Assembly (NCBI GenBank): GCA_029262055.1
Contig: JAJDAD010000002.1
Coordinates: 1-64,000 of the forward strand
DNA length: 64,000 nt
Reading direction: 5' to 3'
DNA from: Candidatus Zhuqueibacterota bacterium
Lineage (GTDB): Bacteria > Zhuqueibacterota > Zhuqueibacteria > Oceanimicrobiales > Oceanimicrobiaceae
Shown: in pieces, positions 1-64,000 of the stretch
Numbering within the stretch: position 1 is the stretch's first letter
Layout of the letters: the number at the start of each line of letters is the position of its first letter
Program-made: the position numbers and the translations under genes
Notes under the pieces: model-generated
What the model saw: only the letters and a program-made list of their open reading frames with translations
What the model was told of the DNA's origin: nothing
The model's database searches: none

Positions 1-630
1 ACGGCGTACCTTCTGGACGGTGGCATAACTTATCCTATCCTGGCTGGTTACTACCGGTATTTGCAGCTTGGTGAAGAAATACCCAGCGCCATCATCGTGG
101 GCATTTCCTACGGCACTGACGACTGGCGGAACGGCAACATGCGCAGCCGGGATTTTACAGCAAAATCGGTTGAAAGATCGCATTGGGGCGGTGCCGGCAC
201 CTTCCAGAACGTTTTGAGCGAAGAGATACTGCCGCTGATTGAAAGCCACTACTTGACGGACCCTGAGCGCCGCATTATTTTCGGCCAATCGCTGGGCGGG
301 CAGTTCGTCCTTCATGCGGCGCTAACGGCGCCCAAACTGTTTTGGGGCTACATCGCCAGCAACCCTGCCCTGCATCGCAATCTGGACTTCTTTTTGAATA
401 CGGACTCCGTTGAGATCGAAAAACAGAATCTGCCACGGCTGTTTGTCGCAAGCGGTTCAGAGGATGATCCGAGATTTCGTGAGCCCGCCCTGGCGTGGAT
501 GAAATTTTGGAGCGAGCAAAAGGACCCTCCCTGGTCACTCAAGACCTCGACACTAGAAGGCCAGAGCCATTTCTCAGCAGCGCCGATGGCATTTCGACAG
601 GGAATGCGTTGGATTTTCGCAGGCGAATAG
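1..630 (+). CDS. Alpha/beta-hydrolase esterase (IroE/Fes-like), 5' truncated by window edge
   Basis: The reading frame is open from base 1, so the start lies outside the window; 209 residues are visible. It opens with a YLLDGG-type segment typical of the putative esterase family that includes enterochelin esterases and IroE. The nucleophile elbow GQSLGG is intact (Ser codon 289-291), and a C-terminal Gly-Gln-Ser-His motif (His codon 568-570) can supply the catalytic His. Two proteins at 14.0-18.9 kb carry the same domain fused behind a beta-propeller, so this may be the tail of a similar fusion, but one with an intact active site. The substrate cannot be told. The next gene starts 2 bases after the stop, so the two are probably co-transcribed. 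Confidence 0.8.
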   Translation, partial: TAYLLDGGITYPILAGYYRYLQLGEEIPSAIIVGISYGTDDWRNGNMRSRDFTAKSVERSHWGGAGTFQNVLSEEILPLIESHYLTDPERRIIFGQSLGGQFVLHAALTAPKLFWGYIASNPALHRNLDFFLNTDSVEIEKQNLPRLFVASGSEDDPRFREPALAWMKFWSEQKDPPWSLKTSTLEGQSHFSAAPMAFRQGMRWIFAGE

Positions 631-631
631 C

Positions 632-1876
632 ATGAAAATGAGAACGGGCTTTGTCGTCACTGCAGCGATCTTTTGCATCTTGTCCGGGTGTCGTGACCGG
701 ACTGAGAATTCACTCAATGCGTGCGGGATTGCTCGTACGTCCATTTCCGGCGCGGACGTCGAGTTGAGACTAAATGAGAAACCGGAAAGTCCGGGATTCG
801 GCGCCCTGGAGCTGGTTGGCCTGGGCCACTCCACCCTTACCGCCTTGAACAAACGTGGACTAAGTCGTTCGGATTGGCAGAAAATCTTCCCGGTGCAGAC
901 CGGCACCGCTGTCAGCAAAGATACTAGCGTCAAAGCCGCAATGCTCGGCAACTATGTAATCGAACCGGATCTGATTCGATTCACACCGCGGTTCCCGTTC
1001 GTCCCCGGTTTGCAGTACGTTGCGGGATTTGATTCCCGAAAGCTAAAGGAACATCTGGGCCTGGACATAGAACCGGTCGACTTGGATTTTTCATTTCAAG
1101 GCTTTGGCGCGAATAATATGCCGGCTACTTTTGTTGAAAAGATCTATCCAAGTGCGGCACGACTGCCCGAGAATTTGTTGAAGATGTATGTTTATTTCTC
1201 CGGCCCGATCGGGTTTGGTAACGTTCACGACCACATTCGATTATTGAACGCAAACGATGAAGCGGTGCCGCTGCCATTTGTAGAAGTTGAACAAGGACTG
1301 TGGGGACCGCACCGGAAACGCCTGACCCTGTTTCTGCATCCCGGTAGAATCAAGAGAAATGTCGGTCCGAACCTGGCAATGGGGCCGGTCTTGCAGGCTG
1401 GTGAAAACTATCAGCTTGTGGTCGATCGAGCTCTGAGGGACGATGCAGGCGCTCCGTTGGCCGCCGATTTCACAAAGAGATTCATCGTACTACCGGCGGA
1501 CCGGCAGGAGATCGCGTATCAAGACTGGCGCGTGGAGCGCCCTTTGGCCGGAACCCGGGATCCTCTGCTGGTGTACTTCGGCGAGCCTCTAGATCACGCT
1601 TTACTCGAACGGTGCATTCTGGTTTGTGCCCAAAGTGGCACGCCCGTTTCCGGTGAGATTTCGATCGCAGATGCAGAGCAGCGGATGTTGTTTAAGCCGC
1701 AACAAGCCTGGGTGCCGGGCGAGTACGTAATTCGGGTGAAGGCATCGCTCGAGGATTTGGCGGGGAATCGTATCGGCCGGCTCTTTGACGTCGCGACAAA
1801 CACCGGCAGGCAAACGAAGACAACCCCTCCGGAAGTCAGAATAGAATTTCATATTCCCGCGCGTCCGACTAGTTAA
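632..1876 (+). CDS. Lipoprotein with C-terminal Ig-like (Big_5-type) domain
   Basis: This 414-residue protein starts with a lysine-poor hydrophobic leader ending in a lipobox (LSGC), which predicts a lipid-anchored envelope protein. The C-terminal third (about residues 305-395) reads like a bacterial SbsA/Big_5 Ig-like domain: a phrase about a 'default' strand pattern, an AGEYVIRV-like strand and an EDLAGN motif that is typical of these domains. The middle (about 90-290) also has beta-rich Ig-like character. No enzymatic motif is visible. It sits immediately behind the esterase and before the Tat-exported protein, so all three probably act outside the cytoplasm. Function unknown. Confidence 0.7.
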   Translation: MKMRTGFVVTAAIFCILSGCRDRTENSLNACGIARTSISGADVELRLNEKPESPGFGALELVGLGHSTLTALNKRGLSRSDWQKIFPVQTGTAVSKDTSVKAAMLGNYVIEPDLIRFTPRFPFVPGLQYVAGFDSRKLKEHLGLDIEPVDLDFSFQGFGANNMPATFVEKIYPSAARLPENLLKMYVYFSGPIGFGNVHDHIRLLNANDEAVPLPFVEVEQGLWGPHRKRLTLFLHPGRIKRNVGPNLAMGPVLQAGENYQLVVDRALRDDAGAPLAADFTKRFIVLPADRQEIAYQDWRVERPLAGTRDPLLVYFGEPLDHALLERCILVCAQSGTPVSGEISIADAEQRMLFKPQQAWVPGEYVIRVKASLEDLAGNRIGRLFDVATNTGRQTKTTPPEVRIEFHIPARPTS

Positions 1877-1936
1877 TCCGGATCGTGCAAGGCAGAAACT
1901 GCAAGCAGCATTGAAACAAAGTGCGGATGACAAAAA

Positions 1937-2962
1937 ATGAATGATACCCGAAACAGTAAAAATCTTAAACCAGGCCGCCGGGACTTTATTAAAAAACTTG
2001 GTAAAGTTACACTCGCCGCAGCGGCTGCCCCGCTCGTTGCGACGTTCAGTCCGGTCTTGGCCCGAGGTAGAAATGAACCCGCCGAGCAGATGGTTCTGGA
2101 ACTGTTGGAAAGTTTGACCGGCCGTCAGAAAAGAAGCCTGCTCCTCTCCTGGGACGACCCTCGCCGGTTACAGGCACGAAATAATTGGCACGTCGTCCGC
2201 AAAAGAATTTCCGGAATTTACACGAGATCACAGCAGGAGATCATCCGCGAAATTCTTCGCGGGGCCTTGAGCGAGGTCGGCTTCGAAAAGACGATGCGTG
2301 CCATGCAGGATGATGGCGGCGGCCTCGGCAACTATTCCGCGGCGCTGTTTTCCGACGTGAGGGACAGGCTGTGTTTTCTGTTGGCCGGCCGGCACCAGAC
2401 CATCCGGGTTGACGGCGGCAATGAGAGAAATGCAGTGTTTGGCGGTCCGATGTTTTATGGTCATGCCGTTGACTTCAATGAACGTCCCGACCATCCCGGA
2501 AACGTCTGGTGGCACCAGTCTCGGCTGGCGGGCAAGGTTTATGACGCACTCGATGGCAAGCAGCAAAATCTGGCACTCGTTCGCGCCGGTTCTCCAGCGG
2601 ACGCACCCTCATCAGTGGTTCTGCGGGGGAACCAGGGCCGGTTTAGCGGCTTGCCGGTGAGTGAGCTTTCCGCCGACCAGAAAGGTTTGGTTGAGCAGAC
2701 CTTGCGCTCTCTACTCGAACCTTATCGTGAATCAGATGTCGCAGAAGTTCTTGCTTCCATCAAGAGCAATGGCGGACTCGGGAAACTGCACATGAGTTTC
2801 TACGAAGAAGGAGATCTCCCGGACCAAAACGGCATCTGGGACAGGTGGAAACTGGAAGGACCGGCCTTTGCGTGGTATTTTCGCGGATCCCCACACGTCC
2901 ACACGTGGGTGAATGTTGCGCACAAAGGCGTTGTCGCCTTATCGAACGGGAGGCCGGGATGA
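1937..2962 (+). CDS. Tat-exported protein resembling DUF3500
   Basis: The protein has 341 residues. The N-terminus carries a twin-arginine leader (RRDFIKKLG at about residues 14-22, followed by an Ala-rich hydrophobic stretch), so export of a folded protein is likely. The mature part has a length and layout like the DUF3500 family: a paired-helix N-terminal region, a central GPMFYGHAVDF segment, and a C-terminal WYFRGSPHVHTW segment with two His residues that could bind metal. The assignment rests on recalled family character only. Its last four bases (ATGA) overlap the start of the truncated thioesterase, which implies translational coupling. Confidence 0.55.
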   Translation: MNDTRNSKNLKPGRRDFIKKLGKVTLAAAAAPLVATFSPVLARGRNEPAEQMVLELLESLTGRQKRSLLLSWDDPRRLQARNNWHVVRKRISGIYTRSQQEIIREILRGALSEVGFEKTMRAMQDDGGGLGNYSAALFSDVRDRLCFLLAGRHQTIRVDGGNERNAVFGGPMFYGHAVDFNERPDHPGNVWWHQSRLAGKVYDALDGKQQNLALVRAGSPADAPSSVVLRGNQGRFSGLPVSELSADQKGLVEQTLRSLLEPYRESDVAEVLASIKSNGGLGKLHMSFYEEGDLPDQNGIWDRWKLEGPAFAWYFRGSPHVHTWVNVAHKGVVALSNGRPG

Positions 2963-3186
2963 GCCACTTCAGAGCACAGGAAAACATGTACCTGGCAGCC
3001 CCGATCAACCGGTTCTTTGAACCCGGGATCAAAGTCGACGAAGGAACTGCGGAAATTACTGTTCCGGTGAAGGAAGAGCTCTTTCACGCCGCCGGTGCAG
3101 TTCACGGCTCAACTTATTTTAAAGTACTGGACGATGCTGCTTTTTTCGCCGCAAATTCCCTGGAGCGCGATTTTTGTAAGGAGTAA
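2959..3186 (+). pseudogene. Truncated PaaI/4HBT-type thioesterase (N-terminal half)
   Basis: The 75 residues match the first half of hot-dog-fold thioesterases of about 140-150 residues: an APINRFF segment, an acidic beta strand, then FHAAGAVHGSTYFKVLDDAAFF, the conserved core helix region that starts the hot-dog fold. The frame then stops at LERDFCKE, before the remaining strands of the sheet. The following 40 bases show no continuation in the other frames. The ATG overlaps the stop of the previous gene (ATGA), as expected for a former operon member. It is therefore probably a broken gene; a subunit of this length would lack half of the hot-dog sheet. Confidence 0.65.
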
Positions 3187-3225
3187 AATTGCGCTTAAAT
3201 CAGCCCTGGGATACGGAGGTAAATC

Positions 3226-3312
3226 ATGAGGAAGTATTGGTCCGGGAGAATACCGTTTGAATATCTGAGTTTTTCGAAACTCAGATATTTTTATCCGAAA
3301 ATCGTCTGTTAA
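3226..3312 (+). CDS. Possible 28-residue aromatic-rich leader peptide
   Basis: An ATG at 3226 has a strong ribosome binding site (GGAGG, six bases upstream). It opens a 28-codon frame whose peptide is unusually rich in aromatics (one Trp, four Tyr and three Phe), beginning MRKYWSGR and ending in IVC before TAA. A perfect 13-bp hairpin (3260-3289) lies inside the frame. A short translated ORF spanning a strong hairpin upstream of a gene (3432) resembles attenuator leaders. That role is inference, and the frame may equally be chance. Confidence 0.35.
   Translation: MRKYWSGRIPFEYLSFSKLRYFYPKIVC
3260..3292 (+). terminator. Perfect 13-bp hairpin with TTCG loop and T-run (terminator or attenuator)
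   Basis: The left arm 3260-3272 (AATATCTGAGTTT) pairs without mismatch with 3277-3289, enclosing a TTCG tetraloop, which is exceptionally stable in RNA. Five T residues (3288-3292) end the structure. It lies between the truncated thioesterase and the 735-residue beta-propeller gene. It could be a simple intrinsic terminator for the upstream operon, or an attenuator because it lies inside a small ORF with a good ribosome binding site. Confidence 0.7.
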
Positions 3313-3431
3313 ACCTATTGATTTTCAAAGGGTTTAGACTTATGTTAGCCGAAACTTTTGATAGACAGGTGCGTAAAAGTTACTTCACGCCTGTTGCTGA
3401 TTCTTTTCAAAAAAATATGGAGAGGGAGAGA

Positions 3432-5639
3432 ATGCCGCGAATGCAAGTAAAAACGCTCTGCATCGCTCTTGTCTTGAGTGCTGTGTGCTACAGCTTGGGC
3501 TTGGCCTCGGATTGGCCCGGATGGCGCGGGCCGCACCAGAACGGTGTTTCAGATGAGACGCGTCTCTTGTCGAACTGGTCGCTAGATGGCGACAATCTCA
3601 TTTGGCGTTCTGATTTTGTCGGCCGGTCAACGCCAATTGTCCTAAACGGCAAAGTCTATGTCGTAGGCCGGACCGGCGCCAAGAGTGGCATGCAGCGTGT
3701 CATTTCCTGCTACGACGCAAAAGACGGCACGCTTTTGTGGGAAAACAAAGAGAACGTATTTCACACCACAGTTCCGTTTACCCGGGTTGGCTGGGCAAGC
3801 CTGGGGGCAGATCCGGAAACCGGCAACGTCTACTATCTGGGCGTTGGAGGTATGTTTACAGCCTACGATGGCGTCACTGGCAAAATCGTTTGGCAGCATT
3901 CTCTAGTTGAAGAATTTCATCGGTTTGCAGGCTACGGCGGACGCACAATCACGCCGCTGGTGGACGAGGACCTGGTGCACATTTCCTTCTGGACCTGGAG
4001 CGCCTGGGGCGAAAAGGGGCCGCCCAAACCACGGTTCTGCGCCTACGACAAGCGCACGGGCGAACTGGTCTGGGAATCGTATTTGAAGACACCTCCGCGC
4101 AATACCAATTACTCAAATCCGGTCATCAGCGTCATCAATGGCGTTCGTACTTTGATCGGCGGCGCGCCGGACGGTGCGGTTTACGCCCTGAAAGCCCGGA
4201 CCGGAGAGCAAATCTGGAAGTTCCGCCTCACTAAGGCTGCGGTGCAGTCTTCTGTCGTGGTTGATGGCGACAAAGTCTATGCAATGCACGGCAAGGAGAA
4301 TCTCGACACCGAGAGCCGTGGCCGAATTGTCTGCATCGATGCCAACGGCACCGGCGACATCACTGAAACCAATGAAGTCTGGCGCTACGATGCGGTGGAA
4401 TGCCACTATACATCGCCGCTGATTCATAAGGGCCGTTTGTATGCTGTGACCAACGCGGGTGACCTGCTCGCCATCGATGCCGCCAGCGGTGAAGAACTGT
4501 GGACGTTTAACCTGGGAACGGTCGGCAAGGGGTCGCCGGTTTGGGCCGACGACAAGATTTTTGCGACAGCGGTAAATGGTCGCTTCCATATTATTGCTCC
4601 GGGCGACGGGGGCGCGGAATCACTGGACGCAAAACAAATCGCCTTTGATGAGAAGCGCTCTGCCGAGATATACAGTTCCCCGGCCATCGCTTACGGCAGA
4701 GTCTACTTCACCACCGAGGAAGGGCTCTACTGTCTTGGTGACAAGGCAGCGGACTACAAGGTAAGCTCCGGGAAAATGCCTGTGCTGGACGAGCCGGCGC
4801 CGGATCCCGCTGCCGCGGCGACGCGCATTCAGATTGTACCGGCGGTCGAGTGGATTCATGCGGACAGTCACATCGACTTCAAAGTCCGGACATTTGACGG
4901 CAACGGGCGCAGGTTGCCCGATGCCAAGGCCGAGTTCAGTCTGCAGGGTTTGCAGGGTACTCTCGGCAATGGCCGCTTTACGCCCGATGCCGGTGCGGGC
5001 ATTCAGGCTGGTTATGTCAAGGCCAAACTCGGAGAACTGGCGTCCCCGGCGAGAGTACAGGTCTTCCCGGGTCTGCCTCTGGCCATCGATTTTGAGGGAT
5101 TCGAAGCTGACAAGAATCCGCCTTATTGGCCCAATGCTTCCAAATTTATGGTGAAAGAAATTGACGGCAATCGCGTTTTGCTGAAACCACCGTCACGGCG
5201 CGGCCTGAACCGTCACAATCTCTTTCTCGCTCCACCGGACTTGAGCAATTATACGATTCAGGCAGATATGAAAGCAGTCAAGGTCAAGCGGCGCAGTCCG
5301 GACATGGGTCTGATTTCGCATCGCTACTATCTGGATTTCATGACCAAGAAAAAGAAATTACAAATCCGCACCTGGCCGGCGGAGTTGGAACGCCTGAGTG
5401 CTGAGGTGCCTTTTGTTTGGAATCCTGAGCTTTGGTACACGATGAAAATGCGTGTGGATATCGTCGACGGCAAGGCTGTGATCAAAGGCAAGGTCTGGCC
5501 CCGGGACGAAAGCGAGCCTGCCGCGTGGAGCATCACGGCAGAGGACCCGCACCCTAATACGCATGGCAGCCCCGGATTGTATGGGGATACATCGACCAAT
5601 GTCTATTTTGATAACGTCAAGATCACGGAGAATAACTAA
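3432..5639 (+). CDS. Secreted PQQ-type beta-propeller protein with C-terminal jelly-roll-like domain
   Basis: I chose the ATG at 3432 (735 residues) because GGAGAGGGAGAG lies just upstream and the following residues form a signal peptide (MQVKTLCIALVLSAVCYSLG); an in-frame ATG at 3318 would add 38 unlikely residues. The mature protein opens with DWPGWRGPHQNG, typical of bacterial PQQ_2/BamB-like propellers. It then shows repeated blades of the type 'YALDAxTGExxW' to about residue 460. A linker with a beta-sandwich follows. The C-terminal 190 residues, starting near IDFEGFE and ending in VYFDNVKI, look like a concanavalin/3-keto-disaccharide-hydrolase-type jelly roll. It probably acts in the periplasm or on the outer surface. 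Blades of this kind usually bind proteins, and no PQQ-dehydrogenase active-site set is evident. It abuts the next propeller gene. Confidence 0.8.
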   Translation: MPRMQVKTLCIALVLSAVCYSLGLASDWPGWRGPHQNGVSDETRLLSNWSLDGDNLIWRSDFVGRSTPIVLNGKVYVVGRTGAKSGMQRVISCYDAKDGTLLWENKENVFHTTVPFTRVGWASLGADPETGNVYYLGVGGMFTAYDGVTGKIVWQHSLVEEFHRFAGYGGRTITPLVDEDLVHISFWTWSAWGEKGPPKPRFCAYDKRTGELVWESYLKTPPRNTNYSNPVISVINGVRTLIGGAPDGAVYALKARTGEQIWKFRLTKAAVQSSVVVDGDKVYAMHGKENLDTESRGRIVCIDANGTGDITETNEVWRYDAVECHYTSPLIHKGRLYAVTNAGDLLAIDAASGEELWTFNLGTVGKGSPVWADDKIFATAVNGRFHIIAPGDGGAESLDAKQIAFDEKRSAEIYSSPAIAYGRVYFTTEEGLYCLGDKAADYKVSSGKMPVLDEPAPDPAAAATRIQIVPAVEWIHADSHIDFKVRTFDGNGRRLPDAKAEFSLQGLQGTLGNGRFTPDAGAGIQAGYVKAKLGELASPARVQVFPGLPLAIDFEGFEADKNPPYWPNASKFMVKEIDGNRVLLKPPSRRGLNRHNLFLAPPDLSNYTIQADMKAVKVKRRSPDMGLISHRYYLDFMTKKKKLQIRTWPAELERLSAEVPFVWNPELWYTMKMRVDIVDGKAVIKGKVWPRDESEPAAWSITAEDPHPNTHGSPGLYGDTSTNVYFDNVKITENN

Positions 5640-7100
5640 ATGAAATCAGGAAAGCCCATTAGCCAAAAGCGATTCTCACCAGCCCACATAGTGCTGGCGA
5701 TCGCAACGTTTGGAACGATCGGTTTTTATTCCGTGGTCGATACCGCGATGTGGGGCGGTAGCCCGGCGCGCAACATGGTGTCCGGCGAGACCAATATCGT
5801 CTCCGAGTGGGATACGGAAAGCGGTGAAAGCATAAAATGGTCTGCGCAACTTGGGTCGCAGACCTATGGCAACCCGGTGGTTATCGGAGGAAAAGTCTTT
5901 GTCGGCACCAACAATCAAGCTGTGAGAAACCCAAAACTCACCGGCGACCGGGGCGTTGTGATGGCGTTCCGCCAATCTGACGGCGAATTTCTGTGGCAGG
6001 CGGCGCACGCAAAGTTGCCCTCGGGCCGGGTCAATGACTGGCCGCAGCAGGGGATCTGTTCCGGGCCGTTTGTTGAGGGTGATCGCGTCTACTACATTTC
6101 AAATCGTTGCGAAGTGATTTGCACGGATGCCGAGGGTTACCGTGACGGCGAAAACGATGGCCCCTTTGTCGCCGAAGAGCATACGTCTGAGATCGATGAG
6201 GACATTATCTGGCGCTACGACATGATGGATGAGCTGGATGTGTTCCCACACAATCTGGCCACCTGTTCGCCCCTTGTTGTGGGCGACCTGGTGTTCACGG
6301 TTACGGCCAATGGCGTCGACGAAACCCACATCAATGTGCCTTCACCCGATGCGCCAAGCTTTATTGCCTTGAACAAAAAGACTGGCGAGCTGGTCTGGGA
6401 AGATGCTTCGCCCGGCGAAGATATTCTACACGGGCAGTGGTCCAATCCAGCCTACGCCGTCATCAACGGTACTCCGCAGATTATTTTTCCGGGCGGCGAT
6501 GGCTGGGTCTATGCCTTTGTGCCCGAAACAGGTGAGCTGCTCTGGAAGTTCGATTGCAATCCAAAAGACGCCGTCTGGGAACTTGGTGGTTCCGGAACGC
6601 GCAACAACCTTATTTCCACGCCGGTTGTCTGGGACAACAAGGTCTACATCGGTGTTGGGCAGGACCCCGAGCACGGTGAAAGCGCCGGCCATTGGTACGC
6701 CATCGATGCCGGCAAGCGCGGCGACATTACCGAAAGCGGCAAAGTCTGGCACCGTGGCGGCGAAGACTTCAATCGCACGCTATCGACTGCAGCGATCCAT
6801 GATGGCCTGATGTACATAGCTGATTTGAGCGGCTTTGTTTACTGCTGGGATGCTCTCTCCGGAGAAGAATACTGGAGGTACGATGCGTTTGCCGCGATTT
6901 GGGGTTCGCCGTACTATGTTGACGGCAAAGTCTATATCGGCGATGAAGACGGCGACGTCGCGGTTTTGAAAGCCGGGAAGAAACTTGAATTGCTTTATGA
7001 AACAAACATGGAAACAGCGGTTTATACAACGCCGGTGGCCAAAGACGGTGTGCTCTACGTAACCAACCAAACAAAATTGTTCGCGATAGCGACTCAGTAA
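5640..7100 (+). CDS. Membrane-anchored or secreted PQQ-type beta-propeller protein
   Basis: The ATG follows the previous stop directly, so the two propeller genes are one transcription unit. The 486-residue protein has an N-terminal hydrophobic segment (about residues 15-33, IVLAIATFGTIGFYSVV) without a clear cleavage site, so it may stay anchored. The rest is a beta-propeller with blades containing FIALNKKTGELVWED, WYAIDAGKRGD and YCWDALSGEEYWRYD. An extended stretch between blades (about residues 155-215) contains two Cys residues and an acidic run. No catalytic residues can be assigned. It is distinct enough from the other propellers in this window that recent duplication is unlikely. Confidence 0.8.
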   Translation: MKSGKPISQKRFSPAHIVLAIATFGTIGFYSVVDTAMWGGSPARNMVSGETNIVSEWDTESGESIKWSAQLGSQTYGNPVVIGGKVFVGTNNQAVRNPKLTGDRGVVMAFRQSDGEFLWQAAHAKLPSGRVNDWPQQGICSGPFVEGDRVYYISNRCEVICTDAEGYRDGENDGPFVAEEHTSEIDEDIIWRYDMMDELDVFPHNLATCSPLVVGDLVFTVTANGVDETHINVPSPDAPSFIALNKKTGELVWEDASPGEDILHGQWSNPAYAVINGTPQIIFPGGDGWVYAFVPETGELLWKFDCNPKDAVWELGGSGTRNNLISTPVVWDNKVYIGVGQDPEHGESAGHWYAIDAGKRGDITESGKVWHRGGEDFNRTLSTAAIHDGLMYIADLSGFVYCWDALSGEEYWRYDAFAAIWGSPYYVDGKVYIGDEDGDVAVLKAGKKLELLYETNMETAVYTTPVAKDGVLYVTNQTKLFAIATQ

Positions 7101-7139
7101 AATCACCTGGGTTGACCAAAGAAACAGCTAGAGAGGCTT

Positions 7140-8228
7140 ATGAAAAGTTCGCGCGATTCGCTGCAGGAAAAAGCTAAGGAGGCCCGCACAAAGCTGGACG
7201 CGCACGTGCGTGAAATCGTCGACTGGCACTTTGATCCTGAGACCGGCTGCGAGTTTTGGCTGGACTACGCCAGGAAGTTAGATTTCGATCCGCGCAAGGA
7301 GATCGGCGGCTACAGCGATTTGAAGCTCCTGGGTCATTTTGAAGACCAGTGGCTGCGCGGCGGACCCGTGCTTAAGTGGGTGCCGAAAGCGTTGATGGAT
7401 CAGCCGAAATACATTTTTGAGACCGGCGGGTCTACCGGTGTGCCCAAATCTCGCGTCAACGTCAACGATTTTCAAACGGATTATGAGCTGTTCAGCGCGA
7501 CTCTGTCGGACGAAGGTTTCCCGCAAGGCGCGGACTGGCTCATGCTCGGGCCTACCGGTCCGCGGCGACTGCGCCTGGCCATTGAACATCTGGCGCAACA
7601 TCGTGGCGGGATTGCCTTTTTCGTAGATCTTGATCCGCGTTGGGTCAACAAACTCATAAAACGCAGCAATCACGAAGAGCTCGAACTTTACAAAGAGCAC
7701 GTCATCGGGCAGGCGCTCAACATTTTGCGGGCACACGATAATATTCAATGCATCTTTACCACGCCGAAGCTGCTCGAGGCTTTGTGCGAAAAAATAAACT
7801 TAGTAAAAATGGGTATCAAGGGCATCTTCTGCGGTGGCACGGAAATGAACGCACAGTTCCACCGGTTTGCCCGCGAAGAGCTTGTGCCCGGCGTGGATTT
7901 TGTGCCGACTTATGGCAATACGTTGATGGGCCTGGCAGTGAATAAGCCTTATGACCCCGCAGACAATTACGCGATTATTTATTATCCACCACAACCACGC
8001 GCTCTGTTCGATATTGTCAATCCGGACAATCCGGAAGAAACCGTTGCTTACGGCGAAACCGGCCGCGTCATGCTCACAACTTTGACCAAAGAGTTTTTTA
8101 TGCCGCGTTTCTTAGAGCGGGATGAGGGAGAGCGCGCAGAACCGATCGAAAAGTTTCCGTGGGACGGTGTAAGAAATCTGCGACTTCTGTCTTCACTGCA
8201 GCAGTCGGTTGTAGTCGGGGTGTACTAG
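7140..8228 (+). CDS. LuxE/PaaK-like adenylate-forming enzyme
   Basis: The 362-residue protein has the core of an acyl-adenylating (ANL) enzyme. At about residues 95-103, FETGGSTGVPK is the P-loop-like ATP signature (usually TSGTTGxPK). FCGGTEM and FVPTYGNT are the A4/A5-type motifs, and a YGETGRVMLTTL segment fits the A7 motif. The C-terminus ends at WDGVRNLRLLSSLQQ without the usual separate AMP-binding C domain, as in LuxE-type acyl-protein synthetases. The likely role is activating a carboxylic acid as an acyl-adenylate for transfer to a thiol. The reductase gene directly downstream supports a LuxE-LuxC type partnership. The acid is unknown. Confidence 0.75.
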   Translation: MKSSRDSLQEKAKEARTKLDAHVREIVDWHFDPETGCEFWLDYARKLDFDPRKEIGGYSDLKLLGHFEDQWLRGGPVLKWVPKALMDQPKYIFETGGSTGVPKSRVNVNDFQTDYELFSATLSDEGFPQGADWLMLGPTGPRRLRLAIEHLAQHRGGIAFFVDLDPRWVNKLIKRSNHEELELYKEHVIGQALNILRAHDNIQCIFTTPKLLEALCEKINLVKMGIKGIFCGGTEMNAQFHRFAREELVPGVDFVPTYGNTLMGLAVNKPYDPADNYAIIYYPPQPRALFDIVNPDNPEETVAYGETGRVMLTTLTKEFFMPRFLERDEGERAEPIEKFPWDGVRNLRLLSSLQQSVVVGVY

Positions 8229-8332
8229 CGCGTTGATGAAAAGACCTATTCTTGAGATAATGGAGGAATGTCGGACGCGATGCTCGCAGGTATGTTTTTC
8301 CTTCCGCTTCCAGATTTGGAACTAAGCAAAAG

Positions 8333-9766
8333 ATGATGCACATCCCACTGATCAGGGCCGGGCAACCGTACAAGAGCCTGAACACTACCGGCGTCTACGA
8401 CTTCAGGACTGGCCGGCAGGTGGCGGAGTTGAGTCAGGCTAACAGTGGCCTGATCCGCAAAGACTTTGCTCTGGCCCAACGAAACAAGCAAAGCCTGGAC
8501 GCGTTGCCCGTGCACGAGTTGCTCACCATTTGCAAGAATGCCGCAGACTTGTTTGCGACAGCAGACTTGCCGCTCGATGGTGAGACGCAGTCTCCGGACG
8601 ACTATGTGCGCGCGATTTCGATGACTACCGGGATGCCCCAGAGTCTGGCCCGCAGAAACATGGAAAAAGTATGCGTGGTCCTGAGAGAGATGGCTGCCGT
8701 TCTGGGCGGGCTTACCCGCGGCCTGGATTTGTCAATCCTGGATCAGGGTTGGGGCACGCAGGACGATCGTTCACTTAGCTATCTTTGTTGCGCAAATACA
8801 CTGGGCGCCATTCTGCCGAACAACTCACCGGGCGTGCATTCGCTTTGGCTGCCGAGCATTCCGTTGAAAGTTCCGCTGGTTCTCAAACCGGGCAGTCAGG
8901 AGCCGTGGACCCCCTACCGCGTGGCCCAGGCATTTATGGCTGCCGGGTGCCCGCCCGAGGCTTTCAGCCTGTATCCAACTGATCACGCCGGAGCAACCGA
9001 GATTCTCCTGCGCAGCGACCGTTCCATGCTGTTTGGTGACGTCAGCACGGTGCGTGCCTGGGAAAAGGACCGGCGTGTACAAATCCACGGGCCGGGCTGG
9101 AGCAAGGTTGTGGTCGGACAGGACAAAATAGCCGACTGGCCGCAGTTCCTGGACGTGATGGTAGACTCGATTACAATCAACAGCGGCAGGTCATGCCTGA
9201 ACGCTTCCGCTGTGTGGGTCCCGTCGCATGGACGCGAAATCGCCGAGGCCCTGGCGCAACGCCTGGCCGGGATCAGCGCGCGGACGATGGATGATCCCGA
9301 AGCCGAGCTTGCGGCATTTGTCAACCCGATAGTGGCTGAACGGATTTCCAGCCTGGTCGACAGTGGCCTGGCACAAGGCGGCGCGCAGGACTTGACCGCA
9401 AAGTATAGAGATGGCGGCCGTCTTGTCGAAGTAGATGGTGCTACGTTTTTGCTGCCTACGATCATATGGTGCGAAGATCCCGAACACCCCCTTGCAAACA
9501 TGGAATTACTTTTCCCATTTGCCAGCGTTGTTGAAGTACCGCAGGATAATATTTTGGAGAAAATGGGATCGACCCTTGTCGGCACGATTATCACTGAAAA
9601 CCGCTCTTTCGTCCAGGAAGCGCTTGCCGCACCCAATATCGACCGGCTCAATCTAGGCCTCATACCGACAAGCAGGATTAGCTGGGATCAACCACACGAA
9701 GGCAACTTGTTTGAGCATCTGTATAAACAGAGGGCCCTGCAATCGACCATCCCAGTTGCTGTCTGA
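8333..9766 (+). CDS. ALDH-superfamily acyl-CoA reductase (LuxC-like)
   Basis: The 477-residue protein belongs to the aldehyde dehydrogenase superfamily. The catalytic Cys lies in the segment INSGRSCLNAS (Cys288). A cofactor-domain segment WLPSIPLKVPLVLKPGSQEPWTP and a late LFPFASVVEVP segment are typical of this fold. Reductive members turn acyl thioesters into aldehydes with NAD(P)H. The gene sits between an adenylating enzyme and an iron alcohol dehydrogenase, so the proposed route is acid to activated acyl to aldehyde to alcohol. This assignment of direction is inference; an oxidising dehydrogenase is the alternative. Confidence 0.75.
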   Translation: MMHIPLIRAGQPYKSLNTTGVYDFRTGRQVAELSQANSGLIRKDFALAQRNKQSLDALPVHELLTICKNAADLFATADLPLDGETQSPDDYVRAISMTTGMPQSLARRNMEKVCVVLREMAAVLGGLTRGLDLSILDQGWGTQDDRSLSYLCCANTLGAILPNNSPGVHSLWLPSIPLKVPLVLKPGSQEPWTPYRVAQAFMAAGCPPEAFSLYPTDHAGATEILLRSDRSMLFGDVSTVRAWEKDRRVQIHGPGWSKVVVGQDKIADWPQFLDVMVDSITINSGRSCLNASAVWVPSHGREIAEALAQRLAGISARTMDDPEAELAAFVNPIVAERISSLVDSGLAQGGAQDLTAKYRDGGRLVEVDGATFLLPTIIWCEDPEHPLANMELLFPFASVVEVPQDNILEKMGSTLVGTIITENRSFVQEALAAPNIDRLNLGLIPTSRISWDQPHEGNLFEHLYKQRALQSTIPVAV

Positions 9767-9911
9767 CAGCTTATCCCATATTTTTGAAACCCAAAAGAGC
9801 TAACCTGGATAATTCATGAGGCTGCGCATTGGGCACCAATCTAACCCGAAAAGATTCCTTTTGCGTGACGGGGAAGCTATTCATGCATAGTGCAGGCTAA
9901 CAGGACCGGCC

Positions 9912-11063
9912 ATGCTAATGAACTTCGATTTTAATCCCACGACGCGGGTCCTGTACGGGGAAGAGAGTATAGAACAGGTTGCGGATCTGGCGCGCAATCT
10001 GGATGCCGGTCGTGTTCTGCTGGTTACGGATCCCGGGCTGGTCAAAGCCGGGCATGCGGCCAATACCAGCTCGCTTTTGAATAAATCCGGTTTTGATGTT
10101 GTCGTTTTCAAGGCCGTCCATGAGAATCCGACCACGGCGCAGGTAGAAGCCGGTGTGCGCTTCGCAAGTAGTCAGGGGCCGATCGACAGCATCATCGCGC
10201 TCGGTGGCGGCAGCGTAATGGATTGTGCCAAGGGCATCAATTTGCTGCTGACCAACGGCGGCGAGTTACAGGATTACGAAGGCAAGGGGAAGGCAAAAAA
10301 AGAACTTCTGCCGGCCATCGGCATCCCAACCACTGCGGGAACCGGTAGTGAGGCGCAATCTTTCGCCTTGATCGCCGATGACAAGACCCATAGAAAAGCG
10401 GCATATGGCGATATCAAGATACGTTTTGACGCCGTCATATTGGATCCGTTACTGCTCTTGAGTGTGCCGCCGGCGGTTCGGGCTGTAACCGGCATGGACG
10501 CAATTTCTCACGCGATCGAAAGTTTTGTATCAAAGAAACGCAATGCTCTTTCGCAGATGTTCAGCCGGGAGGCGTGGCGGCTGCTCGAGGCAAACTACGA
10601 GGTCACGCTGGATCAGCCTGACAACATTGCCGCGCTTGGCGCCATGCTTTTGGGGGCGCATTTTGCCGGCGCTGCAATCGAAAATGCCATGCTGGGTGCT
10701 GCGCATGCTTGTGCCAATCCGTTGACTGCCAGATTCGGGATCACGCACGGCATTGCTGTTGGACTAATGCTGCCGCATGTGATCAAGTTTAACGGACAAG
10801 CAGTGAATGGTGATTATGCCCGGCTTCTGGAACCGCTCAGTCTGATCCGCCGGCAAGAATTTTCCGGAGCCAGCCAACTGGCCGAACGCGTCTTCGAGTT
10901 GCGGAAAAGATGTGGCCGGGCGGAGCGATTGCGTGACTTTGACATCAGAGAAGACGATTTGCCGGAACTGGCCGCGGACGCCGCACAGCAGTGGACCGGC
11001 GGTTTTAATCCGAGACCGGTTGCAAAACCGGAAATGTTGCAACTCTATCGACAAGCTTTTTGA
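9912..11063 (+). CDS. Iron-containing alcohol dehydrogenase
   Basis: The 383-residue length and motifs fit the group III (iron-dependent) alcohol dehydrogenases. ALGGGSVMDCAKG is the NAD(P)-binding GGGS motif, and IPTTAGTGSEAQ is the second conserved nucleotide segment. The metal ligands are visible in GMDAISHAIESF, GAAHACANPL and ITHGIAVGLMLPH. It interconverts alcohols and aldehydes with NAD(P)H. After the LuxE- and LuxC-like genes it probably reduces the aldehyde made there. The intergenic spacing of 145 bases leaves room for a separate promoter, but none is obvious. Confidence 0.88.
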   Translation: MLMNFDFNPTTRVLYGEESIEQVADLARNLDAGRVLLVTDPGLVKAGHAANTSSLLNKSGFDVVVFKAVHENPTTAQVEAGVRFASSQGPIDSIIALGGGSVMDCAKGINLLLTNGGELQDYEGKGKAKKELLPAIGIPTTAGTGSEAQSFALIADDKTHRKAAYGDIKIRFDAVILDPLLLLSVPPAVRAVTGMDAISHAIESFVSKKRNALSQMFSREAWRLLEANYEVTLDQPDNIAALGAMLLGAHFAGAAIENAMLGAAHACANPLTARFGITHGIAVGLMLPHVIKFNGQAVNGDYARLLEPLSLIRRQEFSGASQLAERVFELRKRCGRAERLRDFDIREDDLPELAADAAQQWTGGFNPRPVAKPEMLQLYRQAF

Positions 11064-11267
11064 CCGATATTTCGCAGGTCGCGATTGGGCACTTCCCGCG
11101 CGAAGTGGCGGATTGTCAGGTAGGAGGTCCGTCGCAGCTTGAAAAATCTTCGCACGGCTGAGGAGTTTTTCCACCTATCTTCGATCCTTGCGGAAACAAA
11201 AAATCGCGTGCTACGTGTTCAGAAAGAGCATGGCCATGATTGCTAGAAAACAGGTATACCAGTCGAC

Positions 11268-12395
11268 ATGTTCGTTTTTAAGAAAATACTAATTCTACTC
11301 CTGCTGCTTCCGGCTCTGTCAGCCAGTGCTCAAAACGAGCCCAGCGTAGCCGACACATGGCAGATGTTCCGTGGCAATGCTGAACAAACCGGAGTTGTCG
11401 CCGGGCGCTTGCCTGAAGATCCGGAAGTCCTGTGGACCTTTCAGGCGAGCGATGTTATCGAGTCCAGCCCGGCAATTGCCAACGGAGTCGTTTACGTGGG
11501 ATCGTTGGATGGATTTCTCTATGCCATCGATTTTGAGACCGGTGAACTTAAGTGGAAAATAGAAGCCGAGGACCAGATCAAGTCCTCACCGCTGGTGCGT
11601 GACGGTAGAGTATTTTTCGGAGATGAAATCGGAAGATTCCATGCCGTTGACGCAGGTACCGGCGCAAGAATTTGGTCTTTTCTGGCAGGCGGCGGCATTA
11701 CGTCCTCCGCCAATTATTATGAGGGACGAGTGCTGTTCGGTGCTTATGATAACAATCTCTATTGCCTGTCCGCAACGGACGGCGCCCTGCAATGGCAGGT
11801 TGAAACCGAAGGCTACGTGCATTCATCCCCGGCTATCGTCGATGGCGCGGTGCTGAGCACAGGCTGCGATGGCTTTTTACGCATAACCGACATCGCGGAC
11901 GGGCATGAGCGCCAGCGGATCGAAATCGGTGACTATGTCGCAGGCAGTCCGGCTGTTCGCGACGGCCAGGTGTTCTTCGGCACATTCGGCAATCAGGTTT
12001 GTGCGGCAAGCCTGGCGCAAAACCAGATAGTCTGGCGCTACGAGCACCCCAAGCGAAAATTCCCGTACTACTCTTCGGCGGCGGTCACAAAGGAAGTGGT
12101 CATCATCGGTGGGCGCGACAAGCTGGTGCATGCCCTCGATCCAGCAGACGGCAAGGAGTTGTGGACTTTTTCCGCGGGCGCAAAGGTGGAAGCGTCGCCG
12201 GTGGTGGTTTCCGACCAGGTTATTGTCGCAACGGCGCGGGGCAAGATATTCATTCTAAATATTGAGACCGGTGCGGCGCTCTGGCAGTTCGACACCGGCA
12301 GCGGAGTAGTTTCCTCGCCCGGCTTTGCTGCAGGGCGCTTCGTCATAGGTTCGGACGATGGCATTCTCTATTGTTTTGGCTCTAAACAAGAATAA
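11268..12395 (+). CDS. Secreted PQQ-type beta-propeller protein (BamB-like)
   Basis: The 375-residue protein has a clear signal peptide (MFVFKKILILLLLLPALSASA, cut before QNEP). The mature chain is a compact propeller of seven or eight similar blades of about 40 residues, each with a 'SSPAIxDGxVYxGSxDGxLYAxDxxTGxxxW' pattern. It is the most regular and BamB-like propeller in the window, but it lacks a lipobox, unlike BamB. The likely location is the periplasm, as a binding scaffold. It starts 200 bases after the alcohol dehydrogenase and ends six bases before the radical SAM gene, with which it is probably co-transcribed. Confidence 0.82.
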   Translation: MFVFKKILILLLLLPALSASAQNEPSVADTWQMFRGNAEQTGVVAGRLPEDPEVLWTFQASDVIESSPAIANGVVYVGSLDGFLYAIDFETGELKWKIEAEDQIKSSPLVRDGRVFFGDEIGRFHAVDAGTGARIWSFLAGGGITSSANYYEGRVLFGAYDNNLYCLSATDGALQWQVETEGYVHSSPAIVDGAVLSTGCDGFLRITDIADGHERQRIEIGDYVAGSPAVRDGQVFFGTFGNQVCAASLAQNQIVWRYEHPKRKFPYYSSAAVTKEVVIIGGRDKLVHALDPADGKELWTFSAGAKVEASPVVVSDQVIVATARGKIFILNIETGAALWQFDTGSGVVSSPGFAAGRFVIGSDDGILYCFGSKQE

Positions 12396-12401
12396 GAAAA
12401 T

Positions 12402-13748
12402 ATGATTTCATCTGAAGACAAAGTTCGGTTCGATCCGGCAACCTCGCGCTCCGAGCTCAAACAGACCGAGGGTGGCAGCGTGTTCGTTTCCAACTACCCG
12501 CCCTTCTCTTTTTGGAAAGAGGAGGAAGTGGATTCAGCGTTGAGCGCCTTAAACACGGCGCCGGTCGCAGACAACACGCTCGGTCTCTACCTCCATATTC
12601 CGTTTTGTCGCAAGCGCTGCAAATTTTGTTATTATTTGGTGCACACGGACAAGAACTCCGAGCAGATAGATAGTTACCTGGATGTGCTGGCACGCGAAGT
12701 TGAGCTGTACAGCGAGCTGCAGTCGGTCCAGGGCCGGCCGCTGAAGTTCGTCTATTTTGGTGGCGGCACACCATCCTATATCAGTGTCAATCACCTAGAA
12801 AAGCTGGTGACCAGGCTCAAGGCTGCCATTTCCTGGGAGGGAGCTGAGGAGATCACGTTTGAGTGCGAGCCCGGCACACTTTCTCAGAGTAAAGTCGAAG
12901 CCATCCGGCAGGCCGGCGTTACCCGGTTGAGCCTGGGCATTCAGAATTTTGATGATGATATCCTGCAGGAAAACGGGCGGGCGCATCTGAGCAAGGAAAT
13001 CTACAAGTCTTTGCCCTGGATTGAACAGGTTAGGTTCGACCAGGTCAATGTTGATTTGATCGCGGGTATGGTCGGCGAGACCTGGGCAACCTGGAAGGAC
13101 AACGTCAAGCGGGTGATTGAACTCGACCCTGAGAGTGTCACTATCTACCAGATGGAACTGCCGTTCAATACAGTCTATGTGAAGGAGCTTCGGGATGGTG
13201 GCAGCGTGCACGTGGCGGACTGGCAAACCAAACGTGATTGGCAAGCATACGCATTCTCAGAACTGAAATCAGCGGGCTATGAGATTTCAAGTGCCTACAC
13301 GATGGTTAAGAAGGACAAAGAATGCCGGTTCGTATATCGCGACTCGGTCTGGCAGGGCACCGACGTGCTGGGTGCCGGCGTGGCTTCTTTTGGCCACATT
13401 AATCATGTGCACATGCAAAACACCGCATCCTGGAGTCAATACATCGAGACGCTCAAGGCGGGCAAACTGCCACTGAACCGTGGCTATACTACCAATGCGA
13501 ATGAACGCCTGGTGCGCGAAGCGATTTTGCAGATGAAGCTTGGACGAGTGTCCGCTGCTTATTTTAAGCAAAAATTTGACACCGACATCATACAGCATTT
13601 TGGCCAGTCTTACGAGAAGCTCCGGCGCGAAGGCATGCTGATATTTGACCGCGAGACCGTCGAACTGACCGAAAAGGGTCTGCACCAGGTGGACCAGCTC
13701 TTGCCGGAGTTTTACAGTGAAGCGTTTCGAAATTCACGCTACACCTAG
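12402..13748 (+). CDS. HemN/HemW-like radical SAM enzyme
   Basis: The 448-residue protein carries the radical SAM cluster motif CRKRCKFC (Cys69, 73 and 76) in the HemN/HemW-type context LYLHIPFC. YFGGGTPSYIS, a GxGxxS-type segment, and a C-terminal winged-helix-like HemN_C region with FKQKFDTDI follow. Family members include oxygen-independent coproporphyrinogen oxidase, the heme chaperone HemW, heme-degrading ChuW, and methyltransferase/cyclopropanase enzymes of natural-product pathways. The setting beside an acyl-activating and reducing trio and far from other heme genes argues against a housekeeping role, though the actual reaction cannot be read from sequence. The spacing of six bases to the upstream propeller suggests one operon. 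Confidence 0.8.
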   Translation: MISSEDKVRFDPATSRSELKQTEGGSVFVSNYPPFSFWKEEEVDSALSALNTAPVADNTLGLYLHIPFCRKRCKFCYYLVHTDKNSEQIDSYLDVLAREVELYSELQSVQGRPLKFVYFGGGTPSYISVNHLEKLVTRLKAAISWEGAEEITFECEPGTLSQSKVEAIRQAGVTRLSLGIQNFDDDILQENGRAHLSKEIYKSLPWIEQVRFDQVNVDLIAGMVGETWATWKDNVKRVIELDPESVTIYQMELPFNTVYVKELRDGGSVHVADWQTKRDWQAYAFSELKSAGYEISSAYTMVKKDKECRFVYRDSVWQGTDVLGAGVASFGHINHVHMQNTASWSQYIETLKAGKLPLNRGYTTNANERLVREAILQMKLGRVSAAYFKQKFDTDIIQHFGQSYEKLRREGMLIFDRETVELTEKGLHQVDQLLPEFYSEAFRNSRYT

Positions 13749-14024
13749 AGTATAGGTTTAGTCCGAACATGTCCCTGTCCAGGACCGAAGCGTTGCGGCG
13801 CCGTGCGCTCGCGCCGACAGATATTCCCGAGTCATAGCGGGCGATGCTATCTCTGTGCTATGTATTCGCCTTGACTGAAAACGGGCACCCGCGTTAGGGT
13901 GAGGAAAATCCCAGGAAGTCATTCCGGGCCCATGTCCGTGCATGCACGCGCTTTCAATCTTAATTAACCGTGACTCAAGAAAGACATCCAATCAACAAGA
14001 ACCCAGAGGCAAAGGAGTAAAAAG

Positions 14025-16460
14025 ATGAACAGTTTACGAAGCATGATCCGAATATCAACCGGCATCGTTTGGGCGGCTGCTCTCCTCCTGATTGCGACAA
14101 CGAGCGTACAGGCAGGAGAGAAGGGGGCAGACTGGCCACGCTGGCGCGGCACAAATCTAAATGGCACTGCCCTGGATACAGACATTTTTAAATTTGACCA
14201 GGGTTACGGTCTTGCGATCGCTTGGAAGGCATCGTTGGGTTCAGGGTATTCTAGTGTTTCCATAGCGGATGGCCGGGCAGTGACCATGTTTTCAGACAGC
14301 ACATTTGATTTTGTGGTTGCATTGGATGCCGACACCGGGGAAGAGCAGTGGCGTTTCAAGATCGATTCAACTTACGTCGGGCATAATGGCTCTCATAACG
14401 GGCCTATTTCGACGCCACTGATCGATGACTCCACGGTATATGGCCTCGGACCGAAGGGACAACTCTTTGCTCTCGACGTCCGAAGTGGTAAATTGGTTTG
14501 GTCAAAACATATCATCAATGATCATGAAGCAAAAATCCCCTTTTACGGTTTTTCGACGGTCCCACTGGTTGTCAATGATGTTCTTGTAGTTGAAACAGGT
14601 GGCGGGGCGACCACGATATCCGGTTTTGATAAGAAGACCGGCGAATTGCTTTGGGCCACGGGCAACGATGTGATTCGGTACCAGTCACCCATCGTGATGG
14701 ACATACATGGACAAGAACAGCTGCTCTGCGCTGGAGATAAGTATGTTTATGGACTGGACTCACGGACCGGCAAAAAGCTATGGGATTTCGAGCACGGTGG
14801 CCAGGGACGTTCAAGGGGAGGTCGGAGCATAAACCCGGTGGTTGTGGCCGACAACCGGGTGTTCCTCGACAACAAACGCACCGGAGGCGTACTATTTGAA
14901 GTAAAGAAAACAGAAACCGGCTTCAGTCCGGAGGAAGTTTGGACCACCGGCGATATCAGGCAAAGCTACAACACCTCGGTCGTACATGATGGCTATCTCT
15001 ACGGTTACAGCAATCGCTTTCTCTCTTGCGTCGATGCCAAAACCGGAGAGGGAGCCTGGAAATCACGCACGCCCGGTGATGGTTTTGTCATCCTGGTTGA
15101 CAGCCATTTGGTGATTTTGACCAAACAGGGCACGTTGCACGTCGCCGAACCCACACCTGAAAAGTACACCGAATTGGCCAGTCTGCAACTTTTTGATAAT
15201 CTGACCTGGACACCGCCGAGCTTTGCACATGGCCGGATATATGCGCGCAGCCTGCGTGAAATTGCGGCCGTTGACATAGCTAAAGTTGATAATCTTACTC
15301 AACTTGAAAAACCGAAGCTAGAGCTTCTGAATGAGAGCGGCAAGTTTGCGCAATTTATAAAACGCCTGGAGGCCGCCGAAGTAAGCGCCAGAAAGCAGAT
15401 GGCGGCCCAGTTTATCGCGGAGCAGAAGCAATTTCCAATTATTGAGGATAAACGCTTCGCCCACATCGTTTTTTTCGGTGATGCCGACGACCTTGCTATG
15501 CAAGGCGATATGTTGAATGCCGGCCAGGAAGTGGCGTTGCAGCAGATAGAGGGCACGGGGCTTTTCTTCCGATCTTTTGAGCTGGAACCGGATGCCCGGC
15601 TTGACTACGTTTTGAGACAAGATTTTGATAATTTCGTGACAGATCCCCGCAACCCTCACAAAGTGCCGTCGTACGTTCTACCTGCTGCCGAAGTCTCTGA
15701 GCTGCGCATGAGCGAGTGGCAACAGCCATCCCACCTGGACGAACCAACCGGCGCGCGCGGTACCATCGAGACCCTTGAGTTTGAAAGCAAAATTCTGGAA
15801 AACAAGCGCAATCTGCATGTTTATTTGCCGGCGGGTTATAGCGCGGGGGACAAGCGCTACCCAACGGTTTATGTCAACTATGGCAGGAATGCGAAAGACA
15901 TGGGCCTCATGCCGAACACATTGGACAACCTCATTGCTGCCGGGCGGATCCGGTCGGTCATCACAGTGTTTGTGGAAGCGCCAAACAGCCGACAGGAGTA
16001 TTCCCGCAATCAAAGGGATCAATATGCTCAAATGTTCGTACAAGAGCTGCTTCCCCATATCGATGGTAAATATCGCACGGTCGCCGGCCCGGAAGGCCGT
16101 CTGTTCATGGGAGGCGATGAGGCTGCATTTGCCGCGTTTTATGCGGCGTTCAAATATCCGGGGACGGCGAGTATGCTCGCTGGGCAGTCGTCCCATCTCT
16201 TTCCCACGATCGGAGGCGATGAACTCACTGCTTTGGTTAGGGACTCCCAAAAGCTGGATATCAGATTCTATCTGGATTACGGTGTCTATGATTCCCGCGG
16301 CCCCGGCTTTGATTGGAAGGACCTCAACAAAAATTTCGTGAAACTGCTCACGAAAAAAGGATACGATCTGACCAGCAAACAAGTGAACGAAGGTTTTGGG
16401 TTTGCCAGTTGGCGTAATCGCACAGACAAGATATTGGAAACATTCTTCGCCGCAAAATAG
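14025..16460 (+). CDS. Secreted beta-propeller fused to E-set and pseudo-esterase domains
   Basis: This protein has 811 residues and a signal peptide ending near VQAGEKG. The mature N-terminus is DWPRWRGTNLNG, and propeller blades run to about residue 420. A helical linker (about 435-475), an E-set domain like the N-terminal domain of enterochelin esterases (about 480-570) and an esterase-like alpha/beta hydrolase domain (about 580-811) follow. The nucleophile elbow reads MGGDEAA, with Asp698 in place of Ser, and the usual C-terminal His of the GHxxxxWR motif is Phe791 (GFGFASWR). The hydrolase is therefore probably inactive and binding-only. The strong ribosome site AAAGGAG precedes ATG 14025. 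The next gene encodes a paralogue of the same architecture. Confidence 0.85.
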   Translation: MNSLRSMIRISTGIVWAAALLLIATTSVQAGEKGADWPRWRGTNLNGTALDTDIFKFDQGYGLAIAWKASLGSGYSSVSIADGRAVTMFSDSTFDFVVALDADTGEEQWRFKIDSTYVGHNGSHNGPISTPLIDDSTVYGLGPKGQLFALDVRSGKLVWSKHIINDHEAKIPFYGFSTVPLVVNDVLVVETGGGATTISGFDKKTGELLWATGNDVIRYQSPIVMDIHGQEQLLCAGDKYVYGLDSRTGKKLWDFEHGGQGRSRGGRSINPVVVADNRVFLDNKRTGGVLFEVKKTETGFSPEEVWTTGDIRQSYNTSVVHDGYLYGYSNRFLSCVDAKTGEGAWKSRTPGDGFVILVDSHLVILTKQGTLHVAEPTPEKYTELASLQLFDNLTWTPPSFAHGRIYARSLREIAAVDIAKVDNLTQLEKPKLELLNESGKFAQFIKRLEAAEVSARKQMAAQFIAEQKQFPIIEDKRFAHIVFFGDADDLAMQGDMLNAGQEVALQQIEGTGLFFRSFELEPDARLDYVLRQDFDNFVTDPRNPHKVPSYVLPAAEVSELRMSEWQQPSHLDEPTGARGTIETLEFESKILENKRNLHVYLPAGYSAGDKRYPTVYVNYGRNAKDMGLMPNTLDNLIAAGRIRSVITVFVEAPNSRQEYSRNQRDQYAQMFVQELLPHIDGKYRTVAGPEGRLFMGGDEAAFAAFYAAFKYPGTASMLAGQSSHLFPTIGGDELTALVRDSQKLDIRFYLDYGVYDSRGPGFDWKDLNKNFVKLLTKKGYDLTSKQVNEGFGFASWRNRTDKILETFFAAK

Positions 16461-16529
16461 CAGAATAGAGCAGGAGGTCTGGCGGCTTGAAAGTCCACCA
16501 GCGGCCTGCAAACCAGAAGAGGATTAGGT

Positions 16530-18932
16530 ATGAGAAAAATGATGACGATCATTCTCTCCGGCATAGCCTTTCTCGGCTGTTTGGGCTCCGTGGTTGTTGC
16601 GGGGGGCTCAGGATCGGATTGGTCTACGTGGCGTGGTCCGAATATGGACGCCACGGTCGATGCTACCGGTAGCATCCCCGCTGACGCCGGACTGAAACTG
16701 CGCTGGCGCACCCCCCTGGGATCCGGCTATTCCAGTGTGTCCATCGGCGCTGAGCACGCGGTTACAATGTTTTCGGATGGAACCTTCGATAATGTGATTG
16801 CTTTTGATGCTGATAGCGGTGCAGAGCTATGGCGGCAACGGACTGACTCAACCTATGTCGGTCACCACGGTTCACATGATGGCCCGATTTCGACGCCGGC
16901 CATCGCCGGTAACGGCGTATATCTGCTCGGGCCCAGGGGACAGCTACTCGCATTTGACCTCAAGACCGGTGAGCAGCTCTGGTCTCAGGATCTGGTGGCA
17001 GAGTACGGAGCGGTCGCGCCTTTTTACGGTTTCACTACCTCGCCACTTGTCATAGACGATCTGTTGATAGTCGAGGTCAGTGGCAAGGACGGCACCATCG
17101 CGGCGTTCGAACGGGAGACGGGCAAGCTGCTTTGGAAAGCCGGAACAGACACCGTGAGCTACCAGTCACCCATGATCATCAATTCTCAGGGTCAGCAGCA
17201 GCTTATGTGTGTGGGAAATAGCTATCTCTACGGCCTGGATCCCCGGAGCGGGAAGTTGGACTGGGAGTACAAACACCAGGGTGGCAAGCGCGGGCCGGAC
17301 GCAGCGAGCATGCATCCCGTACCGGTCGGCCATAACCGTTTCTTCCTGACCTATAAACGAAATGAATCTGCGCTTATCAAGTTCAACCGTGACCCGGCAG
17401 AACATGAGATCGAAGAAGTCTGGAAGAACCGGGAAATCCGGGGTTCGTATGACACGCCCGTTTACCACCAGGGATACTTGTATGGCTACAGCAACCGTTT
17501 CCTGACCTGCGTGAATGCCGAGACCGGCGAAAGGGCCTGGCGCTCACGCCGGCCCGGAGACGGTTTTACCATTCTGGTAGACGGCCATCTGGCCGTGGTT
17601 ACCAAGAAAGGTGGCTTGCATATCATCAAGGCCAGTCCGGAGAAATATCAGGAGGTGGCGAGCCTTGACCTGTTCCCGGAGCATGCTTGGTCTCCTGCGA
17701 GTTTTGCGCAGGGCAGGTTCTATGCAAGAAGTTTCGGCGAACTGGCCGCGGTTGATATTTTGGGTCAGGGCCCGCAGGCTGCGAGCGGAGCCGAGGAAAT
17801 GGACAGCGCCACTTCGAGTTTCTCCAGGTTCCTCGCACATGTGGAGCAAGCAAATGACAAGAAGGCGGTCGTCGATGAATTTATCAAGGCACAGAAAGCC
17901 TTTCCAATTATTGAGGGCGACGATCGTGTTCACCTGGTCTATCGCGGTCAGGCAGAGGACATTTCTTTGCAAAGCGACATCTTGGGCGATCGCCGCGAGG
18001 AACCGCTCTCACGGGTTGCGGGAACTGATCTGTTCTACTATTCCACTACCCTGGAGCCGGATGCGGCCATAAGCTATCGCTTTATAAAAGACTATGAGAC
18101 CACGGTCATCGACTCCCTCAATTCGGAAAGTGCACCGTCTACCTGGGGGGAGTACTCGGTGCTGCACATGCCAAAGTGGCGCCGGCCGCCGTACATGATG
18201 GAAACCGCTGCCGGCCTGACCGGCACTATCGACAGCGTGCACTTCGAGAGCAAAATCATTGAGGGCAGCCGCAGACTTGATGTGTACCTACCGCACGGCT
18301 ATCACGGCAGCGAGCAGAGGTATCCGGTCGCTTACGTTAATGGCGGCACAGCAGCGCAAAACTGGGGGCAGATGAAAAAGACCCTGGACCAGGTCATGGG
18401 AAAAAGCGTTGCACCGGTCGTTGTGGTTTTTATCCCGCAGACCGAACCTGCACGAGGTGGGGAATTTTTCGGGGACCTGAAGGAGAAATACGTAGATATG
18501 GTGGTCACGGAGTTGGTACCCTTCATTGAGCAGACATATCGTGCCGAACCCGCTGCGAGCCATCGGGCAGCCGTCGGCATGGGGTTCGCCGGTATCCCGG
18601 CGCTTTATTCAGCATTCAAGCATCCTGATGTGTTTGGAAAAGTAGGTGCCAGGTCAGCGCTTTTGTGGAATCCGAATCTGGATTTCGTCATGCAGGGTGT
18701 TTCGCAAGCTGATGAGAATGAACTTCAGATCTACCTGGAGTGGGGCAAGTATGACTGGCGGTCGCCGCTCGAGAACTGGGGTGTGCTGAGGACACATCAG
18801 AAGTTCACCAGCCTTTTGCAGGAGAAAGGTCACTCTCCTCGCTGGGCGGTCGCGAACGATGGCCGCGGCTGGGCGAGTTTTCGCTACCGCAGTCACAAGA
18901 TTTTTGAGGCGTTATTTCCGCACGGGCGTTAG
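16530..18932 (+). CDS. Secreted beta-propeller fused to E-set and pseudo-esterase domains (paralogue)
   Basis: The 800-residue protein is a tandem paralogue of the preceding one, with shared segments such as SGYSSVSI, TMFSDxTFD, DSTYVGHxGSHxGPISTP and YGYSNRFL. The signal peptide is at residues 1-26, the propeller runs to about residue 415, and the E-set domain (about 470-560) and esterase-like domain (about 570-800) follow. The elbow reads GMGFAG, with Gly685 where the Ser should be, and the His motif reads GRGWASFR, with Arg779 for His. Both catalytic residues are lost, by substitutions different from those in the neighbour. It is probably a second exported binding protein. Confidence 0.85.
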   Translation: MRKMMTIILSGIAFLGCLGSVVVAGGSGSDWSTWRGPNMDATVDATGSIPADAGLKLRWRTPLGSGYSSVSIGAEHAVTMFSDGTFDNVIAFDADSGAELWRQRTDSTYVGHHGSHDGPISTPAIAGNGVYLLGPRGQLLAFDLKTGEQLWSQDLVAEYGAVAPFYGFTTSPLVIDDLLIVEVSGKDGTIAAFERETGKLLWKAGTDTVSYQSPMIINSQGQQQLMCVGNSYLYGLDPRSGKLDWEYKHQGGKRGPDAASMHPVPVGHNRFFLTYKRNESALIKFNRDPAEHEIEEVWKNREIRGSYDTPVYHQGYLYGYSNRFLTCVNAETGERAWRSRRPGDGFTILVDGHLAVVTKKGGLHIIKASPEKYQEVASLDLFPEHAWSPASFAQGRFYARSFGELAAVDILGQGPQAASGAEEMDSATSSFSRFLAHVEQANDKKAVVDEFIKAQKAFPIIEGDDRVHLVYRGQAEDISLQSDILGDRREEPLSRVAGTDLFYYSTTLEPDAAISYRFIKDYETTVIDSLNSESAPSTWGEYSVLHMPKWRRPPYMMETAAGLTGTIDSVHFESKIIEGSRRLDVYLPHGYHGSEQRYPVAYVNGGTAAQNWGQMKKTLDQVMGKSVAPVVVVFIPQTEPARGGEFFGDLKEKYVDMVVTELVPFIEQTYRAEPAASHRAAVGMGFAGIPALYSAFKHPDVFGKVGARSALLWNPNLDFVMQGVSQADENELQIYLEWGKYDWRSPLENWGVLRTHQKFTSLLQEKGHSPRWAVANDGRGWASFRYRSHKIFEALFPHGR

Positions 18933-19115
18933 TGTTTTAGTTGGGTTACCGAACGACGCAACGTGCATGTGCGCAGCTCTCTCTGAGCATTCGAGGAGTC
19001 TTCGCGGCCTGAACGATCCATCGCTTTGCGGTTAGAATGACTCCGTCAGGAGGCGGACAGTAACTCAGATGTTTGTGAACGTAAATCGAAAACCACTAAC
19101 TCAAGGGGTGCAAAA

Positions 19116-20375
19116 GTGTTGAACAAAGCAGGATTCGCTCAAACCCTCTGCGTACTCAGTTTAGCCGGGGCAATGACTTTGTTTGCAAAACCTCCCGCGG
19201 GCGGCAAGTCCGGCGATTGGCCGCAGTGGCGGGGGCCAAAGCGGGACGGGATTTCCGTGGAAACCGGGTTGGTGAAGGGATGGGGGGCCGATGGCCCTAA
19301 GTATCTGTGGCGGGTCCCATCGGGAGAGGGTTACTCCGGTATTTCCGTTTCCGATGGCCGGCTTTACACTGCCTACGGGCAGGCGGCTAGCTCGGATGAG
19401 TACGCAGTCTGCCTCGACGCTGGTTCGGGCCAGGAGCTTTGGCGCTGGCGCATGGATTCGAAATTTACAAATCAGTTCGGGCATGGCTCTCGTACCACAC
19501 CGCTAGTACATGCAGGCAAAGTGTACGTGTTGAGCGCTGGAGGCAAAATAGCCGCTCTCGACGCGAACAAGGGGACGCCGATCTGGCAGCACGATTTAGT
19601 CAAGAAGTTCGGCGGCAGGGTGCCGACCTGGGGTGTCTCTACTTCACCGCTGGTCTACCACGACGTGCTTCTGGTTGATGTCGGCGGTAAGAGTGATTTC
19701 GGCTTCATGGCTTTCAACAAAAACAATGGTCAGGTCGTCTGGAAAACGGCTACCGATCAACCGGGATACTCCGCCCCGATTTTGATCACGGTAAACGGCG
19801 TCGAACAAGTCCTGTGTTTTACCGGGACTTCCATCATCTCAGTCAACCCGAAGACCGGCGAAAAATACTGGGCCGAACCTTGGAAAACCAATTACGACGT
19901 CAACGTGGCAACGCCTGTGTTTGTTGCCCCGGATAAAGTGTTCATCTCTTCGGGATACGGTGTCGGCGGCGCTCTTTTTCAAGTCAAAGCCAGTGGCAAC
20001 AGCAGCAGCGTGCAGCAGCTTTGGAAAAGCAAAGTGATGCGAAATCACTTTTCGACCTCCATTCTCTATGACAATCACTTGGTGGGATTTGACGAGAAGA
20101 CGTTACGCTGCGTCGACCTTGCGACTCAGGAAAGCAAATGGGCCATACGCGGGCTGGGCAAAGGCTCTCTGACTCTTGCCGACGGCCAGTTTATCGTGCT
20201 GGGCGAGAAGGGGAAGTTAGTCCTGATCGAAGCCAACACGTCGGAGTACGTTGAGCGTGCCAGCGTCCAGGTCCTTAAAGGCAGGTGCTGGACGGTTCCC
20301 ACCCTGTCAAATGGCGTGCTTTATCTGCGAAACCAAAAGGAAATCGTTGCAATTGATTTCAAAACCAAGGCCTGA
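19116..20375 (+). CDS. Secreted PQQ-type beta-propeller protein
   Basis: The start is GTG at 19116, supported by AAGGGG seven bases upstream. The 419-residue protein has a signal peptide (to about residue 25, MTLFAKP) and the DWPQWRGPKRDG mature opening. It then shows blades closely similar to the two preceding propeller-esterase fusions (YSGISVSDGRLYT, GHGSRTTPLVHAGKVYVL, TWGVSTSPLVYHD), but it ends where their E-set domain would begin. It therefore looks like the propeller-only member of the same paralogue set. An Asn/Ser stretch (SGNSSSVQQ) replaces the insertion seen in the others. Periplasmic or surface location; ligand unknown. Confidence 0.82.
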   Translation: MLNKAGFAQTLCVLSLAGAMTLFAKPPAGGKSGDWPQWRGPKRDGISVETGLVKGWGADGPKYLWRVPSGEGYSGISVSDGRLYTAYGQAASSDEYAVCLDAGSGQELWRWRMDSKFTNQFGHGSRTTPLVHAGKVYVLSAGGKIAALDANKGTPIWQHDLVKKFGGRVPTWGVSTSPLVYHDVLLVDVGGKSDFGFMAFNKNNGQVVWKTATDQPGYSAPILITVNGVEQVLCFTGTSIISVNPKTGEKYWAEPWKTNYDVNVATPVFVAPDKVFISSGYGVGGALFQVKASGNSSSVQQLWKSKVMRNHFSTSILYDNHLVGFDEKTLRCVDLATQESKWAIRGLGKGSLTLADGQFIVLGEKGKLVLIEANTSEYVERASVQVLKGRCWTVPTLSNGVLYLRNQKEIVAIDFKTKA

Positions 20376-20593
20376 GCAATTTCTGGCAGATCGAATAATT
20401 GCAGCTTGACCTGGACGGGCTTCACTGTCATTCCGGCATCGTGTTGAGCCGGAGTCCTCTGGCTATGTCCATTGGTTCGGCTCGACAGATTCGCCACGAA
20501 TGACCTTGAATCCGAGTTAGAAATGTAGTTGAGCACAATTGCTCAACCTCATGGCGGCCTTGAAACGAACGGATAGCATAATACCTGACTCTT

Positions 20594-21853
20594 ATGATGA
20601 TAGAAACGGAACCAAAGCAAGAATACGACGTGGTCATAATCGGTGGCGGCCCGGCGGGCGCTACAACGGCTGCATTGGTGGCGGAACAGGGGCACGATGT
20701 GCTTGTGATCGAGCGCGACCAGTTTCCGCGCTTCAAAATCGGTGAGTCGTTAATGCCCGGCACCTACTGGACACTGCAACGCCTGGGCATCTTCGATGAA
20801 ATGAAGAGAAGCGTGTTCGTCAGAAAGCACAGCGTGCAGTTTTATACGCCGTCGGGTAAGGCCGCGGCCCCTTTTTATTTTAGTGAAAACGAACCGATAG
20901 AGCGCTCACAAACCTGGCAGGTCCTGCGCAGCGAGTTCGACCAAATGATGATCGCGAACGCACACCACAAGGGCGCTCAGGTTCTGCATGGGGCCAACGT
21001 GCTCGAAGTCCTTTTTGAAGAAAACAAGGCCGTCGGTGTGCGAGTGAAAATGCCCGACAAGAGTATTCGAACTATTAAGGCCACTGTGGTTGTCGATGCC
21101 TCGGGCCAGAGTGCGCTGGTGGCACACAAACTGAAAATCTGGGAAAAGGAAGACGGGCTGCAGAATGCTGCGATCTTCAGTCATTTCGAAGGCGTCCGGC
21201 GTGACACGGGTATTGACGAAGGCGCTACCATCATTTTCCACACGGAGAAGCAGGATTCGTGGTTCTGGTTCATTCCCCTTGCCAACAATGTCGTCAGCAT
21301 CGGCGTAGTGGGGGATATCGAGTTTCTGTTCAAAAACCGTTCAGAGACGCCAGAAGAAATCTTTGCGGCTGAGCTCGCGAAATGTCCGGCGTTGCAGCCC
21401 CGCATCGAAGGGGCAAAACAGCTTTTTCCTTTGAAGACAACCAAGGAGTTTTCCTACAGGTCGTCTCAGCTTGCCGGCGACGGATGGGTTCTGATCGGAG
21501 ACGCTGCCGGATTTGTGGATCCCATTTATTCTTCCGGTGTGTTCCTGGCGCTGAAATCAGGCGAGATGGCCGCGGACGCCATCAACGAAGCGTTCACCCA
21601 AGGTGACTTTTCCGGCCGGCAGTTGGGCAGCTTCGGACCTGAGTACCTGCGCGGCGTCGACGCGATGAAGAACCTGGTTTACGCTTTTTACACTAGGGAA
21701 TTCAGTTTTGGCAGATTTCTCAGGAAATACCCGGAATGCCGTAAGGACATCGTAAATATTCTGGTCGGCAATGTTTACCGGGAGCCGGTTAACGGGTTGT
21801 TTGAGCAGATGGCGGAGTTTGGCGTTCCGAGCGTGCAATCGAGCTCGACCTGA
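20594..21853 (+). CDS. FAD-dependent oxidoreductase (halogenase / geranylgeranyl-reductase type)
   Basis: The 419-residue flavoprotein has the N-terminal Rossmann motif VVIIGGGPAGATTA (about residues 14-27) and an ERDxFPRFKIGESLMPG segment. WFWFIPLANNVVSIGVV lies in the middle, and GDAAGFVDPIYSSGVFLALKSG is the second FAD-binding motif. This arrangement is shared by flavin-dependent tryptophan-halogenase-like proteins and geranylgeranyl reductases. The GESLMPG segment resembles halogenases, but I could not find the WxWxIP catalytic motif in its classical form; the closest is WFWFIP. Reduction of a double bond, hydroxylation or halogenation are all possible. Its position after the acyl-reducing genes supports a biosynthetic role. 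Confidence 0.75.
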   Translation: MMIETEPKQEYDVVIIGGGPAGATTAALVAEQGHDVLVIERDQFPRFKIGESLMPGTYWTLQRLGIFDEMKRSVFVRKHSVQFYTPSGKAAAPFYFSENEPIERSQTWQVLRSEFDQMMIANAHHKGAQVLHGANVLEVLFEENKAVGVRVKMPDKSIRTIKATVVVDASGQSALVAHKLKIWEKEDGLQNAAIFSHFEGVRRDTGIDEGATIIFHTEKQDSWFWFIPLANNVVSIGVVGDIEFLFKNRSETPEEIFAAELAKCPALQPRIEGAKQLFPLKTTKEFSYRSSQLAGDGWVLIGDAAGFVDPIYSSGVFLALKSGEMAADAINEAFTQGDFSGRQLGSFGPEYLRGVDAMKNLVYAFYTREFSFGRFLRKYPECRKDIVNILVGNVYREPVNGLFEQMAEFGVPSVQSSST

Positions 21854-21904
21854 CCACTGTCTAGTTGTTTGCTGCCTTACGTTTTTGTTCGGAGAGGAGG
21901 AGCC

Positions 21905-22132
21905 TTGCAAAGACTGTTTTCAACCAGGACCTTCGTCCTGATCTTGCTGGTTTTGTATCTGTTGCACCAGGACTTTTGGTTCTGGCGTGACAGCAGCAAT
22001 GTCCTGGGCCTGCCGGTTGGCCTGACCTACCATATTTTATACTGTATCGTTTGCACCATTGTGTTTGCGCTCGCCGTTCGTTTTCTCTGGCCTCGCTCTG
22101 CAGCTCCCACCAGACAGATTGACCACTCATGA
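21905..22132 (+). CDS. DUF3311-like small membrane protein
   Basis: I chose a TTG start at 21905 because GGAGAGGAGGAG lies just upstream; the in-frame ATG at 21869 would place this purine run inside the gene. The 75-residue product has two membrane segments (about residues 8-25 and 40-62) and the LYLLHQDFWFW and GLPVGLTYHILY segments of the DUF3311 family. These proteins are typically encoded directly before a sodium/solute symporter, as here, where the stop overlaps the symporter ATG by four bases. It is probably an accessory subunit or stabiliser of that carrier. Confidence 0.8.
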   Translation: MQRLFSTRTFVLILLVLYLLHQDFWFWRDSSNVLGLPVGLTYHILYCIVCTIVFALAVRFLWPRSAAPTRQIDHS

Positions 22133-23595
22133 CTCTGACGATTATTCTTATTTACCTGATTGTCGTGCTGGGCATCGGCATGGCCAGCCACCGTTTGTTT
22201 CGCGGAACCGGAGAGGATTACTTTGTGGCGACGCGCAGCATCGGCCCCTTTATCCTCCTGATGTCGCTTTTCGGGACGCACATGACGGCTTTCGCTTTGC
22301 TCGGCGCGTCCGGGGAAGCGTACAACAACGGCATCGGGGTATTCGGCCTGATGGCTTCCAGCTCCGCGTTGATCGGTCCGGCGCTCTTCTTCTTCGTTGG
22401 AACCAGAGCCTGGGCTATCGGCAAGCGATTTGGCTATTTGACCCAGGTACAGTATTTTAGAGAGCGCTGGCAGTCGGATGCCCTGGGGTTGCTCATGTTC
22501 GGTGTCCTGGTCGCGTTCATGATTCCTTATCTGCTGATCGGCGTAATGGGTGGCGGCATCACCATGAACCAGATCACCGGTGGCCAGGTGCCGGCCTGGG
22601 TTGGCGGCCTGCTCGTTTGCCTGGTGGTTTTGTGCTACGTTACGTTTGGCGGTTTGCGCGGCACCGCCTGGGCCAACACGTTTCAAACGTTGGTGTTTAT
22701 GACACTGGGAGGGGTGGCATTCGTGGTGATCGTCCATGATTTGGGAGGGCTGACCAACGCGCTGCGCAAGGTGGCGGACGCTCATCCGGAATTGCTGATT
22801 CGGGGAGATAAAATCAGCCCGGCGAAATTTTTCAGTTACACTCTGATTCCGTTGTCGGTCGGGATGTTTCCGCACATATTCATGCACTGGCTGTCAGCCC
22901 GCCGGGCCGAGTCATTCCGCTATGCCATTATCTTCTATCCGCTCTGCATCGCGGCGGTTTGGATCCCAAGCGTTCTCCTCGGCATTTTCGGGAGCTTTGA
23001 CTTTCCCGGTTTGGCAGGACCTGCCGCCAATTCCGTTCTGGTCAAGATGATCGCTGCGCACGCGCCACCGATTCTGGCCGGTTTGCTTGCTGCTGGCGTG
23101 TTTGCGGCGATCATGTCTTCGCTGGATTCACAGGTGCTGGCAATTGGTACCATGTTTACCCAGGACATCGCAGGCCGCTACTTCATGCACGACATGGATG
23201 AGAAGCGCCAGGTCCTGTTGGGCCGTTTGTTCGTGGTAGCAATTCTTGCTGTCACTTATATTCTGGCGCAAGTTGCAGACCGCAGCATTTTCAAATTGGC
23301 TATCTGGTCCTTCACCGGCTTCGCGGCTCTTGTGCCCATTGTTCTCGCCGCTATGTTCTGGCAGCGAAGTACGAAGGAAGGTGCATTTGCCGCGCTTATT
23401 ACGGTGGCGGTTTCCTGGTGTCTCTTGTTTTATCAAAGCCTGGACAATCCGGGATATACAGTAGCGGGCAGCGGCTTCATGCCGGTTGCGGTGATTCTGC
23501 CCCTGTCGGGCCTGGCGCTGATCGTGGGGTCTCTGCTATCCCCCAGGCCGGAGAGGGCAACGGTGCTCAAATTCTTTCCGGAGGAAAGGCCGTGA
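22129..23595 (+). CDS. Sodium:solute symporter (SSS family)
   Basis: The 488-residue polytopic protein has about 13 hydrophobic segments. SSS-family signatures include VATRSIGPFILLMSLFGTHMTAFALLGASGEAY (TM2-3), YVTFGGLRGTAWANTFQT, and an AAIMSSLDSQVLAIGTMFTQDI segment, which contains the conserved sodium-site serines. It uses a sodium gradient to import a small solute. The substrate is not readable; family members carry acetate, proline, sugars or panthothenate-like acids. It forms a translationally coupled pair with the DUF3311 protein. Confidence 0.88.
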   Translation: MTLTIILIYLIVVLGIGMASHRLFRGTGEDYFVATRSIGPFILLMSLFGTHMTAFALLGASGEAYNNGIGVFGLMASSSALIGPALFFFVGTRAWAIGKRFGYLTQVQYFRERWQSDALGLLMFGVLVAFMIPYLLIGVMGGGITMNQITGGQVPAWVGGLLVCLVVLCYVTFGGLRGTAWANTFQTLVFMTLGGVAFVVIVHDLGGLTNALRKVADAHPELLIRGDKISPAKFFSYTLIPLSVGMFPHIFMHWLSARRAESFRYAIIFYPLCIAAVWIPSVLLGIFGSFDFPGLAGPAANSVLVKMIAAHAPPILAGLLAAGVFAAIMSSLDSQVLAIGTMFTQDIAGRYFMHDMDEKRQVLLGRLFVVAILAVTYILAQVADRSIFKLAIWSFTGFAALVPIVLAAMFWQRSTKEGAFAALITVAVSWCLLFYQSLDNPGYTVAGSGFMPVAVILPLSGLALIVGSLLSPRPERATVLKFFPEERP

Positions 23596-23629
23596 TGGAA
23601 CCGGCTTTCTCCGTTTCGGCGAGGAACAG

Positions 23630-24919
23630 ATGAGAATTGCGTACATCGCTACCGGTGCCGCAGGGATGATCTGCGGGACTTGTATTCATGACAACACCCT
23701 GGCGGCTGCGCTTTTGCAACTCGGACACGAAGTAGCGCTCGTGCCAACTTATACGCCCATCAGAACCGATGAAGAAAATGTCAGTATGGAGCGCGTGTTT
23801 TACGGGGGGCTGAACGTTTACCTGGAAGAGAAATTCCGTTTCTTCCGGCGGCCACATTCGTGGTTAGATACATTCCTGAACCAGCCGCGCTTTCTGAACT
23901 GGCTATCGAAATTCAGTTCCGCCACCAGCGCCAGGGACCTCGGCACGCTCACGGTCTCGATGTTACGGGGGGAAGATGGTCACCAAAGCCGGGAACTGGA
24001 GACCTTGTGCGACTGGCTCACAAATGAGTATCAGCCCGACATTGTACATCTAAATCACTCGATGTTGCTGGGCACGGCGCGGCAAATTAAGAAAAGGCTG
24101 CAAGTTCCGGTCATTTGCGGCGTGCAGGGCGAAGATCTTTTTCTGGATGACCTGGTGGAGCCGTATCAGGCACAGGCAAAACAGATCATGGTCGAGCGAG
24201 CATCGGACGTTGACAGCTTTGTGGCTACCAGCGAATACTATGCGGACTTTATGGCCGGCTATCTGCGCGTCGATCGTAGCAAGATGCAGGTTGTCAATCT
24301 CGGGATCCACCTCGATGGTTACAAGGACAGCCGGCAGTTGCCGGACGGACAAACGCCGGTCATCGGCTACCTGGCCCGCCTCTGTCCGGAAAAAGGCCTG
24401 CACTTGCTGATCGAAGCCTGTCTCAGATTATGGGAGGAATACGGTTCCGACCATTTCAAGCTCAGAGTGGCAGGTTATCTTGGTAAGAAAGATGAAGACT
24501 ATTTTGACAACTTGCGGCAGCGGGTTGAGTCGCTCGGTATGAGCGACAGGGTCGATTATGTCGGCGAAGTAGATCATGCCGGTAAGGTTGAGTTTCTGGC
24601 TGGTCTTGACCTGTTTTCAGTCCCGACGGTCTATCGCGAATCGAAAGGGCTGTCGATCCTGGAGGCGATGGCCAGCGCTGTGCCGGTGGTGCAACCGCGC
24701 CACGGTCTTTTCCCGGAAATCATCGAGCAAACCGGCGGCGGAATTCTGGTTGAACCTGATTCCTTAGATTCGTTAGTTAAAGGAATCGACGAACTGCTTG
24801 CAAAGCCAGACCTGCGCAGGCAACTGGGCGGCCAGGGCCGGGCGATCATTCATGACCGGTTCAGTGACAAGAAGATGGCTGAGTCTTTACTCAGGGTTTA
24901 CAAACAGTGTCTCGCTTGA
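23630..24919 (+). CDS. Family 4 (GT-B) glycosyltransferase
   Basis: The 429-residue protein has a GT-B architecture. The N-terminal domain begins MRIAYIATGAAGMICGTCIHDN with a Gly-rich sugar-acceptor loop. The C-terminal nucleotide-sugar domain begins near VIGYLARLCPEKGLHLLIEA and contains the ESKGLSILEAMASAVPVV segment with the E-x7-E-type motif of GT4 retaining enzymes. It transfers a sugar from a nucleotide donor to an unknown acceptor. The Cys-containing ICGTC loop near the N-terminus is unusual for GT4. It follows the symporter by 34 bases and could decorate the product or envelope component made by this cluster. Confidence 0.83.
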   Translation: MRIAYIATGAAGMICGTCIHDNTLAAALLQLGHEVALVPTYTPIRTDEENVSMERVFYGGLNVYLEEKFRFFRRPHSWLDTFLNQPRFLNWLSKFSSATSARDLGTLTVSMLRGEDGHQSRELETLCDWLTNEYQPDIVHLNHSMLLGTARQIKKRLQVPVICGVQGEDLFLDDLVEPYQAQAKQIMVERASDVDSFVATSEYYADFMAGYLRVDRSKMQVVNLGIHLDGYKDSRQLPDGQTPVIGYLARLCPEKGLHLLIEACLRLWEEYGSDHFKLRVAGYLGKKDEDYFDNLRQRVESLGMSDRVDYVGEVDHAGKVEFLAGLDLFSVPTVYRESKGLSILEAMASAVPVVQPRHGLFPEIIEQTGGGILVEPDSLDSLVKGIDELLAKPDLRRQLGGQGRAIIHDRFSDKKMAESLLRVYKQCLA

Positions 24920-25000
24920 AGTAAGTGTTGATTTAGAATGAACCAACGTTTCTCCTGCAGAGATGACAAGCCACTACATGTCTTTTTGCAGCCTGGTAAA

Positions 25001-25191
25001 GTCCCCTCCTGCGGGAGGGGACAGATTCGAACTCGTTGAGAGTTCGAATCAGGGGTGGGTACATGGCACGCGACAGCCCCCGGCTCAAAAACACTACACA
25101 CGATTTGGATCTGTCCCAGTGCGCTTTGTCGCGTGTCTGGAGATTTACACAGGAAGGCTTCCTCAGAGGGAAAAACCAAGTGAGAAATGTT
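25001..25191 (+). repeat. Structured dispersed repeat, copy 1
   Basis: This ~190-base element has a second, inverted copy at 57860-58070. The first hairpin is a perfect 9-bp stem (25001-25009 with 25014-25022). The second hairpin is a perfect 11-bp stem (25024-25034 with 25040-25050). In the other copy the second hairpin keeps pairing although the sixth base pair changed from G-C to A-T on both arms. After the hairpins, GGGGTGGGTAC and TGGC are conserved, the middle is variable around CTCAAAAAC, and the 3' end GGAGATTTACACA...CCAAGTGAGAAATGTT is conserved. It ends about 107 bases before the membrane-protein start at 25298, in the same orientation. Part of the 378-base gap after the glycosyltransferase. 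Confidence 0.75.
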
Positions 25192-25297
25192 GGTAATGGA
25201 GATTTGTAACAGCCGGAAAATTCCCGAGCAGCACGAGGGGAGGCTGATACAAATTAACGAGCTAGCTGACAGTCTTATCCAAAATTCGGAGATGAAT

Positions 25298-25849
25298 ATG
25301 CCGACAGAATCTGCCCAGCCCGGCATGACCTGGCTGATGTTCGCGCTCATGACTGTGGTTTCGTGGGGCGTTTATGGCGTCTTTCTACACACCGGCCAAA
25401 TGGCCATGGGCGATCCCGTGAACGGGCGCTACAAGGCGTTCCTCTTCGTGGGTATCGCTTACGTACTGACCGCTGTCCTGGCGCCGGCCGCTGTCCTCGC
25501 TGTGAAAGGTGCCTCCTGGACTTTTTCCGGCAAAGGTGTCTTTTGGTCGCTGGCAGCGGGAATCGTCGGGGCCCTGGGCGCGTTCTGTGTCCTGTTGGCT
25601 TTTGGAGCCAAAGGGTTGCCAAGCGTCGTGATGTCCATTGTCTTCGCCGGAGCTCCCATCGTCAATGCGATTGTGGCTTTGAGTTTGCATCCGCCCACGG
25701 GCGGTTTTAAAACTCTGCGCTGGCAATTCATGGCCGGCATTCTGCTGGCAGCTCTTGGTGGGTGGCTCGTGACCCGTTACAAGCCCGAGCAAAAACCGGC
25801 GCCCCCCGCCAGCGCTGTGGCTCAGGTCAGTAATCTGGAGTCGGAATAA
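25298..25849 (+). CDS. Small EamA/DMT-like membrane protein
   Basis: I chose the ATG at 25298 because GGAG lies six bases upstream; an in-frame ATG at 25187 would overlap the repeat element. The product has 183 residues with about five hydrophobic helices, beginning MTWLMFALMTVVSWGVYGVFLH and ending with a Pro/Ala-rich cytoplasmic tail. It is about half the length of a full drug/metabolite transporter, like single-EamA-domain members that work as dimers. Substrate unknown. The stop is followed immediately by the next ATG, so the two genes are one unit. Confidence 0.75.
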   Translation: MPTESAQPGMTWLMFALMTVVSWGVYGVFLHTGQMAMGDPVNGRYKAFLFVGIAYVLTAVLAPAAVLAVKGASWTFSGKGVFWSLAAGIVGALGAFCVLLAFGAKGLPSVVMSIVFAGAPIVNAIVALSLHPPTGGFKTLRWQFMAGILLAALGGWLVTRYKPEQKPAPPASAVAQVSNLESE

Positions 25850-26272
25850 ATGGTTTCGGAATTTCATTACCGTCGTCGCGTGGAGTTTGCCGACACCGAC
25901 CTCGCGGGAATTATGCACTTCGCCCGTTTCTTTGTTTTTATGGAAACCGCGGAACACGAGTTTTTGCGTTCGTTCGGCACAAGCGTGTCGACAACGTTTG
26001 AGGATAACAAAATTGGCTGGCCCAGACTGACGGCATCAGCCGAGTACATTCGTCCCTTGAAGTTTGAGGACGTAGTGGACATCTATCTTTTCGTCGATCG
26101 CAAGGGCCAGAAATCCTTGAGCTACAAATTTGTCTTCGAGCACGACGGCGAGCTGGTTGCCCGTGGAGAAATGGCCAGCGCCTGCTGCATTTGTAATCCG
26201 GGAGAGGCGATTCGGGCCATTACCATTCCCCCGGAACTGGCAGAGCAGATAGAAGAATACCGAGCAGAATAG
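25850..26272 (+). CDS. YbgC-like acyl-CoA thioesterase (4HBT family)
   Basis: The 140-residue hot-dog-fold protein begins FHYRRRVEFADTDLAGIMHFARFF. This holds the conserved Asp of YbgC-type thioesterases, within the pattern DTDxxGxxxHxxYF but with Arg-Phe instead of the usual Asn-Tyr or Ala-Tyr. The central helix and the strands up to LVARGEMASACC follow normally. It hydrolyses acyl thioesters. In this window it could release acyl groups for the LuxE/LuxC-like enzymes, but that is only inference from proximity. It is full length, in contrast to the truncated thioesterase at 2959. Confidence 0.83.
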   Translation: MVSEFHYRRRVEFADTDLAGIMHFARFFVFMETAEHEFLRSFGTSVSTTFEDNKIGWPRLTASAEYIRPLKFEDVVDIYLFVDRKGQKSLSYKFVFEHDGELVARGEMASACCICNPGEAIRAITIPPELAEQIEEYRAE

Positions 26273-26338
26273 CATCGCCGCTGCAGTTCTGCGTGTCTGA
26301 GGGTAGTGAAGTTAGCTGCAACAGAGCATGGGAGATAG

Positions 26339-27757
26339 ATGATGAGCAGGCTTACTCTAAGGAACGTTCATATTCTTTACCTCTTTGTATCTGTCAATAT
26401 TCTGCATGGTCAAAACATTTCGCATACATTTTACTATCCACTGAATATTGGCGACTACTGGGAATATGTAGAACGGCCGCAAGGATTCCAAAAAACAGTA
26501 GAAGTCATTGGCGATTCACTTATGTCAGATGGCCATGAGTATCGTCTTATTGAAGAAGGGTATCTATTAAATAGCAAGGATTTGGTATTTCAGCGTGTCA
26601 ATGAGCAAGATTGGCTACTACAGTTTGAGCCGCACCGACAGGAAGCGATTCTTTTCTTCAAGTTCGATCTTAGTGTCGGTGACAGGTGGCATTTTGCTCT
26701 GTACTCTCCCGCCGATTCAGTCTCTTTTGAAGTAAAGCATATTGCAGACACCACTCTTTGGGACCGCCGATTCAAATATGCACTCATAGAAGATGACTTT
26801 GACATTGCTCCCAGCGTCTATTACTTAGGCGATAGTCTCGGGGTTTTCTTTCATGGCTTCGAAGGTGGCTTTGAGCAGCTCACGGGGGGAATAGTTGATG
26901 GACTGGAGTTCGGCACATTGACCGGAACACCAAGAGGCTCATTCTACCCTCTTCATATTGGAGACATATGGCAGTATCAAGATCAGACGAACCTGGAAAT
27001 AGAAACTCATGAGGTTGTTGGTGACACGCTGATAAATGAACAGACTTACTATGTTTTTCATGTGGCATGGAGTCATCCCTCAATACCTGAGCGATTCTAT
27101 TATCGAACGCTCAATGATTCTTCGTGGGTTGTCGAGTACTCACAGGACGCGCGAGACGGTAGCTGGCAAGAAGTCATCGCATACAAACTTAATGCCGGTT
27201 TTGATGAGCATTGGGAAGCTTTGACAGGCCCAACTCAATTGGATAGTATCGGGCTGGCTTCTGTTTTTGGTAAGTCGCACCCAGCTTTGTTCTATGGAGT
27301 ATTCAACGGGTTTTTCACCCATCAGGAGGTACTTGCGAGAGAACTTGGATTTGTTGGCCGGTTCGGTGAAGGGGAAGTATCTACCACAATCTTACAAGGT
27401 GCAATAATTGCTGGGAACCAATTCGGGAATGTTACTCATGTTGGTAACAACGAACCTCAACAACCAGTAACCACAATCCTGAAACCGAATTACCCCAATC
27501 CCTTTAATGCCGAAACTCGGATCGCTTTCGAAACTCCTTCATCTGGATTTGTTTCTTTGAAAATTTTCAATCTGCTTGGTGAAGAGGTGAGATCTTTATT
27601 TGAACACAAAATATCACAAGGTCCGGATTCAATTGTTTGGGATGGTGAGGATAACCTTGGCAACCTTGTTAGCAGTGGAATCTACATCTATCGCCTACGA
27701 CATACATTGAAGGACGGAACAGTGACGCTTAGCAGGAAATTGCTTCTGCTCAAGTGA
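26339..27757 (+). CDS. Secreted protein with C-terminal FlgD/type-IX-like sorting domain
   Basis: The 472-residue protein has an N-terminal signal peptide (to about residue 25) and beta-rich repeats of about 200 residues: YPLNIGDYWEY near residue 34 and a matching YPLHIGDIWQYQD near 205, indicating an internal duplication. The last 90 residues begin NYPNPFNAETRIAFETP and end SRKLLLLK, the classical FlgD-like/type A sorting tail of Bacteroidota, Ignavibacteria and KSB1-type bacteria. The gene is clearly more AT-rich than its neighbours, with AT-ending codons, which suggests separate origin. Exported to the surface or medium. Function unknown. Confidence 0.8.
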   Translation: MMSRLTLRNVHILYLFVSVNILHGQNISHTFYYPLNIGDYWEYVERPQGFQKTVEVIGDSLMSDGHEYRLIEEGYLLNSKDLVFQRVNEQDWLLQFEPHRQEAILFFKFDLSVGDRWHFALYSPADSVSFEVKHIADTTLWDRRFKYALIEDDFDIAPSVYYLGDSLGVFFHGFEGGFEQLTGGIVDGLEFGTLTGTPRGSFYPLHIGDIWQYQDQTNLEIETHEVVGDTLINEQTYYVFHVAWSHPSIPERFYYRTLNDSSWVVEYSQDARDGSWQEVIAYKLNAGFDEHWEALTGPTQLDSIGLASVFGKSHPALFYGVFNGFFTHQEVLARELGFVGRFGEGEVSTTILQGAIIAGNQFGNVTHVGNNEPQQPVTTILKPNYPNPFNAETRIAFETPSSGFVSLKIFNLLGEEVRSLFEHKISQGPDSIVWDGEDNLGNLVSSGIYIYRLRHTLKDGTVTLSRKLLLLK

Positions 27758-27803
27758 TGCAGTTCGCCATGAAGCAATAGTCGTCGATGAACATGGAGTT
27801 CTC

Positions 27804-28481
27804 ATGTCCAATTCACTAAAACTTGAAGAAGTACGTAAGAGTTATGACTTCGACGCCCATAAAGTTGAAGTACTCAAGGGTGTTACCCTGGACCTAACCA
27901 GCGGCCAGTCTGCTGCCATCACCGGACCCTCCGGGTGTGGAAAAAGTACCCTGCTTCACATCATCGGTACGCTGGATACGCCATCATCCGGGCGGCTGGA
28001 AATCGACGGCAACGATCCCGTGTCCCTGTCCGAACCGGAATTGGCGCGTTTTCGCAACCAGATGATTGGCTTTGTCTTTCAGGATCATCATCTCTTGCCG
28101 CAGTACTCAGTCTTAGAAAATACGCTGCTCCCGGCCATGCCTTTCCCAAGCGGCGACGGTGATTCCGAGAACCGAGCAGCGCTTTTGCTGGAAAAAGTCG
28201 GGCTTTCACATCGCATTCACCATCGTCCGGCCGAGCTTTCCGGTGGTGAACGGCAACGGGTTGCAGTCGCCAGAGCCCTGATTAACCGGCCGAAAATCTT
28301 ACTCTGCGACGAGCCTACCGGCAATCTTGATTCCAACACGGCGGCCTCAGTTGCCGACCTGTTTTTTGAGTTACATGCGCAAGAGCAGAACATTTTGATC
28401 GTGGTCACGCACAGCTCTGATCTGGCCCAGCGCTTTGAAACCAGGTTCACCTTGCGAGAGGGCAAATGCGTCGCAGTTTAG
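27804..28481 (+). CDS. LolD-like ABC transporter ATP-binding protein
   Basis: The 225-residue ATPase has Walker A GPSGCGKST (about residues 36-44), a Q-loop in VFQDHHLLPQ, signature LSGGERQRVAVARAL and Walker B ILLCDEPTGNLDS, and a VVTHSSDLAQR H-loop. The HHLLPQYSVLENTLLPA region fits the LolD/MacB class of ATPases, which partner FtsX-type permeases to move lipoproteins or drive mechanotransmission. The gene overlaps the permease start by 16 bases. It probably powers that permease; the cargo is unknown. Confidence 0.88.
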   Translation: MSNSLKLEEVRKSYDFDAHKVEVLKGVTLDLTSGQSAAITGPSGCGKSTLLHIIGTLDTPSSGRLEIDGNDPVSLSEPELARFRNQMIGFVFQDHHLLPQYSVLENTLLPAMPFPSGDGDSENRAALLLEKVGLSHRIHHRPAELSGGERQRVAVARALINRPKILLCDEPTGNLDSNTAASVADLFFELHAQEQNILIVVTHSSDLAQRFETRFTLREGKCVAV

Positions 28482-31400
28482 TCTATTTTTGGCGCCTGAA
28501 CCTGGCGGTCATGCTCGGTGCTGCCGTGGCCACGGCTGTGCTGACCGGCGCTCTGCTGGTCGGTGACTCGGTAAAAGGCAGTTTGCGCGACCTGACTCTG
28601 GAGCGGCTCGGCGGCATCGATTATGTGATGCTGACGCGGGATTTCCACCGGGAGGAGCTGGCCTCGGATCTGGCGGCGACACCAGGCTTTTCCGAAAAGT
28701 TCAGGGCTGCGGCACCAGCAATTCTCGTCAACGGCTCCGCGGTGCAGGCAAAGACGCGGGCGCGGGCTTCACGCATAAACATCCTCGGAGCGGATGAGCG
28801 CTTCATGGGACTGTATGCGCTAGACAGCAAATCAGACCCCTTCAAAGAACTGGCGGCAGCCGGTGACCGCCCTTTCCCGGCAATTGTGATTAATCGCGCC
28901 CTGCAAGGTGAGCTACATGCGCAGGTCGGCGACCAGATCATTCTGTCGTTTGAAAAACCGAGCGATATTGCACGCGGCTCATTGCTGGGCCACAAAGATA
29001 GCGAGGCTGTGATCCAGGCGGTTCGCTGCCGACTTGTTGACGTTGTCGCGGATCAGGGTGTGGGCCGGTTCGGTCTGCGACCACACCAGGCCTTGCCTTT
29101 GAATGCATTTGTATCCATGCCGGCACTGCGGAAGGCGCTGCAGCGACCGGGTGCGGCAAATCTGTTTGCCGTTGCGCAAACAGACGGGGGCGAAACGGAG
29201 GATCACTCCGGAGTGTTGCAGGATCTCCTGAAAAGCGTCGTGACCATCGAGGATCTCGGACTGGAATTGCGTCCGGCAAATGCCGGCGTTGTTCTGGCGA
29301 GCAGGGAAGCTGTTTTGTCGGAAACGACGACGAGCATTGCAGAGGCTGTCACAAAGGAGCTGGGGTTTCAGGCATTGCCGAGTTACACGTACCTTGCGAA
29401 CGCCATCCGCAAAGGGGATCGGCTTACTCCTTATTCGACTGTGACCGGCCTGGACCTGCCGGTCGCACAGCCGTTTTCGCAACTGACCCTGCTGAGCGGC
29501 AAAGCTGCTGCCCCGTTACAAGGGAACGACATCCTGCTAAATGAATGGGCCGCCAACGACCTGCGAGCCAGGCCTGGGGACACGGTCGAGATGACCTATT
29601 TTGCGGTAGGCGAGCGCGACCAGCTTTACACGCAGGAGCAGGAATTTGTGGTCAAAGGCATTGTTGCCATGACCGGGCTGGCAATCGATAAGAACTTGAC
29701 GCCGGAATTTCCGGGGATTGCCGATGCTGAAAACATGGCTGACTGGGACCCGCCGTTTGAAGTGGACCTCTCCCTGATTCGCCCCAAAGATGAACTGTAC
29801 TGGGACAAATATCATAGCGCGCCGAAGGCATTTGTGGCTCTGAACAGAGGGCGCGAGCTTTGGCGGAGTCGTTTTGGCGCTACCACATCTGTGCGTCTGG
29901 AGGCCCAAACTGCCGCCGCCCGCGATGAGTTTGTAGACCGCTTCATGACCAGAGTGGTGCCGGAAGAGTTTGATCTTGCCTTTGCACCGGTCAAAGTCCA
30001 GGGCCTGAAGTCGTCGCAAGGCGCCACCGATTTTAGTGGCTTGTTCATCGGATTCAGTTTGTTCCTGATCGTGTCGGCGTCGTTGATCGTGGCGTTGTTG
30101 TTCCGGCTTGGCATCGAGCAGCGCACCAAAGAAATCGGGGTGCTGCTCTCATTGGGGTTTCCCGGGAAGCGTATCCGGCGGCAGTTCCTCAAGGAAGGCC
30201 TGCTGCTGTCGGCTGCCGGTGCGGTTTTGGGCCTTGGCGGAGCGGTGGCGTATGCCGGGCTCATGATGGCAGGTTTGCGCTCGTGGTGGCTGGCCGCGGT
30301 GGGATCGCCATTTTTGTTTCTGCATGTGACAACGACCAGTTTGGCCATTGGGTATTTCGTGTCAGTCTTTGTGGTCCTGCTGTCGATCTGGCTCGGGTTT
30401 CGGAAAGTAAGCAAGGTGCCGGCGCCCGTACTTCTGGCCGGCGGCGTGGCGCAGCGGGCGGCTCAGACTGCCGGCGCCGGACGGAAGTGGCTGGCTCTGG
30501 GGACGCTTGCTCTCGCACTGATTCTCGCATCTGTGCCCTACGTGCTTCCCGGAGTGGCCAAAACAGGTATATTCTTTGGTGTCGGCACACTTCTCTTGAT
30601 TTCCGGCCTGGTTTTCTTTTCCATTTGGCTGCGAGGAAAACACAGGACGATTTCAGTCAGACAGAGGGTGGTGAGCCTGGCCCGCCTGGGCGCGCGTAAC
30701 ACCCCGAGGAATCCTGGCCGCAGCCTGCTCAGCACAGCTTTGGTGGCGAGCGCGTGTTTCGTCATCGTGGCAGTGGGAGCAAACCGGGTCGACTTTGGCA
30801 AGGAGTTGTTGGAAAAGAACTCCGGTGCCGGCGGTTTTAACCTGATCGCGCAATCAGATATTCCATTGCTGCACGACCTTACAACGGAGGACGGCCGTTT
30901 CGAACTGGGTTTTTCTGACGAAGATTCAGAACTGCTGACCCAGGCCAGTATCATTCCGTTCCGCTATCTTCCGGGCGATGATGCCAGCTGCCTGAATCTG
31001 TACCAGGTTGATAAGCCGAGATTGCTCGGCGTTCCGGCAGCACAGGTCGAACGAGGCGGGTTCAGTTTTCAGCAAATCGTGGGTCTTGACCAGGCCGGGG
31101 TCTCGACCCCCTGGCAGCTATTGACACAAGAGACCGAAGCAGATGTGATCCCTGCTTTCGGTGATTTTAATTCCGTGCTATGGATTCTCCATTCAGGGTT
31201 GGGCAAGGATGTTAAAATTGTTGATGAATTTGGCAAGGAGGTCAGGCTGCGCTTCGTCGGCCTTTTTAAGAAGAGCATTTTCCAGAGCGAGCTGCTTATT
31301 TCCGAGCAGAACTTCCTGAAGCATTTTCCCAGCAGGAGTGGCTATTCGTACTACCTGTTCGCGACGACGCCGGAAACCAGCAGCCGTCACGCCGGGATGC

Positions 31401-31861
31401 TCGAAGCAACGCTCTCCGACTACGGCTTTGACCTGACCACGACCGCAGAACGTCTCACGAATTTTCAGGCGGTTGAAAACACTTATCTCTCCACCTTTCA
31501 GACACTGGGCGGGCTGGGGCTGTTGCTGGGAACCGTAGGACTCGGGATCATTTTGATCCGCAGTGTGGTGGAACGAAGGGGTGAGCTGGCCACATTGCGC
31601 GCCTTCGGATTCCGTCGCTCGATTCTGGCGGTTCTGGTGGTGGCTGAGAATGGCTTCCTGCTGGGACTTGGTATTGCTATCGGCGGGATTGCGGCTGTCA
31701 TTGCAGTTGCCCCGCACGTTTTGGCGGATGTAGCGCAGATACCGTGGTGGTCGCTGGCCGGGAGTCTATTGGCCGTTTTTTTGGTTGGAATGTTGGCGAG
31801 TATTGCTGCGGTGCTGCTCGCGTTAAGAATTCCTCTGCTGCCTGCTTTGCGTGCTGAATAG
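28466..31861 (+). CDS. Large FtsX-type ABC permease
   Basis: The 1131-residue protein starts with a membrane segment (about residues 13-35) and a DSVKGSLRDLTLERLG motif, followed by a large extracytoplasmic domain. Two sets of FtsX-like helices follow: one near residues 530-665 (including RTKEIGVLLSLGFPGKRIRRQFL) and one at the C-terminus (RGELATLRAFGFRRSI). Two further hydrophobic segments lie near 675-715. A second extracytoplasmic domain lies between. This double FtsX layout is like large permeases that work with a single LolD-like ATPase dimer. Because it starts inside the ATPase gene, the two are translated together. Probable roles are lipoprotein or lipid extrusion, or signal transmission, but not resolvable. 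Confidence 0.85.
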   Translation: MRRSLVYFWRLNLAVMLGAAVATAVLTGALLVGDSVKGSLRDLTLERLGGIDYVMLTRDFHREELASDLAATPGFSEKFRAAAPAILVNGSAVQAKTRARASRINILGADERFMGLYALDSKSDPFKELAAAGDRPFPAIVINRALQGELHAQVGDQIILSFEKPSDIARGSLLGHKDSEAVIQAVRCRLVDVVADQGVGRFGLRPHQALPLNAFVSMPALRKALQRPGAANLFAVAQTDGGETEDHSGVLQDLLKSVVTIEDLGLELRPANAGVVLASREAVLSETTTSIAEAVTKELGFQALPSYTYLANAIRKGDRLTPYSTVTGLDLPVAQPFSQLTLLSGKAAAPLQGNDILLNEWAANDLRARPGDTVEMTYFAVGERDQLYTQEQEFVVKGIVAMTGLAIDKNLTPEFPGIADAENMADWDPPFEVDLSLIRPKDELYWDKYHSAPKAFVALNRGRELWRSRFGATTSVRLEAQTAAARDEFVDRFMTRVVPEEFDLAFAPVKVQGLKSSQGATDFSGLFIGFSLFLIVSASLIVALLFRLGIEQRTKEIGVLLSLGFPGKRIRRQFLKEGLLLSAAGAVLGLGGAVAYAGLMMAGLRSWWLAAVGSPFLFLHVTTTSLAIGYFVSVFVVLLSIWLGFRKVSKVPAPVLLAGGVAQRAAQTAGAGRKWLALGTLALALILASVPYVLPGVAKTGIFFGVGTLLLISGLVFFSIWLRGKHRTISVRQRVVSLARLGARNTPRNPGRSLLSTALVASACFVIVAVGANRVDFGKELLEKNSGAGGFNLIAQSDIPLLHDLTTEDGRFELGFSDEDSELLTQASIIPFRYLPGDDASCLNLYQVDKPRLLGVPAAQVERGGFSFQQIVGLDQAGVSTPWQLLTQETEADVIPAFGDFNSVLWILHSGLGKDVKIVDEFGKEVRLRFVGLFKKSIFQSELLISEQNFLKHFPSRSGYSYYLFATTPETSSRHAGMLEATLSDYGFDLTTTAERLTNFQAVENTYLSTFQTLGGLGLLLGTVGLGIILIRSVVERRGELATLRAFGFRRSILAVLVVAENGFLLGLGIAIGGIAAVIAVAPHVLADVAQIPWWSLAGSLLAVFLVGMLASIAAVLLALRIPLLPALRAE

Positions 31862-31878
31862 ACCGGCTGACGAAAAAG

Positions 31879-33303
31879 CTATCCGAAGATCAGCTTCAAC
31901 AAGTAGTAAATGCTGATTGCCCCTATTGCGCCCGCTGGAATAGTAATCACCCATGAAATGACAATATTGGTCACCACGCGTAAGTTGAGGGCGCCGAGGC
32001 CCCTGGCCAGACCAACACCCAGGACACCGCCGACAAGCGTATGCGTCGTACTTATCGGTAGCCCTAGTTTTGACGCGAGTACAATCGTTGTCGCTGCCGC
32101 AAACTCAGCCGCAAATCCCCGCGTGGGAGTAAGCTCGGTTATTTTCTTCCCAATAGTCATCATCACTCGCCAGCCCCAGGTCGACAGGCCAACAACAATT
32201 CCTACGCCGCCAAGACCCAAAACCCAAAGTGGGACTGCTGAGTTCATGGCCAGTTGCCCGGTCTGCAAAATGACGATTACGGCGGCGAGAGGACCTACCG
32301 CGTTCGCAACGTCATTTGCGCCATGTGCGAAAGCGACAAAAGCCGCACTCAGAATTTGCAAATAAACGAAAATGCGTTCGACAGCTTTGTACTCTGCACT
32401 GCCCTGTTCAACTGATGTTCCTTCCTCAATTTCGCTGTTGAGCGTCTCAAGATTACGCACCATGGTCGAAAGTTGTTCTCTCAATTCCCCCTGGACTTCA
32501 CCCGATGCCTTCTGGAGGTGCTGTAGTGCTTTTGTTACACCGCGCGTCACGGTCGCTGATTGCCTCATCACCACTCGCTCTTGAATCTCAGTGACCTTGA
32601 TTCGCTTCACCAGCATGGCACTGATCAGGGCCGCGACAACTCCAACCGCGACGGCTACCAGTATAGCCTCTGAAAAGGCCAAGTCTAATTTAAGATTCTT
32701 CAAACCTTTGAAAACCATGGTCAAAGTCAGGACCAGAAAGACGACGAACACCAGGTATGGCGTGACTTTTTTTGCTCTGCCAACCGGGTCATTGCTATAA
32801 TAGATCAGTCGACGCAGGAAGGTGAACAGTGTAAAGGAGATAGTCCCGCACATCAACGGCGAGACAACCCAACTAGCAACGACTGAACCGACCTTCCCCC
32901 AATCAGCAGCGGCCATTCCGCCATACATCACACCAAACCCCAGAACGGCGCCAACTATCGAGTGTGTTGTGGAGACCGGCCACCCAAAATAGGACGCGAC
33001 TTGCAGCCAGACAGCAGCCGCCAGGAGCGCGCCAATCATGCCGTATACCAGGTCCAGTTCGGAGCCCAAAAACAAATCCGGACTGATTATCCCCTTCCGA
33101 ATTGTCTCAGAAACATGCGTGCCGACCAGGAATGCACCAGCGAACTCGAGAAAGGCAGCCATAATCACTGCCTGTTTGACGGTCAACGCACCGGAGCCAA
33201 CCGATGTGCCCATTGCGTTGGCAACATCGTTGGCGCCAATACTCCACGCCATGTAGAACCCACCGCAAACCGCTATGATTAGGAGTATAGATTCGACTTC
33301 CAT
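31879..33303 (-). CDS. pit: PiT-family inorganic phosphate transporter
   Basis: The 474-residue protein has two homologous transport halves carrying the PiT signature: SIGANDVANAMGTSVGSGALT near residue 21 and AHGANDVANAVGPLA near residue 325. A hydrophilic central loop of roughly 110 residues (about 215-315) lies between them. Each half ends in the PisTTH-type motif (PVSTTHSIVGAVLGFGV and PISTTHTLVGGVLGVG). It carries phosphate or metal-phosphate by a cation gradient. It is the last gene of the - strand phosphate locus and follows the DUF47 gene by 33 bases, a pairing commonly seen for low-affinity uptake. Confidence 0.92.
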   Translation of the reverse strand: MEVESILLIIAVCGGFYMAWSIGANDVANAMGTSVGSGALTVKQAVIMAAFLEFAGAFLVGTHVSETIRKGIISPDLFLGSELDLVYGMIGALLAAAVWLQVASYFGWPVSTTHSIVGAVLGFGVMYGGMAAADWGKVGSVVASWVVSPLMCGTISFTLFTFLRRLIYYSNDPVGRAKKVTPYLVFVVFLVLTLTMVFKGLKNLKLDLAFSEAILVAVAVGVVAALISAMLVKRIKVTEIQERVVMRQSATVTRGVTKALQHLQKASGEVQGELREQLSTMVRNLETLNSEIEEGTSVEQGSAEYKAVERIFVYLQILSAAFVAFAHGANDVANAVGPLAAVIVILQTGQLAMNSAVPLWVLGLGGVGIVVGLSTWGWRVMMTIGKKITELTPTRGFAAEFAAATTIVLASKLGLPISTTHTLVGGVLGVGLARGLGALNLRVVTNIVISWVITIPAGAIGAISIYYLLKLIFG

Positions 33304-33336
33304 TTGTGCCCCTTCAGATGCTCGCTGTCGGCTAAC

Positions 33337-34014
33337 CTATTTGAGTTCCAGTAGCATTCGGACCCGGTTGGCCAATTTTTCGGATAAATTACCTAGCGCT
33401 GCAATTGATTGTAGTATTCCTACCCAGAGTGTGAAGCTAGTATATGAAAATTTGTCGTCCATATTATAGAGCTTTCTGCTCAAGTCTCTTTGCAGGATGT
33501 CAGCCTCATGCTCCAGAAAGGCGACGTGATCTATCATTTCCTGGACTTTTTCGGCTTCTTTTCCTCCAAAAGAGGTCGTCAGGAGTTCATCCATTTCCCG
33601 GATTATCTTGTGCGCCTCAGCCACAGCTTCGAAGTTTTTGTCCAGGAATTTTTGCAGCTCAGCGTCCATTCCCTCCAACGGCGCAATTTTCTTCATCGTC
33701 ATCAACACACCGATATCTTCAGCTTTATCGGCAATGTCGTCCTGCAAAGAGAGAATTTCCAGCAAGTCTCCTCGATTAACAGCTAGAAAGAGGCCCTTGG
33801 GGAGGTTATTTCTAATTTCATTTTTTGTCAGGTCGGCTGCGTGCTCCAATTCCGATATCTCATCAGCTAACTTGCTTATCTTATCGTGATTTCCAGCACG
33901 GTAGGCGTCAAACATTTCATGCACCTTGTCGACGCACGCCGCCACCTTCTCCATGTGTGATTGTAGTGGTGAGAAAGGCGACCTTGCAAACAAATTACTG
34001 AATACACTCATCAA
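33337..34014 (-). CDS. DUF47 / PhoU-like phosphate-transport regulator
   Basis: The 225-residue all-helical protein resembles the DUF47 (TIGR00153) family, which pairs with PiT carriers. FARSPFSPLQSHMEKVAACVDK at the start, EISELEHAADLTKNEIRNNL with a metal-binding ExxxD-type motif, DLLEILSLQDDIADKAEDIG, and the second acidic pair VAFLEHEADIL are visible. It probably modulates the adjacent PiT transporter in the cytoplasm. A separate PhoU lies 4.6 kb upstream, so the locus encodes two PhoU-like regulators. Confidence 0.87.
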   Translation of the reverse strand: MMSVFSNLFARSPFSPLQSHMEKVAACVDKVHEMFDAYRAGNHDKISKLADEISELEHAADLTKNEIRNNLPKGLFLAVNRGDLLEILSLQDDIADKAEDIGVLMTMKKIAPLEGMDAELQKFLDKNFEAVAEAHKIIREMDELLTTSFGGKEAEKVQEMIDHVAFLEHEADILQRDLSRKLYNMDDKFSYTSFTLWVGILQSIAALGNLSEKLANRVRMLLELK

Positions 34015-34079
34015 TCCTCCAAACTGGCTGTTTATTGATCAAACTTATTTATACTCGGATATCCAAAACGGACTTCTCT

Positions 34080-34343
34080 GCGAACCGTGGGCTAAGCAAT
34101 TCCCCTGAAACCTTTCGTGAGGAAACAAACTTGATTTGGCCTTGGAGACATCGGTTCGGGTGCCGGTGTACTTTTCCTCAAAAGCAATGGGATCGGCATA
34201 TTTAACAAGTTGCTGCAGCGCTGGTTGCTAAGCGGCATCGGAATTGGGAATGGACCAAACTTAAAGCTCGGCCACACCGATCGACGGGACTTCGCTCTGG
34301 TGCTTATTCAGCCATTCGATCAATGCGACAGATTGCCAAATTA
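34080..34343 (-). pseudogene. Possible decayed gene remnant between pstB and DUF47 gene
   Basis: The 329-base gap 34015-34343 holds no intact gene. Directly behind the pstB stop, the frame read on the minus strand gives protein-like text interrupted by two stops: a segment with ALIEWLNKHQSEVPSIGVAEL, then TAA, a short stretch, TAG, and a run containing QQLVKYADPIAFEEKYTGTR. The composition looks coding rather than random. I do not recognise the family. It may be a relic of a gene that once lay between pstB and the DUF47 gene. Confidence 0.3.
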
Positions 34344-35111
34344 TTACCCGTATCTGCCTTCAATATACTCGGCGGTCTTTGGGTTCTGCGGTGTAATAAA
34401 TAAGTCCTTTGTGCGCGAATGCTCCATAATTTCGCCGAGAAGCATGAAAATACACTCTTTGCTGACTCGCCGCGCCTGGGCCATATTGTGCGTCACGATC
34501 AAGATCGTATAACGCCCAACTAAGCTCACCATAAGTTCCTCTACTGCGCGAGTTGCCTCTGCGTCCAGGGCCGAACACGGCTCATCCATGAGAATGACCT
34601 GTGGTTTTAAGGGGAGGAGGCGGGCAATGCAAAGTTTCTGTTGTTGTTCGAGCTGCAGAGTTGTTGCCCGTACCTTAAGCTTATCCTTTAGGTCATCCCA
34701 GAGAAAAACTTCCCGCAAAGATTTTTCGACTATTTCATCACTTTCCGATTTCTTCAAAGAAGTCCGGCTTGAGTGAACCCGCAAACCAAAAACAACGTTC
34801 TCATAAACCGAAATTGGCAACGGATTGGGGCGCTGGAATACCATGCCGACGGACTTTCGCAGCTCCGGAAGTGAGACATCGGGATCGTAAATATTCTTTC
34901 CAAGAACTTTGATCTCGCCGGTGGTTGTGACATTGCCATAACGTTCGTTGACGCGATTGAAAGATCGCAGAAGTGTAGTCTTGCCGCACCCGGATGGGCC
35001 GATCAGGGAGGTAATTATGCCATCCACCACATCAACGCTGACGTTGATGAGGGCCTGGAAGTCACCGTACCAGAGGTTGAGCCTCTCCGTTTGAATGCTG
35101 TAAGTGCTCAT
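34344..35111 (-). CDS. pstB: PstB phosphate ABC transporter ATPase with degenerate signature motif
   Basis: The 255-residue protein is a PstB: Walker A GPSGCGKTT (38-46), Q-loop Gln93 in VFQRPNPLPIS, Walker B VILMDEP (Glu177), SALD D-loop and H-loop His208 in VTHNMAQARR. However, the ABC signature LSGGQ is replaced by LQLEQ (about 152-156). In an ABC dimer the signature serves the partner's ATP site. The adjacent paralogue has an intact LSGGQ but lacks the Q-loop Gln and H-loop His. The two are expected to form a heterodimer with one good site. Its ATG overlaps the stop of that paralogue by four bases. Confidence 0.88.
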   Translation of the reverse strand: MSTYSIQTERLNLWYGDFQALINVSVDVVDGIITSLIGPSGCGKTTLLRSFNRVNERYGNVTTTGEIKVLGKNIYDPDVSLPELRKSVGMVFQRPNPLPISVYENVVFGLRVHSSRTSLKKSESDEIVEKSLREVFLWDDLKDKLKVRATTLQLEQQQKLCIARLLPLKPQVILMDEPCSALDAEATRAVEELMVSLVGRYTILIVTHNMAQARRVSKECIFMLLGEIMEHSRTKDLFITPQNPKTAEYIEGRYG

Positions 35112-35863
35112 CCAAAATTTCCGTGCACGTAGTCGTAGGTCATTTTCTGTGCGGGGTTATCCGAAAACATCACTTCATTGGAATCGATTTCAATAAGATC
35201 ACCATTGAGAATGAAGGCCGTGCGATTACACAGCCGCCGGGCCTGCTGCACCAGATTCGTAACGAGAATGATGGTCACCTCGGAACGTAGCTCCTTCAGG
35301 ACGTCCTCAATGCGCATGGTGGTGACCGGATCGACTGCAATGGAGAATTCATCCAGACAGAGGATTTCCGGCTGGTGAGACAGCGCCCTGGCGATGGTCA
35401 GTCGTTGCTGTTGTCCGCCGGAGAGCTTGGTGCCGAGACTGTCCAGCCGGTCTTTGACTTCGTCCCACAACGCCGACTGAATCAGGCAGCGCTCCACCAG
35501 TTCGTCTAGCTTCGACTTGTCGCGAAGTCCGGCAGCACGCGGCGCGAACGCGACATTGTCATAGATCGACAGCGGCAGGCCGACCGGCAGGGGGAAGACC
35601 ATTCCAATTTTTCGGCGCAATTCGTTGACGTTCTTTATGCTTTGGATATTGTCGCCGTCAATTGTTACCGTGCCTTCGACACGGGCTCCGGGTATAAACT
35701 CGATCGTCCGATTGATCACCTTTAGGAGCGTGGTCTTACCTGACTGGGCCGGACCGACGACGCCCAGTATTTCGTTTTTGTGCACATCAAAAGAAACGCC
35801 TTTGAGCGCCTCCTTTTGGCCATAACGTACACGTAAATTGGAAATCTCTATTTTCTTCGCCAC
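35108..35863 (-). CDS. PstB-like ATPase with degenerate Q- and H-loops
   Basis: The 251-residue protein is a PstB-like ABC ATPase: Walker A GPAQSGKTT (37-45), intact signature LSGGQQQRLTIARAL (about 147-161) and Walker B ILCLDEF (Glu172). The Q-loop reads VFPLPVGLPLS, so the Gln is Pro91. The H-loop reads VTNLVQQARR, so the catalytic His is Asn203, and the usual SALD D-loop is IAVD. These losses would weaken hydrolysis at its own nucleotide site while its signature still serves the partner PstB. Encoded between pstA and pstB in the same operon, four-base overlap with pstB. Confidence 0.83.
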   Translation of the reverse strand: MAKKIEISNLRVRYGQKEALKGVSFDVHKNEILGVVGPAQSGKTTLLKVINRTIEFIPGARVEGTVTIDGDNIQSIKNVNELRRKIGMVFPLPVGLPLSIYDNVAFAPRAAGLRDKSKLDELVERCLIQSALWDEVKDRLDSLGTKLSGGQQQRLTIARALSHQPEILCLDEFSIAVDPVTTMRIEDVLKELRSEVTIILVTNLVQQARRLCNRTAFILNGDLIEIDSNEVMFSDNPAQKMTYDYVHGNFG

Positions 35864-35879
35864 GGTTCTTTTTTCCGGA

Positions 35880-36818
35880 TTACCATTTTTTGCGAGAACG
35901 CAAATAGACCCTGAGCACGATGGCCAGAGCGTTAACCAGGAGTACCGTGCCTAACAGTACAACTGCCGTTCCATACGGCAACGCTTCCGGTACGTTGGGA
36001 ACTTGCGTTGAGATAGTAAAAAGGTGCATGGACAGGGCCATACTCTGATCGAACAGTCCGTATGCGAAGATATCGCCTTTCTCGATCGCCTTAAAGAAAA
36101 CAGCGCCGGTAAACATTATCGGAGCTGTTTCACCGGCCGCCCGGGAGACCTGCAGAATGATGCCCGTCAGGATGCCACTGATAGAGTTAGGCAACACAAT
36201 GCGTCTGATCGTCTGCCAGCGGGTCGCCCCGACATTCCAGCACGCTTCGCGGAAGGCTGTGGGCACGGCGCCCAGAGCTTCCTTGGTGCTGGCTATGATC
36301 ACCGGCAATGTCATGATCGCCAGGGTCAGCGAGGCGGCCAGAATGGAGCGGCCCATACCGGCAAAGAGGACAAACGCGCCAAGTCCGAAGAGCGCGTGCA
36401 CTATGCTTGGCACGCCGGCAAGATTGACAACAGCCAGATTTATGATACGCGTGAACCAATTTTCCCGTGCGTACTCGTTCAGGTAGACCGCAGCCAGAAC
36501 GCCTATAGGAGCAGACACAAGAAGTGAGATCCCCACCAGGTAGAGTGTGCCCAAAAAAGCCGGCCAGATGCCGCCCGCCCGCATGCCACGCACGGGGTTG
36601 TCCAAAATGAAGTTAATCGACAATATGGGGGCAGCTTTGTAGATGAGGTAGCTGACGATTAGAAGAAGCGGGAAAATCATGAGCAATGTCATTGTCAGAA
36701 AGGTAAGTCTGGCAAGCTTTTCCGTGAACTTCTTCCTTCTGACCAGGGCTGTCTCCCTGAATCTTGTCTGCGGATCTAGTGTCACCGGGTTCGGCGAGGT
36801 TGTGGCTGACGTACTCAT
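35880..36818 (-). CDS. pstA: Phosphate ABC transporter permease PstA
   Basis: The 312-residue inner-membrane protein has six or seven hydrophobic helices. The cytoplasmic coupling segment lies at about residues 205-225 (EACWNVGATRWQTIRRIVLPN), the EAA-type loop of PstA that contacts the ATPase. ILQVSRAAGETAPIMF is a typical PstA segment. It forms the membrane channel with PstC. Its start overlaps the end of pstC by four bases, and the PstB-like ATPase follows 17 bases downstream. Confidence 0.9.
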   Translation of the reverse strand: MSTSATTSPNPVTLDPQTRFRETALVRRKKFTEKLARLTFLTMTLLMIFPLLLIVSYLIYKAAPILSINFILDNPVRGMRAGGIWPAFLGTLYLVGISLLVSAPIGVLAAVYLNEYARENWFTRIINLAVVNLAGVPSIVHALFGLGAFVLFAGMGRSILAASLTLAIMTLPVIIASTKEALGAVPTAFREACWNVGATRWQTIRRIVLPNSISGILTGIILQVSRAAGETAPIMFTGAVFFKAIEKGDIFAYGLFDQSMALSMHLFTISTQVPNVPEALPYGTAVVLLGTVLLVNALAIVLRVYLRSRKKW

Positions 36819-37708
36819 TTATTGCGGATTCCCTTTACGACCAAATCTGATGCCAGGTTGACAATAAATGTGATCGTAAAAAGTAAGATGCCAATGATGA
36901 ACAGAACCTGGTAGTGGTCGGAGCCTACCGGCGCCTCACCTAACTCTGCAGCGATGGTCGCTGTTAGAGTTCGGACCGAGTCGAGAATATTAGAGGGAAA
37001 TTGCACGGAATGCCCGGTGGCCATCAACACGGCCATGGTTTCACCGACGGCCCGGCCGATGCCGAGCAAAACGGCGGCCAACAAACCGTTCTTGCCCGCC
37101 GGTAAAAGAACCCGGTAGATGACCTGCCAACGCGTGGCCCCGAGTGCCTCTGCAGCCTCGCGGTATGAGTCGGGAACGGCTTTAAGCGCGTCCTCTCCGA
37201 TAGAGACGATAATCGGCACACTCATCAAGGCAAGAATGATTCCGCCATTCAAAACGGTAAGTCCGATGGGCGCATCGAAGAGATCAATGATAACGCCGTT
37301 CATCACAGTCAAACCGATAAATCCCCAAACCACCGACGGAATGGCGGCGAGCAACTCGATGACGATCTTAAACGTTTCCTTCAGCTTCGGGCCACAGAAC
37401 TCCGAGACGAAGATTGCGGCACCGAGACCAAACGGGACAGCTATTGCCATCGAGAGAGCAGTCACGCTGGCGGTGCCGGCAAGTAAGGCCAGTACACCAT
37501 AGCGTTTGTTGCTGACGGATGTTGGGAACCACTCCGGACTGGTGAGGAATTGGCCAATGTCCAGTCCGGAGAAAAGGAAACCGGAGCCTTCCCGGAAGAC
37601 AAAGAAGAAAATACCAAAGACAAAAAGAATCGCACTGAAGCCACAGAACCGGATAATGCCTTCAATAATCCGCTCTGTGACAGACTCTAAGCGGCTGCGG
37701 TTGATCAT
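36815..37708 (-). CDS. pstC: Phosphate ABC transporter permease PstC
   Basis: The 297-residue membrane protein has about six helices. The coupling loop YREAAEALGATRWQVIYRVLLP (about residues 185-206) and GIGRAVGETMAVLMATGH are PstC hallmarks, and PSVVWGFIGLTVMNG in the third helix region also fits. It forms the phosphate channel with PstA. The ATG follows directly on the pstS stop, and the 3' end overlaps pstA by four bases, so pstS-pstC-pstA are tightly coupled. Confidence 0.9.
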   Translation of the reverse strand: MINRSRLESVTERIIEGIIRFCGFSAILFVFGIFFFVFREGSGFLFSGLDIGQFLTSPEWFPTSVSNKRYGVLALLAGTASVTALSMAIAVPFGLGAAIFVSEFCGPKLKETFKIVIELLAAIPSVVWGFIGLTVMNGVIIDLFDAPIGLTVLNGGIILALMSVPIIVSIGEDALKAVPDSYREAAEALGATRWQVIYRVLLPAGKNGLLAAVLLGIGRAVGETMAVLMATGHSVQFPSNILDSVRTLTATIAAELGEAPVGSDHYQVLFIIGILLFTITFIVNLASDLVVKGIRNK

Positions 37709-38647
37709 TTAGTTTGAGCTATCTGAGCTTTCAGTCATGGGAGCACCGGTCTCGAGAGGCACATAGCCGTTTGCCGAGACGATTTTTTGGCCCGCAGCGG
37801 ACAGAATCCAATCCAGGTATTCTTTCGCTTTCCCGGTTGCTTCACCCAAAGAGTAAATGTAAAGCGGCCGGGCAATCGGGTAGTCGCCGCTCAGAGCATT
37901 GTCAACATTGGGCGAGAATGCCTGTTCTCCGGCCTTTTTGGCGACGTCCAGGACTTTGACGTGGTCGGTGCGGTAGCCCATGCCACTATAGCCAATGGCG
38001 CACGGGGTCTTCTCGACCAACTCGACCACATCTTTGGAACCATGCAAATCGCGTGATCCTAACTTGAAGTCGGCGGTGTTTCCCAGCAAGGCTTCACGAA
38101 AGTAGTGGTAGGTACCGGAATTAGATTGGCGGCTGATTCGAATGACCTCATCGCCCGAACAGGTGCTATGACTGATTCCGAGCTGCGACCACTTGGTAAT
38201 ATTGCCGCCCTCGCCATAGATATTTGCCAACTGCTCGATGCTGATTTCATTCATGGGGTTCTCTTCATGAACGTAAACCGCAAGGGCGTCATAGCCAACG
38301 ATTAGCTCAACCGGGGTTTTGCCGGTATTGGCTTTGGCGCGTTCAATCTCACTCGCTTTCATTTGCCGGCTGCAATTGGCGATGTCGACAGTACCGTTAA
38401 TCAATGCGGCGATTCCTGTTCCGGAACCCCCACCGGAGACTTCAACGGAGACCGTAGGCTGGACGTTGGCGTACTCTTCGGCCCAGGCTTGTGCCAGATT
38501 CACCATGGTATCCGACCCGGCATTCTGGATAACAGCCTTGTCGCTGGTCTCTGTCTCACTGCTATCACCCCCGGAACCACATCCAGCTACTGCGATCATA
38601 AGGGTGAAGATTACAAACAGGTAGAGCAATTGCTGACGCTTGGACAT
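37709..38647 (-). CDS. pstS: Phosphate-binding lipoprotein PstS
   Basis: The 312-residue substrate-binding protein has a lipobox (AVAGC, Cys23), so it is anchored in the periplasm. Binding-site segments are GSDTMVNLAQAWAEEY near residue 45, SGGGSGTGIAALINGTVDIANCSR, and RQSNSGTYHYFRE. The ligand-binding Ser/Arg/Asp pattern of PstS is visible in SGTG and SRxxNSGT. It delivers phosphate to PstC/PstA. A GGAGG ribosome site lies at the very end of the upstream phoU-fusion gene. Translation therefore probably follows that gene. Confidence 0.9.
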   Translation of the reverse strand: MSKRQQLLYLFVIFTLMIAVAGCGSGGDSSETETSDKAVIQNAGSDTMVNLAQAWAEEYANVQPTVSVEVSGGGSGTGIAALINGTVDIANCSRQMKASEIERAKANTGKTPVELIVGYDALAVYVHEENPMNEISIEQLANIYGEGGNITKWSQLGISHSTCSGDEVIRISRQSNSGTYHYFREALLGNTADFKLGSRDLHGSKDVVELVEKTPCAIGYSGMGYRTDHVKVLDVAKKAGEQAFSPNVDNALSGDYPIARPLYIYSLGEATGKAKEYLDWILSAAGQKIVSANGYVPLETGAPMTESSDSSN

Positions 38648-38649
38648 TA

Positions 38650-39777
38650 TTATCCTCCTCTTTTCTTACTTTTCTTGCTAAGCTCGTTCTCGCCACTAAT
38701 CGCCTGTATGAGACCTCGTATATGCGTATCCAGGTATTTGTACGTTTTTTCGTATGCAGTGTGGATTTCTTCTTCTGATCCTGTTGCTTTTGACGGGTCT
38801 TTAATGTTCCAACGAATCCGTACCGTCTTAGACGGTGGCGGTGGAAAGGCTTCTTCAGCCTCTTTACAGAGGGTGACGATAGCTGTGTAATCACCCAAAT
38901 TCAATGTCTGGTGCAAATATCTGGACGTTTGCTTTGAAATGTCAATCCCTTTTTCCGCCATAAACTTTATGGTTTGCGGATCGATTGGTTTGGGTGAAAG
39001 GCCTGCGCTGCTGAACTTGAATCCTTTGACGCCGAGTGAATTGGCTATTCCTTCTGCAACCTGGCCTCGACATGAATCGCGCTCATCGACAAAGAGAATG
39101 CGTACAACATCCTTGCCTTCATGCTTGATATTCTCACCGGTGCACATGTAAAGCACTTCTTCACAAATGTTGGTGGCTTGATCCGCAACTCTTTCAAATC
39201 GGCTGGCTATGATCATCAAAGGCGGCAGGACTTCAGAAGGCATCTTACGCTCATCCCGAAGGGTCACCAATTCGTTGTGAATTTCATAACGAACTGCATC
39301 AACTTGCTTCTCCAGGTCCAGGGTTGATTTCGCAAGCTCTGGATTTTCTTCTTCAAATGCGAGAAGTGCGTTGCGCAGCATCGGGATGGACAAATTTGCG
39401 ATATCAGAGAATTTTTCGTAGGAGGGTTGCGGCTCGACTTCGCTTAACTTGAGAACTTGACGGGCAACGCTCTCTGCATAGTCACCGACTCGTTCAAGTT
39501 CGTTATTGATTTTGATCACGGAATAGACAAATCGCAAATGGCTGCCGGCCGGCTGCTGCCGCACCAGGAACTCAAGGCAGAGTCCATCCAATTCCTTTTC
39601 CAATTCATCAATTTCACGATCCCGAAGAATCACTGCATAGGCAGCTTCCTGATTCATCTCCACAAGGGCGTTTAAGCTGTTGCTGACAGCTTGCTCCGCC
39701 AAGGATCCCATCTTTATGACCTTGTCACGAATTTCAGTGATATCTTTTTGTAAAGTCTTTTCTAAACGAGAGGGCAT
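38650..39777 (-). CDS. phoU: PhoU fused to a LMW-phosphatase/ArsC-like domain lacking the catalytic Cys
   Basis: The 375-residue protein joins two domains. Residues 5-218 are a PhoU with both helix bundles and the metal-binding motifs NNELERVGDYAESVA (near 91) and FERVADQATNICEE (near 194). Residues 224-360 match arsenate reductase/low-molecular-weight tyrosine phosphatase: RILFVDERDSCRGQVAEG and IRWNIKDPSKATG near 327. In that family the nucleophile is the first Cys of the CX5R loop. Here it is Asp231, while the loop's Cys236 and Arg237 and the general-acid Asp327 remain. The domain may therefore bind phosphate or a phosphoryl group without catalysis, giving PhoU a sensor. It is first in the pst operon. 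Confidence 0.85.
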   Translation of the reverse strand: MPSRLEKTLQKDITEIRDKVIKMGSLAEQAVSNSLNALVEMNQEAAYAVILRDREIDELEKELDGLCLEFLVRQQPAGSHLRFVYSVIKINNELERVGDYAESVARQVLKLSEVEPQPSYEKFSDIANLSIPMLRNALLAFEEENPELAKSTLDLEKQVDAVRYEIHNELVTLRDERKMPSEVLPPLMIIASRFERVADQATNICEEVLYMCTGENIKHEGKDVVRILFVDERDSCRGQVAEGIANSLGVKGFKFSSAGLSPKPIDPQTIKFMAEKGIDISKQTSRYLHQTLNLGDYTAIVTLCKEAEEAFPPPPSKTVRIRWNIKDPSKATGSEEEIHTAYEKTYKYLDTHIRGLIQAISGENELSKKSKKRGG

Positions 39778-40120
39778 TTCAAAACTCCCTGTTCACCAAA
39801 CCTGACACGCGAACTCATGATTTTAAGTTTGGAAATGTAGAGAAACAATTCAAAGCTTTCAACTTTTATGAAAAATAATTCACTAAATAGACGAATTGCC
39901 GTTGCTCTTTCTGAGCCGCCGCCGGTTATCAAGAAACTTCGGTCAGCATGTCCCGCGACTTAACGGGCTAACTTGCTTTACCTTGGAAAGGAAGAATCGA
40001 AAATCAGGAATTTGGCAAGGTGTCAGGTCGCCGGCATCTGGAGGCGGGAGGCAAATGTGCTCTCGCTTTCTCTCGTACAGGTCAAGTTTGATTGCTTAAA
40101 GGAAGGAAGCCAATAAAAAG
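39778..40120. other. Intergenic gap upstream of phoU-pst operon
   Basis: This 343-base stretch lies between the STAS gene stop and the phoU start, both on the minus strand. The part next to phoU (about 39820-39890) is AT-rich and could hold the operon promoter. I could not identify a clear Pho box or -35/-10 pair. The small plus-strand ORF here has no ribosome site or protein-like character. Confidence 0.4.
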
Positions 40121-40465
40121 CTAACTGTTCAGTCCCTGTACCGCATCCTCAACACTTTCATAAGTGTCGAAAATTTGAGTCAAATTAGTCATCTTGAGCA
40201 GGCTTTGTACCGGTGCCTGCAAATTGCTCAAGACAAGATTGCCGTCTTTCTTCTTGATGGAAGAAAGCGACGCGATCAGTTCGCCCAGGCCTGTGCTGTC
40301 TATCCAATTCACTTTTGACAGATCCAACACTATCTTGAGGATCCCGCGTTTCATCAGGTCACGGATTCTTTCCTGGACTTTGCCTTTGCCTTCGATGCCG
40401 GAAAGTTTGCCTTCGATCCTGCAAATAGCAACATCGCCTTCGATATTTTCTATAACCTTAATCAT
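40121..40465 (-). CDS. STAS-domain anti-sigma-factor antagonist
   Basis: The 114-residue protein is a single STAS domain of the SpoIIAA type. The motif LSKVNWIDSTGLGELIASL holds the phospho-acceptor Ser57 in DSTGLG. The upstream strand FxGKLSGIEGKGKV and the C-terminal LTQIFDTYESVEDAV helix are standard. Such proteins bind or release an anti-sigma kinase, depending on Ser phosphorylation. No kinase, phosphatase or sigma factor is seen in this window. It may serve partner-switching controlled elsewhere. Confidence 0.88.
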   Translation of the reverse strand: MIKVIENIEGDVAICRIEGKLSGIEGKGKVQERIRDLMKRGILKIVLDLSKVNWIDSTGLGELIASLSSIKKKDGNLVLSNLQAPVQSLLKMTNLTQIFDTYESVEDAVQGLNS

Positions 40466-40727
40466 GCTGATGGACTTTCTTGCTTTATTAGAAGTTCCTG
40501 AGGCTGCCTCTGGAACAAGTCTGAATTTAGATGTTCTCTTTTCAGGTTATTTGATTGACAACAACACCGCACTTGCCCAACTGCAAGTTGCAGATCCACA
40601 AGTACGTGCTACCTTCCAGACTCCTGGTTTTCAAGAATAAGTCAACACTAAGAGCCGAATAGGGGAGGAGTTCGCGCCAAAACACCACAATATAAGGCGT
40701 CGACCTAAATAATACAAGCGAAAACGC

Positions 40728-41690
40728 TCACTCCCACTTACTTAAATTTACATTTTCGGGATTGTCATCCTGCTGGTAACCATTGAGCGTCATGCGCAGT
40801 TCGTTCTGGACCACCTGGTAACCCATAGCAAGAATCTGGCGGTAGGCGTTCTGGTAGCGCAGCGGGACTCTGATATAGATCGCTGCCAGCTCCTCCACGG
40901 TGGCAAACGCTTCGAGTTTGCCCAGGACAAGCCGGAGGGCTGCTGGCCCACTTTGCGCGGCCAGTTGCAACGCGTTCACTTTTAGGAAGTGGCGGCGCTC
41001 TTCAGCGGTATAGGTTTCAGTGTGTACCAGGGCGAATCCGAGCACTCGCTTGCTGCGCCTGAATGCCAGGCCATCACCATAGCCCGCCTCATGCAGTTGT
41101 TGTATTTCGCCAGTGTAGTCCAGGCCAAGCTCCAGGGATGCCGACAATTCAGAAATGTCGTTCAGGATGGATTTGCGCTGGGCAACGGTGGATTCGGCGT
41201 AGCTTGTGATTTCGCAGTCTTCGGTGGGCACCTTTTGCGGGGATTGCGTCACCTCTTTTACCAGGTCGACTGTGAGTCTTTCGGGTATGAATCCTAACTT
41301 CGTGTAAAACGCCAGGTTCCGGCTGGAACCGGCCGCTAGCTCCAGACCGATGGTGGCTGCCCTGCTTGCCTGCAATTGCTCTATTGCAGCTTCGACGACT
41401 TTTTTGCCCAAGCCTTGCCCCTGCTTCGCCGGCAAGACACTGAGCGGACCGATCCAGCCTAAAGTGCCCCAGAGGTGGGTGAAACAGTAGGCAACGATCC
41501 GGCCCTTTTGCACAATTACGAATGAGCCGCCGGGGTTGGCCTCAAGGTACATTTGGAGGAAGCTGAGATGACATAGCGGGACCCGTCCTTTGGCCAAACC
41601 GCTATCCCTTCTTGCGTGGGTAAACGATTTGGACAGGAGTAAGTTGACTTGCTCCAGATCCTCCTGCTGCATCGGTCGCAACTTGCTCAT
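40728..41690 (-). CDS. GNAT-family N-acetyltransferase
   Basis: I placed the start at the ATG 41690 (MSKLRPMQQEDL; 320 residues); a TTG at 41702 is an alternative. The N-terminal 150 residues are a GNAT fold with the acetyl-CoA pyrophosphate loop at GPLSVLPAKQGQGLGKKVVE (Q-x-x-G-x-G/A form). The C-terminal half (about residues 165-320) continues with a weaker second GNAT-like fold, so this is a tandem or fused acetyltransferase. It lies four to sixteen bases after the aminotransferase stop and is probably in one operon with it. Acceptor unknown. Confidence 0.8.
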   Translation of the reverse strand: MSKLRPMQQEDLEQVNLLLSKSFTHARRDSGLAKGRVPLCHLSFLQMYLEANPGGSFVIVQKGRIVAYCFTHLWGTLGWIGPLSVLPAKQGQGLGKKVVEAAIEQLQASRAATIGLELAAGSSRNLAFYTKLGFIPERLTVDLVKEVTQSPQKVPTEDCEITSYAESTVAQRKSILNDISELSASLELGLDYTGEIQQLHEAGYGDGLAFRRSKRVLGFALVHTETYTAEERRHFLKVNALQLAAQSGPAALRLVLGKLEAFATVEELAAIYIRVPLRYQNAYRQILAMGYQVVQNELRMTLNGYQQDDNPENVNLSKWE

Positions 41691-41706
41691 CTGGGTCTGC
41701 AATCCT

Positions 41707-42828
41707 TCAGCGTTGCATCTCGTCTGCTACCCGGTTCAAGGTGGCGATGGCTGGGCCTATCTTATCATCACTCACTGCAAAGGAGAGCCGGAAGTGCGTG
41801 TTGTATTGGGAGAAAGCGTTGCCGGGGATCACAAAAACCTTCTTCTCAATGCACCGGTCGACAAATTCATCCGCGCGCTTACCCGGCGCTTCGGGGAAGA
41901 GGTAGAATGCCCCGGCGGATTTTGGAATTGTGAAACGACTGCTTAATCCTGCAATGAAGGCGGACCGTCTTGCGCGATACTTTTCCACTTCGGCGCTCGT
42001 GTCGCAAGCCAGCGCCCGCACCGCGGCTTTTTGCGCGATGGAATTGGCACAAACATAGGAATATTGTTGCAGCGTAGCCATCGCCTCGATTACATTTTTC
42101 GGGCCGCTAACATAACCGAGGCGCCAGCCGGTAATGCCGGTTCGTTTGGAAAAGCCGCTGATCACAATGGCGGCGTCCATCACATTGGCGATACTGGTAA
42201 ACGGCGTTTGTGAATAGACAAACTGATCGTAGATTTCGTCGGAAACCACATGCAAACCATGACGTTCGGCAAGTTCGGCGACCATGCGTAGTTCCGCCGT
42301 AGTGTAAACCACGCCGGTCGGATTGCCCGGGTGATTGAGGACGATTGCCCGGGTTCGATCTGTTATGAGCGGTTCAATCGCATCCGCCCTCAGCGAAAAA
42401 TCCGGGTAAGTGTCTATGAAGCGCGGCACACCGCCGCACATGATCACAACATTGGCGTAGGCCACGAAGTAAGGGTCCACAATCAACACTTCGTCGCCGG
42501 GACTCACCACCGCCATCATCGCCAAATAGTAACCACCGGTTGCGCCGGCAGTGATTAGCAAGTCTTCGAAACTGAGTTTGCGTTGCCTGAGCTCCGTTGC
42601 GATGGCTTCCCTTAGCTCAGGCAGACCACGGGTGGAGACGTAGTGGTTAAATCCCGCATGTATCGAGAGCGCTGCTTCGTCTCTTACCGGCTTGGGAACA
42701 TCGATGTCGGGATCGCCGATGGAGAGGTCTATGCCGTCGGGATTTGCACAGGCCAGGTCAAAAATTCGCCGAATGCCGGACGGCGGGATCTGATGGACAC
42801 GCTCAGACAGACATCCGGATGCATTCAC
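41707..42828 (-). CDS. Class I/II PLP-dependent aminotransferase
   Basis: I chose the GTG at 42828 (373 residues) because it lies just upstream of the family-typical beginning LSERVHQIPPSGIRRIFDLA, and a GAGG sequence sits about ten bases before it. The frame upstream to 43050 has no aminotransferase character. The PLP lysine lies in ISGFSKRTGITGWRLGYVSG. Further motifs are TAGATGGYYLAMMAV, LNHPGNPTGVVY (Asn of the PLP pyridine ring) and the C-terminal FRLSFAVSDD. It transfers amino groups between an amino acid and a 2-oxo acid, resembling aspartate aminotransferases. The GNAT follows downstream. Confidence 0.83.
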   Translation of the reverse strand: MNASGCLSERVHQIPPSGIRRIFDLACANPDGIDLSIGDPDIDVPKPVRDEAALSIHAGFNHYVSTRGLPELREAIATELRQRKLSFEDLLITAGATGGYYLAMMAVVSPGDEVLIVDPYFVAYANVVIMCGGVPRFIDTYPDFSLRADAIEPLITDRTRAIVLNHPGNPTGVVYTTAELRMVAELAERHGLHVVSDEIYDQFVYSQTPFTSIANVMDAAIVISGFSKRTGITGWRLGYVSGPKNVIEAMATLQQYSYVCANSIAQKAAVRALACDTSAEVEKYRARRSAFIAGLSSRFTIPKSAGAFYLFPEAPGKRADEFVDRCIEKKVFVIPGNAFSQYNTHFRLSFAVSDDKIGPAIATLNRVADEMQR

Positions 42829-43099
42829 CGATGATTGTCCTCTGCGCTTTGGGGAGTGGTGAGCGAATGAGAGATTTGCGAATAAAACATGATAACACAC
42901 AATGATGCAGATAGAAAAAACGTCTTCGGCACTTTGCCTTGCATGCAAGGCACAATATAGAAAGTTTTGCACCAGAGTCCAATAGAAATCCAGCCCATCG
43001 TATTCCGTTTTGGTTAAAATGACCTGTAGACAGATGCAGTGTGGCGTCAACCGAGATCAAATGAAACACTTGCATTCCGGAATAAAACTCGATATATTT

Positions 43100-43132
43100 T
43101 ATATTCTAACAATAGAATATAGTGAATTCTAT
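43100..43132. promoter_or_regulatory. Overlapping AT-rich inverted repeats upstream of the outer-membrane barrel
   Basis: Two overlapping palindromes lie 60-95 bases before the gene at 43194. One is TATATTCTA, spacer ACAA, TAGAATATA (43100-43121). The other is ATAGAAT, seven-base spacer, ATTCTAT (43112-43132), which shares the middle arm. Together they give three alternating half-sites in a very AT-rich patch of the 365-base gap 42829-43193. This arrangement can be a DNA-binding operator or a promoter-proximal hairpin. No transcription-factor gene is next to it. Confidence 0.4.
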
Positions 43133-43193
43133 GTAAATAGACGTTTACTGCACGAGCAGTGCCGCCAGCCATTTTAACATTTCGGGAAATGAT

Positions 43194-43862
43194 ATGAAAA
43201 GTCTCTGCGCCTTATTCGTACTATTCTGTTTCTTAAGCGTCCCGGCAGCCTCCGATGCTCAGTGGGCGGTAAGCCCGCACGTCGTGATTTCAATTCCGAG
43301 CAACGATTTTGCCAATGTGGACCAAACCGGTGGCGGATTTGGCGTCAAAGTCATTCGACAGACCACTGCCTTGAGTGGTGCTCTCGGGCTTCGCGGGGAC
43401 TTTGCGTTTCTCACTTATGGCAAGAAGACGACGTTGGTTCGTGATGCTTTGACTCTGAATGTCATCCCAATTGAGTCGCGCAACGAAGGGTTTCGCCTGA
43501 CCTTTGGCCCGCAGTACAGCATCGGCGGCCGCGGCCTTAAGTTTCAATTGGGTGCGAATGGTGGCTTGTATTTTTATCGGACCAATATCACGGCCCGCTT
43601 TTTCAACCCGGTGGCCGGCCGGAGGGATTTCCTGTCGAATTCAGAAGGTAACAACTGGGCGTTGGGCTGGAATATAGAGGGTGGCCTGCAGTATGATATA
43701 GGTCTTGGCCCCTGGCTTGACCTGGCCTTGGAGTACCAAACCATACATAACCTGCCGGAGTCAGTGGAAGACAACACAGTGGAAGATGCGCCGCCGGTTC
43801 CCGACATCACCGCACACGAGTTTACAATAAAAATTGGTGTTATTTTCTTCCTGGGAAGGTAG
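43194..43862 (+). CDS. Predicted outer-membrane beta-barrel protein
   Basis: The 222-residue protein has a signal peptide cut near SDAQWA. The mature chain is made of alternating amphipathic strands with many Gly, Phe and Tyr residues and short turns, for example FGVKVIRQT, LGLRGDFAFLTY, FRLTFGPQYSIGGRG and AHEFTIKIGVIFFLGR. The final strand ends in a large hydrophobic residue region before GR. This matches small outer-membrane beta-barrels of eight or so strands. Function unknown. It is the only + strand gene between 40 and 54 kb, and has its own AT-rich promoter region. Confidence 0.78.
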   Translation: MKSLCALFVLFCFLSVPAASDAQWAVSPHVVISIPSNDFANVDQTGGGFGVKVIRQTTALSGALGLRGDFAFLTYGKKTTLVRDALTLNVIPIESRNEGFRLTFGPQYSIGGRGLKFQLGANGGLYFYRTNITARFFNPVAGRRDFLSNSEGNNWALGWNIEGGLQYDIGLGPWLDLALEYQTIHNLPESVEDNTVEDAPPVPDITAHEFTIKIGVIFFLGR

Positions 43863-43884
43863 TAGAGTTCTTTTCAGGCACGGG

Positions 43885-44463
43885 TCACTTGAAGGGTGAC
43901 TCAGGCTCCCGGCGAGTTATTTCAGCCCTAATCGTTGCCAGAATTCGAGACATCTGCTGAGTTTCGACCTCATCAACTGCGGCGTGCAGGGTCAGCGTAC
44001 GCCGCTCACCAAAAACCAATATGTTGCATCTACCCGGAACGAAGTTGTAGGCCTTGGGAAATCGGCCTTTCCAGTCAAGCAACACCCAGCGCTTTTTGTC
44101 TTCCGGGAACTTACTCCGCACAAGACCTTTCAGAAAAAACGGCACGCCCCGCAAATCGGCCAGGCCGATGAGGGTCGCCCTTCGCCGCTCACCACTGCGG
44201 GCCAGGGAGTCGCTCAGCGCCTTGCCCCAGGGCGAACTGAACTTGTTGCCCTTGCGGTCGGCTCCCAGCACAATGATGACTTGCGTATCCCAGCTCCGTT
44301 CGGTGTAGACCCGGTCAAACTGATCCTTTATCTTGAACTTAAGCAAGGCCGGATCGCCGGCGCGGGCCGCGGTAATGCTCCACAAGACACAAAACAGTAA
44401 GAACAGAAGCGTGCGTCTGGCAGTCAAGACAGATGATCCTTCGTATGGTTCTCTAACCTGCAT
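43885..44463 (-). CDS. Secreted thioredoxin-fold-like protein
   Basis: The 192-residue frame has a signal peptide (LLFLLFCVLWSITAARA) that starts after an unusual N-terminal tail, so the true start may be a downstream TTG. The mature part KFKIKDQFDRVYTERSW...QVIIVLGADRKG resembles the beginning of YtfJ/redoxin-like domains. The rest, with RWVLLDWKGRFPKAYNF, also fits a thioredoxin fold. There is no CxxC, only one Cys near GRCNILVF. So a redox role is uncertain. It is convergent with the barrel gene. Confidence 0.55.
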   Translation of the reverse strand: MQVREPYEGSSVLTARRTLLFLLFCVLWSITAARAGDPALLKFKIKDQFDRVYTERSWDTQVIIVLGADRKGNKFSSPWGKALSDSLARSGERRRATLIGLADLRGVPFFLKGLVRSKFPEDKKRWVLLDWKGRFPKAYNFVPGRCNILVFGERRTLTLHAAVDEVETQQMSRILATIRAEITRREPESPFK

Positions 44464-44626
44464 GATTCATAAGGGGCCTTCGCTGTCATCCTGGAAGTAC
44501 CTTTTTGGTAAAATCCGTACCCGTTGAGCGCTACCCCACACGTTCCAAAAGGATTCCTCCTGAATGACTGCGGTTGTTAGATTTGTGCTCAATGCAGATC
44601 TATGAATCATTCAGGCTAGATGAAAC

Positions 44627-45568
44627 TTAAGCACCCCGGCTGATTCTGGAGTACTCGACAGCGATTTGTGCACCAAGCTCCGCGTTGTTGAGCACGAGGG
44701 CGACATTGGCGTCCAGGCTCGCGCCAGCGGTTACCTTTTCGACCTCCGCCAGCAGGAAAGGCGTGACCTCTTTTCCGCTAACACCTTGCCGTGCCGCCTC
44801 CCGCAGGGCGCCGTCGATGGCATTTTTGACGGTATCCGCATCCATTTCAAATTTGGCCGGAATCGGGTTTGCGATGACCACACCACCGCGCAGGCCGAGG
44901 TCCCACTTGTGCCGCAGGGTCCTGGCGATGGCCGCGGGTGAATCGAAGCGGTAGTCAACCCGGAAATCGCTGCTGCGCGTGTAAAAGGCCGGGAAGTCGT
45001 CGCTCCCGACCCCCAGCACTGGAACACCGTGGGTTTCGAGGTGTTCGAGAGTGAGTCCGATATCCAGGATTGCCTTTGCGCCGGCACACACAACTGCGAC
45101 GTCCGTTTGCGCCAGCTCCAACAGGTCGGCGGAAACATCCATGGTTTGCCCGGCCCCGCGATGCACCCCCCCGATACCTCCCGTCACAAAGAGAGAGATA
45201 CCGGCCAGGCTGGCGATGAACATCGTGCTGGCGACCGTGGTGGCGCCGTTTAGTTTTTGTGTGATGGCTGCGGGTAGATCGCGGCGGCTCACTTTGGCAA
45301 AGTCAGTTGAGTTCGCGACCTGCTCCAGTTGCTCAGCGTTCAGGCCGGCCACCAGCTCTCCGTTTAGAATCGCGACCGTGGCAGGGATCGCTCCGTGCTC
45401 ACGGATTTTTTCCTCAACCTGCTTTGCGGTTTTCAGGTTGCTGGGATACGGCATACCATGTGCTATGATGGTAGATTCCAGAGCGACTACGGGGCGGCCA
45501 TCAGCGATCGCATCTGCAACTTCAGGAGAGAGCTTTAGCTGATTCACTGTTGCTGAAACTTTAGGCAT
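44627..45568 (-). CDS. psuG: Pseudouridine-5'-phosphate glycosidase
   Basis: The 313-residue protein has the hallmark segments of PsuG: ALESTIIAHGMPYPSNL near residue 30, KVSRRDLPAAI, VTGGIGGVHRGAG (metal and phosphate region), VVCAGAKAILDIG with the catalytic Lys, LGVGSDDFPAFYTRSS, and IANPIP. It splits pseudouridine 5'-phosphate into uracil and ribose 5-phosphate, used in pseudouridine salvage. The usual partner, the pseudouridine kinase PsuK, is not next to it. Confidence 0.93.
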   Translation of the reverse strand: MPKVSATVNQLKLSPEVADAIADGRPVVALESTIIAHGMPYPSNLKTAKQVEEKIREHGAIPATVAILNGELVAGLNAEQLEQVANSTDFAKVSRRDLPAAITQKLNGATTVASTMFIASLAGISLFVTGGIGGVHRGAGQTMDVSADLLELAQTDVAVVCAGAKAILDIGLTLEHLETHGVPVLGVGSDDFPAFYTRSSDFRVDYRFDSPAAIARTLRHKWDLGLRGGVVIANPIPAKFEMDADTVKNAIDGALREAARQGVSGKEVTPFLLAEVEKVTAGASLDANVALVLNNAELGAQIAVEYSRISRGA

Positions 45569-45746
45569 CGTTTCCTCTGGTCTCGCGCACGGGGTGGAGC
45601 CGGACTGCTGTCATTTCAGTTTCCTCTTCGAAAATACGCCCGGACGTAAGCGCCTGTTTCTTTCCAGCGGAGTTGCTTAATAGGCGCCAACGATTATCGA
45701 GTCCGAAAGCCACCGGAGAGAGTCAACACCCATTACATTAATAATG

Positions 45747-46037
45747 TCAGGAGCCAAAAACAATGCGTTTGATAAACTGTATGACCCTTTCTATGAACAC
45801 ATAGCGACCTAATGTAGCGTTCAACGAGGACATTTGACTGTTGTTACATTGGTAGCTAGACTCAGATACTATCTGTGAAACGATGTTGCTCACACAGCGG
45901 CAATCCAGGGCATAGGTTGCAGATGTAACAGGCATGTCCGACGCCGCACTGCCGTTATGCGAAGAATCAAGCGTGGCAGGCACAAAACCCAAAATAGCAC
46001 TTAACAGAAGTCTGAGATGATGGATGAACTGAATCAT
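45747..46037 (-). CDS. Small secreted protein downstream of thiaminase
   Basis: The ATG at 46037 has GAGGAG five bases upstream, so this 96-residue frame is probably real. An N-terminal hydrophobic stretch (LRLLLSAILGFVPATL) resembles a signal peptide. The mature part has three Cys (DCRC and YQC) and ends with a hydrophobic/basic segment. I do not recognise a family. It is the last of three - strand genes beginning with thiaminase (47875), and may belong to that group. Confidence 0.5.
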   Translation of the reverse strand: MIQFIHHLRLLLSAILGFVPATLDSSHNGSAASDMPVTSATYALDCRCVSNIVSQIVSESSYQCNNSQMSSLNATLGRYVFIERVIQFIKRIVFGS

Positions 46038-46070
46038 GTTTACTCCTCTACCTGAAACAAAGTATGTTTC

Positions 46071-46316
46071 TCAAAAGCTTCTTAGTGCGTTTTGGACAGT
46101 GGTGATTACATTTGCTAGTTTTGTTTCATCAACTTCCAGCCAACTCCGATTTGTTTGACCCGTCGTGTCGCTATAAGTTTGAACCAGGAGATTTGCATGC
46201 TCCAACCATTTCGAAACAATAACGGCAGTGGCTTGGTTGACAATAAGAGCGCCCTGTTCATCTCTGGTCATCCCGGCGGATGGAACTGTGGGTAGTGTGA
46301 ATGTTACGTTCTGCAT
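46071..46316 (-). CDS. Small conserved-looking protein downstream of thiaminase
   Basis: The ATG at 46316 has the strong ribosome site AAGGAGG six bases upstream. The 81-residue product has no Cys, no signal peptide and no membrane segment. It looks like a small soluble alpha/beta protein (RDEQGALIVNQATAVIVSKWLEHANLLVQ, then two helices). I do not recognise a family. It lies between the thiaminase gene and the small secreted protein, 33 bases from the latter. Its size and position would fit an accessory or immunity-type protein, but this is inference. Confidence 0.55.
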   Translation of the reverse strand: MQNVTFTLPTVPSAGMTRDEQGALIVNQATAVIVSKWLEHANLLVQTYSDTTGQTNRSWLEVDETKLANVITTVQNALRSF

Positions 46317-46507
46317 TTGGTGCCTCCTTAGGATTAGTTTGTAAAACCGACTGTTTCCAAATTACATTAGGTCGCTGCGGTGTGGCTTAGGACCACCCGG
46401 CCCTGATCCGATCAAGTTTTCGCGAAACTTCCAGGCCAGGAATGCGCACCAGCCGCAGTATCCGTTGAACCCGAATACTAGAGGACAGCCCCTGACAAGT
46501 CGTGGGA

Positions 46508-47875
46508 TCAATATTTAGTGGCTTGTGCCCTTACTGCACCACAATCACACTCGCAGACAGACATTTGCCCCGGTAAAGTGGTTGTCCATTGCCCGTTCCA
46601 ACCACCGTAGTCCTGGCAGACGTCGGGGCATTCTTGTTGGGCGTCACTGTTGCTCCAGATCGGACCGGCCTCGATATCGCAGTAGCATTGGGCATCGGCC
46701 AGCACCATACTCTTAATGTTTGATTTCATACTTTGCAGCCAAGTACGCGAATCTTTTCCCAGGTTGAAAAGGATCGGTTGCACGCCGGTGACCATCGCAT
46801 ACATCTGTTTGTATATCGGGAAGTCTGCGCCAAGTTGCTGGAAGACCGTATGCCGCACAGGCATCAAATACTGGGGCCCGTTCGATCCGTCTGCTCCGAA
46901 ACATTGCACGATAACGTCGGTCGAGGTGATCAGGTTAGCGAGGGCGATTGCCAGGGGTGTATTTCCTCGACTTTGTGTTGCCGGGTGAATGCCGACCAGA
47001 TCGCCGTAAAACAACGGTCTTTTGTTGCCGTCAGCATTGTCGGACCAGGGCATGGGCTTCATAGCAATGTTGTTGAGCTGCGTTGGCGCCAACTCCGACA
47101 TCGATTCCGTAAAACCAACATAAGCTCGGCCAACCCCCTGGTTGAACCAATCGGCGCGCTGATAGGCAGCCCCTTCATATAAGGCATTTTTGAAACTGGA
47201 GGTAGCCAGGGCAGAGCGCAGATAAGAAATGGCGGTTTTGTCGACTTGTCCAGGATTCTGCGGCAATGAGACGGGAAACTGGTTCAGGCGCTCATGTACG
47301 CTTTCGACGTAATTGCACGCGTTAGTCGTGCCGCCGGAGAAGTCCAGCATCAGCCCGACGTCCTTTTCAGGCGTTTCCCCATAATAGACACAACTGCCGA
47401 TGGCTGAGGTGACGTCCTGCAGGGTGTTGGCATTGGCCAGGGCGGCATCGGTTTTATGATAGAACAAGATGCTGCCGCATCCCAACTGCGGCATGGCATA
47501 AACAAGATTGTTTGCCACGATGCCTGTGGCCGCGTAGTCGAGCAGGTCGTCAAATTCATTAACCCGGCTCTTCGGTAAGGCAGTCAGCCAGTTCCGGGAT
47601 TTGAAATAATCCAGAAAAATGGCATCAAAAACGTAGACATCAAAGCTGGCATCCGGGTTGGTGGAATAACCGCCGTCCCAGCCATCGACCCACTCTATGC
47701 TCACGTCAGGCTGGACTCTCTGCCATTCCGCAGCGATCACCTTTTTGAATTGCTCCAGCCTTGGAACATATGGATAGAGCGCGACTTTCAGAGACTTTGA
47801 CAGAGCTTCTTCGGGTACAAAGAGCAGGCAGGTAAATACAAGCAAGCAGGAATGAAACATTCTCCACATCTTCAT
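46508..47875 (-). CDS. Secreted thiaminase I with C-terminal mannan-binding-lectin-like domain
   Basis: The 455-residue protein has a signal peptide to about residue 26. Residues 28-395 match thiaminase I, which has a periplasmic-binding-protein fold: LKVALYPYVPRLEQF, DVYVFDAIFLDYF, GGTTNACNYVESV, WFNQGVGRAYVGFTESM and SRTWLQSMK. The catalytic Cys is probably Cys133 in MPQLGCGSILFYHK, and the general base Glu257 in FTESMS. It cleaves thiamine at the methylene bridge and transfers the pyrimidine to a nucleophile. The tail (about 398-448) has the pattern AGPIWSNSDAQ...CP..C...WNGQWTTTLPGQMSVCEC, as in the MVL mannan-binding lectin domain. I infer secretion and glycan targeting. Confidence 0.82.
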   Translation of the reverse strand: MKMWRMFHSCLLVFTCLLFVPEEALSKSLKVALYPYVPRLEQFKKVIAAEWQRVQPDVSIEWVDGWDGGYSTNPDASFDVYVFDAIFLDYFKSRNWLTALPKSRVNEFDDLLDYAATGIVANNLVYAMPQLGCGSILFYHKTDAALANANTLQDVTSAIGSCVYYGETPEKDVGLMLDFSGGTTNACNYVESVHERLNQFPVSLPQNPGQVDKTAISYLRSALATSSFKNALYEGAAYQRADWFNQGVGRAYVGFTESMSELAPTQLNNIAMKPMPWSDNADGNKRPLFYGDLVGIHPATQSRGNTPLAIALANLITSTDVIVQCFGADGSNGPQYLMPVRHTVFQQLGADFPIYKQMYAMVTGVQPILFNLGKDSRTWLQSMKSNIKSMVLADAQCYCDIEAGPIWSNSDAQQECPDVCQDYGGWNGQWTTTLPGQMSVCECDCGAVRAQATKY

Positions 47876-47998
47876 TAGAGGCCTCCCATTTTGTTCTCAT
47901 TCTTATCAAAGGCACAAAGTAATTGCGTCATGCACTCATCTTTCATGCCTCATTGATTCTCGATAAGTATTCCGCGCACGCCTGGTTCGAGCTTGCAT

Positions 47999-48451
47999 CT
48001 ATTCCGATTTTTTGATACTGGAATCATAACAAACAAATTCGACAGTATTTCCTTCCGGATCGCTGATGTATAGTGAGCGCCACCCAACCCATTCAAACAA
48101 TTTCGTTTCCACCGAGAGGCCGAGTTGCTCTAAACGGTTGTGCTCACGTTCATACTCCTCCAGGTCAATTTCAAATGCCAGGTGATCGAGGGTCGAGTGA
48201 GCCTGACTTACACCATGGGGTGTTGATTTCTGAATCTGGGCACCAGTTTGCTTTTCACTTCTGTCAAATAACACAAGGGCCTGCGGATGACCTTCGTAAC
48301 CGTCAGCAATGCGGAAAAAAACTGCCTTCGGGAACCGCTTGAACACCTCTAAACCTATTACCTCTTCATAGAATTTCTGCATCTTACCCAGATCATTGAC
48401 ACGGAGTGCAATCTCTCCGATGGCTTTCACTGCTGTGGGACGTCGATTCAT
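47999..48451 (-). CDS. VOC-family glyoxalase/dioxygenase-like protein
   Basis: The 150-residue protein is a single vicinal-oxygen-chelate domain: EIALRVNDLGKMQKFYEEVIGLEVFKRF, then HSTLDHLAFEIDLEEYE and YISDPEGNTVEF, the standard module pattern. Metal ligands could be Glu/His in AIGEIALRV, DHLAFEI and TVEFVC. Reactions in the family include glyoxalase I, dioxygenases and fosfomycin resistance, so the substrate is open. It is followed by no obvious partner gene. Confidence 0.85.
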   Translation of the reverse strand: MNRRPTAVKAIGEIALRVNDLGKMQKFYEEVIGLEVFKRFPKAVFFRIADGYEGHPQALVLFDRSEKQTGAQIQKSTPHGVSQAHSTLDHLAFEIDLEEYEREHNRLEQLGLSVETKLFEWVGWRSLYISDPEGNTVEFVCYDSSIKKSE

Positions 48452-48657
48452 TATTCTTTCCTGGTCGTGATAATGGCATCAGCTTTGAATGTATAACATG
48501 GGCGTCAGTCGATCAACCGCATCAGACTAATCTGGAAAATTGAAAATGAGCTTCAAACGCACCCTAAAACCGACTTGAAGATCGCAGCGGTTTAGTCGGG
48601 TGCACGCAAGGCTAGGCAATAGCTGATAGAGATCAGTTCGTGAGCTATTCGTGCAAA

Positions 48658-49824
48658 TCAAAAAAAGACTCCTAGCTTTAGGAGCCGGATTTCCTTTAAA
48701 GAGCTGTCGCAATCTGGCCATCGTACAAATGTCACAACTCTGCCGTTGTTACTGATACTGGGTGTAACATCGTTCTCTACGCTGTCTGTAAGCCGGTCGA
48801 AGTCTGTCCCATCAGTTCTTATTCTGTAGATATTAAGTGGGTCAGAGAAGCTAATGCTCCCGCTGAAAACAATCCACTCACCATTCTGGCTTATGTTATA
48901 ATCGAAAACGATTAGGGGCTGAGTTTCTTCCAACAGATCAGCAGGCGTGCCTGCAGCCAAGTCAATAACCTTGAGACTCCAATCAGAGGCAAAAACAACA
49001 TGAGATCCGTCACTACTAATAATTGGATATATTATTCCTAAGATATTTGATTCACAAATGGGAAAGTCGCCTTCTCGAAATTCAGCAATCAAATTCCCTT
49101 CAATTTCGGATGGCGGTCCCAAACCAAGGTGATTCAACATAATCTTAAAGTGCTGCCGCTGCAGAAAATCATCCCCGGCACCCGGATTCTCGGTTTCCAC
49201 ATGTTCAACGTAAACGACCTTTCGACCATTGCTGACGGTTGGTCCTTTTTGCCACGCAGTGTCATCGGTGATAGTCAAACCTTGGCCAAATCCAGGTATG
49301 GTATAATTGATCTCCCATTCGTTCTGATTGCTGGCTGACGGAGGTGCTGGCGTTTTGATAAAAACAAAATGACTGCCGTTACCGCTCATCCAAGGTTTCC
49401 ATGCTGAGCTCGCATCAGGCAACGTCGTTACTTGACCTTCAGGTGAGGTGCCAAGAAGCTGAACAGTATACAATTCAAATGAGCCATCCGAAGTAATGCC
49501 GTTAAAACAAATCAGATAGTTGGCAAATAATGGCATTAACTCTGTTACAGTGATATGATTAGTGGCGACTGCAATTTCGCTACGTTGAACCGTAGGCGCA
49601 CCATCTTCAGCAGGTATGGTAAAAATGCGATTGCCATCACTGGTCTTTCTCATGAAAGCAATATGAGCACCATCTGGAGTTACAGTCGGCCAGTCATCAC
49701 GCATGGTGTTATCGGTAAGAGCTATTCTGGTGATACCAAATAGCTGCGGCCTCAATATGACAATCGTAATCCCTAAGACGACAACGGTGATGCCGACAAA
49801 GATTATTGGTCTCAGAGCTTTCAT
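48658..49824 (-). CDS. TolB/PD40-type beta-propeller protein with N-terminal membrane anchor
   Basis: The start is the ATG at 49824 (388 residues), preceded by GAGGAGGAAGAT; the longer frame to 50256 has no sensible N-terminus. The N-terminal MKALRPIIFVGITVVVLGITIVIL is an anchor or signal. The rest is a set of PD40/WD40-like TolB repeats: DDWPTVTPDGAHIAFMRKT, WMSGNGSHFVFIKT, ISSDGSHVVFASDW, ISQNGEWIVFSG and ISNNGRVVTFVRW. The fold is a six-bladed propeller in the envelope, typically a protein-interaction module. Unlike TolB itself no Tol-Pal genes are near. Confidence 0.78.
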   Translation of the reverse strand: MKALRPIIFVGITVVVLGITIVILRPQLFGITRIALTDNTMRDDWPTVTPDGAHIAFMRKTSDGNRIFTIPAEDGAPTVQRSEIAVATNHITVTELMPLFANYLICFNGITSDGSFELYTVQLLGTSPEGQVTTLPDASSAWKPWMSGNGSHFVFIKTPAPPSASNQNEWEINYTIPGFGQGLTITDDTAWQKGPTVSNGRKVVYVEHVETENPGAGDDFLQRQHFKIMLNHLGLGPPSEIEGNLIAEFREGDFPICESNILGIIYPIISSDGSHVVFASDWSLKVIDLAAGTPADLLEETQPLIVFDYNISQNGEWIVFSGSISFSDPLNIYRIRTDGTDFDRLTDSVENDVTPSISNNGRVVTFVRWPDCDSSLKEIRLLKLGVFF

Positions 49825-50173
49825 ATCTTCCTCCTCGTTTACATTCAACAATTCAGAATAAGAAGCGACTTCAATGAAATGCGATAGAGAAACTCTACGC
49901 CTGACGAAGACGCGCGTTTTATTGCGTCGACTACGTAATCCACTACAACCGTTTGACACACTGCCAGGTAACTTGCTGGCCTGCCATAGATGACTGCTTT
50001 TGTCGCCGGACGAATTAAGGATTGGTATTTGAAAACAACTATCTGGCAACGAGCGACGCTTGCCAGACGACTTGCATATGAGAGTGGGCACGCCATACGA
50101 TATCCGGCAATCTCGGGTTTCCCTGCAGCTCGGGTTCGGGACATAGATACAATTCAGGGTCGTATGGAAATGT

Positions 50174-50275
50174 GGGGGGTTGGAAGTTTCTGCGGATCGG
50201 CGGTACAGGTAAGACCGCGCCTGGGAGCAGGGCATGCTTAGATTTGCTAACAACACCCATCTTCAAACCTCACCT
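50174..50275. repeat. Degenerate intergenic repeat, copy A
   Basis: This stretch, inside the 523-base gap 49825-50347, is about 100 bases and is related to 51151-51260. Shared blocks include a G-rich start followed by GAARTTTC, GGTA(A/C)(A/C)GGTAAG(A/C)CCGCGCC, and ACACCCAYC(T/A)TCAAACCTCACCT. The repeats run in the same direction and have diverged by substitutions and small indels. I see no ORF shared by both and no clear hairpin. The rest of the gap holds nothing recognisable. Confidence 0.6.
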
Positions 50276-50347
50276 AGTTTTGAAAGTGGTTATTTTAACT
50301 TACAAAAATTGTTACAGACGCGCAACGAATTTGTCGAAGCAATAAAT

Positions 50348-50752
50348 CTACAAGAATGCAATCGTTGGGTCTAGTTCCAACTGAATGGTAAAGGAAATCG
50401 TCTTGTCCCATCTCACTTTGCCAGAAGGGATAGAAACGGGAAACGTCCTTTCCACCTTGTCCCATTTGTTATTGCCGCTGTCACTATAGCTCGCGGCCTT
50501 GCAGGTGACTGGCACCGCATAGTTCTTAGGGATGTCCTCGAAATATATCTGGCCTGTTACCCCGGGCTGCCCAGACACTGGGCAAATTAACTTGTGATTC
50601 GAGCCGTCGTAGACTTGGATCGGCAGGCCAAGGCCAGATATGGAAGCTTCGATTTTCCCCACTTTGATGTCCGTTCCTGGCCAGAAGTACACCAGCACGA
50701 CAGCGATAATCATCGCAGCTATCGCAAGGTTAACGTATTTCCGGTTCTTCAT
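50348..50752 (-). CDS. Membrane-anchored hypothetical protein
   Basis: I chose the ATG at 50752 because AAGGAGG lies six bases upstream; this gives 134 residues. The N-terminus MKNRKYVNLAIAAMIIAVVLVYFW is an uncleaved membrane anchor. The rest (GLGLPIQVYDGSNHKLICPVSG, GQIYFEDIPKNYAVPVTC, GKVRWDKTISFTIQLEL) is beta-rich with two or three Cys, like a small Ig-like or carboxypeptidase-regulatory-like domain. It is flanked by the two degenerate repeats. Function unknown. Confidence 0.6.
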   Translation of the reverse strand: MKNRKYVNLAIAAMIIAVVLVYFWPGTDIKVGKIEASISGLGLPIQVYDGSNHKLICPVSGQPGVTGQIYFEDIPKNYAVPVTCKAASYSDSGNNKWDKVERTFPVSIPSGKVRWDKTISFTIQLELDPTIAFL

Positions 50753-50907
50753 GATGGCCCTCCTTCTCTCTTTTATAGAACTTTTGACACTACCCCACTG
50801 CCTCAAAACACCAAAGTCACGGAATTGAGATGGCTGTCTTACTTCGCTCACTTGGTGCTTGGGATGCGGTGGTCTAACGAGATTGTCGATCAAGTCCGGC
50901 CCGAATT

Positions 50908-50918
50908 CCCCCCCCCCC
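50908..50918. repeat. Run of eleven C residues
   Basis: An uninterrupted C11 homopolymer lies in the 696-base non-coding region 50753-51448. It is a natural hotspot for slippage and for sequencing error. There is no gene over it, so a phase-variation role is not supported. The rest of this gap holds the copy B repeat and nothing else I recognise. Confidence 0.8.
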
Positions 50919-51150
50919 AATGACGAGTTCCCTATTGGGCTTGTCAGCGACGATCTCAACCTGATTCACCATTCTATCACGATGTTTTTGATGCCTTCTC
51001 CCAAGAACTCCGAAGAGTGAACCTTTTCGACAGTCGCAACATATTGCCAGATGACTTCCCTATGGAAGTGTAGCGCATTCAGAATTTATCTACCGGGCTC
51101 CTGATTCCTTGGCAACCCTTGTACAAGACATGGGCAAGAATGACAGTCCT

Positions 51151-51260
51151 GGGGGAATTTCGATATTCGGACGCCCCGCTGGCAGCAGTACCGGTAAGCC
51201 CGCGCCTTGCAGTGGGGTTACTCGTAGAATTGCTGGAACACCCACCATCAAACCTCACCT
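51151..51260. repeat. Degenerate intergenic repeat, copy B
   Basis: This is the second copy of the repeat at 50174-50275, in the same orientation, 900 bases away, with matches in the blocks listed there. It lies between the anchored hypothetical gene and the transketolase-like gene. The two copies flank the 134-residue gene, as old direct repeats can after a duplication or insertion, but the divergence leaves this uncertain. Confidence 0.6.
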
Positions 51261-51448
51261 GCTCTTGCGTTGTACTATTAGGGTTGAAGAACCGGCAGCA
51301 GTCCATCACGGATCTGTGTTGTAGCCGGGGGCCGGTTCCTCATTTGTGATCGTAGAGGCAATCGTGCACCAGTGCTTGCCGGGTTGCACGATTTGTCCAG
51401 AGTCTTCGATTGGGGCCTACTGGCTACTGCTTTGTACAGGCCGCCGTG

Positions 51449-54094
51449 CTAATTGAGGCAGGCGTCACATACGAACTTTACATTGGTGTTATTCATCAGC
51501 CAGTAAGCCTGACAGTTGGCGCATGCGGTAGGAGAGCGGTGTTCGCACTCCATGCAGATTTCGGTATTGGGACAGGAGCCATGGGCGAAGTAGGCCTGCG
51601 GCTCCACCTGGTTTCCGCAGGACTCGCAGACCAGGTAGACTTTATCCAGCGCTTGCCGTACTTTGCTCTGATTTTGCAGGGTTTCCAGGCGGGCGGGATC
51701 GACTGGTGCCGTTTCCATGGTGCGGGCATATTCCAGGATTGCCTGCAATTGTCCATCAGCGTGGATGCCGGCTTCTTGTAAGACCTTGTGCGCCTGGCCG
51801 CTCCCCAGGTAGTGGTGCTCCCTGAAAGGATGCAGCGTCCGCCTGAGGCCTTGATTGGAGCGCACCCAGCGTTGCATGGTTGGCAGAGTAAAGTCCGTGA
51901 TCCCCATTGCTTCCTGCGTAAGGCTTTCCGGAAAGATGAACTCCTGTTCCTCCAGCGGCAAGCGATTGAACAGCTCCGCACTCGATACATAAAAGACGTT
52001 CAGGTTGAGACCTTTTTGATCAAGTTGCGACAGCACTTCCTGCACAAAAGCGGTTGCCACGCCGTTGCCTTGCAGCACGATGGTGCCACTCTGCTGGTGC
52101 GCGGTCGGATCTGCTCGCCTGATGGCGTACACGCCTTTGATGGCTTCAGCGGGATCTGGAAGGCCCAGCTCCTTGCGGTCGACCAGAATGTCGGCGGGAC
52201 GGGTTACGAAGGGGGAGAGTACCGCCGGTCGCGTCCGCAATGCGACCAGCATCATGGGCCAGAGTTCGCGGGCGTCCCACGGCGTCAAAGTGATCAAAAC
52301 ATTATGCGGAAAGTTTTCCTGCATCAGTTGCAGCACTTGCGGGTCGGCATGCGTCGGACCATCTTCCCCGGTCTTGGCGCCTGCGTGGGCGTTGACCATG
52401 ATCCAGGTCTTGTACGGCTCCCCGGTCACAAATTCACGATTCTGCTGACCGATTCCGTGCAGCCTGGCCGCCACATGCTCCAATGCTCCGATGAAAGCGC
52501 CATAGGATGAGGTCAGACCAATGTGTTCACCGAACGTGGAGAGACCAGCCATAAAGGCGCCCATGGCGTCTTCGCAAATACCGCCGACTGCGATGAGGCG
52601 GGAATCAGGATTGGACGCAGTGTGGAGCAGCCCTTCAGGAAAACCCTTGTTGAGAACCGATACGCTGGTGGAGTTGAGCAAATCCGCCGCACTGCCGATG
52701 ATGGCTCCGTTAGTTTCCTGGTTTAGAACATGCAGGACTTCGCCGAGAACACCGCGTAATGTCACGGAATCGCCCGGATTGAGCTGTAGGGACTCCGGCA
52801 CTTTGGTCGTCTGAAGCTTGCTCTTTTGGTCGTACAGTTTCTGCAGGTGGGGTTTGTTCTCATGCGCGGTGTGGGCGCGTTTCTGTAAACGTCGTTGTGC
52901 CTTTAGGATGTGATTGCAGGCAAACATGGCGTATTCTTTGTTGATTTCCAGCACCCGCCGTACCAGCATCAGGGTTTCAAAGAAAATCTCTTCCACCGCT
53001 GCCGGCGTCGGGTCGCCGTTAAAACGCGGCATGTTGACGCTAAACTTGTTTTCAAATGGCCGGCATGCTTCGTAAAAACCGTCGGAGCAAAACTTGTGTC
53101 CGCCACCGTGCGACGCCTTGCCTTCCACGCCATACTTCCACCCCTTGACCGTTCGGTAGATAACTGCGGTGGGTTGGCCATTGTCGCTGGAGTTGGCCAG
53201 CATTTGCGCAGCGACCACTTGTTGAAAATCAAAACCGTTCGGGACAAAAATCACGTTCCAGTCATGACAGTAGCAGAGTTCGATCGGATCCCACTGCACA
53301 TAATCGCCAGCATCCGAGCCCTCGCGACAGACGCGGTCCGAATCAATCGAAGCCTGGTTCCAGTCCAGGTGTAACACGGCATTGTTGATTCCGGCAGAAG
53401 CCGCCGCCGCCAAGGCCTCATGAACGCGGCCGGGTGTCATGCCGCCTTCCCCTTCGAGAATGTGGACTTTCGGCACATCGGACCGGAAAATATCCAACTT
53501 TCCGAACGCAAGTCCCAGTGCAGCCGGAAACCCAACGCCGCTGGCCCCGGTTGCCAGCGGCACAAATGGCGTGGCTGGAGTAGGGTGGCCATCAAGTGTT
53601 TTCGCGTTCATTTCCTTAAAAAACGGCGTGTCGTTGGTCGGATTTCGGCGGAATCCAAGCAGGTCTTCCAGACGCAGTTGTTTATCAACCTCCGGAAGAA
53701 AATCCGGTTTGCCAACCCTGATCAATTCATTGCGCAGGGCCCACATGGCGTACAGCCCCATTGCTTTATGTCCTGCAGCGTAAACCAGGGAGTCCGCCGC
53801 TGCCAGGTCCGGGTCTGAAAAATCGTAGTCCATATTCATATAAAGTAGACTTTCGACGATGCGCCCCGATGAAATACTGCCTCCGGGATGCCCCGATGTC
53901 GGGACATAATTGAAGAGCACGGCGCACAGCGTCCGGTAGACGAGGTCGATTCCCTCCAGGTTCATGCGCTCGCTTCGGTCTAATTTGAATCGAGTCTTCT
54001 TAAGCACATCCGCTATATCGAAGTAGGCCGCTCTGCGCGGACCGAAGGTCATCTTGTGTGACGGTAACGCCGAAAAACGGAGGTCGGGTTTCAT
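51449..54094 (-). CDS. Transketolase-like TPP enzyme with Cys-rich zinc-ribbon-like tail
   Basis: The 881-residue protein has the transketolase/dehydrogenase E1 architecture. TSGHPGGSISS (near residue 66), AGHKAMGLYAMW and GEGGMTPGRVHEALAAAASAGINNAVLHLDWNQAS form the TPP/metal half; the usual GDG is GEG. RGVLGEVLHVLNQE, GGICEDAMGAFMAGLSTFG with the catalytic Glu, and DGPTHADPQVLQLM form the pyrimidine half. The last about 60 residues hold nine Cys in four CxxC pairs (CESC, CMEC, CANC, CDAC), which suggests two zinc ribbons not normally found in transketolases. It moves two-carbon units or decarboxylates a 2-oxo acid. The substrate is unclear. Confidence 0.82.
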   Translation of the reverse strand: MKPDLRFSALPSHKMTFGPRRAAYFDIADVLKKTRFKLDRSERMNLEGIDLVYRTLCAVLFNYVPTSGHPGGSISSGRIVESLLYMNMDYDFSDPDLAAADSLVYAAGHKAMGLYAMWALRNELIRVGKPDFLPEVDKQLRLEDLLGFRRNPTNDTPFFKEMNAKTLDGHPTPATPFVPLATGASGVGFPAALGLAFGKLDIFRSDVPKVHILEGEGGMTPGRVHEALAAAASAGINNAVLHLDWNQASIDSDRVCREGSDAGDYVQWDPIELCYCHDWNVIFVPNGFDFQQVVAAQMLANSSDNGQPTAVIYRTVKGWKYGVEGKASHGGGHKFCSDGFYEACRPFENKFSVNMPRFNGDPTPAAVEEIFFETLMLVRRVLEINKEYAMFACNHILKAQRRLQKRAHTAHENKPHLQKLYDQKSKLQTTKVPESLQLNPGDSVTLRGVLGEVLHVLNQETNGAIIGSAADLLNSTSVSVLNKGFPEGLLHTASNPDSRLIAVGGICEDAMGAFMAGLSTFGEHIGLTSSYGAFIGALEHVAARLHGIGQQNREFVTGEPYKTWIMVNAHAGAKTGEDGPTHADPQVLQLMQENFPHNVLITLTPWDARELWPMMLVALRTRPAVLSPFVTRPADILVDRKELGLPDPAEAIKGVYAIRRADPTAHQQSGTIVLQGNGVATAFVQEVLSQLDQKGLNLNVFYVSSAELFNRLPLEEQEFIFPESLTQEAMGITDFTLPTMQRWVRSNQGLRRTLHPFREHHYLGSGQAHKVLQEAGIHADGQLQAILEYARTMETAPVDPARLETLQNQSKVRQALDKVYLVCESCGNQVEPQAYFAHGSCPNTEICMECEHRSPTACANCQAYWLMNNTNVKFVCDACLN

Positions 54095-54488
54095 GACTTA
54101 TTCCTTAATTTATATGGTCGCTTTCTGAGAGGGTCTAGGCTGGCTCGGTTATTCTTGCAAGCACCAGGCCAGAATGTCGACAATGTAATATTTGCACTTA
54201 AATGCCTGATCCTGAACGACCTGAGATCGTGAAAGTGTAGGATGCCTGTGCCGCAATGCTCCCAACCCTGAGAATGAGATTGCCATAAACGGGAAACGTG
54301 CGGGGGTGCGTTAGCGGAGAAAGTGGCGTGTTTTAGTGGTGTGAGTGGCGGCGTCCAGGTAGAGCCGGGGTTGTCTGACGATCCGGCGTGCCTGGCAGTC
54401 AGGGTGACGACCACCGGGATTTCTTAGTCTGCACGGCCAGAGCTTGCCGACTTTGGGGATCGGCAGAGCTGTCCCTATCGACAAAAGG
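54095..54488. other. Intergenic gap upstream of transketolase-like gene
   Basis: This 394-base stretch between the transketolase-like gene and the following lipoprotein gene contains no ORF with a ribosome site and recognisable protein character. No repeat or strong hairpin was noticed. It probably holds the promoter of the transketolase-like gene near 54100-54200. Confidence 0.4.
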
Positions 54489-55070
54489 TCAGGGAGTCAG
54501 TTCGGAGAATTCACGGTATTTGCTCAGATCCGCAGGAACGCCTTCGACCAAATCGACGGAGAAATCGTCATCGTCCTCTAACACCAGGCCTTCCAGCACA
54601 GTTTCGACCTGTTGCGTCTCACCATTCACCATGCCGTCGGTTTCGACATACACCTGGTACTTCTCCTTTTCTTCTTCATTGCTCTGCTTGTGGGAAATGT
54701 CTACGGTAATCCCAGGCAACGATTTCCGGCCACGAAAGAGCACCACCAGATCAAAGAGAACGTCCCTGGGTTCGGGTCCCTGGCCCGCATCTTCATCATA
54801 GATTTCCTCTTCTTCAGCGGCCGGCGCCGCAGTTGCGCTGGCCGTGGCCGTCGCTGTCGCGCTTTCTTCTCGCATGCTCGCTGATGCCTGGCCGCCATCC
54901 TGTCCGTTATTGTGTGAATTTACCACGGTCCAATTGTTGAGTTCAACAACATATTCTGCCCGGAGCTGGGCCACGTACTCCTCGTCGCTTTTGGATAAAC
55001 ATCCCGTGGTCGTCATGTAGATGGTGACCGCCAAAATGGCTGCCAGGTTTTTGCGGATATTCGTGGTCAT
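54489..55070 (-). CDS. Lipoprotein with Ala/Thr/Ser-rich and acidic linker
   Basis: The 193-residue protein starts with a lipobox (MTTTGC). A short helical region (SDEEYVAQLRAEYVVELN) follows, then a low-complexity linker ATATATASATAAPA and an acidic EEEEIYDEDAG. A C-terminal beta domain (about 105-185), with DLVVLFRGRKSLPGITVDISHK, completes it. It is probably an outer-membrane or periplasmic lipoprotein. I do not recognise the family. The cell may anchor it so that the linker projects the C-terminal domain. Confidence 0.65.
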   Translation of the reverse strand: MTTNIRKNLAAILAVTIYMTTTGCLSKSDEEYVAQLRAEYVVELNNWTVVNSHNNGQDGGQASASMREESATATATASATAAPAAEEEEIYDEDAGQGPEPRDVLFDLVVLFRGRKSLPGITVDISHKQSNEEEKEKYQVYVETDGMVNGETQQVETVLEGLVLEDDDDFSVDLVEGVPADLSKYREFSELTP

Positions 55071-55292
55071 AATTACCTCCTAAGTGTGCACATGAGGTTG
55101 TTCAAAAGGCGTCCTTTGAAGTACCGGCGAAACAGCTTTTTGTCAGATGGAGAGATCTTTGGCGGTATCAATCCAGCTGCGTGCGCAAGTTAAGCAAAAC
55201 AGTTTTATAATTCAAACCTAATTGCGGCAGGATTCATTCGTGCGTTGCGCTGCGACGGCAGACGGCTGCCCCGACCCTTTCCGGCTACGTCC

Positions 55293-56069
55293 TCAGAAAG
55301 AGTCTTGTTTCGGGCAGCGTATCAGCCAAACCAGCGCGCTCGCAACCAGTGGGATCATCAACAAAGATAGTATGGCTATTCTGTCGCCGAGCAGCACTCG
55401 TTCCGCCCACGTTCGGGTCAGTGCTCCCGCTTCACCGAAACGGACTAAATGCAGTCCGGCAAAAGCCATAACCGGCAGCAACATCAGCCTGGGTTTGCGT
55501 AGCTCGCTGGCGCGTACCAGCGTCACAACAAAGAGTATCCAACAACCTATTGTCAGGAGAGCCGTTCCGATTCGAGACCAGGAGACTTTGAACATGAGCG
55601 GCAACGTACCCAAGCCAAATTCATGTTGAAACGTGTCCATTAGAATCCGGCTACCGAGTGGTCCTAGTGCGATGGCGACCATGGCGGCCAATGGCAGCAG
55701 AAACGCTGTCTCCCAGAATATGAGCTGCAAGGACCTGCCCCTGCACCACGAAACCAGGGCCACGCTAAGTACAAAGAATCCCGGCATGTATATCGGCCAC
55801 TGGCCTTCCATACCGTGGCGCCAGGCTGTTCCAAATCGCAAAGCTACTTCTTTCAGCTCAGCCGTTAAGATGCCTTGGGACTCCGCCACCTTGATACTGT
55901 ACTTGAATCCTTCCGTTGCAAAGAAGGTCCACAGAAACAAAAAGTAACCGGCAGCCGGAAGCAAAGTCACCCAAAATCGCATCCCAAATGCGCGTTGCAA
56001 TGCCGGTGCGACACTACTTGCTCTTAATACCCGATTATCGGGAACTATGGTTTTTGTCGGCTTGACCAT
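55293..56069 (-). CDS. Polytopic membrane protein of unknown function
   Basis: The 258-residue protein has about six hydrophobic helices (FWVTLLPAAGYFLFLWTFFA, MPGFFVLSVALVSW, IGTALLTIGCWILFVVTLV, and others) and a short cytoplasmic tail. I do not recognise a family. Its start lies 25 bases inside the VTT protein gene, so the two are translationally coupled. It forms the third gene of the radical SAM/VTT/membrane-protein operon. Confidence 0.65.
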   Translation of the reverse strand: MVKPTKTIVPDNRVLRASSVAPALQRAFGMRFWVTLLPAAGYFLFLWTFFATEGFKYSIKVAESQGILTAELKEVALRFGTAWRHGMEGQWPIYMPGFFVLSVALVSWCRGRSLQLIFWETAFLLPLAAMVAIALGPLGSRILMDTFQHEFGLGTLPLMFKVSWSRIGTALLTIGCWILFVVTLVRASELRKPRLMLLPVMAFAGLHLVRFGEAGALTRTWAERVLLGDRIAILSLLMIPLVASALVWLIRCPKQDSF

Positions 56070-56740
56070 GCTGTCAGCCCTGCCAATGGATTCACTTTTG
56101 CGATTGCGGCGAAAACCGACCTATGTCCGCAGCCTTGGCCTTGCAGTATTCTTTTCACGAACCAGATGACAATCAGTAGAAAGCCGAGAGCCAGCAGGGC
56201 CCAGGTTGGTGGCTGTAATACGTAACCCAAAAGCGCGAGTGTATAATATCTCGGCGCTCTACCAACTAGAAGAGAGGCCTCGTATTTCCATAGCGGATAC
56301 CCCTCGGCAATGCTTAGCAGCTTAAAGGGTGACAGAGGAATGGGAGAGTAGTTCACAATGGTTAGCAGCCAAAAGGGGCTCATGTGAAAAAGGGCATGCA
56401 GCTTGCGATAGAAGCCATTGTCTGCAAATCTGGCGCGAACGCTTCCCTTGCTTAGAACAGGTGACAGAAACCAGTAATCCAGCACACCCGAGAAACAACT
56501 TCCGGAAGTTACAACCAGCGTAACCACCCAGGGTTGGTAGAACTTTGCGGCGTATAGTACCGCCGGTTCTTGCGGGAACGGTGTGACCAATATGTGCGAC
56601 GGTATGGTGTACAAGCCGACCAAAATCAGTAGTCGTTCATCCGGTAAAAAGTGTAAAAGCAATCCGGCAACTGCCACCACGGATCCGGCGACGATGAAAA
56701 CCGGTGTCCATCTAAATGCATGCTTTTGCGCTGGGTTCAT
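56045..56740 (-). CDS. VTT-domain (DedA/TMEM64-like) membrane protein
   Basis: The 231-residue protein has about five helices. The central YSPIPLSPFKLLSIAEGYPLWKYEASLLVGRAPRYYTLALLG carries the DedA/VTT signature: a re-entrant Pro-rich segment, the Gly and Arg pattern and a following amphipathic stretch. Family members act in lipid movement or proton-dependent transport across the inner membrane. The ATG overlaps the end of the radical SAM gene by 29 bases. Confidence 0.78.
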   Translation of the reverse strand: MNPAQKHAFRWTPVFIVAGSVVAVAGLLLHFLPDERLLILVGLYTIPSHILVTPFPQEPAVLYAAKFYQPWVVTLVVTSGSCFSGVLDYWFLSPVLSKGSVRARFADNGFYRKLHALFHMSPFWLLTIVNYSPIPLSPFKLLSIAEGYPLWKYEASLLVGRAPRYYTLALLGYVLQPPTWALLALGFLLIVIWFVKRILQGQGCGHRSVFAAIAKVNPLAGLTAWSSRQKP

Positions 56741-57818
56741 CCTGTAAACGAGCCGCCACTCGTTTCCGTTTGAGATTTCTATGATTCAGTACATTTCGTT
56801 TCTTGTTATGCATGATTATCCCTAATCCGAGGCGCAATTTCTCCAGGCAACCTCGACAAGACAAAGTGGTATCTGATTCGCCCCTAAAAGTGTACCAGCA
56901 TCCCTGACAAACGCTAACAGGTGCCAGTGCTTTTGGTGACCGCACCACTGAAATTTCATCTCGAAGCACATGGCCGACGCCCGGCATGTCAACGCATGGA
57001 TGCAGAAACCCGTACGGGTCGATGCTGAAATATTTGTTGCCCGCACAGCACGAGGGTTGGGAGTTACGTCGATAAAAGTTCTCAAATCCTTTCAGATAAC
57101 TCTCGGAACATAGGATGTTCTTATGTTCGCTTCGTAGCCTCAGGAGGTGACGGATGAATCCATTCTCCATTTCGGCATTGAGCTGCGTGTTTCCGGTTTT
57201 CTTGTCGTGGTAGGGCTGGAACACCACGTACACGCCAAGTTCATCAGCGAACTTAGCGATCTTGGCAGCTTGGTGAATATTCAGGTTGGAAAGGGCGCAC
57301 ATGAGCCCGCCTGTTCGATGTCCGGTCAAAAAATCCTCGGCGAGCCATTGCAGACAGTTCGTCACTTTAGCATGCAGGCCTTTCATCCCCCTATGTTCAT
57401 CATGTAGTCGCGAATCGGTTGAATCCAATGACACAAGGAGATTGTCCAATCCGGCATCCTTCAGTTCGTTCAGCCTGTCTCTGGTTAACAGGCTTCCGTT
57501 TGTAACCATTGATGTCCACATGGTCTGGCCGGAGGCGTACTTGACGATGTCCTCTAAATCACGCCTGAGGGTCGGTTCGCCACCCGTAAAATTGACCAGC
57601 CGGCAGCCATATGCGTATATTTTCTGCAAGCCCTCTTGAATTTCACTAAGGCTCATCTCCTCATTCGGCTTGCTTGGATTTCGCCAATAACCACAAATGG
57701 CACATCTTGCGTTACATCTATACGTAAGTTCCCACAGGCACGAAAAAATGCGTCTGCCCACCAGGGCGGACATTCCGGCTGATCCAACAAATCTGAATAG
57801 GTCTGGGAAGTTTCGCAT
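56712..57818 (-). CDS. Radical SAM protein with SPASM-like C-terminus
   Basis: I chose the ATG at 57818 (368 residues, MRNFPDLFRF) because AAAAGGGGAAAA lies just upstream; a second in-frame ATG at 57833 has no ribosome site. The radical SAM motif CNARCAIC lies at Cys35, 39 and 42, followed by FTGGEPTLR and a VSLDSTD segment. The C-terminal Cys cluster CCAGNKYFSIDPYGFLHPC and CQGCW...CRGC matches an auxiliary iron-sulfur (SPASM) domain, as in peptide- and sugar-modifying enzymes. The genes downstream encode VTT and polytopic membrane proteins. The substrate is unknown. Confidence 0.83.
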   Translation of the reverse strand: MRNFPDLFRFVGSAGMSALVGRRIFSCLWELTYRCNARCAICGYWRNPSKPNEEMSLSEIQEGLQKIYAYGCRLVNFTGGEPTLRRDLEDIVKYASGQTMWTSMVTNGSLLTRDRLNELKDAGLDNLLVSLDSTDSRLHDEHRGMKGLHAKVTNCLQWLAEDFLTGHRTGGLMCALSNLNIHQAAKIAKFADELGVYVVFQPYHDKKTGNTQLNAEMENGFIRHLLRLRSEHKNILCSESYLKGFENFYRRNSQPSCCAGNKYFSIDPYGFLHPCVDMPGVGHVLRDEISVVRSPKALAPVSVCQGCWYTFRGESDTTLSCRGCLEKLRLGLGIIMHNKKRNVLNHRNLKRKRVAARLQDEPSAKACI

Positions 57819-57859
57819 TTTTCCCCTTTTCATTTATCGAGTTTAAGAACGATCTGACT

Positions 57860-58070
57860 AACATTTCTCACTTGGTTTCTTCCATCCGAGGAATCCGGTT
57901 TTCGTGTGTAAATCTCCTCCAAACGCGTAACGCGCGCGGAGGGGCAGGTCAAGACCGCGTTCAAGTTTTTGAACCGGGGTAGGCCTGCCTGCCGCTGGCC
58001 ACGTACCCACCCCTGATTCAAACTCTCTACGAGTTTGAATCTGTCCCCTTCGCCGGGAGGGGAGCTTGCC
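57860..58070 (-). repeat. Structured dispersed repeat, copy 2
   Basis: This is the inverted copy of the element at 25001-25191. In the minus-strand sense it keeps the 11-bp hairpin (58031-58041 with 58015-58025), with A-T replacing the G-C pair of copy 1. The first GC-rich hairpin is largely conserved. The conserved 3' end (57860-57876) lies only 42 bases before the chosen start of the radical SAM gene. It has the same orientation relative to its downstream gene as copy 1. It may be a mobile repeat or a cis-acting leader RNA. Confidence 0.75.
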
Positions 58071-58520
58071 AATTTGAAGGGAAGTAATGCAAGCGATGTA
58101 CCAAACAGGGAGAAAGAACCTATACCTTGTTATTATGGAAGATAGGAGTAACAGGGCGTCTCTGCATGAGTGGTTTGCCTGTAAACTCACTTCACACTGT
58201 GAACGCGATGCGGCTCCGTCAGATTTTCGAAAGCCGCATAGTGATTATAAGAAAGGCAAAATAGGGCAGGGCCAACTGTGGGCTTATTCTTGAGTTGGTG
58301 CGCAGGATTTAGTGACGATTGCAGCAGGGCAGGGTGGTGAACTTCCCCAAGGCCAATGGATTTTCATAATGGAAGTAGACCCGGTTGGGCCGGCGATTGG
58401 CTTCGCAGGTGAGGTGCTTTTGCCCCGGTCAGTCACAGGTGGTAGCAGCTTGTCCGAGAAAAATGCATACTTCAGCCAGATCGGCTAATGCGGATTGACC
58501 AGCCCAGAGGGCGGGCGATT
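58071..58520. other. Intergenic gap with one hairpin
   Basis: This 450-base stretch between the repeat and the RraA-like gene holds no ORF with a convincing ribosome site. An inverted repeat ATGCGGCT...AGCCGCAT (58208-58215 with 58232-58239) forms an 8-bp stem with a 16-base loop; no T-run follows, so a terminator is not supported. I see nothing else. Confidence 0.45.
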
Positions 58521-59237
58521 CTATTCCTCTATCGCTCCGCCAAGCCCCCTTAAATGTTTGCGAAATGTATAGGTTGCGTCACTCTCGCGCCTGGCCAGGT
58601 ATTCATCAAACCTGAACTGTTTGTGCAGGGTCATTCCGCTTGCGATGGCTTTGGCTTGCTTGCGCTCGGTCGCTCCGATCGCCTCTGCCGCATTCAGCAG
58701 ATTTTCGATTTCATCGCCGGGAGCGAAGATCACCCCGTCATCGTCGGCAAACACGATGTCCCCAAGCGCAATCTCCACGTCGCAAAATCGTGCCATTGAA
58801 TCGACCTCGGGGTCTTCCCGGTCAGCGCTAAGAGGCCCAAAAGGACATGTGCCGTAGCTGAATACGGGAAATCCCATTTCCTGCAATTCTCTTGTGTCCC
58901 GGTGACACCCCCACACGATCATTGCAGGTATGCCATGGGCTCGCGCTTCCAGGGCCGTTAAGTCTCCGATACACCCTTCGTCCTTTCTGCCGTCATTGTC
59001 AATGACCAGAATATCTCCCGGTTGCGCTAAGGTCATCGCTGCAAAAAACACGTCTACACTGCCATAGTGCTTGACCGGCAGGGCCCGGCCCGCGACGCGA
59101 GTGCCTGGTAGCAATGACTCGATCCCCGGTTCGGCAACGCGGGGTTCCATCCCCAAACGCACCATTGCATCTGCAACAACCGCAGTTGAGAGACCCGAAA
59201 ATCTATCTCTTATCTTCTGATTGTCTATTGGATTCAT
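58521..59237 (-). CDS. RraA-family protein (putative HMG/oxaloacetate-type aldolase or regulator)
   Basis: I chose the ATG at 59237 (238 residues, MNPIDNQKIRDRF) because CAAGGAGAGAG lies upstream. The protein shows the RraA fold: LSTAVVADAMVRLG near residue 14, GDILVIDNDGRKDEGCIGDLTALEARAHGIPAMIV, and VEIALGDIVFADDDGVIFAP with the metal site. The GC[IV]GDLTAxxA motif supports a divalent-metal carbon-carbon lyase. Members include 4-hydroxy-4-methyl-2-oxoglutarate aldolase and the RNase E inhibitor RraA. The enzymatic role is more likely for this length. It is monocistronic. Confidence 0.83.
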   Translation of the reverse strand: MNPIDNQKIRDRFSGLSTAVVADAMVRLGMEPRVAEPGIESLLPGTRVAGRALPVKHYGSVDVFFAAMTLAQPGDILVIDNDGRKDEGCIGDLTALEARAHGIPAMIVWGCHRDTRELQEMGFPVFSYGTCPFGPLSADREDPEVDSMARFCDVEIALGDIVFADDDGVIFAPGDEIENLLNAAEAIGATERKQAKAIASGMTLHKQFRFDEYLARRESDATYTFRKHLRGLGGAIEE

Positions 59238-59832
59238 CTCTCTCCTTGTTTGTGTGGCGTTCGTCAAACAATTGTTCTACTCATACTAACATTTCCCAGT
59301 TTCCTGTTTACCTTCCAAGCACTTGCTTAAGTTTCATTCCGAGCACCCAGAGCACGATTCTATGTAATCCACCATGGAGCGCAGGGTCTCGTGCTCAAAT
59401 GGTAGCGGATGACATGGTCCAGGTATTGCCTGGTCTACCTCTCGAGATCAGGACAGGATTTCTGCCACACGGCGATTGCAGTTTATAGGAGAGCACTCGG
59501 ACAGCATAATAATACCCACGAAATTCACCCGGCAGCGATTCGGCCCGGAGCGATGAATAAAGATACTCAGTGGAGATGATAAAAGCAACCCTGCTGCCGT
59601 GGTTGATAACGGCCCGCGGATTGCAACGAGTTTGGTAAAAAGGTTGTATTTTCTCCCTGATGACCGTATCTTACCGACAGACCAATTTTGGCGATATGCG
59701 TGAAAACGCCTGATTTAGATTAGTAGCGCGGAGGCGAGCCTCTGCTTCCCATCTCTACGCTCCTCCTCCATTTCAGCCTAGGCATCCATATTCTCAGGAA
59801 TTCTTTTTCGTAAAAAATCAGGAGCGTGAAAT
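59238..59832. other. Gap with a possible protein-like remnant
   Basis: The 595-base gap 59238-59832 has no intact gene. On the minus strand a frame without a start codon (about 59670 down to 59418) reads like protein, with VINHGSRVAFIISTEYLYSS and GYYYAVRVLSYKLQSP. In a neighbouring frame it is followed by FEHETLRSMVDYIESCSGC. This may be a frameshifted relic, or chance. Also, 59280-59306 reads on the minus strand GGAAACTGGGAAATGTTAG, similar to the 3' end of the dispersed repeat. Confidence 0.3.
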
Positions 59833-60261
59833 ATGTCTCAAGCAGCGAGTGGCGACACCGTCAAAGTCCACTACACGGGGAAACTCACCGACGGCACCAC
59901 CTTTGACTCCTCCGACGGCAATGAGCCACTGAAGTTCAAGATCGGCGACGGCCAGGTCATTAAAGGCTTTGATGACGGCGTGCTCGGAATGGCCGTGGGT
60001 GAATCCAGGACCGTTACGATTCCGCCAGACCTCGGTTACGGTGAACAGAATGAAGATTTGATCATGGAGGTGGAAAAGGACCGGCTGCCACCGGACATGG
60101 AACCGGAGGTTGGGCAGAGGTTGCAGGCAACGCAGGAGGATGGCAGGCAGGTCGCCTTTATGCTGGCCGAAGTGAAAAATAAGACAGTCGTCCTGGACGC
60201 GAACCATCCGCTTGCCGGGAAGGACCTGACATTTGAAATCAGCATGGTCGAAATTGGCTGA
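59833..60261 (+). CDS. FKBP-type peptidyl-prolyl cis-trans isomerase (SlyD-like)
   Basis: The 142-residue protein has the SlyD layout. The FKBP core starts [18 protein letters not shown], followed by [37 protein letters not shown]. An insert-in-flap chaperone domain (about residues 78-125, [13 protein letters not shown]...[14 protein letters not shown]) follows, and the core is closed by [10 protein letters not shown]. It accelerates prolyl isomerisation and folding in the cytoplasm. Unlike SlyD it lacks the His-rich metal-binding tail. AGGAGCG provides the ribosome site. The RRM gene follows 33 bases later. Confidence 0.9.
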
Positions 60262-60294
60262 GACTAGCCACTTACTTACTCGAGGATCAAACCG

Positions 60295-60582
60295 ATGAAT
60301 GTTTATGTCGGCAATCTGGCTCCTGATGTGACGCAAGAGGAGCTGAAAGCAGCGTTTGAAAAATTTGGCGGAATCAGATCCGTCACTGTCATATCGGACA
60401 AATTCACCGGCCAGTCACGCGGTTTTGGCTTTGTCGAAATGTCCAACAGAACCCAGGCACTTTCTGCCATCCGGGCACTGAATGGCGCGGAACTGAAAGG
60501 TCAGAACCTGAAAGTCAGCGAGGCGCGTCCGCGCAACACCTCCACCCGGGGGTTTGGTGGCACTCGCGGCAGCGGCTACTAG
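60295..60582 (+). CDS. RRM-domain RNA-binding protein
   Basis: The 95-residue protein is a single RNA recognition motif: RNP2 VYVGNL (residues 3-8) and RNP1 RGFGFVEM (about residues 43-50). A short Gly-rich tail (RGFGGTRGSGY) follows, as in cyanobacterial and other bacterial Rbp proteins. It binds RNA, possibly as a cold-shock or stress chaperone. It appears co-transcribed with the FKBP gene. Confidence 0.92.
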   Translation: MNVYVGNLAPDVTQEELKAAFEKFGGIRSVTVISDKFTGQSRGFGFVEMSNRTQALSAIRALNGAELKGQNLKVSEARPRNTSTRGFGGTRGSGY

Positions 60583-60868
60583 GTCCTGTCCTCTCCCTCA
60601 AATTGACCGGAAAACGCACCGCGCTTCCGGAGTTCCTGGCATCTCGCCGGGGACCTCCGGGGCGAGACGGACGCCTGCGCATTCGTTTGCACGCGTTGCG
60701 CGCGCAATGATTTCCGGATGGAGTATACCGGCTTGTTGCTTCAGCCATGCGGGCCCCGGCCATTTTTCAGTTGACTCACCGTTAATCTTTTTTCATCTTT
60801 AAAAATTATCTTGGCTTGTCGCCTTGGTCAGATTTGGTTTTTCCAAATAACTCAAACTTACTAACATA

Positions 60869-62194
60869 GTGGAAAATCTCGTTCAACTAGTCCGGAATGC
60901 CGGTGTGGTCGGCGCTGGTGGCGCCGGCTTTCCAACCTACAAAAAAATTGATGGTAAGGCAGAGATTGTCATTGCCAATGGCGCCGAATGTGAGCCGCTG
61001 CTGTGCAAGGACCAGATGCTCATGCAGCACTACGCCGGGGAAGTGCTCGCCGGGATGCGTCACATCATGACGCACATGGGAGCTGAAAAGGGGATTGTGG
61101 CGATAAAAGCGAAAAACCGTGCAGCCATTGAGGCTCTTGCCGCACACCTGCCGGAGCAAATCAGTATCTTTGAAATGGCAGACGTTTACCCGGCGGGTGA
61201 CGAGTATGAGGTGGTTTACCATAGCACAGGGCGGCGTATCCCGGCCGGTGGCCTGCCGCTGGAAATCGGCGTGGTGGTGCAAAACATCGAGACACTGCTT
61301 AACGTCCGGCGCGCGGCAATGGGGATGCCCGTCACGCATTCGATCATGACGGTGCACGGTCACGTAAAGCACCCGCAGACTGCGTGGTTCCCCATTGGCA
61401 TGAGTTATGGCGACGTTCTGGAAGCCGCCGGCGGTGCAACCATAAATGATTTTGCGCTGATTGCCGGCGGTGCAATGATGGGTACGGTCGTGACGGATTT
61501 ATCCACGCCGGTGACGCGACTTTCGGGCGGCTTCATCGTCATGCCCACAGACGCGAGGCTAACCGTGCGCAAATCTCAAACCGAGCAAGCGTACAAACGA
61601 TTTGGCAAGTCAGCCTGCGACCAGTGCAGCCTGTGCACCGAGATGTGCCCGCGCTATCTCCTGGGATACCCGATTCAGCCACACCTGGTCATGCGCTCCC
61701 TTCTGACCACGGGCGAAATGAGCGAGACCCTGACCTTCTGGGCGCAGGCCTGCTGCGAATGCAACATCTGCACCCTCTGGGCCTGCCCCGAGGATCTGGA
61801 CCCACGCAATGTCTGCGTAACAACCAAAAGAGATCTGCGCAAGCACGATAAATGGCTGCCCCCGGACCAGCTACAGAATCTGACCAAAGACGTCCACCCC
61901 TTGAAGGAATACCGCAGCGTGCCGACCAAGCGCCTGACCCGCCGTCTCGGCTTAGGGAAGTTTAACGCAGACGCCCCGCTGCGGACGGATGGAGTCGAAG
62001 CTAAATCTGTTTCGATCCCGCTACAGCAACACATCGGAACGCCCGCGATACCGGTTGTGCAAACCGGAGATGTCGTGCAAGTTGGAGACGTGCTGGCAAA
62101 AGCCGACGAGGCCAGCCTCAGCGTTCCGGTTCATGCCAGCATCAGCGGAACCGTGCAGGCGGTAAACACAGCAATCCTGTTAGGGAAAAACTAA
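60869..62194 (+). CDS. pduS: PduS-like flavo-iron-sulfur protein (microcompartment-associated)
   Basis: The start is GTG at 60869. The 441-residue protein has the RnfC/PduS arrangement: GVVGAGGAGFPTYKK near residue 10 (flavin site), NGAECEPLLCKDQ, then an SLBB-like region. CDQCSLCTEMCP near residue 251 and CCECNICTLWACPEDLDP near 293 are two cluster-binding motifs, and the C-terminal VQVGDVLAKADEASLSVPVHASISGTV resembles a biotinyl/lipoyl-like hairpin. PduS reduces cobalamin or passes electrons inside bacterial microcompartments. Its partner PduT-like gene follows by 16 bases. Confidence 0.87.
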   Translation: MENLVQLVRNAGVVGAGGAGFPTYKKIDGKAEIVIANGAECEPLLCKDQMLMQHYAGEVLAGMRHIMTHMGAEKGIVAIKAKNRAAIEALAAHLPEQISIFEMADVYPAGDEYEVVYHSTGRRIPAGGLPLEIGVVVQNIETLLNVRRAAMGMPVTHSIMTVHGHVKHPQTAWFPIGMSYGDVLEAAGGATINDFALIAGGAMMGTVVTDLSTPVTRLSGGFIVMPTDARLTVRKSQTEQAYKRFGKSACDQCSLCTEMCPRYLLGYPIQPHLVMRSLLTTGEMSETLTFWAQACCECNICTLWACPEDLDPRNVCVTTKRDLRKHDKWLPPDQLQNLTKDVHPLKEYRSVPTKRLTRRLGLGKFNADAPLRTDGVEAKSVSIPLQQHIGTPAIPVVQTGDVVQVGDVLAKADEASLSVPVHASISGTVQAVNTAILLGKN

Positions 62195-62210
62195 ACAAAG
62201 GTACTCTTGA

Positions 62211-62759
62211 ATGGATAGAGCAATTGGTCTCATAGAGCTTACCTCCATCGCCAAAGGCTATGAGGTTGCCGACGCCCTGCTTAAAACAGCGACTGTGGAG
62301 ATTGTGTTCAATCGCACAATATGCCCCGGAAAATTCATGGTGATGGTCGCCGGTGAAACCGCTGCCGTCTCGGCCAGTATCGCAGCCGGGCTAGATATCG
62401 GCGGCGAAACCGTGGTTGACGATCTGATTATCCCCAACATTCACCCCGATGTTTTCCCGGCGATCAGCGGCACCCGGGTCATCGAAACCACGGATGCCCT
62501 TGGCATCATCGAGACCTTTTCCGTCGCGTCCATAATCGAGGCGGCGGATGCTGCCGTAAAAACCGCAGATGTGCAGTTGATGGAAATTCATTTGGCTATG
62601 GCGATTGGCGGCAAGGGGTACGCAACCATGACCGGCGATGTCGCGGCGGTCACTTCCGCCGTTGCAGCCGGAGCCGACTACATCCGCAATAAGGGCTTAC
62701 TGGTAAACAAGGTGGTCATTCCCCAGCCACGAGAAGAGATTCTCCGAGACAAAATCTAA
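62211..62759 (+). CDS. pduT: PduT-like tandem BMC-domain shell protein
   Basis: The 182-residue protein contains two BMC domains: IGLIELTSIAKGYEVADALLKTA with FMVMVAGETAAVSASIAAG, and ALGIIETFSVASIIEAADAAVKTA with GYATMTGDVAAVTSAVAAGA. PduT forms trimers with a central 4Fe-4S cluster and is thought to conduct electrons between PduS inside and the cytoplasm. The Cys ligand of the pore could be Cys38 in the first domain (TICPGKF). No other shell or enzyme gene of a microcompartment is in this window. Confidence 0.88.
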   Translation: MDRAIGLIELTSIAKGYEVADALLKTATVEIVFNRTICPGKFMVMVAGETAAVSASIAAGLDIGGETVVDDLIIPNIHPDVFPAISGTRVIETTDALGIIETFSVASIIEAADAAVKTADVQLMEIHLAMAIGGKGYATMTGDVAAVTSAVAAGADYIRNKGLLVNKVVIPQPREEILRDKI

Positions 62760-62979
62760 ATGTGCGCAGAGTGACTAATGTTGGGCGCTGGGTCCCAGAC
62801 GGAGGCAGGATTGCGCTCTTTTCTGATATCAATCCTGAAGAAAACGATATCATAAACCCGCGAATCAGGATGCTTGTGAAGAGGACTCTCGTTCAAAAAG
62901 GAGATGATCAAGAGAAGCATTTACAAAAGATATCTCGCCAATTCTGCGCTTATACTGACCGTTTGATCTGGTTATCTAG

Positions 62980-63348
62980 TGTGCTCGTCTTGACCTTGAC
63001 GGATGGCAATTTGGGGATTTGGTCTACCAAGACTTGCACACCCCGTTTTTACTGGTCCGCGCAGGCAGCCCGAATTCCAAAATAGAGTTTAATGACATTG
63101 TGTTTTCCCATGCAGGTCCTAATTTTAGCCAGGTGTGGGTAGAAAACACCGTGCACACCAGTTTCACCGATCTACCTTGTTTTGCCGACGAACTCGGTAT
63201 ACCAGATACGGGCAATCTTGCTCCTCGCAGAAACTTTCAAATCATCAGCAAAATCATATTGAGATTCTTTGATCATCATTTGATGCAGGGCAATCATGCT
63301 ATTTTCGACATGGCTGCTGAATACCCTGAAATAATCATAACGAAATAG
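62980..63348 (+). pseudogene. Fragment of a PAF-acetylhydrolase-like alpha/beta hydrolase
   Basis: This frame starts after a stop and has no credible initiation site. It reads LDLDGWQFGD, then HTPFLLVRAGSPNSKIEFNDIVF, and VENTVHTSFTDLPCF. These match the C-terminal part of PAF-AH-like hydrolases, with the catalytic His in TxHxSFTD. The N-terminal half with the nucleophile Ser is missing. The preceding 220 bases hold no recognised coding sequence. It is therefore a remnant. The 787-base region 62760-63546 otherwise holds nothing recognisable. Confidence 0.5.
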
Positions 63349-63546
63349 GTTTGGCCGTGGCTCCCAATGCCACGCCGACAATTAGCGGAGACTTCAGCAT
63401 CCGGGATCGTAAAATGGACATTCCAAAAGGGCACAACCGGTTAAATTGTCATGTTTTTTTGAATTATAATCCATAGATTCCTTTGCAAATTGACAATTCG
63501 GGCCTTAGAGGCCCGGCCCCTTCACATTGGTTTTTGTGTCAGATAG

Positions 63547-64000
63547 ATGAGCAAGACAGGACAGCCTTTTTTTGTTTTCGGCATTATTATCTGGTCGTGC
63601 GTGCTCTTCGCCCAGACGCGGTCGGCTGCAGCGGAAACTTTCGGAGTCTCATCGCTGCGGTCGGTTTCAAAACCCTGGCTGGAGCCCCGTTCCGAGTCCG
63701 AAGAAAAAGGTAAGGATGAAGAGGACGACGGGGAGGAGGAAGGCGTCGGCCGCTCCTTCCTTTTTAAAGAGCTGGTTCTGTCAGGCTTATACTCGTTCGA
63801 TGGCGTCACCGGGCTGCCGCCGGCCGATCTTTCCGAAGACCATTTCGAAATCTCACCCAGACCTCCGGGAAATTATGTTGGGCTGGATTACGTCAAGACT
63901 TTTACTTCATCGTCGTTTATCAACAAGGCGCTGCCGGATTGGCTGCCATTAACAGCCCTGGACCTTCATCCACGGCTGGTCTATGTTCGTACGGAAAAGA
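63547..64000 (+). CDS. Secreted protein of unknown family, 3' truncated by window edge
   Basis: An ATG at 63547 opens a frame that runs to the window end (151 residues seen). The N-terminus MSKTGQPFFVFGIIIWSCVLFAQT is a signal peptide. The mature part begins with a low-complexity acidic stretch (EEKGKDEEDDGEEEG), followed by a beta-rich region beginning RSFLFKELVLSGLYSFDGVTG. Family not recognised. It could be a surface or outer-membrane protein. The frame is real by length and composition; the start is the first ATG after an in-frame stop. Confidence 0.55.
   Translation, partial: MSKTGQPFFVFGIIIWSCVLFAQTRSAAAETFGVSSLRSVSKPWLEPRSESEEKGKDEEDDGEEEGVGRSFLFKELVLSGLYSFDGVTGLPPADLSEDHFEISPRPPGNYVGLDYVKTFTSSSFINKALPDWLPLTALDLHPRLVYVRTEK

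Follow-up and report, generated by a model that had tools for sequence, protein, structure and literature searches.

A PhoU fused to an ArsC-like domain opens a pst operon

The window, by which we mean the whole 64,000-nucleotide stretch of contig JAJDAD010000002.1 analysed here, carries on its minus strand a phosphate transport operon with the following features:

38650..39777, minus strand: PhoU-pseudoArsC fusion, ORF of 375 residues with an ATG start (Pfam, NCBIfam, AlphaFold model)
39124..39765, minus strand: PhoU part, residues 5-218, two PhoU domains (profiles and fold)
38698..39108, minus strand: pseudo-ArsC domain, residues 224-360 (profiles and predicted fold)
39067..39087, minus strand: degenerate P-loop DERDSCR, residues 231-237, with Asp231 replacing the nucleophilic Cys
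37709..38647, minus strand: PstS, phosphate-binding protein, first gene downstream of the fusion (TIGR02136, above cut-off)
36815..37708, minus strand: PstC permease (TIGR02138, above cut-off)
35880..36818, minus strand: PstA permease (TIGR00974, above cut-off)
35108..35863, minus strand: PstB1 (TIGR00972 best match, below cut-off; motifs)
34344..35111, minus strand: PstB2 (TIGR00972 best match, below cut-off; motifs)
33337..34014, minus strand: DUF47/PhoU_div protein, next gene downstream, not constant in the system
31879..33303, minus strand: PHO4-family (Pit-type) phosphate transporter, next gene downstream, not constant in the system

The order is fusion-PstS-PstC-PstA-PstB1-PstB2, then the DUF47 protein and the PHO4 transporter, so that the operon is opened by the fusion, which we call dead, as we do its relatives without the nucleophilic Cys. 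A sequence-only reading of this DNA had proposed a PhoU joined to an ArsC/LMW-phosphatase domain at 38650-39777, and this was borne out, on the minus strand, by the ORF, by Pfam and NCBIfam profiles and by fold matches to 4q25 and 1jl3. Pfam finds PhoU twice (E 1.1e-37) and LMWPc (PF01451) at residues 227-354, the latter spanning model positions 1-141 of 144 with 39.7 bits against a cut-off of 23.2. The NCBIfam model phoU_full (TIGR02135) scores 174.8 bits, above its curated cut-off of 130.25, and arsC_pI258_fam (TIGR02691) matches with E 2.5e-24, yet its 86 bits lie far below the cut-off of 174.3. In the AlphaFold model (23-sequence alignment; mean pLDDT 88.4), residues 6-215 match the three-helix-bundle fold of PhoU 4q25 (Z 31.0, rmsd 1.2, 210 residues aligned), and the comparison with ArsC that had been suggested as a check returned a whole-domain ArsC fold, residues 224-361 matching B. 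subtilis ArsC 1jl3 (Z 22.1, rmsd 1.7) and the domain also matching ArsC 1jf8 (Z 21.4); the arrangement of the two domains relative to each other is not fixed in this model (pTM 0.59). Within the PhoU part, E95-R96-G98-D99 and E195-R196 are invariant across the 23 aligned fusions. By profile and predicted fold, the gene is a real fusion, in which a complete PhoU precedes a complete ArsC/LMW-phosphatase fold.

The ArsC domain has lost its catalytic residues in most fusions

In the window protein the P-loop reads D231-E-R-D-S-C236-R237, with Asp at position 231; the P-loop Arg (Arg237) is kept and Asp327 is present, all as read earlier from the letters, and of the two further redox positions the second retains its Cys (Cys304) and the third is Phe311. 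Set against the ArsC family, the domain has the fold and the P-loop Arg, and lacks the catalytic Cys, the third redox Cys and a TIGR02691 score above cut-off. A survey of the fusion and of the Asp substitution, also suggested by the earlier reading, yielded 67 full-length ORFs, which reduce to 51 distinct fusions after removal of 16 duplicate loci, with the partial ORFs L138 and L054 excluded. The nucleophilic Cys is missing in 46 of these 51 (Asp in 35, Ala in 6, Ser in 4 and Glu in 1), and Asp231 is therefore not a sequencing oddity. The six Ala rows are all from Poribacteria, and an acidic residue directly follows Asp231 in 22 of the 35 Asp-bearing dead fusions. A later find with Ser at 231 (L239) stands outside the 46.

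Across the 46 dead fusions, the P-loop Arg is present in 22, Cys236 in 31 and the Asp327 equivalent in 37, and the second and third redox Cys of ArsC are found in 8 and 1, respectively. With Cys at 231 in 0/46, the earlier conclusion that the domain should be unable to form a phosphocysteine holds. Cys236 was considered as a substitute nucleophile and rejected, as it begins no CX5R (residue 242 is Glu) and is Cys in just 31/46. The five intact fusions (L055, L139, L140, L141 and L154) retain the nucleophilic Cys, the P-loop Arg, the second and third redox Cys and the Asp.

The sequence-only reading had also raised arsenate mimicry as a theme, and this found no support. A second, standalone ArsC encoded in the window's genome has all the motifs, and no arsenic family was detected among the eight neighbouring proteins scanned with Pfam. 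Acr3 occurs in none of the fusion operons; it is present in 16 of the 25 fusion genomes searched, and its nearest copy lies about 13 kb away (G030).

The dead domain evolves under constraint

Simple NG86 counting, for which synonymous sites near saturation in more distant pairs, gave dN/dS values of 0.10-0.21 for the dead domain in 21 of the 22 close pairs listed and of 0.06-0.13 for the PhoU part of the same 22 pairs. The outlier (0.38) is a pair with L182, whose frame continues into PstS. The dead domain is under strong purifying selection, and the sequences indicate that function persists in it with catalysis lost. Mean majority-residue frequency in the dead fusions is 0.56 for the ArsC part versus 0.65 for the PhoU part. 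Conservation of the seven-residue loop equals the domain mean in the dead family (0.55 vs 0.55), whereas the 13 intact ArsC rows show a clear peak there (0.80 vs 0.56 for the domain). The best-conserved positions of the dead domain (Phe255, Ser257, Ala258, Phe272, Trp323 and Pro328) are scattered across it, and no new invariant polar cluster was found in the 46 dead rows. Average conservation of the loop, together with scattered conserved positions, speaks more for a domain that binds or docks than for an active site. Asp231 (35/46) lies above the loop's average conservation, which a purely structural role leaves unexplained.

In L182 and L214 the fusion frame continues into PstS, giving an ORF of about 660 residues, with raised dN/dS in the ArsC part of L182; a frameshift, an assembly error and a three-part fusion are candidate explanations.

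Gene order around the fusion is conserved

Among 45 loci with a pseudo-ArsC fusion, 42 are informative for gene order (L038, L054 and L214 are not). PstS lies directly downstream of the dead fusion in 41 of the 42, and PstS-PstC-PstA-PstB1-PstB2 is complete and in order in 37. Of the exceptions, L046, L189 and L203 run out (the genome of L203 has a PstB1/PstB2 pair on another contig), L207 has PstS upstream of the fusion, and L211 has DUF47 and Pit (PHO4) genes between PstB1 and PstB2, the same pair that in the window comes just after PstB2. A canonical PstS-PstC-PstA-PstB-PhoU operon (L209) is present in the window's genome as well.

When aligned with solved phosphate-binding proteins, the operon's PstS shows no gaps in the SGT region, and from its sequence it looks like a working phosphate binder. 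A canonical phoU lies directly upstream of the fusion in L183, L185 and L186, and both genes are preceded in L183 by one for a Porin_O_P protein. Together, the SGT alignment and the porin ahead of the L183 operon make phosphate the likely substrate. When up to 300 upstream bases were scanned with a Pho-box consensus, L044 was the one locus that clearly beat its shuffles; the best window site (8/14, p 0.94 versus shuffles) gives no support for a Pho box there.

PstB1 and PstB2 show complementary motif losses

The main result comes from 34344-35863, beyond the 38650-39777 stretch of the sequence-only reading, which did not mention the operon or its two ATPases. Both ATPases of the window score below the TIGR00972 cut-off of 343.2 (281.4 for PstB1 and 316.6 for PstB2). 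In PstB1, LSGGQ is intact, the Q-loop Gln has become Pro (VFPLPVGLP) and the switch His has become Asn (VTNL); in PstB2, Q-loop and switch His are intact and the signature LSGGQ has become LQLEQ. We scored these motifs by alignment columns in 169 PstB rows, in which the window's PstB1 and PstB2 are each counted twice (also as L215). PstB1 rows carry Pro/LSGGQ/Asn in 44/44 and PstB2 rows Gln/broken signature/His in 43/43 (38 with LQLEQ and 5 with variants), whereas canonical PstB rows carry Gln/LSGGQ/His in 82/82 and complementary losses in 0/82. A mixed pattern occurs in none of the 169 rows, all of which retain the Gly-Lys of Walker A and the Asp-Glu of Walker B. PstB1 and PstB2 each still form a single clade in a FastTree tree built without the motif columns. 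Nine PstB1 loci from a second phylum sample show the same motif pattern. In four loci (L230, L231, L236 and L237) the PstB1 frame, counted from stop to stop, is 527-676 residues long, possibly through an N-terminal extension or a join with PstA.

The two ATP sites of an ABC dimer are each built from the Walker motifs, Q-loop and His of one subunit and the signature of the other. The cis losses in PstB1 (Q-loop Gln, His) and the trans loss in PstB2 (signature) therefore fall in one shared composite site, and this confinement implies an obligate PstB1-PstB2 heterodimer. If the two paired, the other composite site would be fully consensus; PstB1 or PstB2 alone would have two bad ATP sites.

The fusion and PstB1 occur together across phyla

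Within the window's phylum, 16 of 82 genomes carry the fusion; all 16 belong to the window's class, and the fusion is absent from the seven other genomes of the window's family. PstB1 (E <= 1e-75) is present in 15 of the 82, all 15 among the 16 fusion carriers; in the sixteenth, the fusion sits on a 3.3-kb contig that ends after PstC. In a second phylum of 345 genomes, for which the best 7 PstB1 candidates per genome were scored, PstB1 and the fusion each occur in 9/345, in the same nine genomes. The co-occurrence is almost perfect, and the fusion may be linked genetically to the transporter as such and not specifically to the heterodimer. A separate canonical PhoU is present in 10 of the 16 own-phylum fusion genomes, so cross-talk is possible.

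In other phyla (E <= 1e-38, with some intact-Cys fusions and partial ORFs included), fusion matches were obtained in 8/387 genomes of the phylum of L044 (Verrucomicrobiota), 8/297 of the phylum of L033, 6/84 of the phylum of L041 (Poribacteria) and 9/345 of the sample around L053; since the L033 and L053 samples have genome handles in common, we treated them as one phylum. A genome scan also found the fusion in Calditrichota and Thermodesulfobacteriota, and records labelled candidate division KSB1 hold fusion proteins identical to members of the window's class. Of 546 matching plasmid records, none has a single stretch covering 80% or more of the fusion. The closest relatives of the window gene, L033 and L035, are about 63% identical to it, against 62% for the best within its own class; with L033 and L035 as close as the relatives from its class, horizontal transfer is plausible.

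The ArsC domains of the 46 dead fusions form one clade (SH-aLRT 100, and 99 with the motif columns dropped), and the five intact-Cys fusions group with standalone ArsC. In the PhoU tree, dead fusions stand apart from canonical PhoU rows, save for the truncated fusion L054, which falls among the latter, and the intact fusions L154 and L139/L141 lie near the dead clade on long branches flagged by the program; L148 also has a very long branch. The dead fusions may derive from an intact PhoU-ArsC fusion or from a separate origin.

A probable lopsided importer with a dedicated PhoU

We think it probable, on balance, that the operon encodes a distinct Pst variant, with the fusion gene in first place as its regulator, and that in this variant a lopsided PstB1/PstB2 ATPase works with a dedicated, non-catalytic docking PhoU. 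In this model PstB1 and PstB2 would pair obligately, giving one consensus ATP site, made up of the Walker A/B motifs, Q-loop and His from PstB2 and the LSGGQ from PstB1, and one degenerate site. We infer heterodimer assembly, a single hydrolysis site and binding of the fusion to the PstB1/PstB2 ATPase from the motif losses, operon and co-occurrence described above. PhoU-pseudoArsC would be the dedicated PhoU of this importer, and its dead ArsC fold would serve, without enzymatic activity, as a conserved domain for docking or allostery, fitting PhoU to a lopsided ATPase in place of the symmetric PstB homodimer. The contact partner of the dead domain is the least certain part of the model, and the PhoU of the fusion might act mainly on PhoR. 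A bolder version, which we put forward tentatively, is an obligately asymmetric importer whose two ATP sites differ in role, one being hydrolytic and the other regulatory; the pseudo-ArsC domain would dock at or gate the degenerate PstB1/PstB2 side and would thereby control transport and signalling from a single face of the transporter.

The sequence-only reading had instead seen in the dead domain a built-in anion sensor, whose pocket would bind phosphate or arsenate and report to PhoU. Arg237 and Asp327 of the window protein, with their counterparts in 22/46 and 37/46 relatives, the fold match over the whole ArsC domain and the operon's identity as a phosphate importer are all consistent with this. 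The proposal is nonetheless weakened by the same survey: with the P-loop Arg missing in 24/46, a shared phosphate or arsenate pocket is doubtful, an Asp carboxylate sits where the anion would be cradled in 35/46, loop conservation has dropped to the domain average, and ars genes were not found in the operon, so that we consider a sensor unlikely. The prevalence of Asp at 231, followed by an acidic residue in 22 of 35, could also point to new chemistry, with Asp231 as an oxygen nucleophile or metal ligand in the manner of HAD or receiver proteins, making the domain a metal-dependent phosphatase or a phospho-acceptor; the LMW-type phosphatase YwlE has been crystallised as its Cys-to-Ser variant C7S, with the active-site serine phosphorylated (PDB 4kk4). 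But six members have Ala (the Poribacteria rows) and four have Ser at this position, none of the loop's other acidic residues is invariant and the loop shows no special conservation, and we regard such chemistry as very improbable. Still less credible is a functionless, decaying passenger: the catalytic residues are gone and the ArsC part is more variable than the PhoU part, but dN/dS of about 0.1-0.2, on which decay was rejected, and retention of the domain across several phyla speak against it.

Of the two ATPases it could be said that they do not pair at all, one being the working enzyme and the other a separate regulator or a spare. Such a division would fit L211, in which DUF47 and Pit genes separate PstB1 from PstB2, and the unequal roles of the two adjacent PstB proteins of Enterococcus faecalis, as described in PMC12096839. 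A homodimer of PstB2 would lack LSGGQ, and one of PstB1 the Q-loop Gln and His, at both sites, and the complementary losses are fixed, in 43 rows of PstB2 and 44 of PstB1; we hold unpaired ATPases to be improbable, and the lopsided heterodimer remains our preferred reading.

Relation to known systems

PhoU is characterised by binding PstB and PhoR and by repressing the Pho regulon. Like PhoU (TIGR02135/PF01895), the fusion scores above the curated cut-off, has the three-helix-bundle fold and lies within a pst operon; unlike it, it bears a C-terminal pseudo-ArsC domain and is the first gene of its operon, not the last. That domain shares the whole-domain fold of thioredoxin-type ArsC (TIGR02691; 1jl3, 1jf8) but, in the dead family, is without the nucleophilic Cys (46/46) and most of the redox Cys, and is fused to PhoU. 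The transporter resembles PstSCAB importers in that PstS, PstC and PstA exceed their NCBIfam cut-offs and PstB models match both ATPases best, and differs from them in having two complementary-degenerate ATPases, both below the PstB cut-off, instead of one. By its motifs, the pair would resemble heterodimeric ABC transporters such as BmrCD, in which one composite site is consensus and the other degenerate. The best-studied of these are exporters, unlike the fusion-linked Pst, which is a phosphate importer.

Two adjacent pstB genes are also known as PstB1/PstB2 in E. faecalis and PstBA/PstBB in B. subtilis. The E. faecalis pair is the nearest published case, and both its proteins have intact motifs, unlike the window pair; its authors state that the relative contributions of tandem pstB paralogs were unpublished before their study (PMC12096839). 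An excerpt of the B. subtilis paper tabulates PstBA/PstBB and names a degenerate site for RbsA and NupO only (PMC11466899). We found no paper on a PhoU-ArsC fusion or on a complementary-degenerate PstB pair in the open-licence PMC literature; every part comes from a known family, and it is the combination that was not found there.

It has long been asked how PhoU communicates with the Pst ATPase, and the symmetry of a PstB homodimer makes an answer difficult to obtain. With two distinguishable ATPases, each disabled in a motif of its own and the pair strictly tied to its own modified PhoU, the site that drives transport and the face that PhoU contacts become testable. The family is also a clean and widespread pseudoenzyme case in the ArsC/LMW-phosphatase fold, for which the intact-Cys fusions are natural controls. 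To judge from their complete set of catalytic residues, the latter would be apparently active PhoU-arsenate reductase fusions, and the four whose flanks were read (L198, L199, L200 and L208) follow a single consensus PstB, which is the ordinary place of phoU.

Follow-up and report, generated by a model that had tools for sequence, protein, structure and literature searches.

A predicted exported thiaminase I fused to a single MVL-like repeat in Candidatus Zhuqueibacterota and in four distantly related bacteria

The locus and its product

The window analyzed here is the 64,000-nucleotide stretch at positions 1 to 64,000 of contig JAJDAD010000002.1 (assembly GCA_029262055.1) of a Candidatus Zhuqueibacterota bacterium. 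Its minus strand contains an open reading frame with the ATG at 47875 and a stop codon ending at 46508, which encodes a putative exported thiaminase I with a C-terminal tail resembling the Microcystis viridis lectin MVL (Table 1). A first-pass annotation had placed the gene at exactly these coordinates but had left the strand unstated, and the motifs quoted there, namely an export-type N-terminus, Cys133, Glu257, AGPIWSNSDAQ and WNGQWTTTLPGQMSVCEC, are all present. The composition of the gene is ordinary for the region (GC 0.52, GC3 0.61).

The N-terminus, MKMWRMFHSCLLVFTCLLFVPEEALS, is of the export type as judged by eye, and hydrophobic N-termini are also found in all four related fusions described below. 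A Gram-negative signal peptide by itself delivers a protein to the periplasm only. Secretin homologues exist in the host, and none of them passes the cut-off for GspD of type II secretion. The protein is predicted from these features to be exported over the inner membrane, and passage beyond the outer membrane or release from the cell may follow.

Table 1. Features of the thiaminase I–MVL gene, in positions of the window
Feature	Position	Strand	Basis
Whole gene, 455 aa, predicted exported thiaminase I with C-terminal MVL-like tail	46508..47875	-	ORF translation and domain scans
Shine-Dalgarno GGGAGG, 6 nt before ATG	47882..47887	-	sequence
Probable signal peptide, residues 1-25, without canonical lipobox	47801..47875	-	sequence, judged by eye
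Thiaminase I catalytic domain (TIGR04541, residues 24-381)	46733..47806	-	HMM; predicted fold against 4kys, TMt 0.93
Cys133, predicted catalytic nucleophile	47477..47479	-	aligned with serine at the 4KYS catalytic-Cys position
Cys162, candidate partner of a tail cysteine	47390..47392	-	13-sequence comparison
Glu257, predicted activating base	47105..47107	-	alignment with 4KYS; 13-sequence comparison
Cys-rich tail, residues 397-445, seven invariant Cys (397, 399, 416, 420, 441, 443, 445), W426/W430 motif	46541..46687	-	alignments
MVL domain match (PF12151, residues 409-443)	46547..46651	-	Pfam; best predicted-fold match 1zhq

The thiaminase I domain

The catalytic part matches the TIGR04541 equivalog model with an E-value of 3.7e-108 and 361.8 bits against a cut-off of 175, covering positions 25-381 of the 381-position profile, and PF22141 is matched in the same protein (E 2.9e-42). 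The closest solved relatives by sequence are 4KYS and 2THI for thiaminase I and 1ZHQ for MVL. An AlphaFold2 model built from seven sequences has a mean pLDDT of 81.5; its top solved fold is 4KYS (TM 0.93 over the target, rmsd 2.0), and the periplasmic-binding-protein-like fold of 2THI and 4KYS is present in this predicted model. The serine in the 4KYS crystal, with which Cys133 aligns, is that of the C143S mutant. Cys133 and Glu257 do not vary among the 13 thiaminase-like proteins compared, five fused and eight unfused, and neither do Tyr70, Asp84 and Asp292, which align with active-site positions. In CcThi1, from a myxobacterium, mutation of both counterparts of Cys133 and Glu257 (C148A/E269A) abolishes all activity (PMC10499793). 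The identity as a thiaminase I, already proposed in the first-pass annotation, is borne out by a TIGR04541 score far above the cut-off, by the predicted fold and by the alignment of Cys133 and Glu257, and thiaminase activity of the window protein is likely, as judged from its sequence.

The window protein therefore shares with thiaminase I (thiamine pyridinylase, BcmE; TIGR04541; 2THI, 3THI, 4KYS) the full-length catalytic domain, the Cys/Glu pair and the predicted fold, and it is 36% identical to the Paenibacillus thiaminolyticus enzyme (2THI). Unlike BcmE, it has a C-terminal MVL tail and Cys162 in addition, and its gene lies outside any bacimethrin or thiamine operon, with no TPP riboswitch within the window.

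The MVL-like tail

The proposal of an MVL-like Cys-rich tail is upheld by the HMM search, in which PF12151 is matched with an E-value of 1e-14 and 54.7 bits against a gathering cut-off of 25, a score comparable to those of stand-alone cyanobacterial MVLs (about 55). The 63-residue C-terminus alone matches both repeats of the solved MVL (E 8.3e-20), and MVL is the sole PDB match of a profile built from the five fused tails. When folded by itself, the tail yields a strand-helix-strand-strand model (pLDDT 78, pTM 0.62) whose best PDB match is 1zhq (probability 1.00, TMq 0.62, 1.9 Å over 47 columns, E 1.6e-3, 42% identity), and the further fold matches are weak, with a probability of 0.25 or less.

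The solved MVL consists of two repeats and forms a homodimer, and its minimal ligand is the Man-Man-GlcNAc-GlcNAc core of oligomannosides (PMC3407925). The tail resembles MVL (PF12151; 1ZHQ, 1ZHS) in the beta-alpha-beta-beta repeat and in the AGP.WSN.DAQ and GQWTT...MSV motifs, whereas it differs in having one repeat instead of two in tandem, in being fused to an enzyme and in carrying seven cysteines. Since the Pfam unit of PF12151 is one repeat, the single copy affects the likeness to the MVL lectin and not the domain membership. The matched repeats of M. viridis MVL have no cysteine at the seven tail positions, and stand-alone cyanobacterial MVLs have two cysteines per repeat as against seven in the fused tails.

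Recurrence, phylogeny and spread

A scan of the genomes of 84,980 species with two peptide patterns, for which the fusion count is a lower bound, returned seven thiaminase relatives, four of them with the same tail. Two of these four fusions come from metagenome-assembled genomes (MAGs), one of Phycisphaerae in the Planctomycetota (L008) and one of Desulfovibrio in the Desulfovibrionaceae (L009), and two from the cyanobacteria Crocosphaera (L010) and Symploca (L011). Because four independent assemblies show the same architecture, the fusion is not an assembly artefact. All four lie above the TIGR04541 cut-off, and they match PF12151 at E-values of 1.2e-7 to 2.5e-4 with 21.4-32 bits, near or below the cut-off of 25. 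They share with the window protein the domain order, the catalytic residues, Cys162 and the seven tail cysteines at 39-49% identity, but none of their tails comes as close to MVL as the window tail (54.7 bits as compared with 21-32), which alone has the AGPIW tryptophan. Thus both MVL motif tryptophans are kept in the window tail, including that of AGPxW, which is replaced in the other four of the five fusions; the W-N-x-Q-W core is common to all five tails.

A tree was built from the catalytic part with the tails removed. The five fusions fall on one side of a single branch with a support of 75/73 when the long Rhodococcus fascians branch is included and 94/96 when it is left out, and the window protein groups with the Phycisphaerae and Desulfovibrio proteins (99-100/99). 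None of the five fusion genomes encodes an MVL domain other than that of the fusion tail. This, together with the grouping of the fusions in the tree, suggests that the two domains travel together. At the thresholds used, a thiaminase or MVL domain occurs in one of 82 genomes of the window's phylum, namely the window's own, and neither domain was found in the other 81. No other strong thiaminase match was found among 343 genomes of the phylum of the Phycisphaerae fusion and 345 of that of the Desulfovibrio fusion, and Crocosphaera alone passes the thiaminase cut-off among 339 genomes of its phylum. The simplest reading of these sequence comparisons, and a likely one, is that the two domains were fused once and that the gene then spread horizontally.

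The fusion loci have no shared neighbourhood, and the flanking genes differ in every one of them. Only short imperfect repeats and ordinary GC content were seen around the window gene, and no mobile element is visible there. Carriage by phages is unsupported, no match having appeared in phage records or in two scans of viral contigs, and PADLOC identified no known phage-defence gene. A plasmid search with the whole protein returned only unfused relatives (R. fascians bcmE and a Bradyrhizobium protein), and the same search with the tail alone gave no match. No description of a thiaminase I–MVL fusion was found in the literature searched, which was mostly open-access, suggesting that the fusion is so far undescribed there.

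Cysteines and a possible link between enzyme and tail

Cys162 is found in all five fused thiaminases, whereas each of the eight unfused relatives lacks it, and the seven tail cysteines are common to the five fusions. The cysteines of the Crocosphaera fusion are limited to the catalytic one, the equivalent of Cys162 and the seven of the tail. The eight non-catalytic cysteines would allow four disulfides, and one of these probably links Cys162 of the enzyme to the tail, so that a single lectin repeat would be disulfide-locked to its catalytic partner. Since the five fusions are kin, this pattern counts as one evolutionary observation and not as five. The first-pass annotation overlooked the fusion-specific Cys162 and the recurrence in other phyla as well as the strand.

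The AGPxW tryptophan is missing from four fusions, whose PF12151 scores are also near or below the cut-off, so sugar binding may not be conserved, and some or all of the tails may now serve as structural caps. On this explanation, an MVL repeat would have lost its sugar binding and become a disulfide-stabilised cap or a dimerisation module, and the protein would be a soluble exported thiaminase I. The invariants of the five tails are mainly the seven cysteines and W-N-x-Q-W, and the restriction of Cys162 to the fused enzymes fits a structural lock. However, the window tail is a full-strength MVL match with both motif tryptophans, and the persistence of the W-N-x-Q-W core in every tail also speaks against a purely structural module, so the explanation appears rather doubtful.

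Genomic context and the thiamine pathway of the host

Thiaminase I is encoded in bacimethrin operons of paenibacilli and Clostridium botulinum, and in paenibacilli it is accompanied there by thiD, thiE and thiM and by a TPP riboswitch (PMC5627462). The window gene does not belong to such an operon of the BcmE type: no thiamine or bacimethrin gene was found among the 29 window ORFs scanned with Pfam, and the window gave no Rfam match and no THI-box pattern. Rfam found no TPP riboswitch in the loci of the relatives either, a search without a positive control since the Paenibacillus loci may stop short of the known riboswitch. The checks of the host thiamine pathway covered ThiC and TenA; ThiC is present, so the host can probably make the pyrimidine half itself, and TenA was not found, which disfavours salvage of the TenA type.

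These results weaken the pyrimidine scavenging that the first-pass annotation had offered as one possible role. Salvage, in which environmental or damaged thiamine would be broken down and its pyrimidine and thiazole parts re-used by the host, has a precedent in the paenibacilli operon, but neither such an operon nor a riboswitch accompanies the window gene, ThiC is present while TenA was not found, and the lectin tail would have no obvious use, which makes this role improbable. Another conceivable role is extracellular detoxification of thiamine antivitamins, such as methoxythiamine, oxythiamine and bacimethrin products. Antivitamins do enter fresh water, Microcystis being one source (PMC12345177), but no antivitamin genes are present among the neighbours checked, and we consider detoxification very improbable.

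A glycan-anchored thiamine-depleting exoenzyme

Among functional precedents, the nearest is a thiaminase I that myxobacteria carry on vesicles; it starves Phytophthora, a thiamine auxotroph, and is inert as the C148A/E269A mutant (PMC10499793). The window protein resembles CcThi1 and MxThi1 in its catalytic pair and in being a thiaminase I with predicted export; unlike it, these enzymes are lipoproteins on outer membrane vesicles and are reported to be only 18-19% identical to 2THI and 4KYS, as compared with 36% to 2THI for the window protein, and their description, on which this comparison is based, mentions no lectin tail (PMC10499793). Starvation of a thiamine-auxotrophic oomycete was demonstrated for CcThi1 and MxThi1 (PMC10499793) and may by analogy extend to the window protein.

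This precedent and the ligand of MVL together lead to the best reading, to which we give a probability of about 45%: a thiamine-depleting exoenzyme that is anchored to glycans and perhaps directed at the eukaryotic N-glycan core. It builds on both domains, the intact catalytic residues, the conserved fusion, the cysteine pattern and the ThiC of the host, as seen in sequence and predicted structure. After crossing the inner membrane, the protein would destroy thiamine by the thiaminase I mechanism, in which Cys133, activated by Glu257, would displace the thiazole, and the pyrimidine would be passed to another nucleophile. The tail, a single MVL repeat rich in disulfides for which Cys162 is the probable tie to the enzyme, would hold the enzyme on mannose-containing glycans, most likely on the Man-GlcNAc core of eukaryotic N-glycoproteins. 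A neighbour that depends on thiamine would then lose the vitamin at its surface, while ThiC provides the producer with thiamine pyrimidine of its own. The Man-Man-GlcNAc-GlcNAc core is typical of eukaryotic glycoproteins, and so a eukaryote is possibly the target. Points against this reading are the single MVL repeat, where the solved lectin has two and dimerises, and a signal peptide that would take the protein only as far as the periplasm; nor is the host known to associate with fungi or algae. The glycan-targeted, neighbour-starving exoenzyme of the first-pass annotation therefore stands as the most plausible reading, and its sugar-binding part is tempered by the loss of the AGPxW tryptophan from the four other fusions.

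The glycan to which the tail would bind could instead be the producer's own. Mannose-containing exopolysaccharides are made by many bacteria, and the tail might anchor the enzyme to the surface or extracellular matrix of the producer for defence or nutrient control. Localisation is indeed a theme among these enzymes, since the unfused myxobacterial enzyme is kept near by its lipoprotein anchor in vesicles (PMC10499793). However, the minimal ligand of MVL is the GlcNAc-containing N-glycan core and not simple mannan (PMC3407925), and there is no second MVL in the window genome and none in its relatives, making self-anchoring unlikely.

The biological role of bacterial thiaminase I is debated and has been called enigmatic (PMC5627462). 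With a lectin tail that accompanies the enzyme through at least four phyla, the purpose of thiaminase would become directly testable: binding of the tail to the eukaryotic N-glycan core would mean that eukaryotes are the target. A glycan-anchored exoenzyme would add a targeting step to the known antagonism by vitamin starvation, and it could be relevant to the way in which thiamine runs short locally in aquatic and soil communities. The same two-part protein in four other distantly related bacteria suggests a widely transferred way of placing vitamin destruction on sugar-coated surfaces. A more specific version, put forward only tentatively, is that the fusions form a horizontally spread family of glycan-homing antivitamin exoenzymes, in which thiaminase I is disulfide-locked to one MVL repeat with the eukaryotic N-glycan core as its ligand, and with which unrelated bacteria starve eukaryotic neighbours of vitamin B1 at their surface.

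Other observations

A broken second thiaminase copy lies directly upstream of the intact Desulfovibrio fusion, at about 5001-5250 of locus L009 (G083:C10:54676-54924); it covers profile positions 225-307 with a TGA inside and is a trace of tandem duplication. Divergent thiaminase-like proteins that keep the catalytic Cys and Glu were seen on a Bradyrhizobium plasmid (L032, 5001-6035), where the protein is annotated merely as an extracellular solute-binding protein, and at L014 and L020-L022, which are below the TIGR04541 cut-off where scanned; together they form a separate tail-less branch. A cyanobacterial two-repeat MVL (L027/L029, G155:C1:275529-275801) looks secreted and has two cysteines per repeat, while the matched stretches of M. 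viridis MVL have none.

Three other ORFs of the window were also noted. At 38650-39777 on the minus strand, PhoU is fused to a low-molecular-weight phosphatase domain (LMWPc) and heads a phosphate-transporter-like gene set. The minus strand also encodes, at 51449-54094, a transketolase-like protein of 881 residues whose C-terminus is Cys-rich and resembles a zinc ribbon, and an 800-residue ORF at 16530-18932 on the plus strand combines a PQQ beta-propeller with a putative esterase domain.
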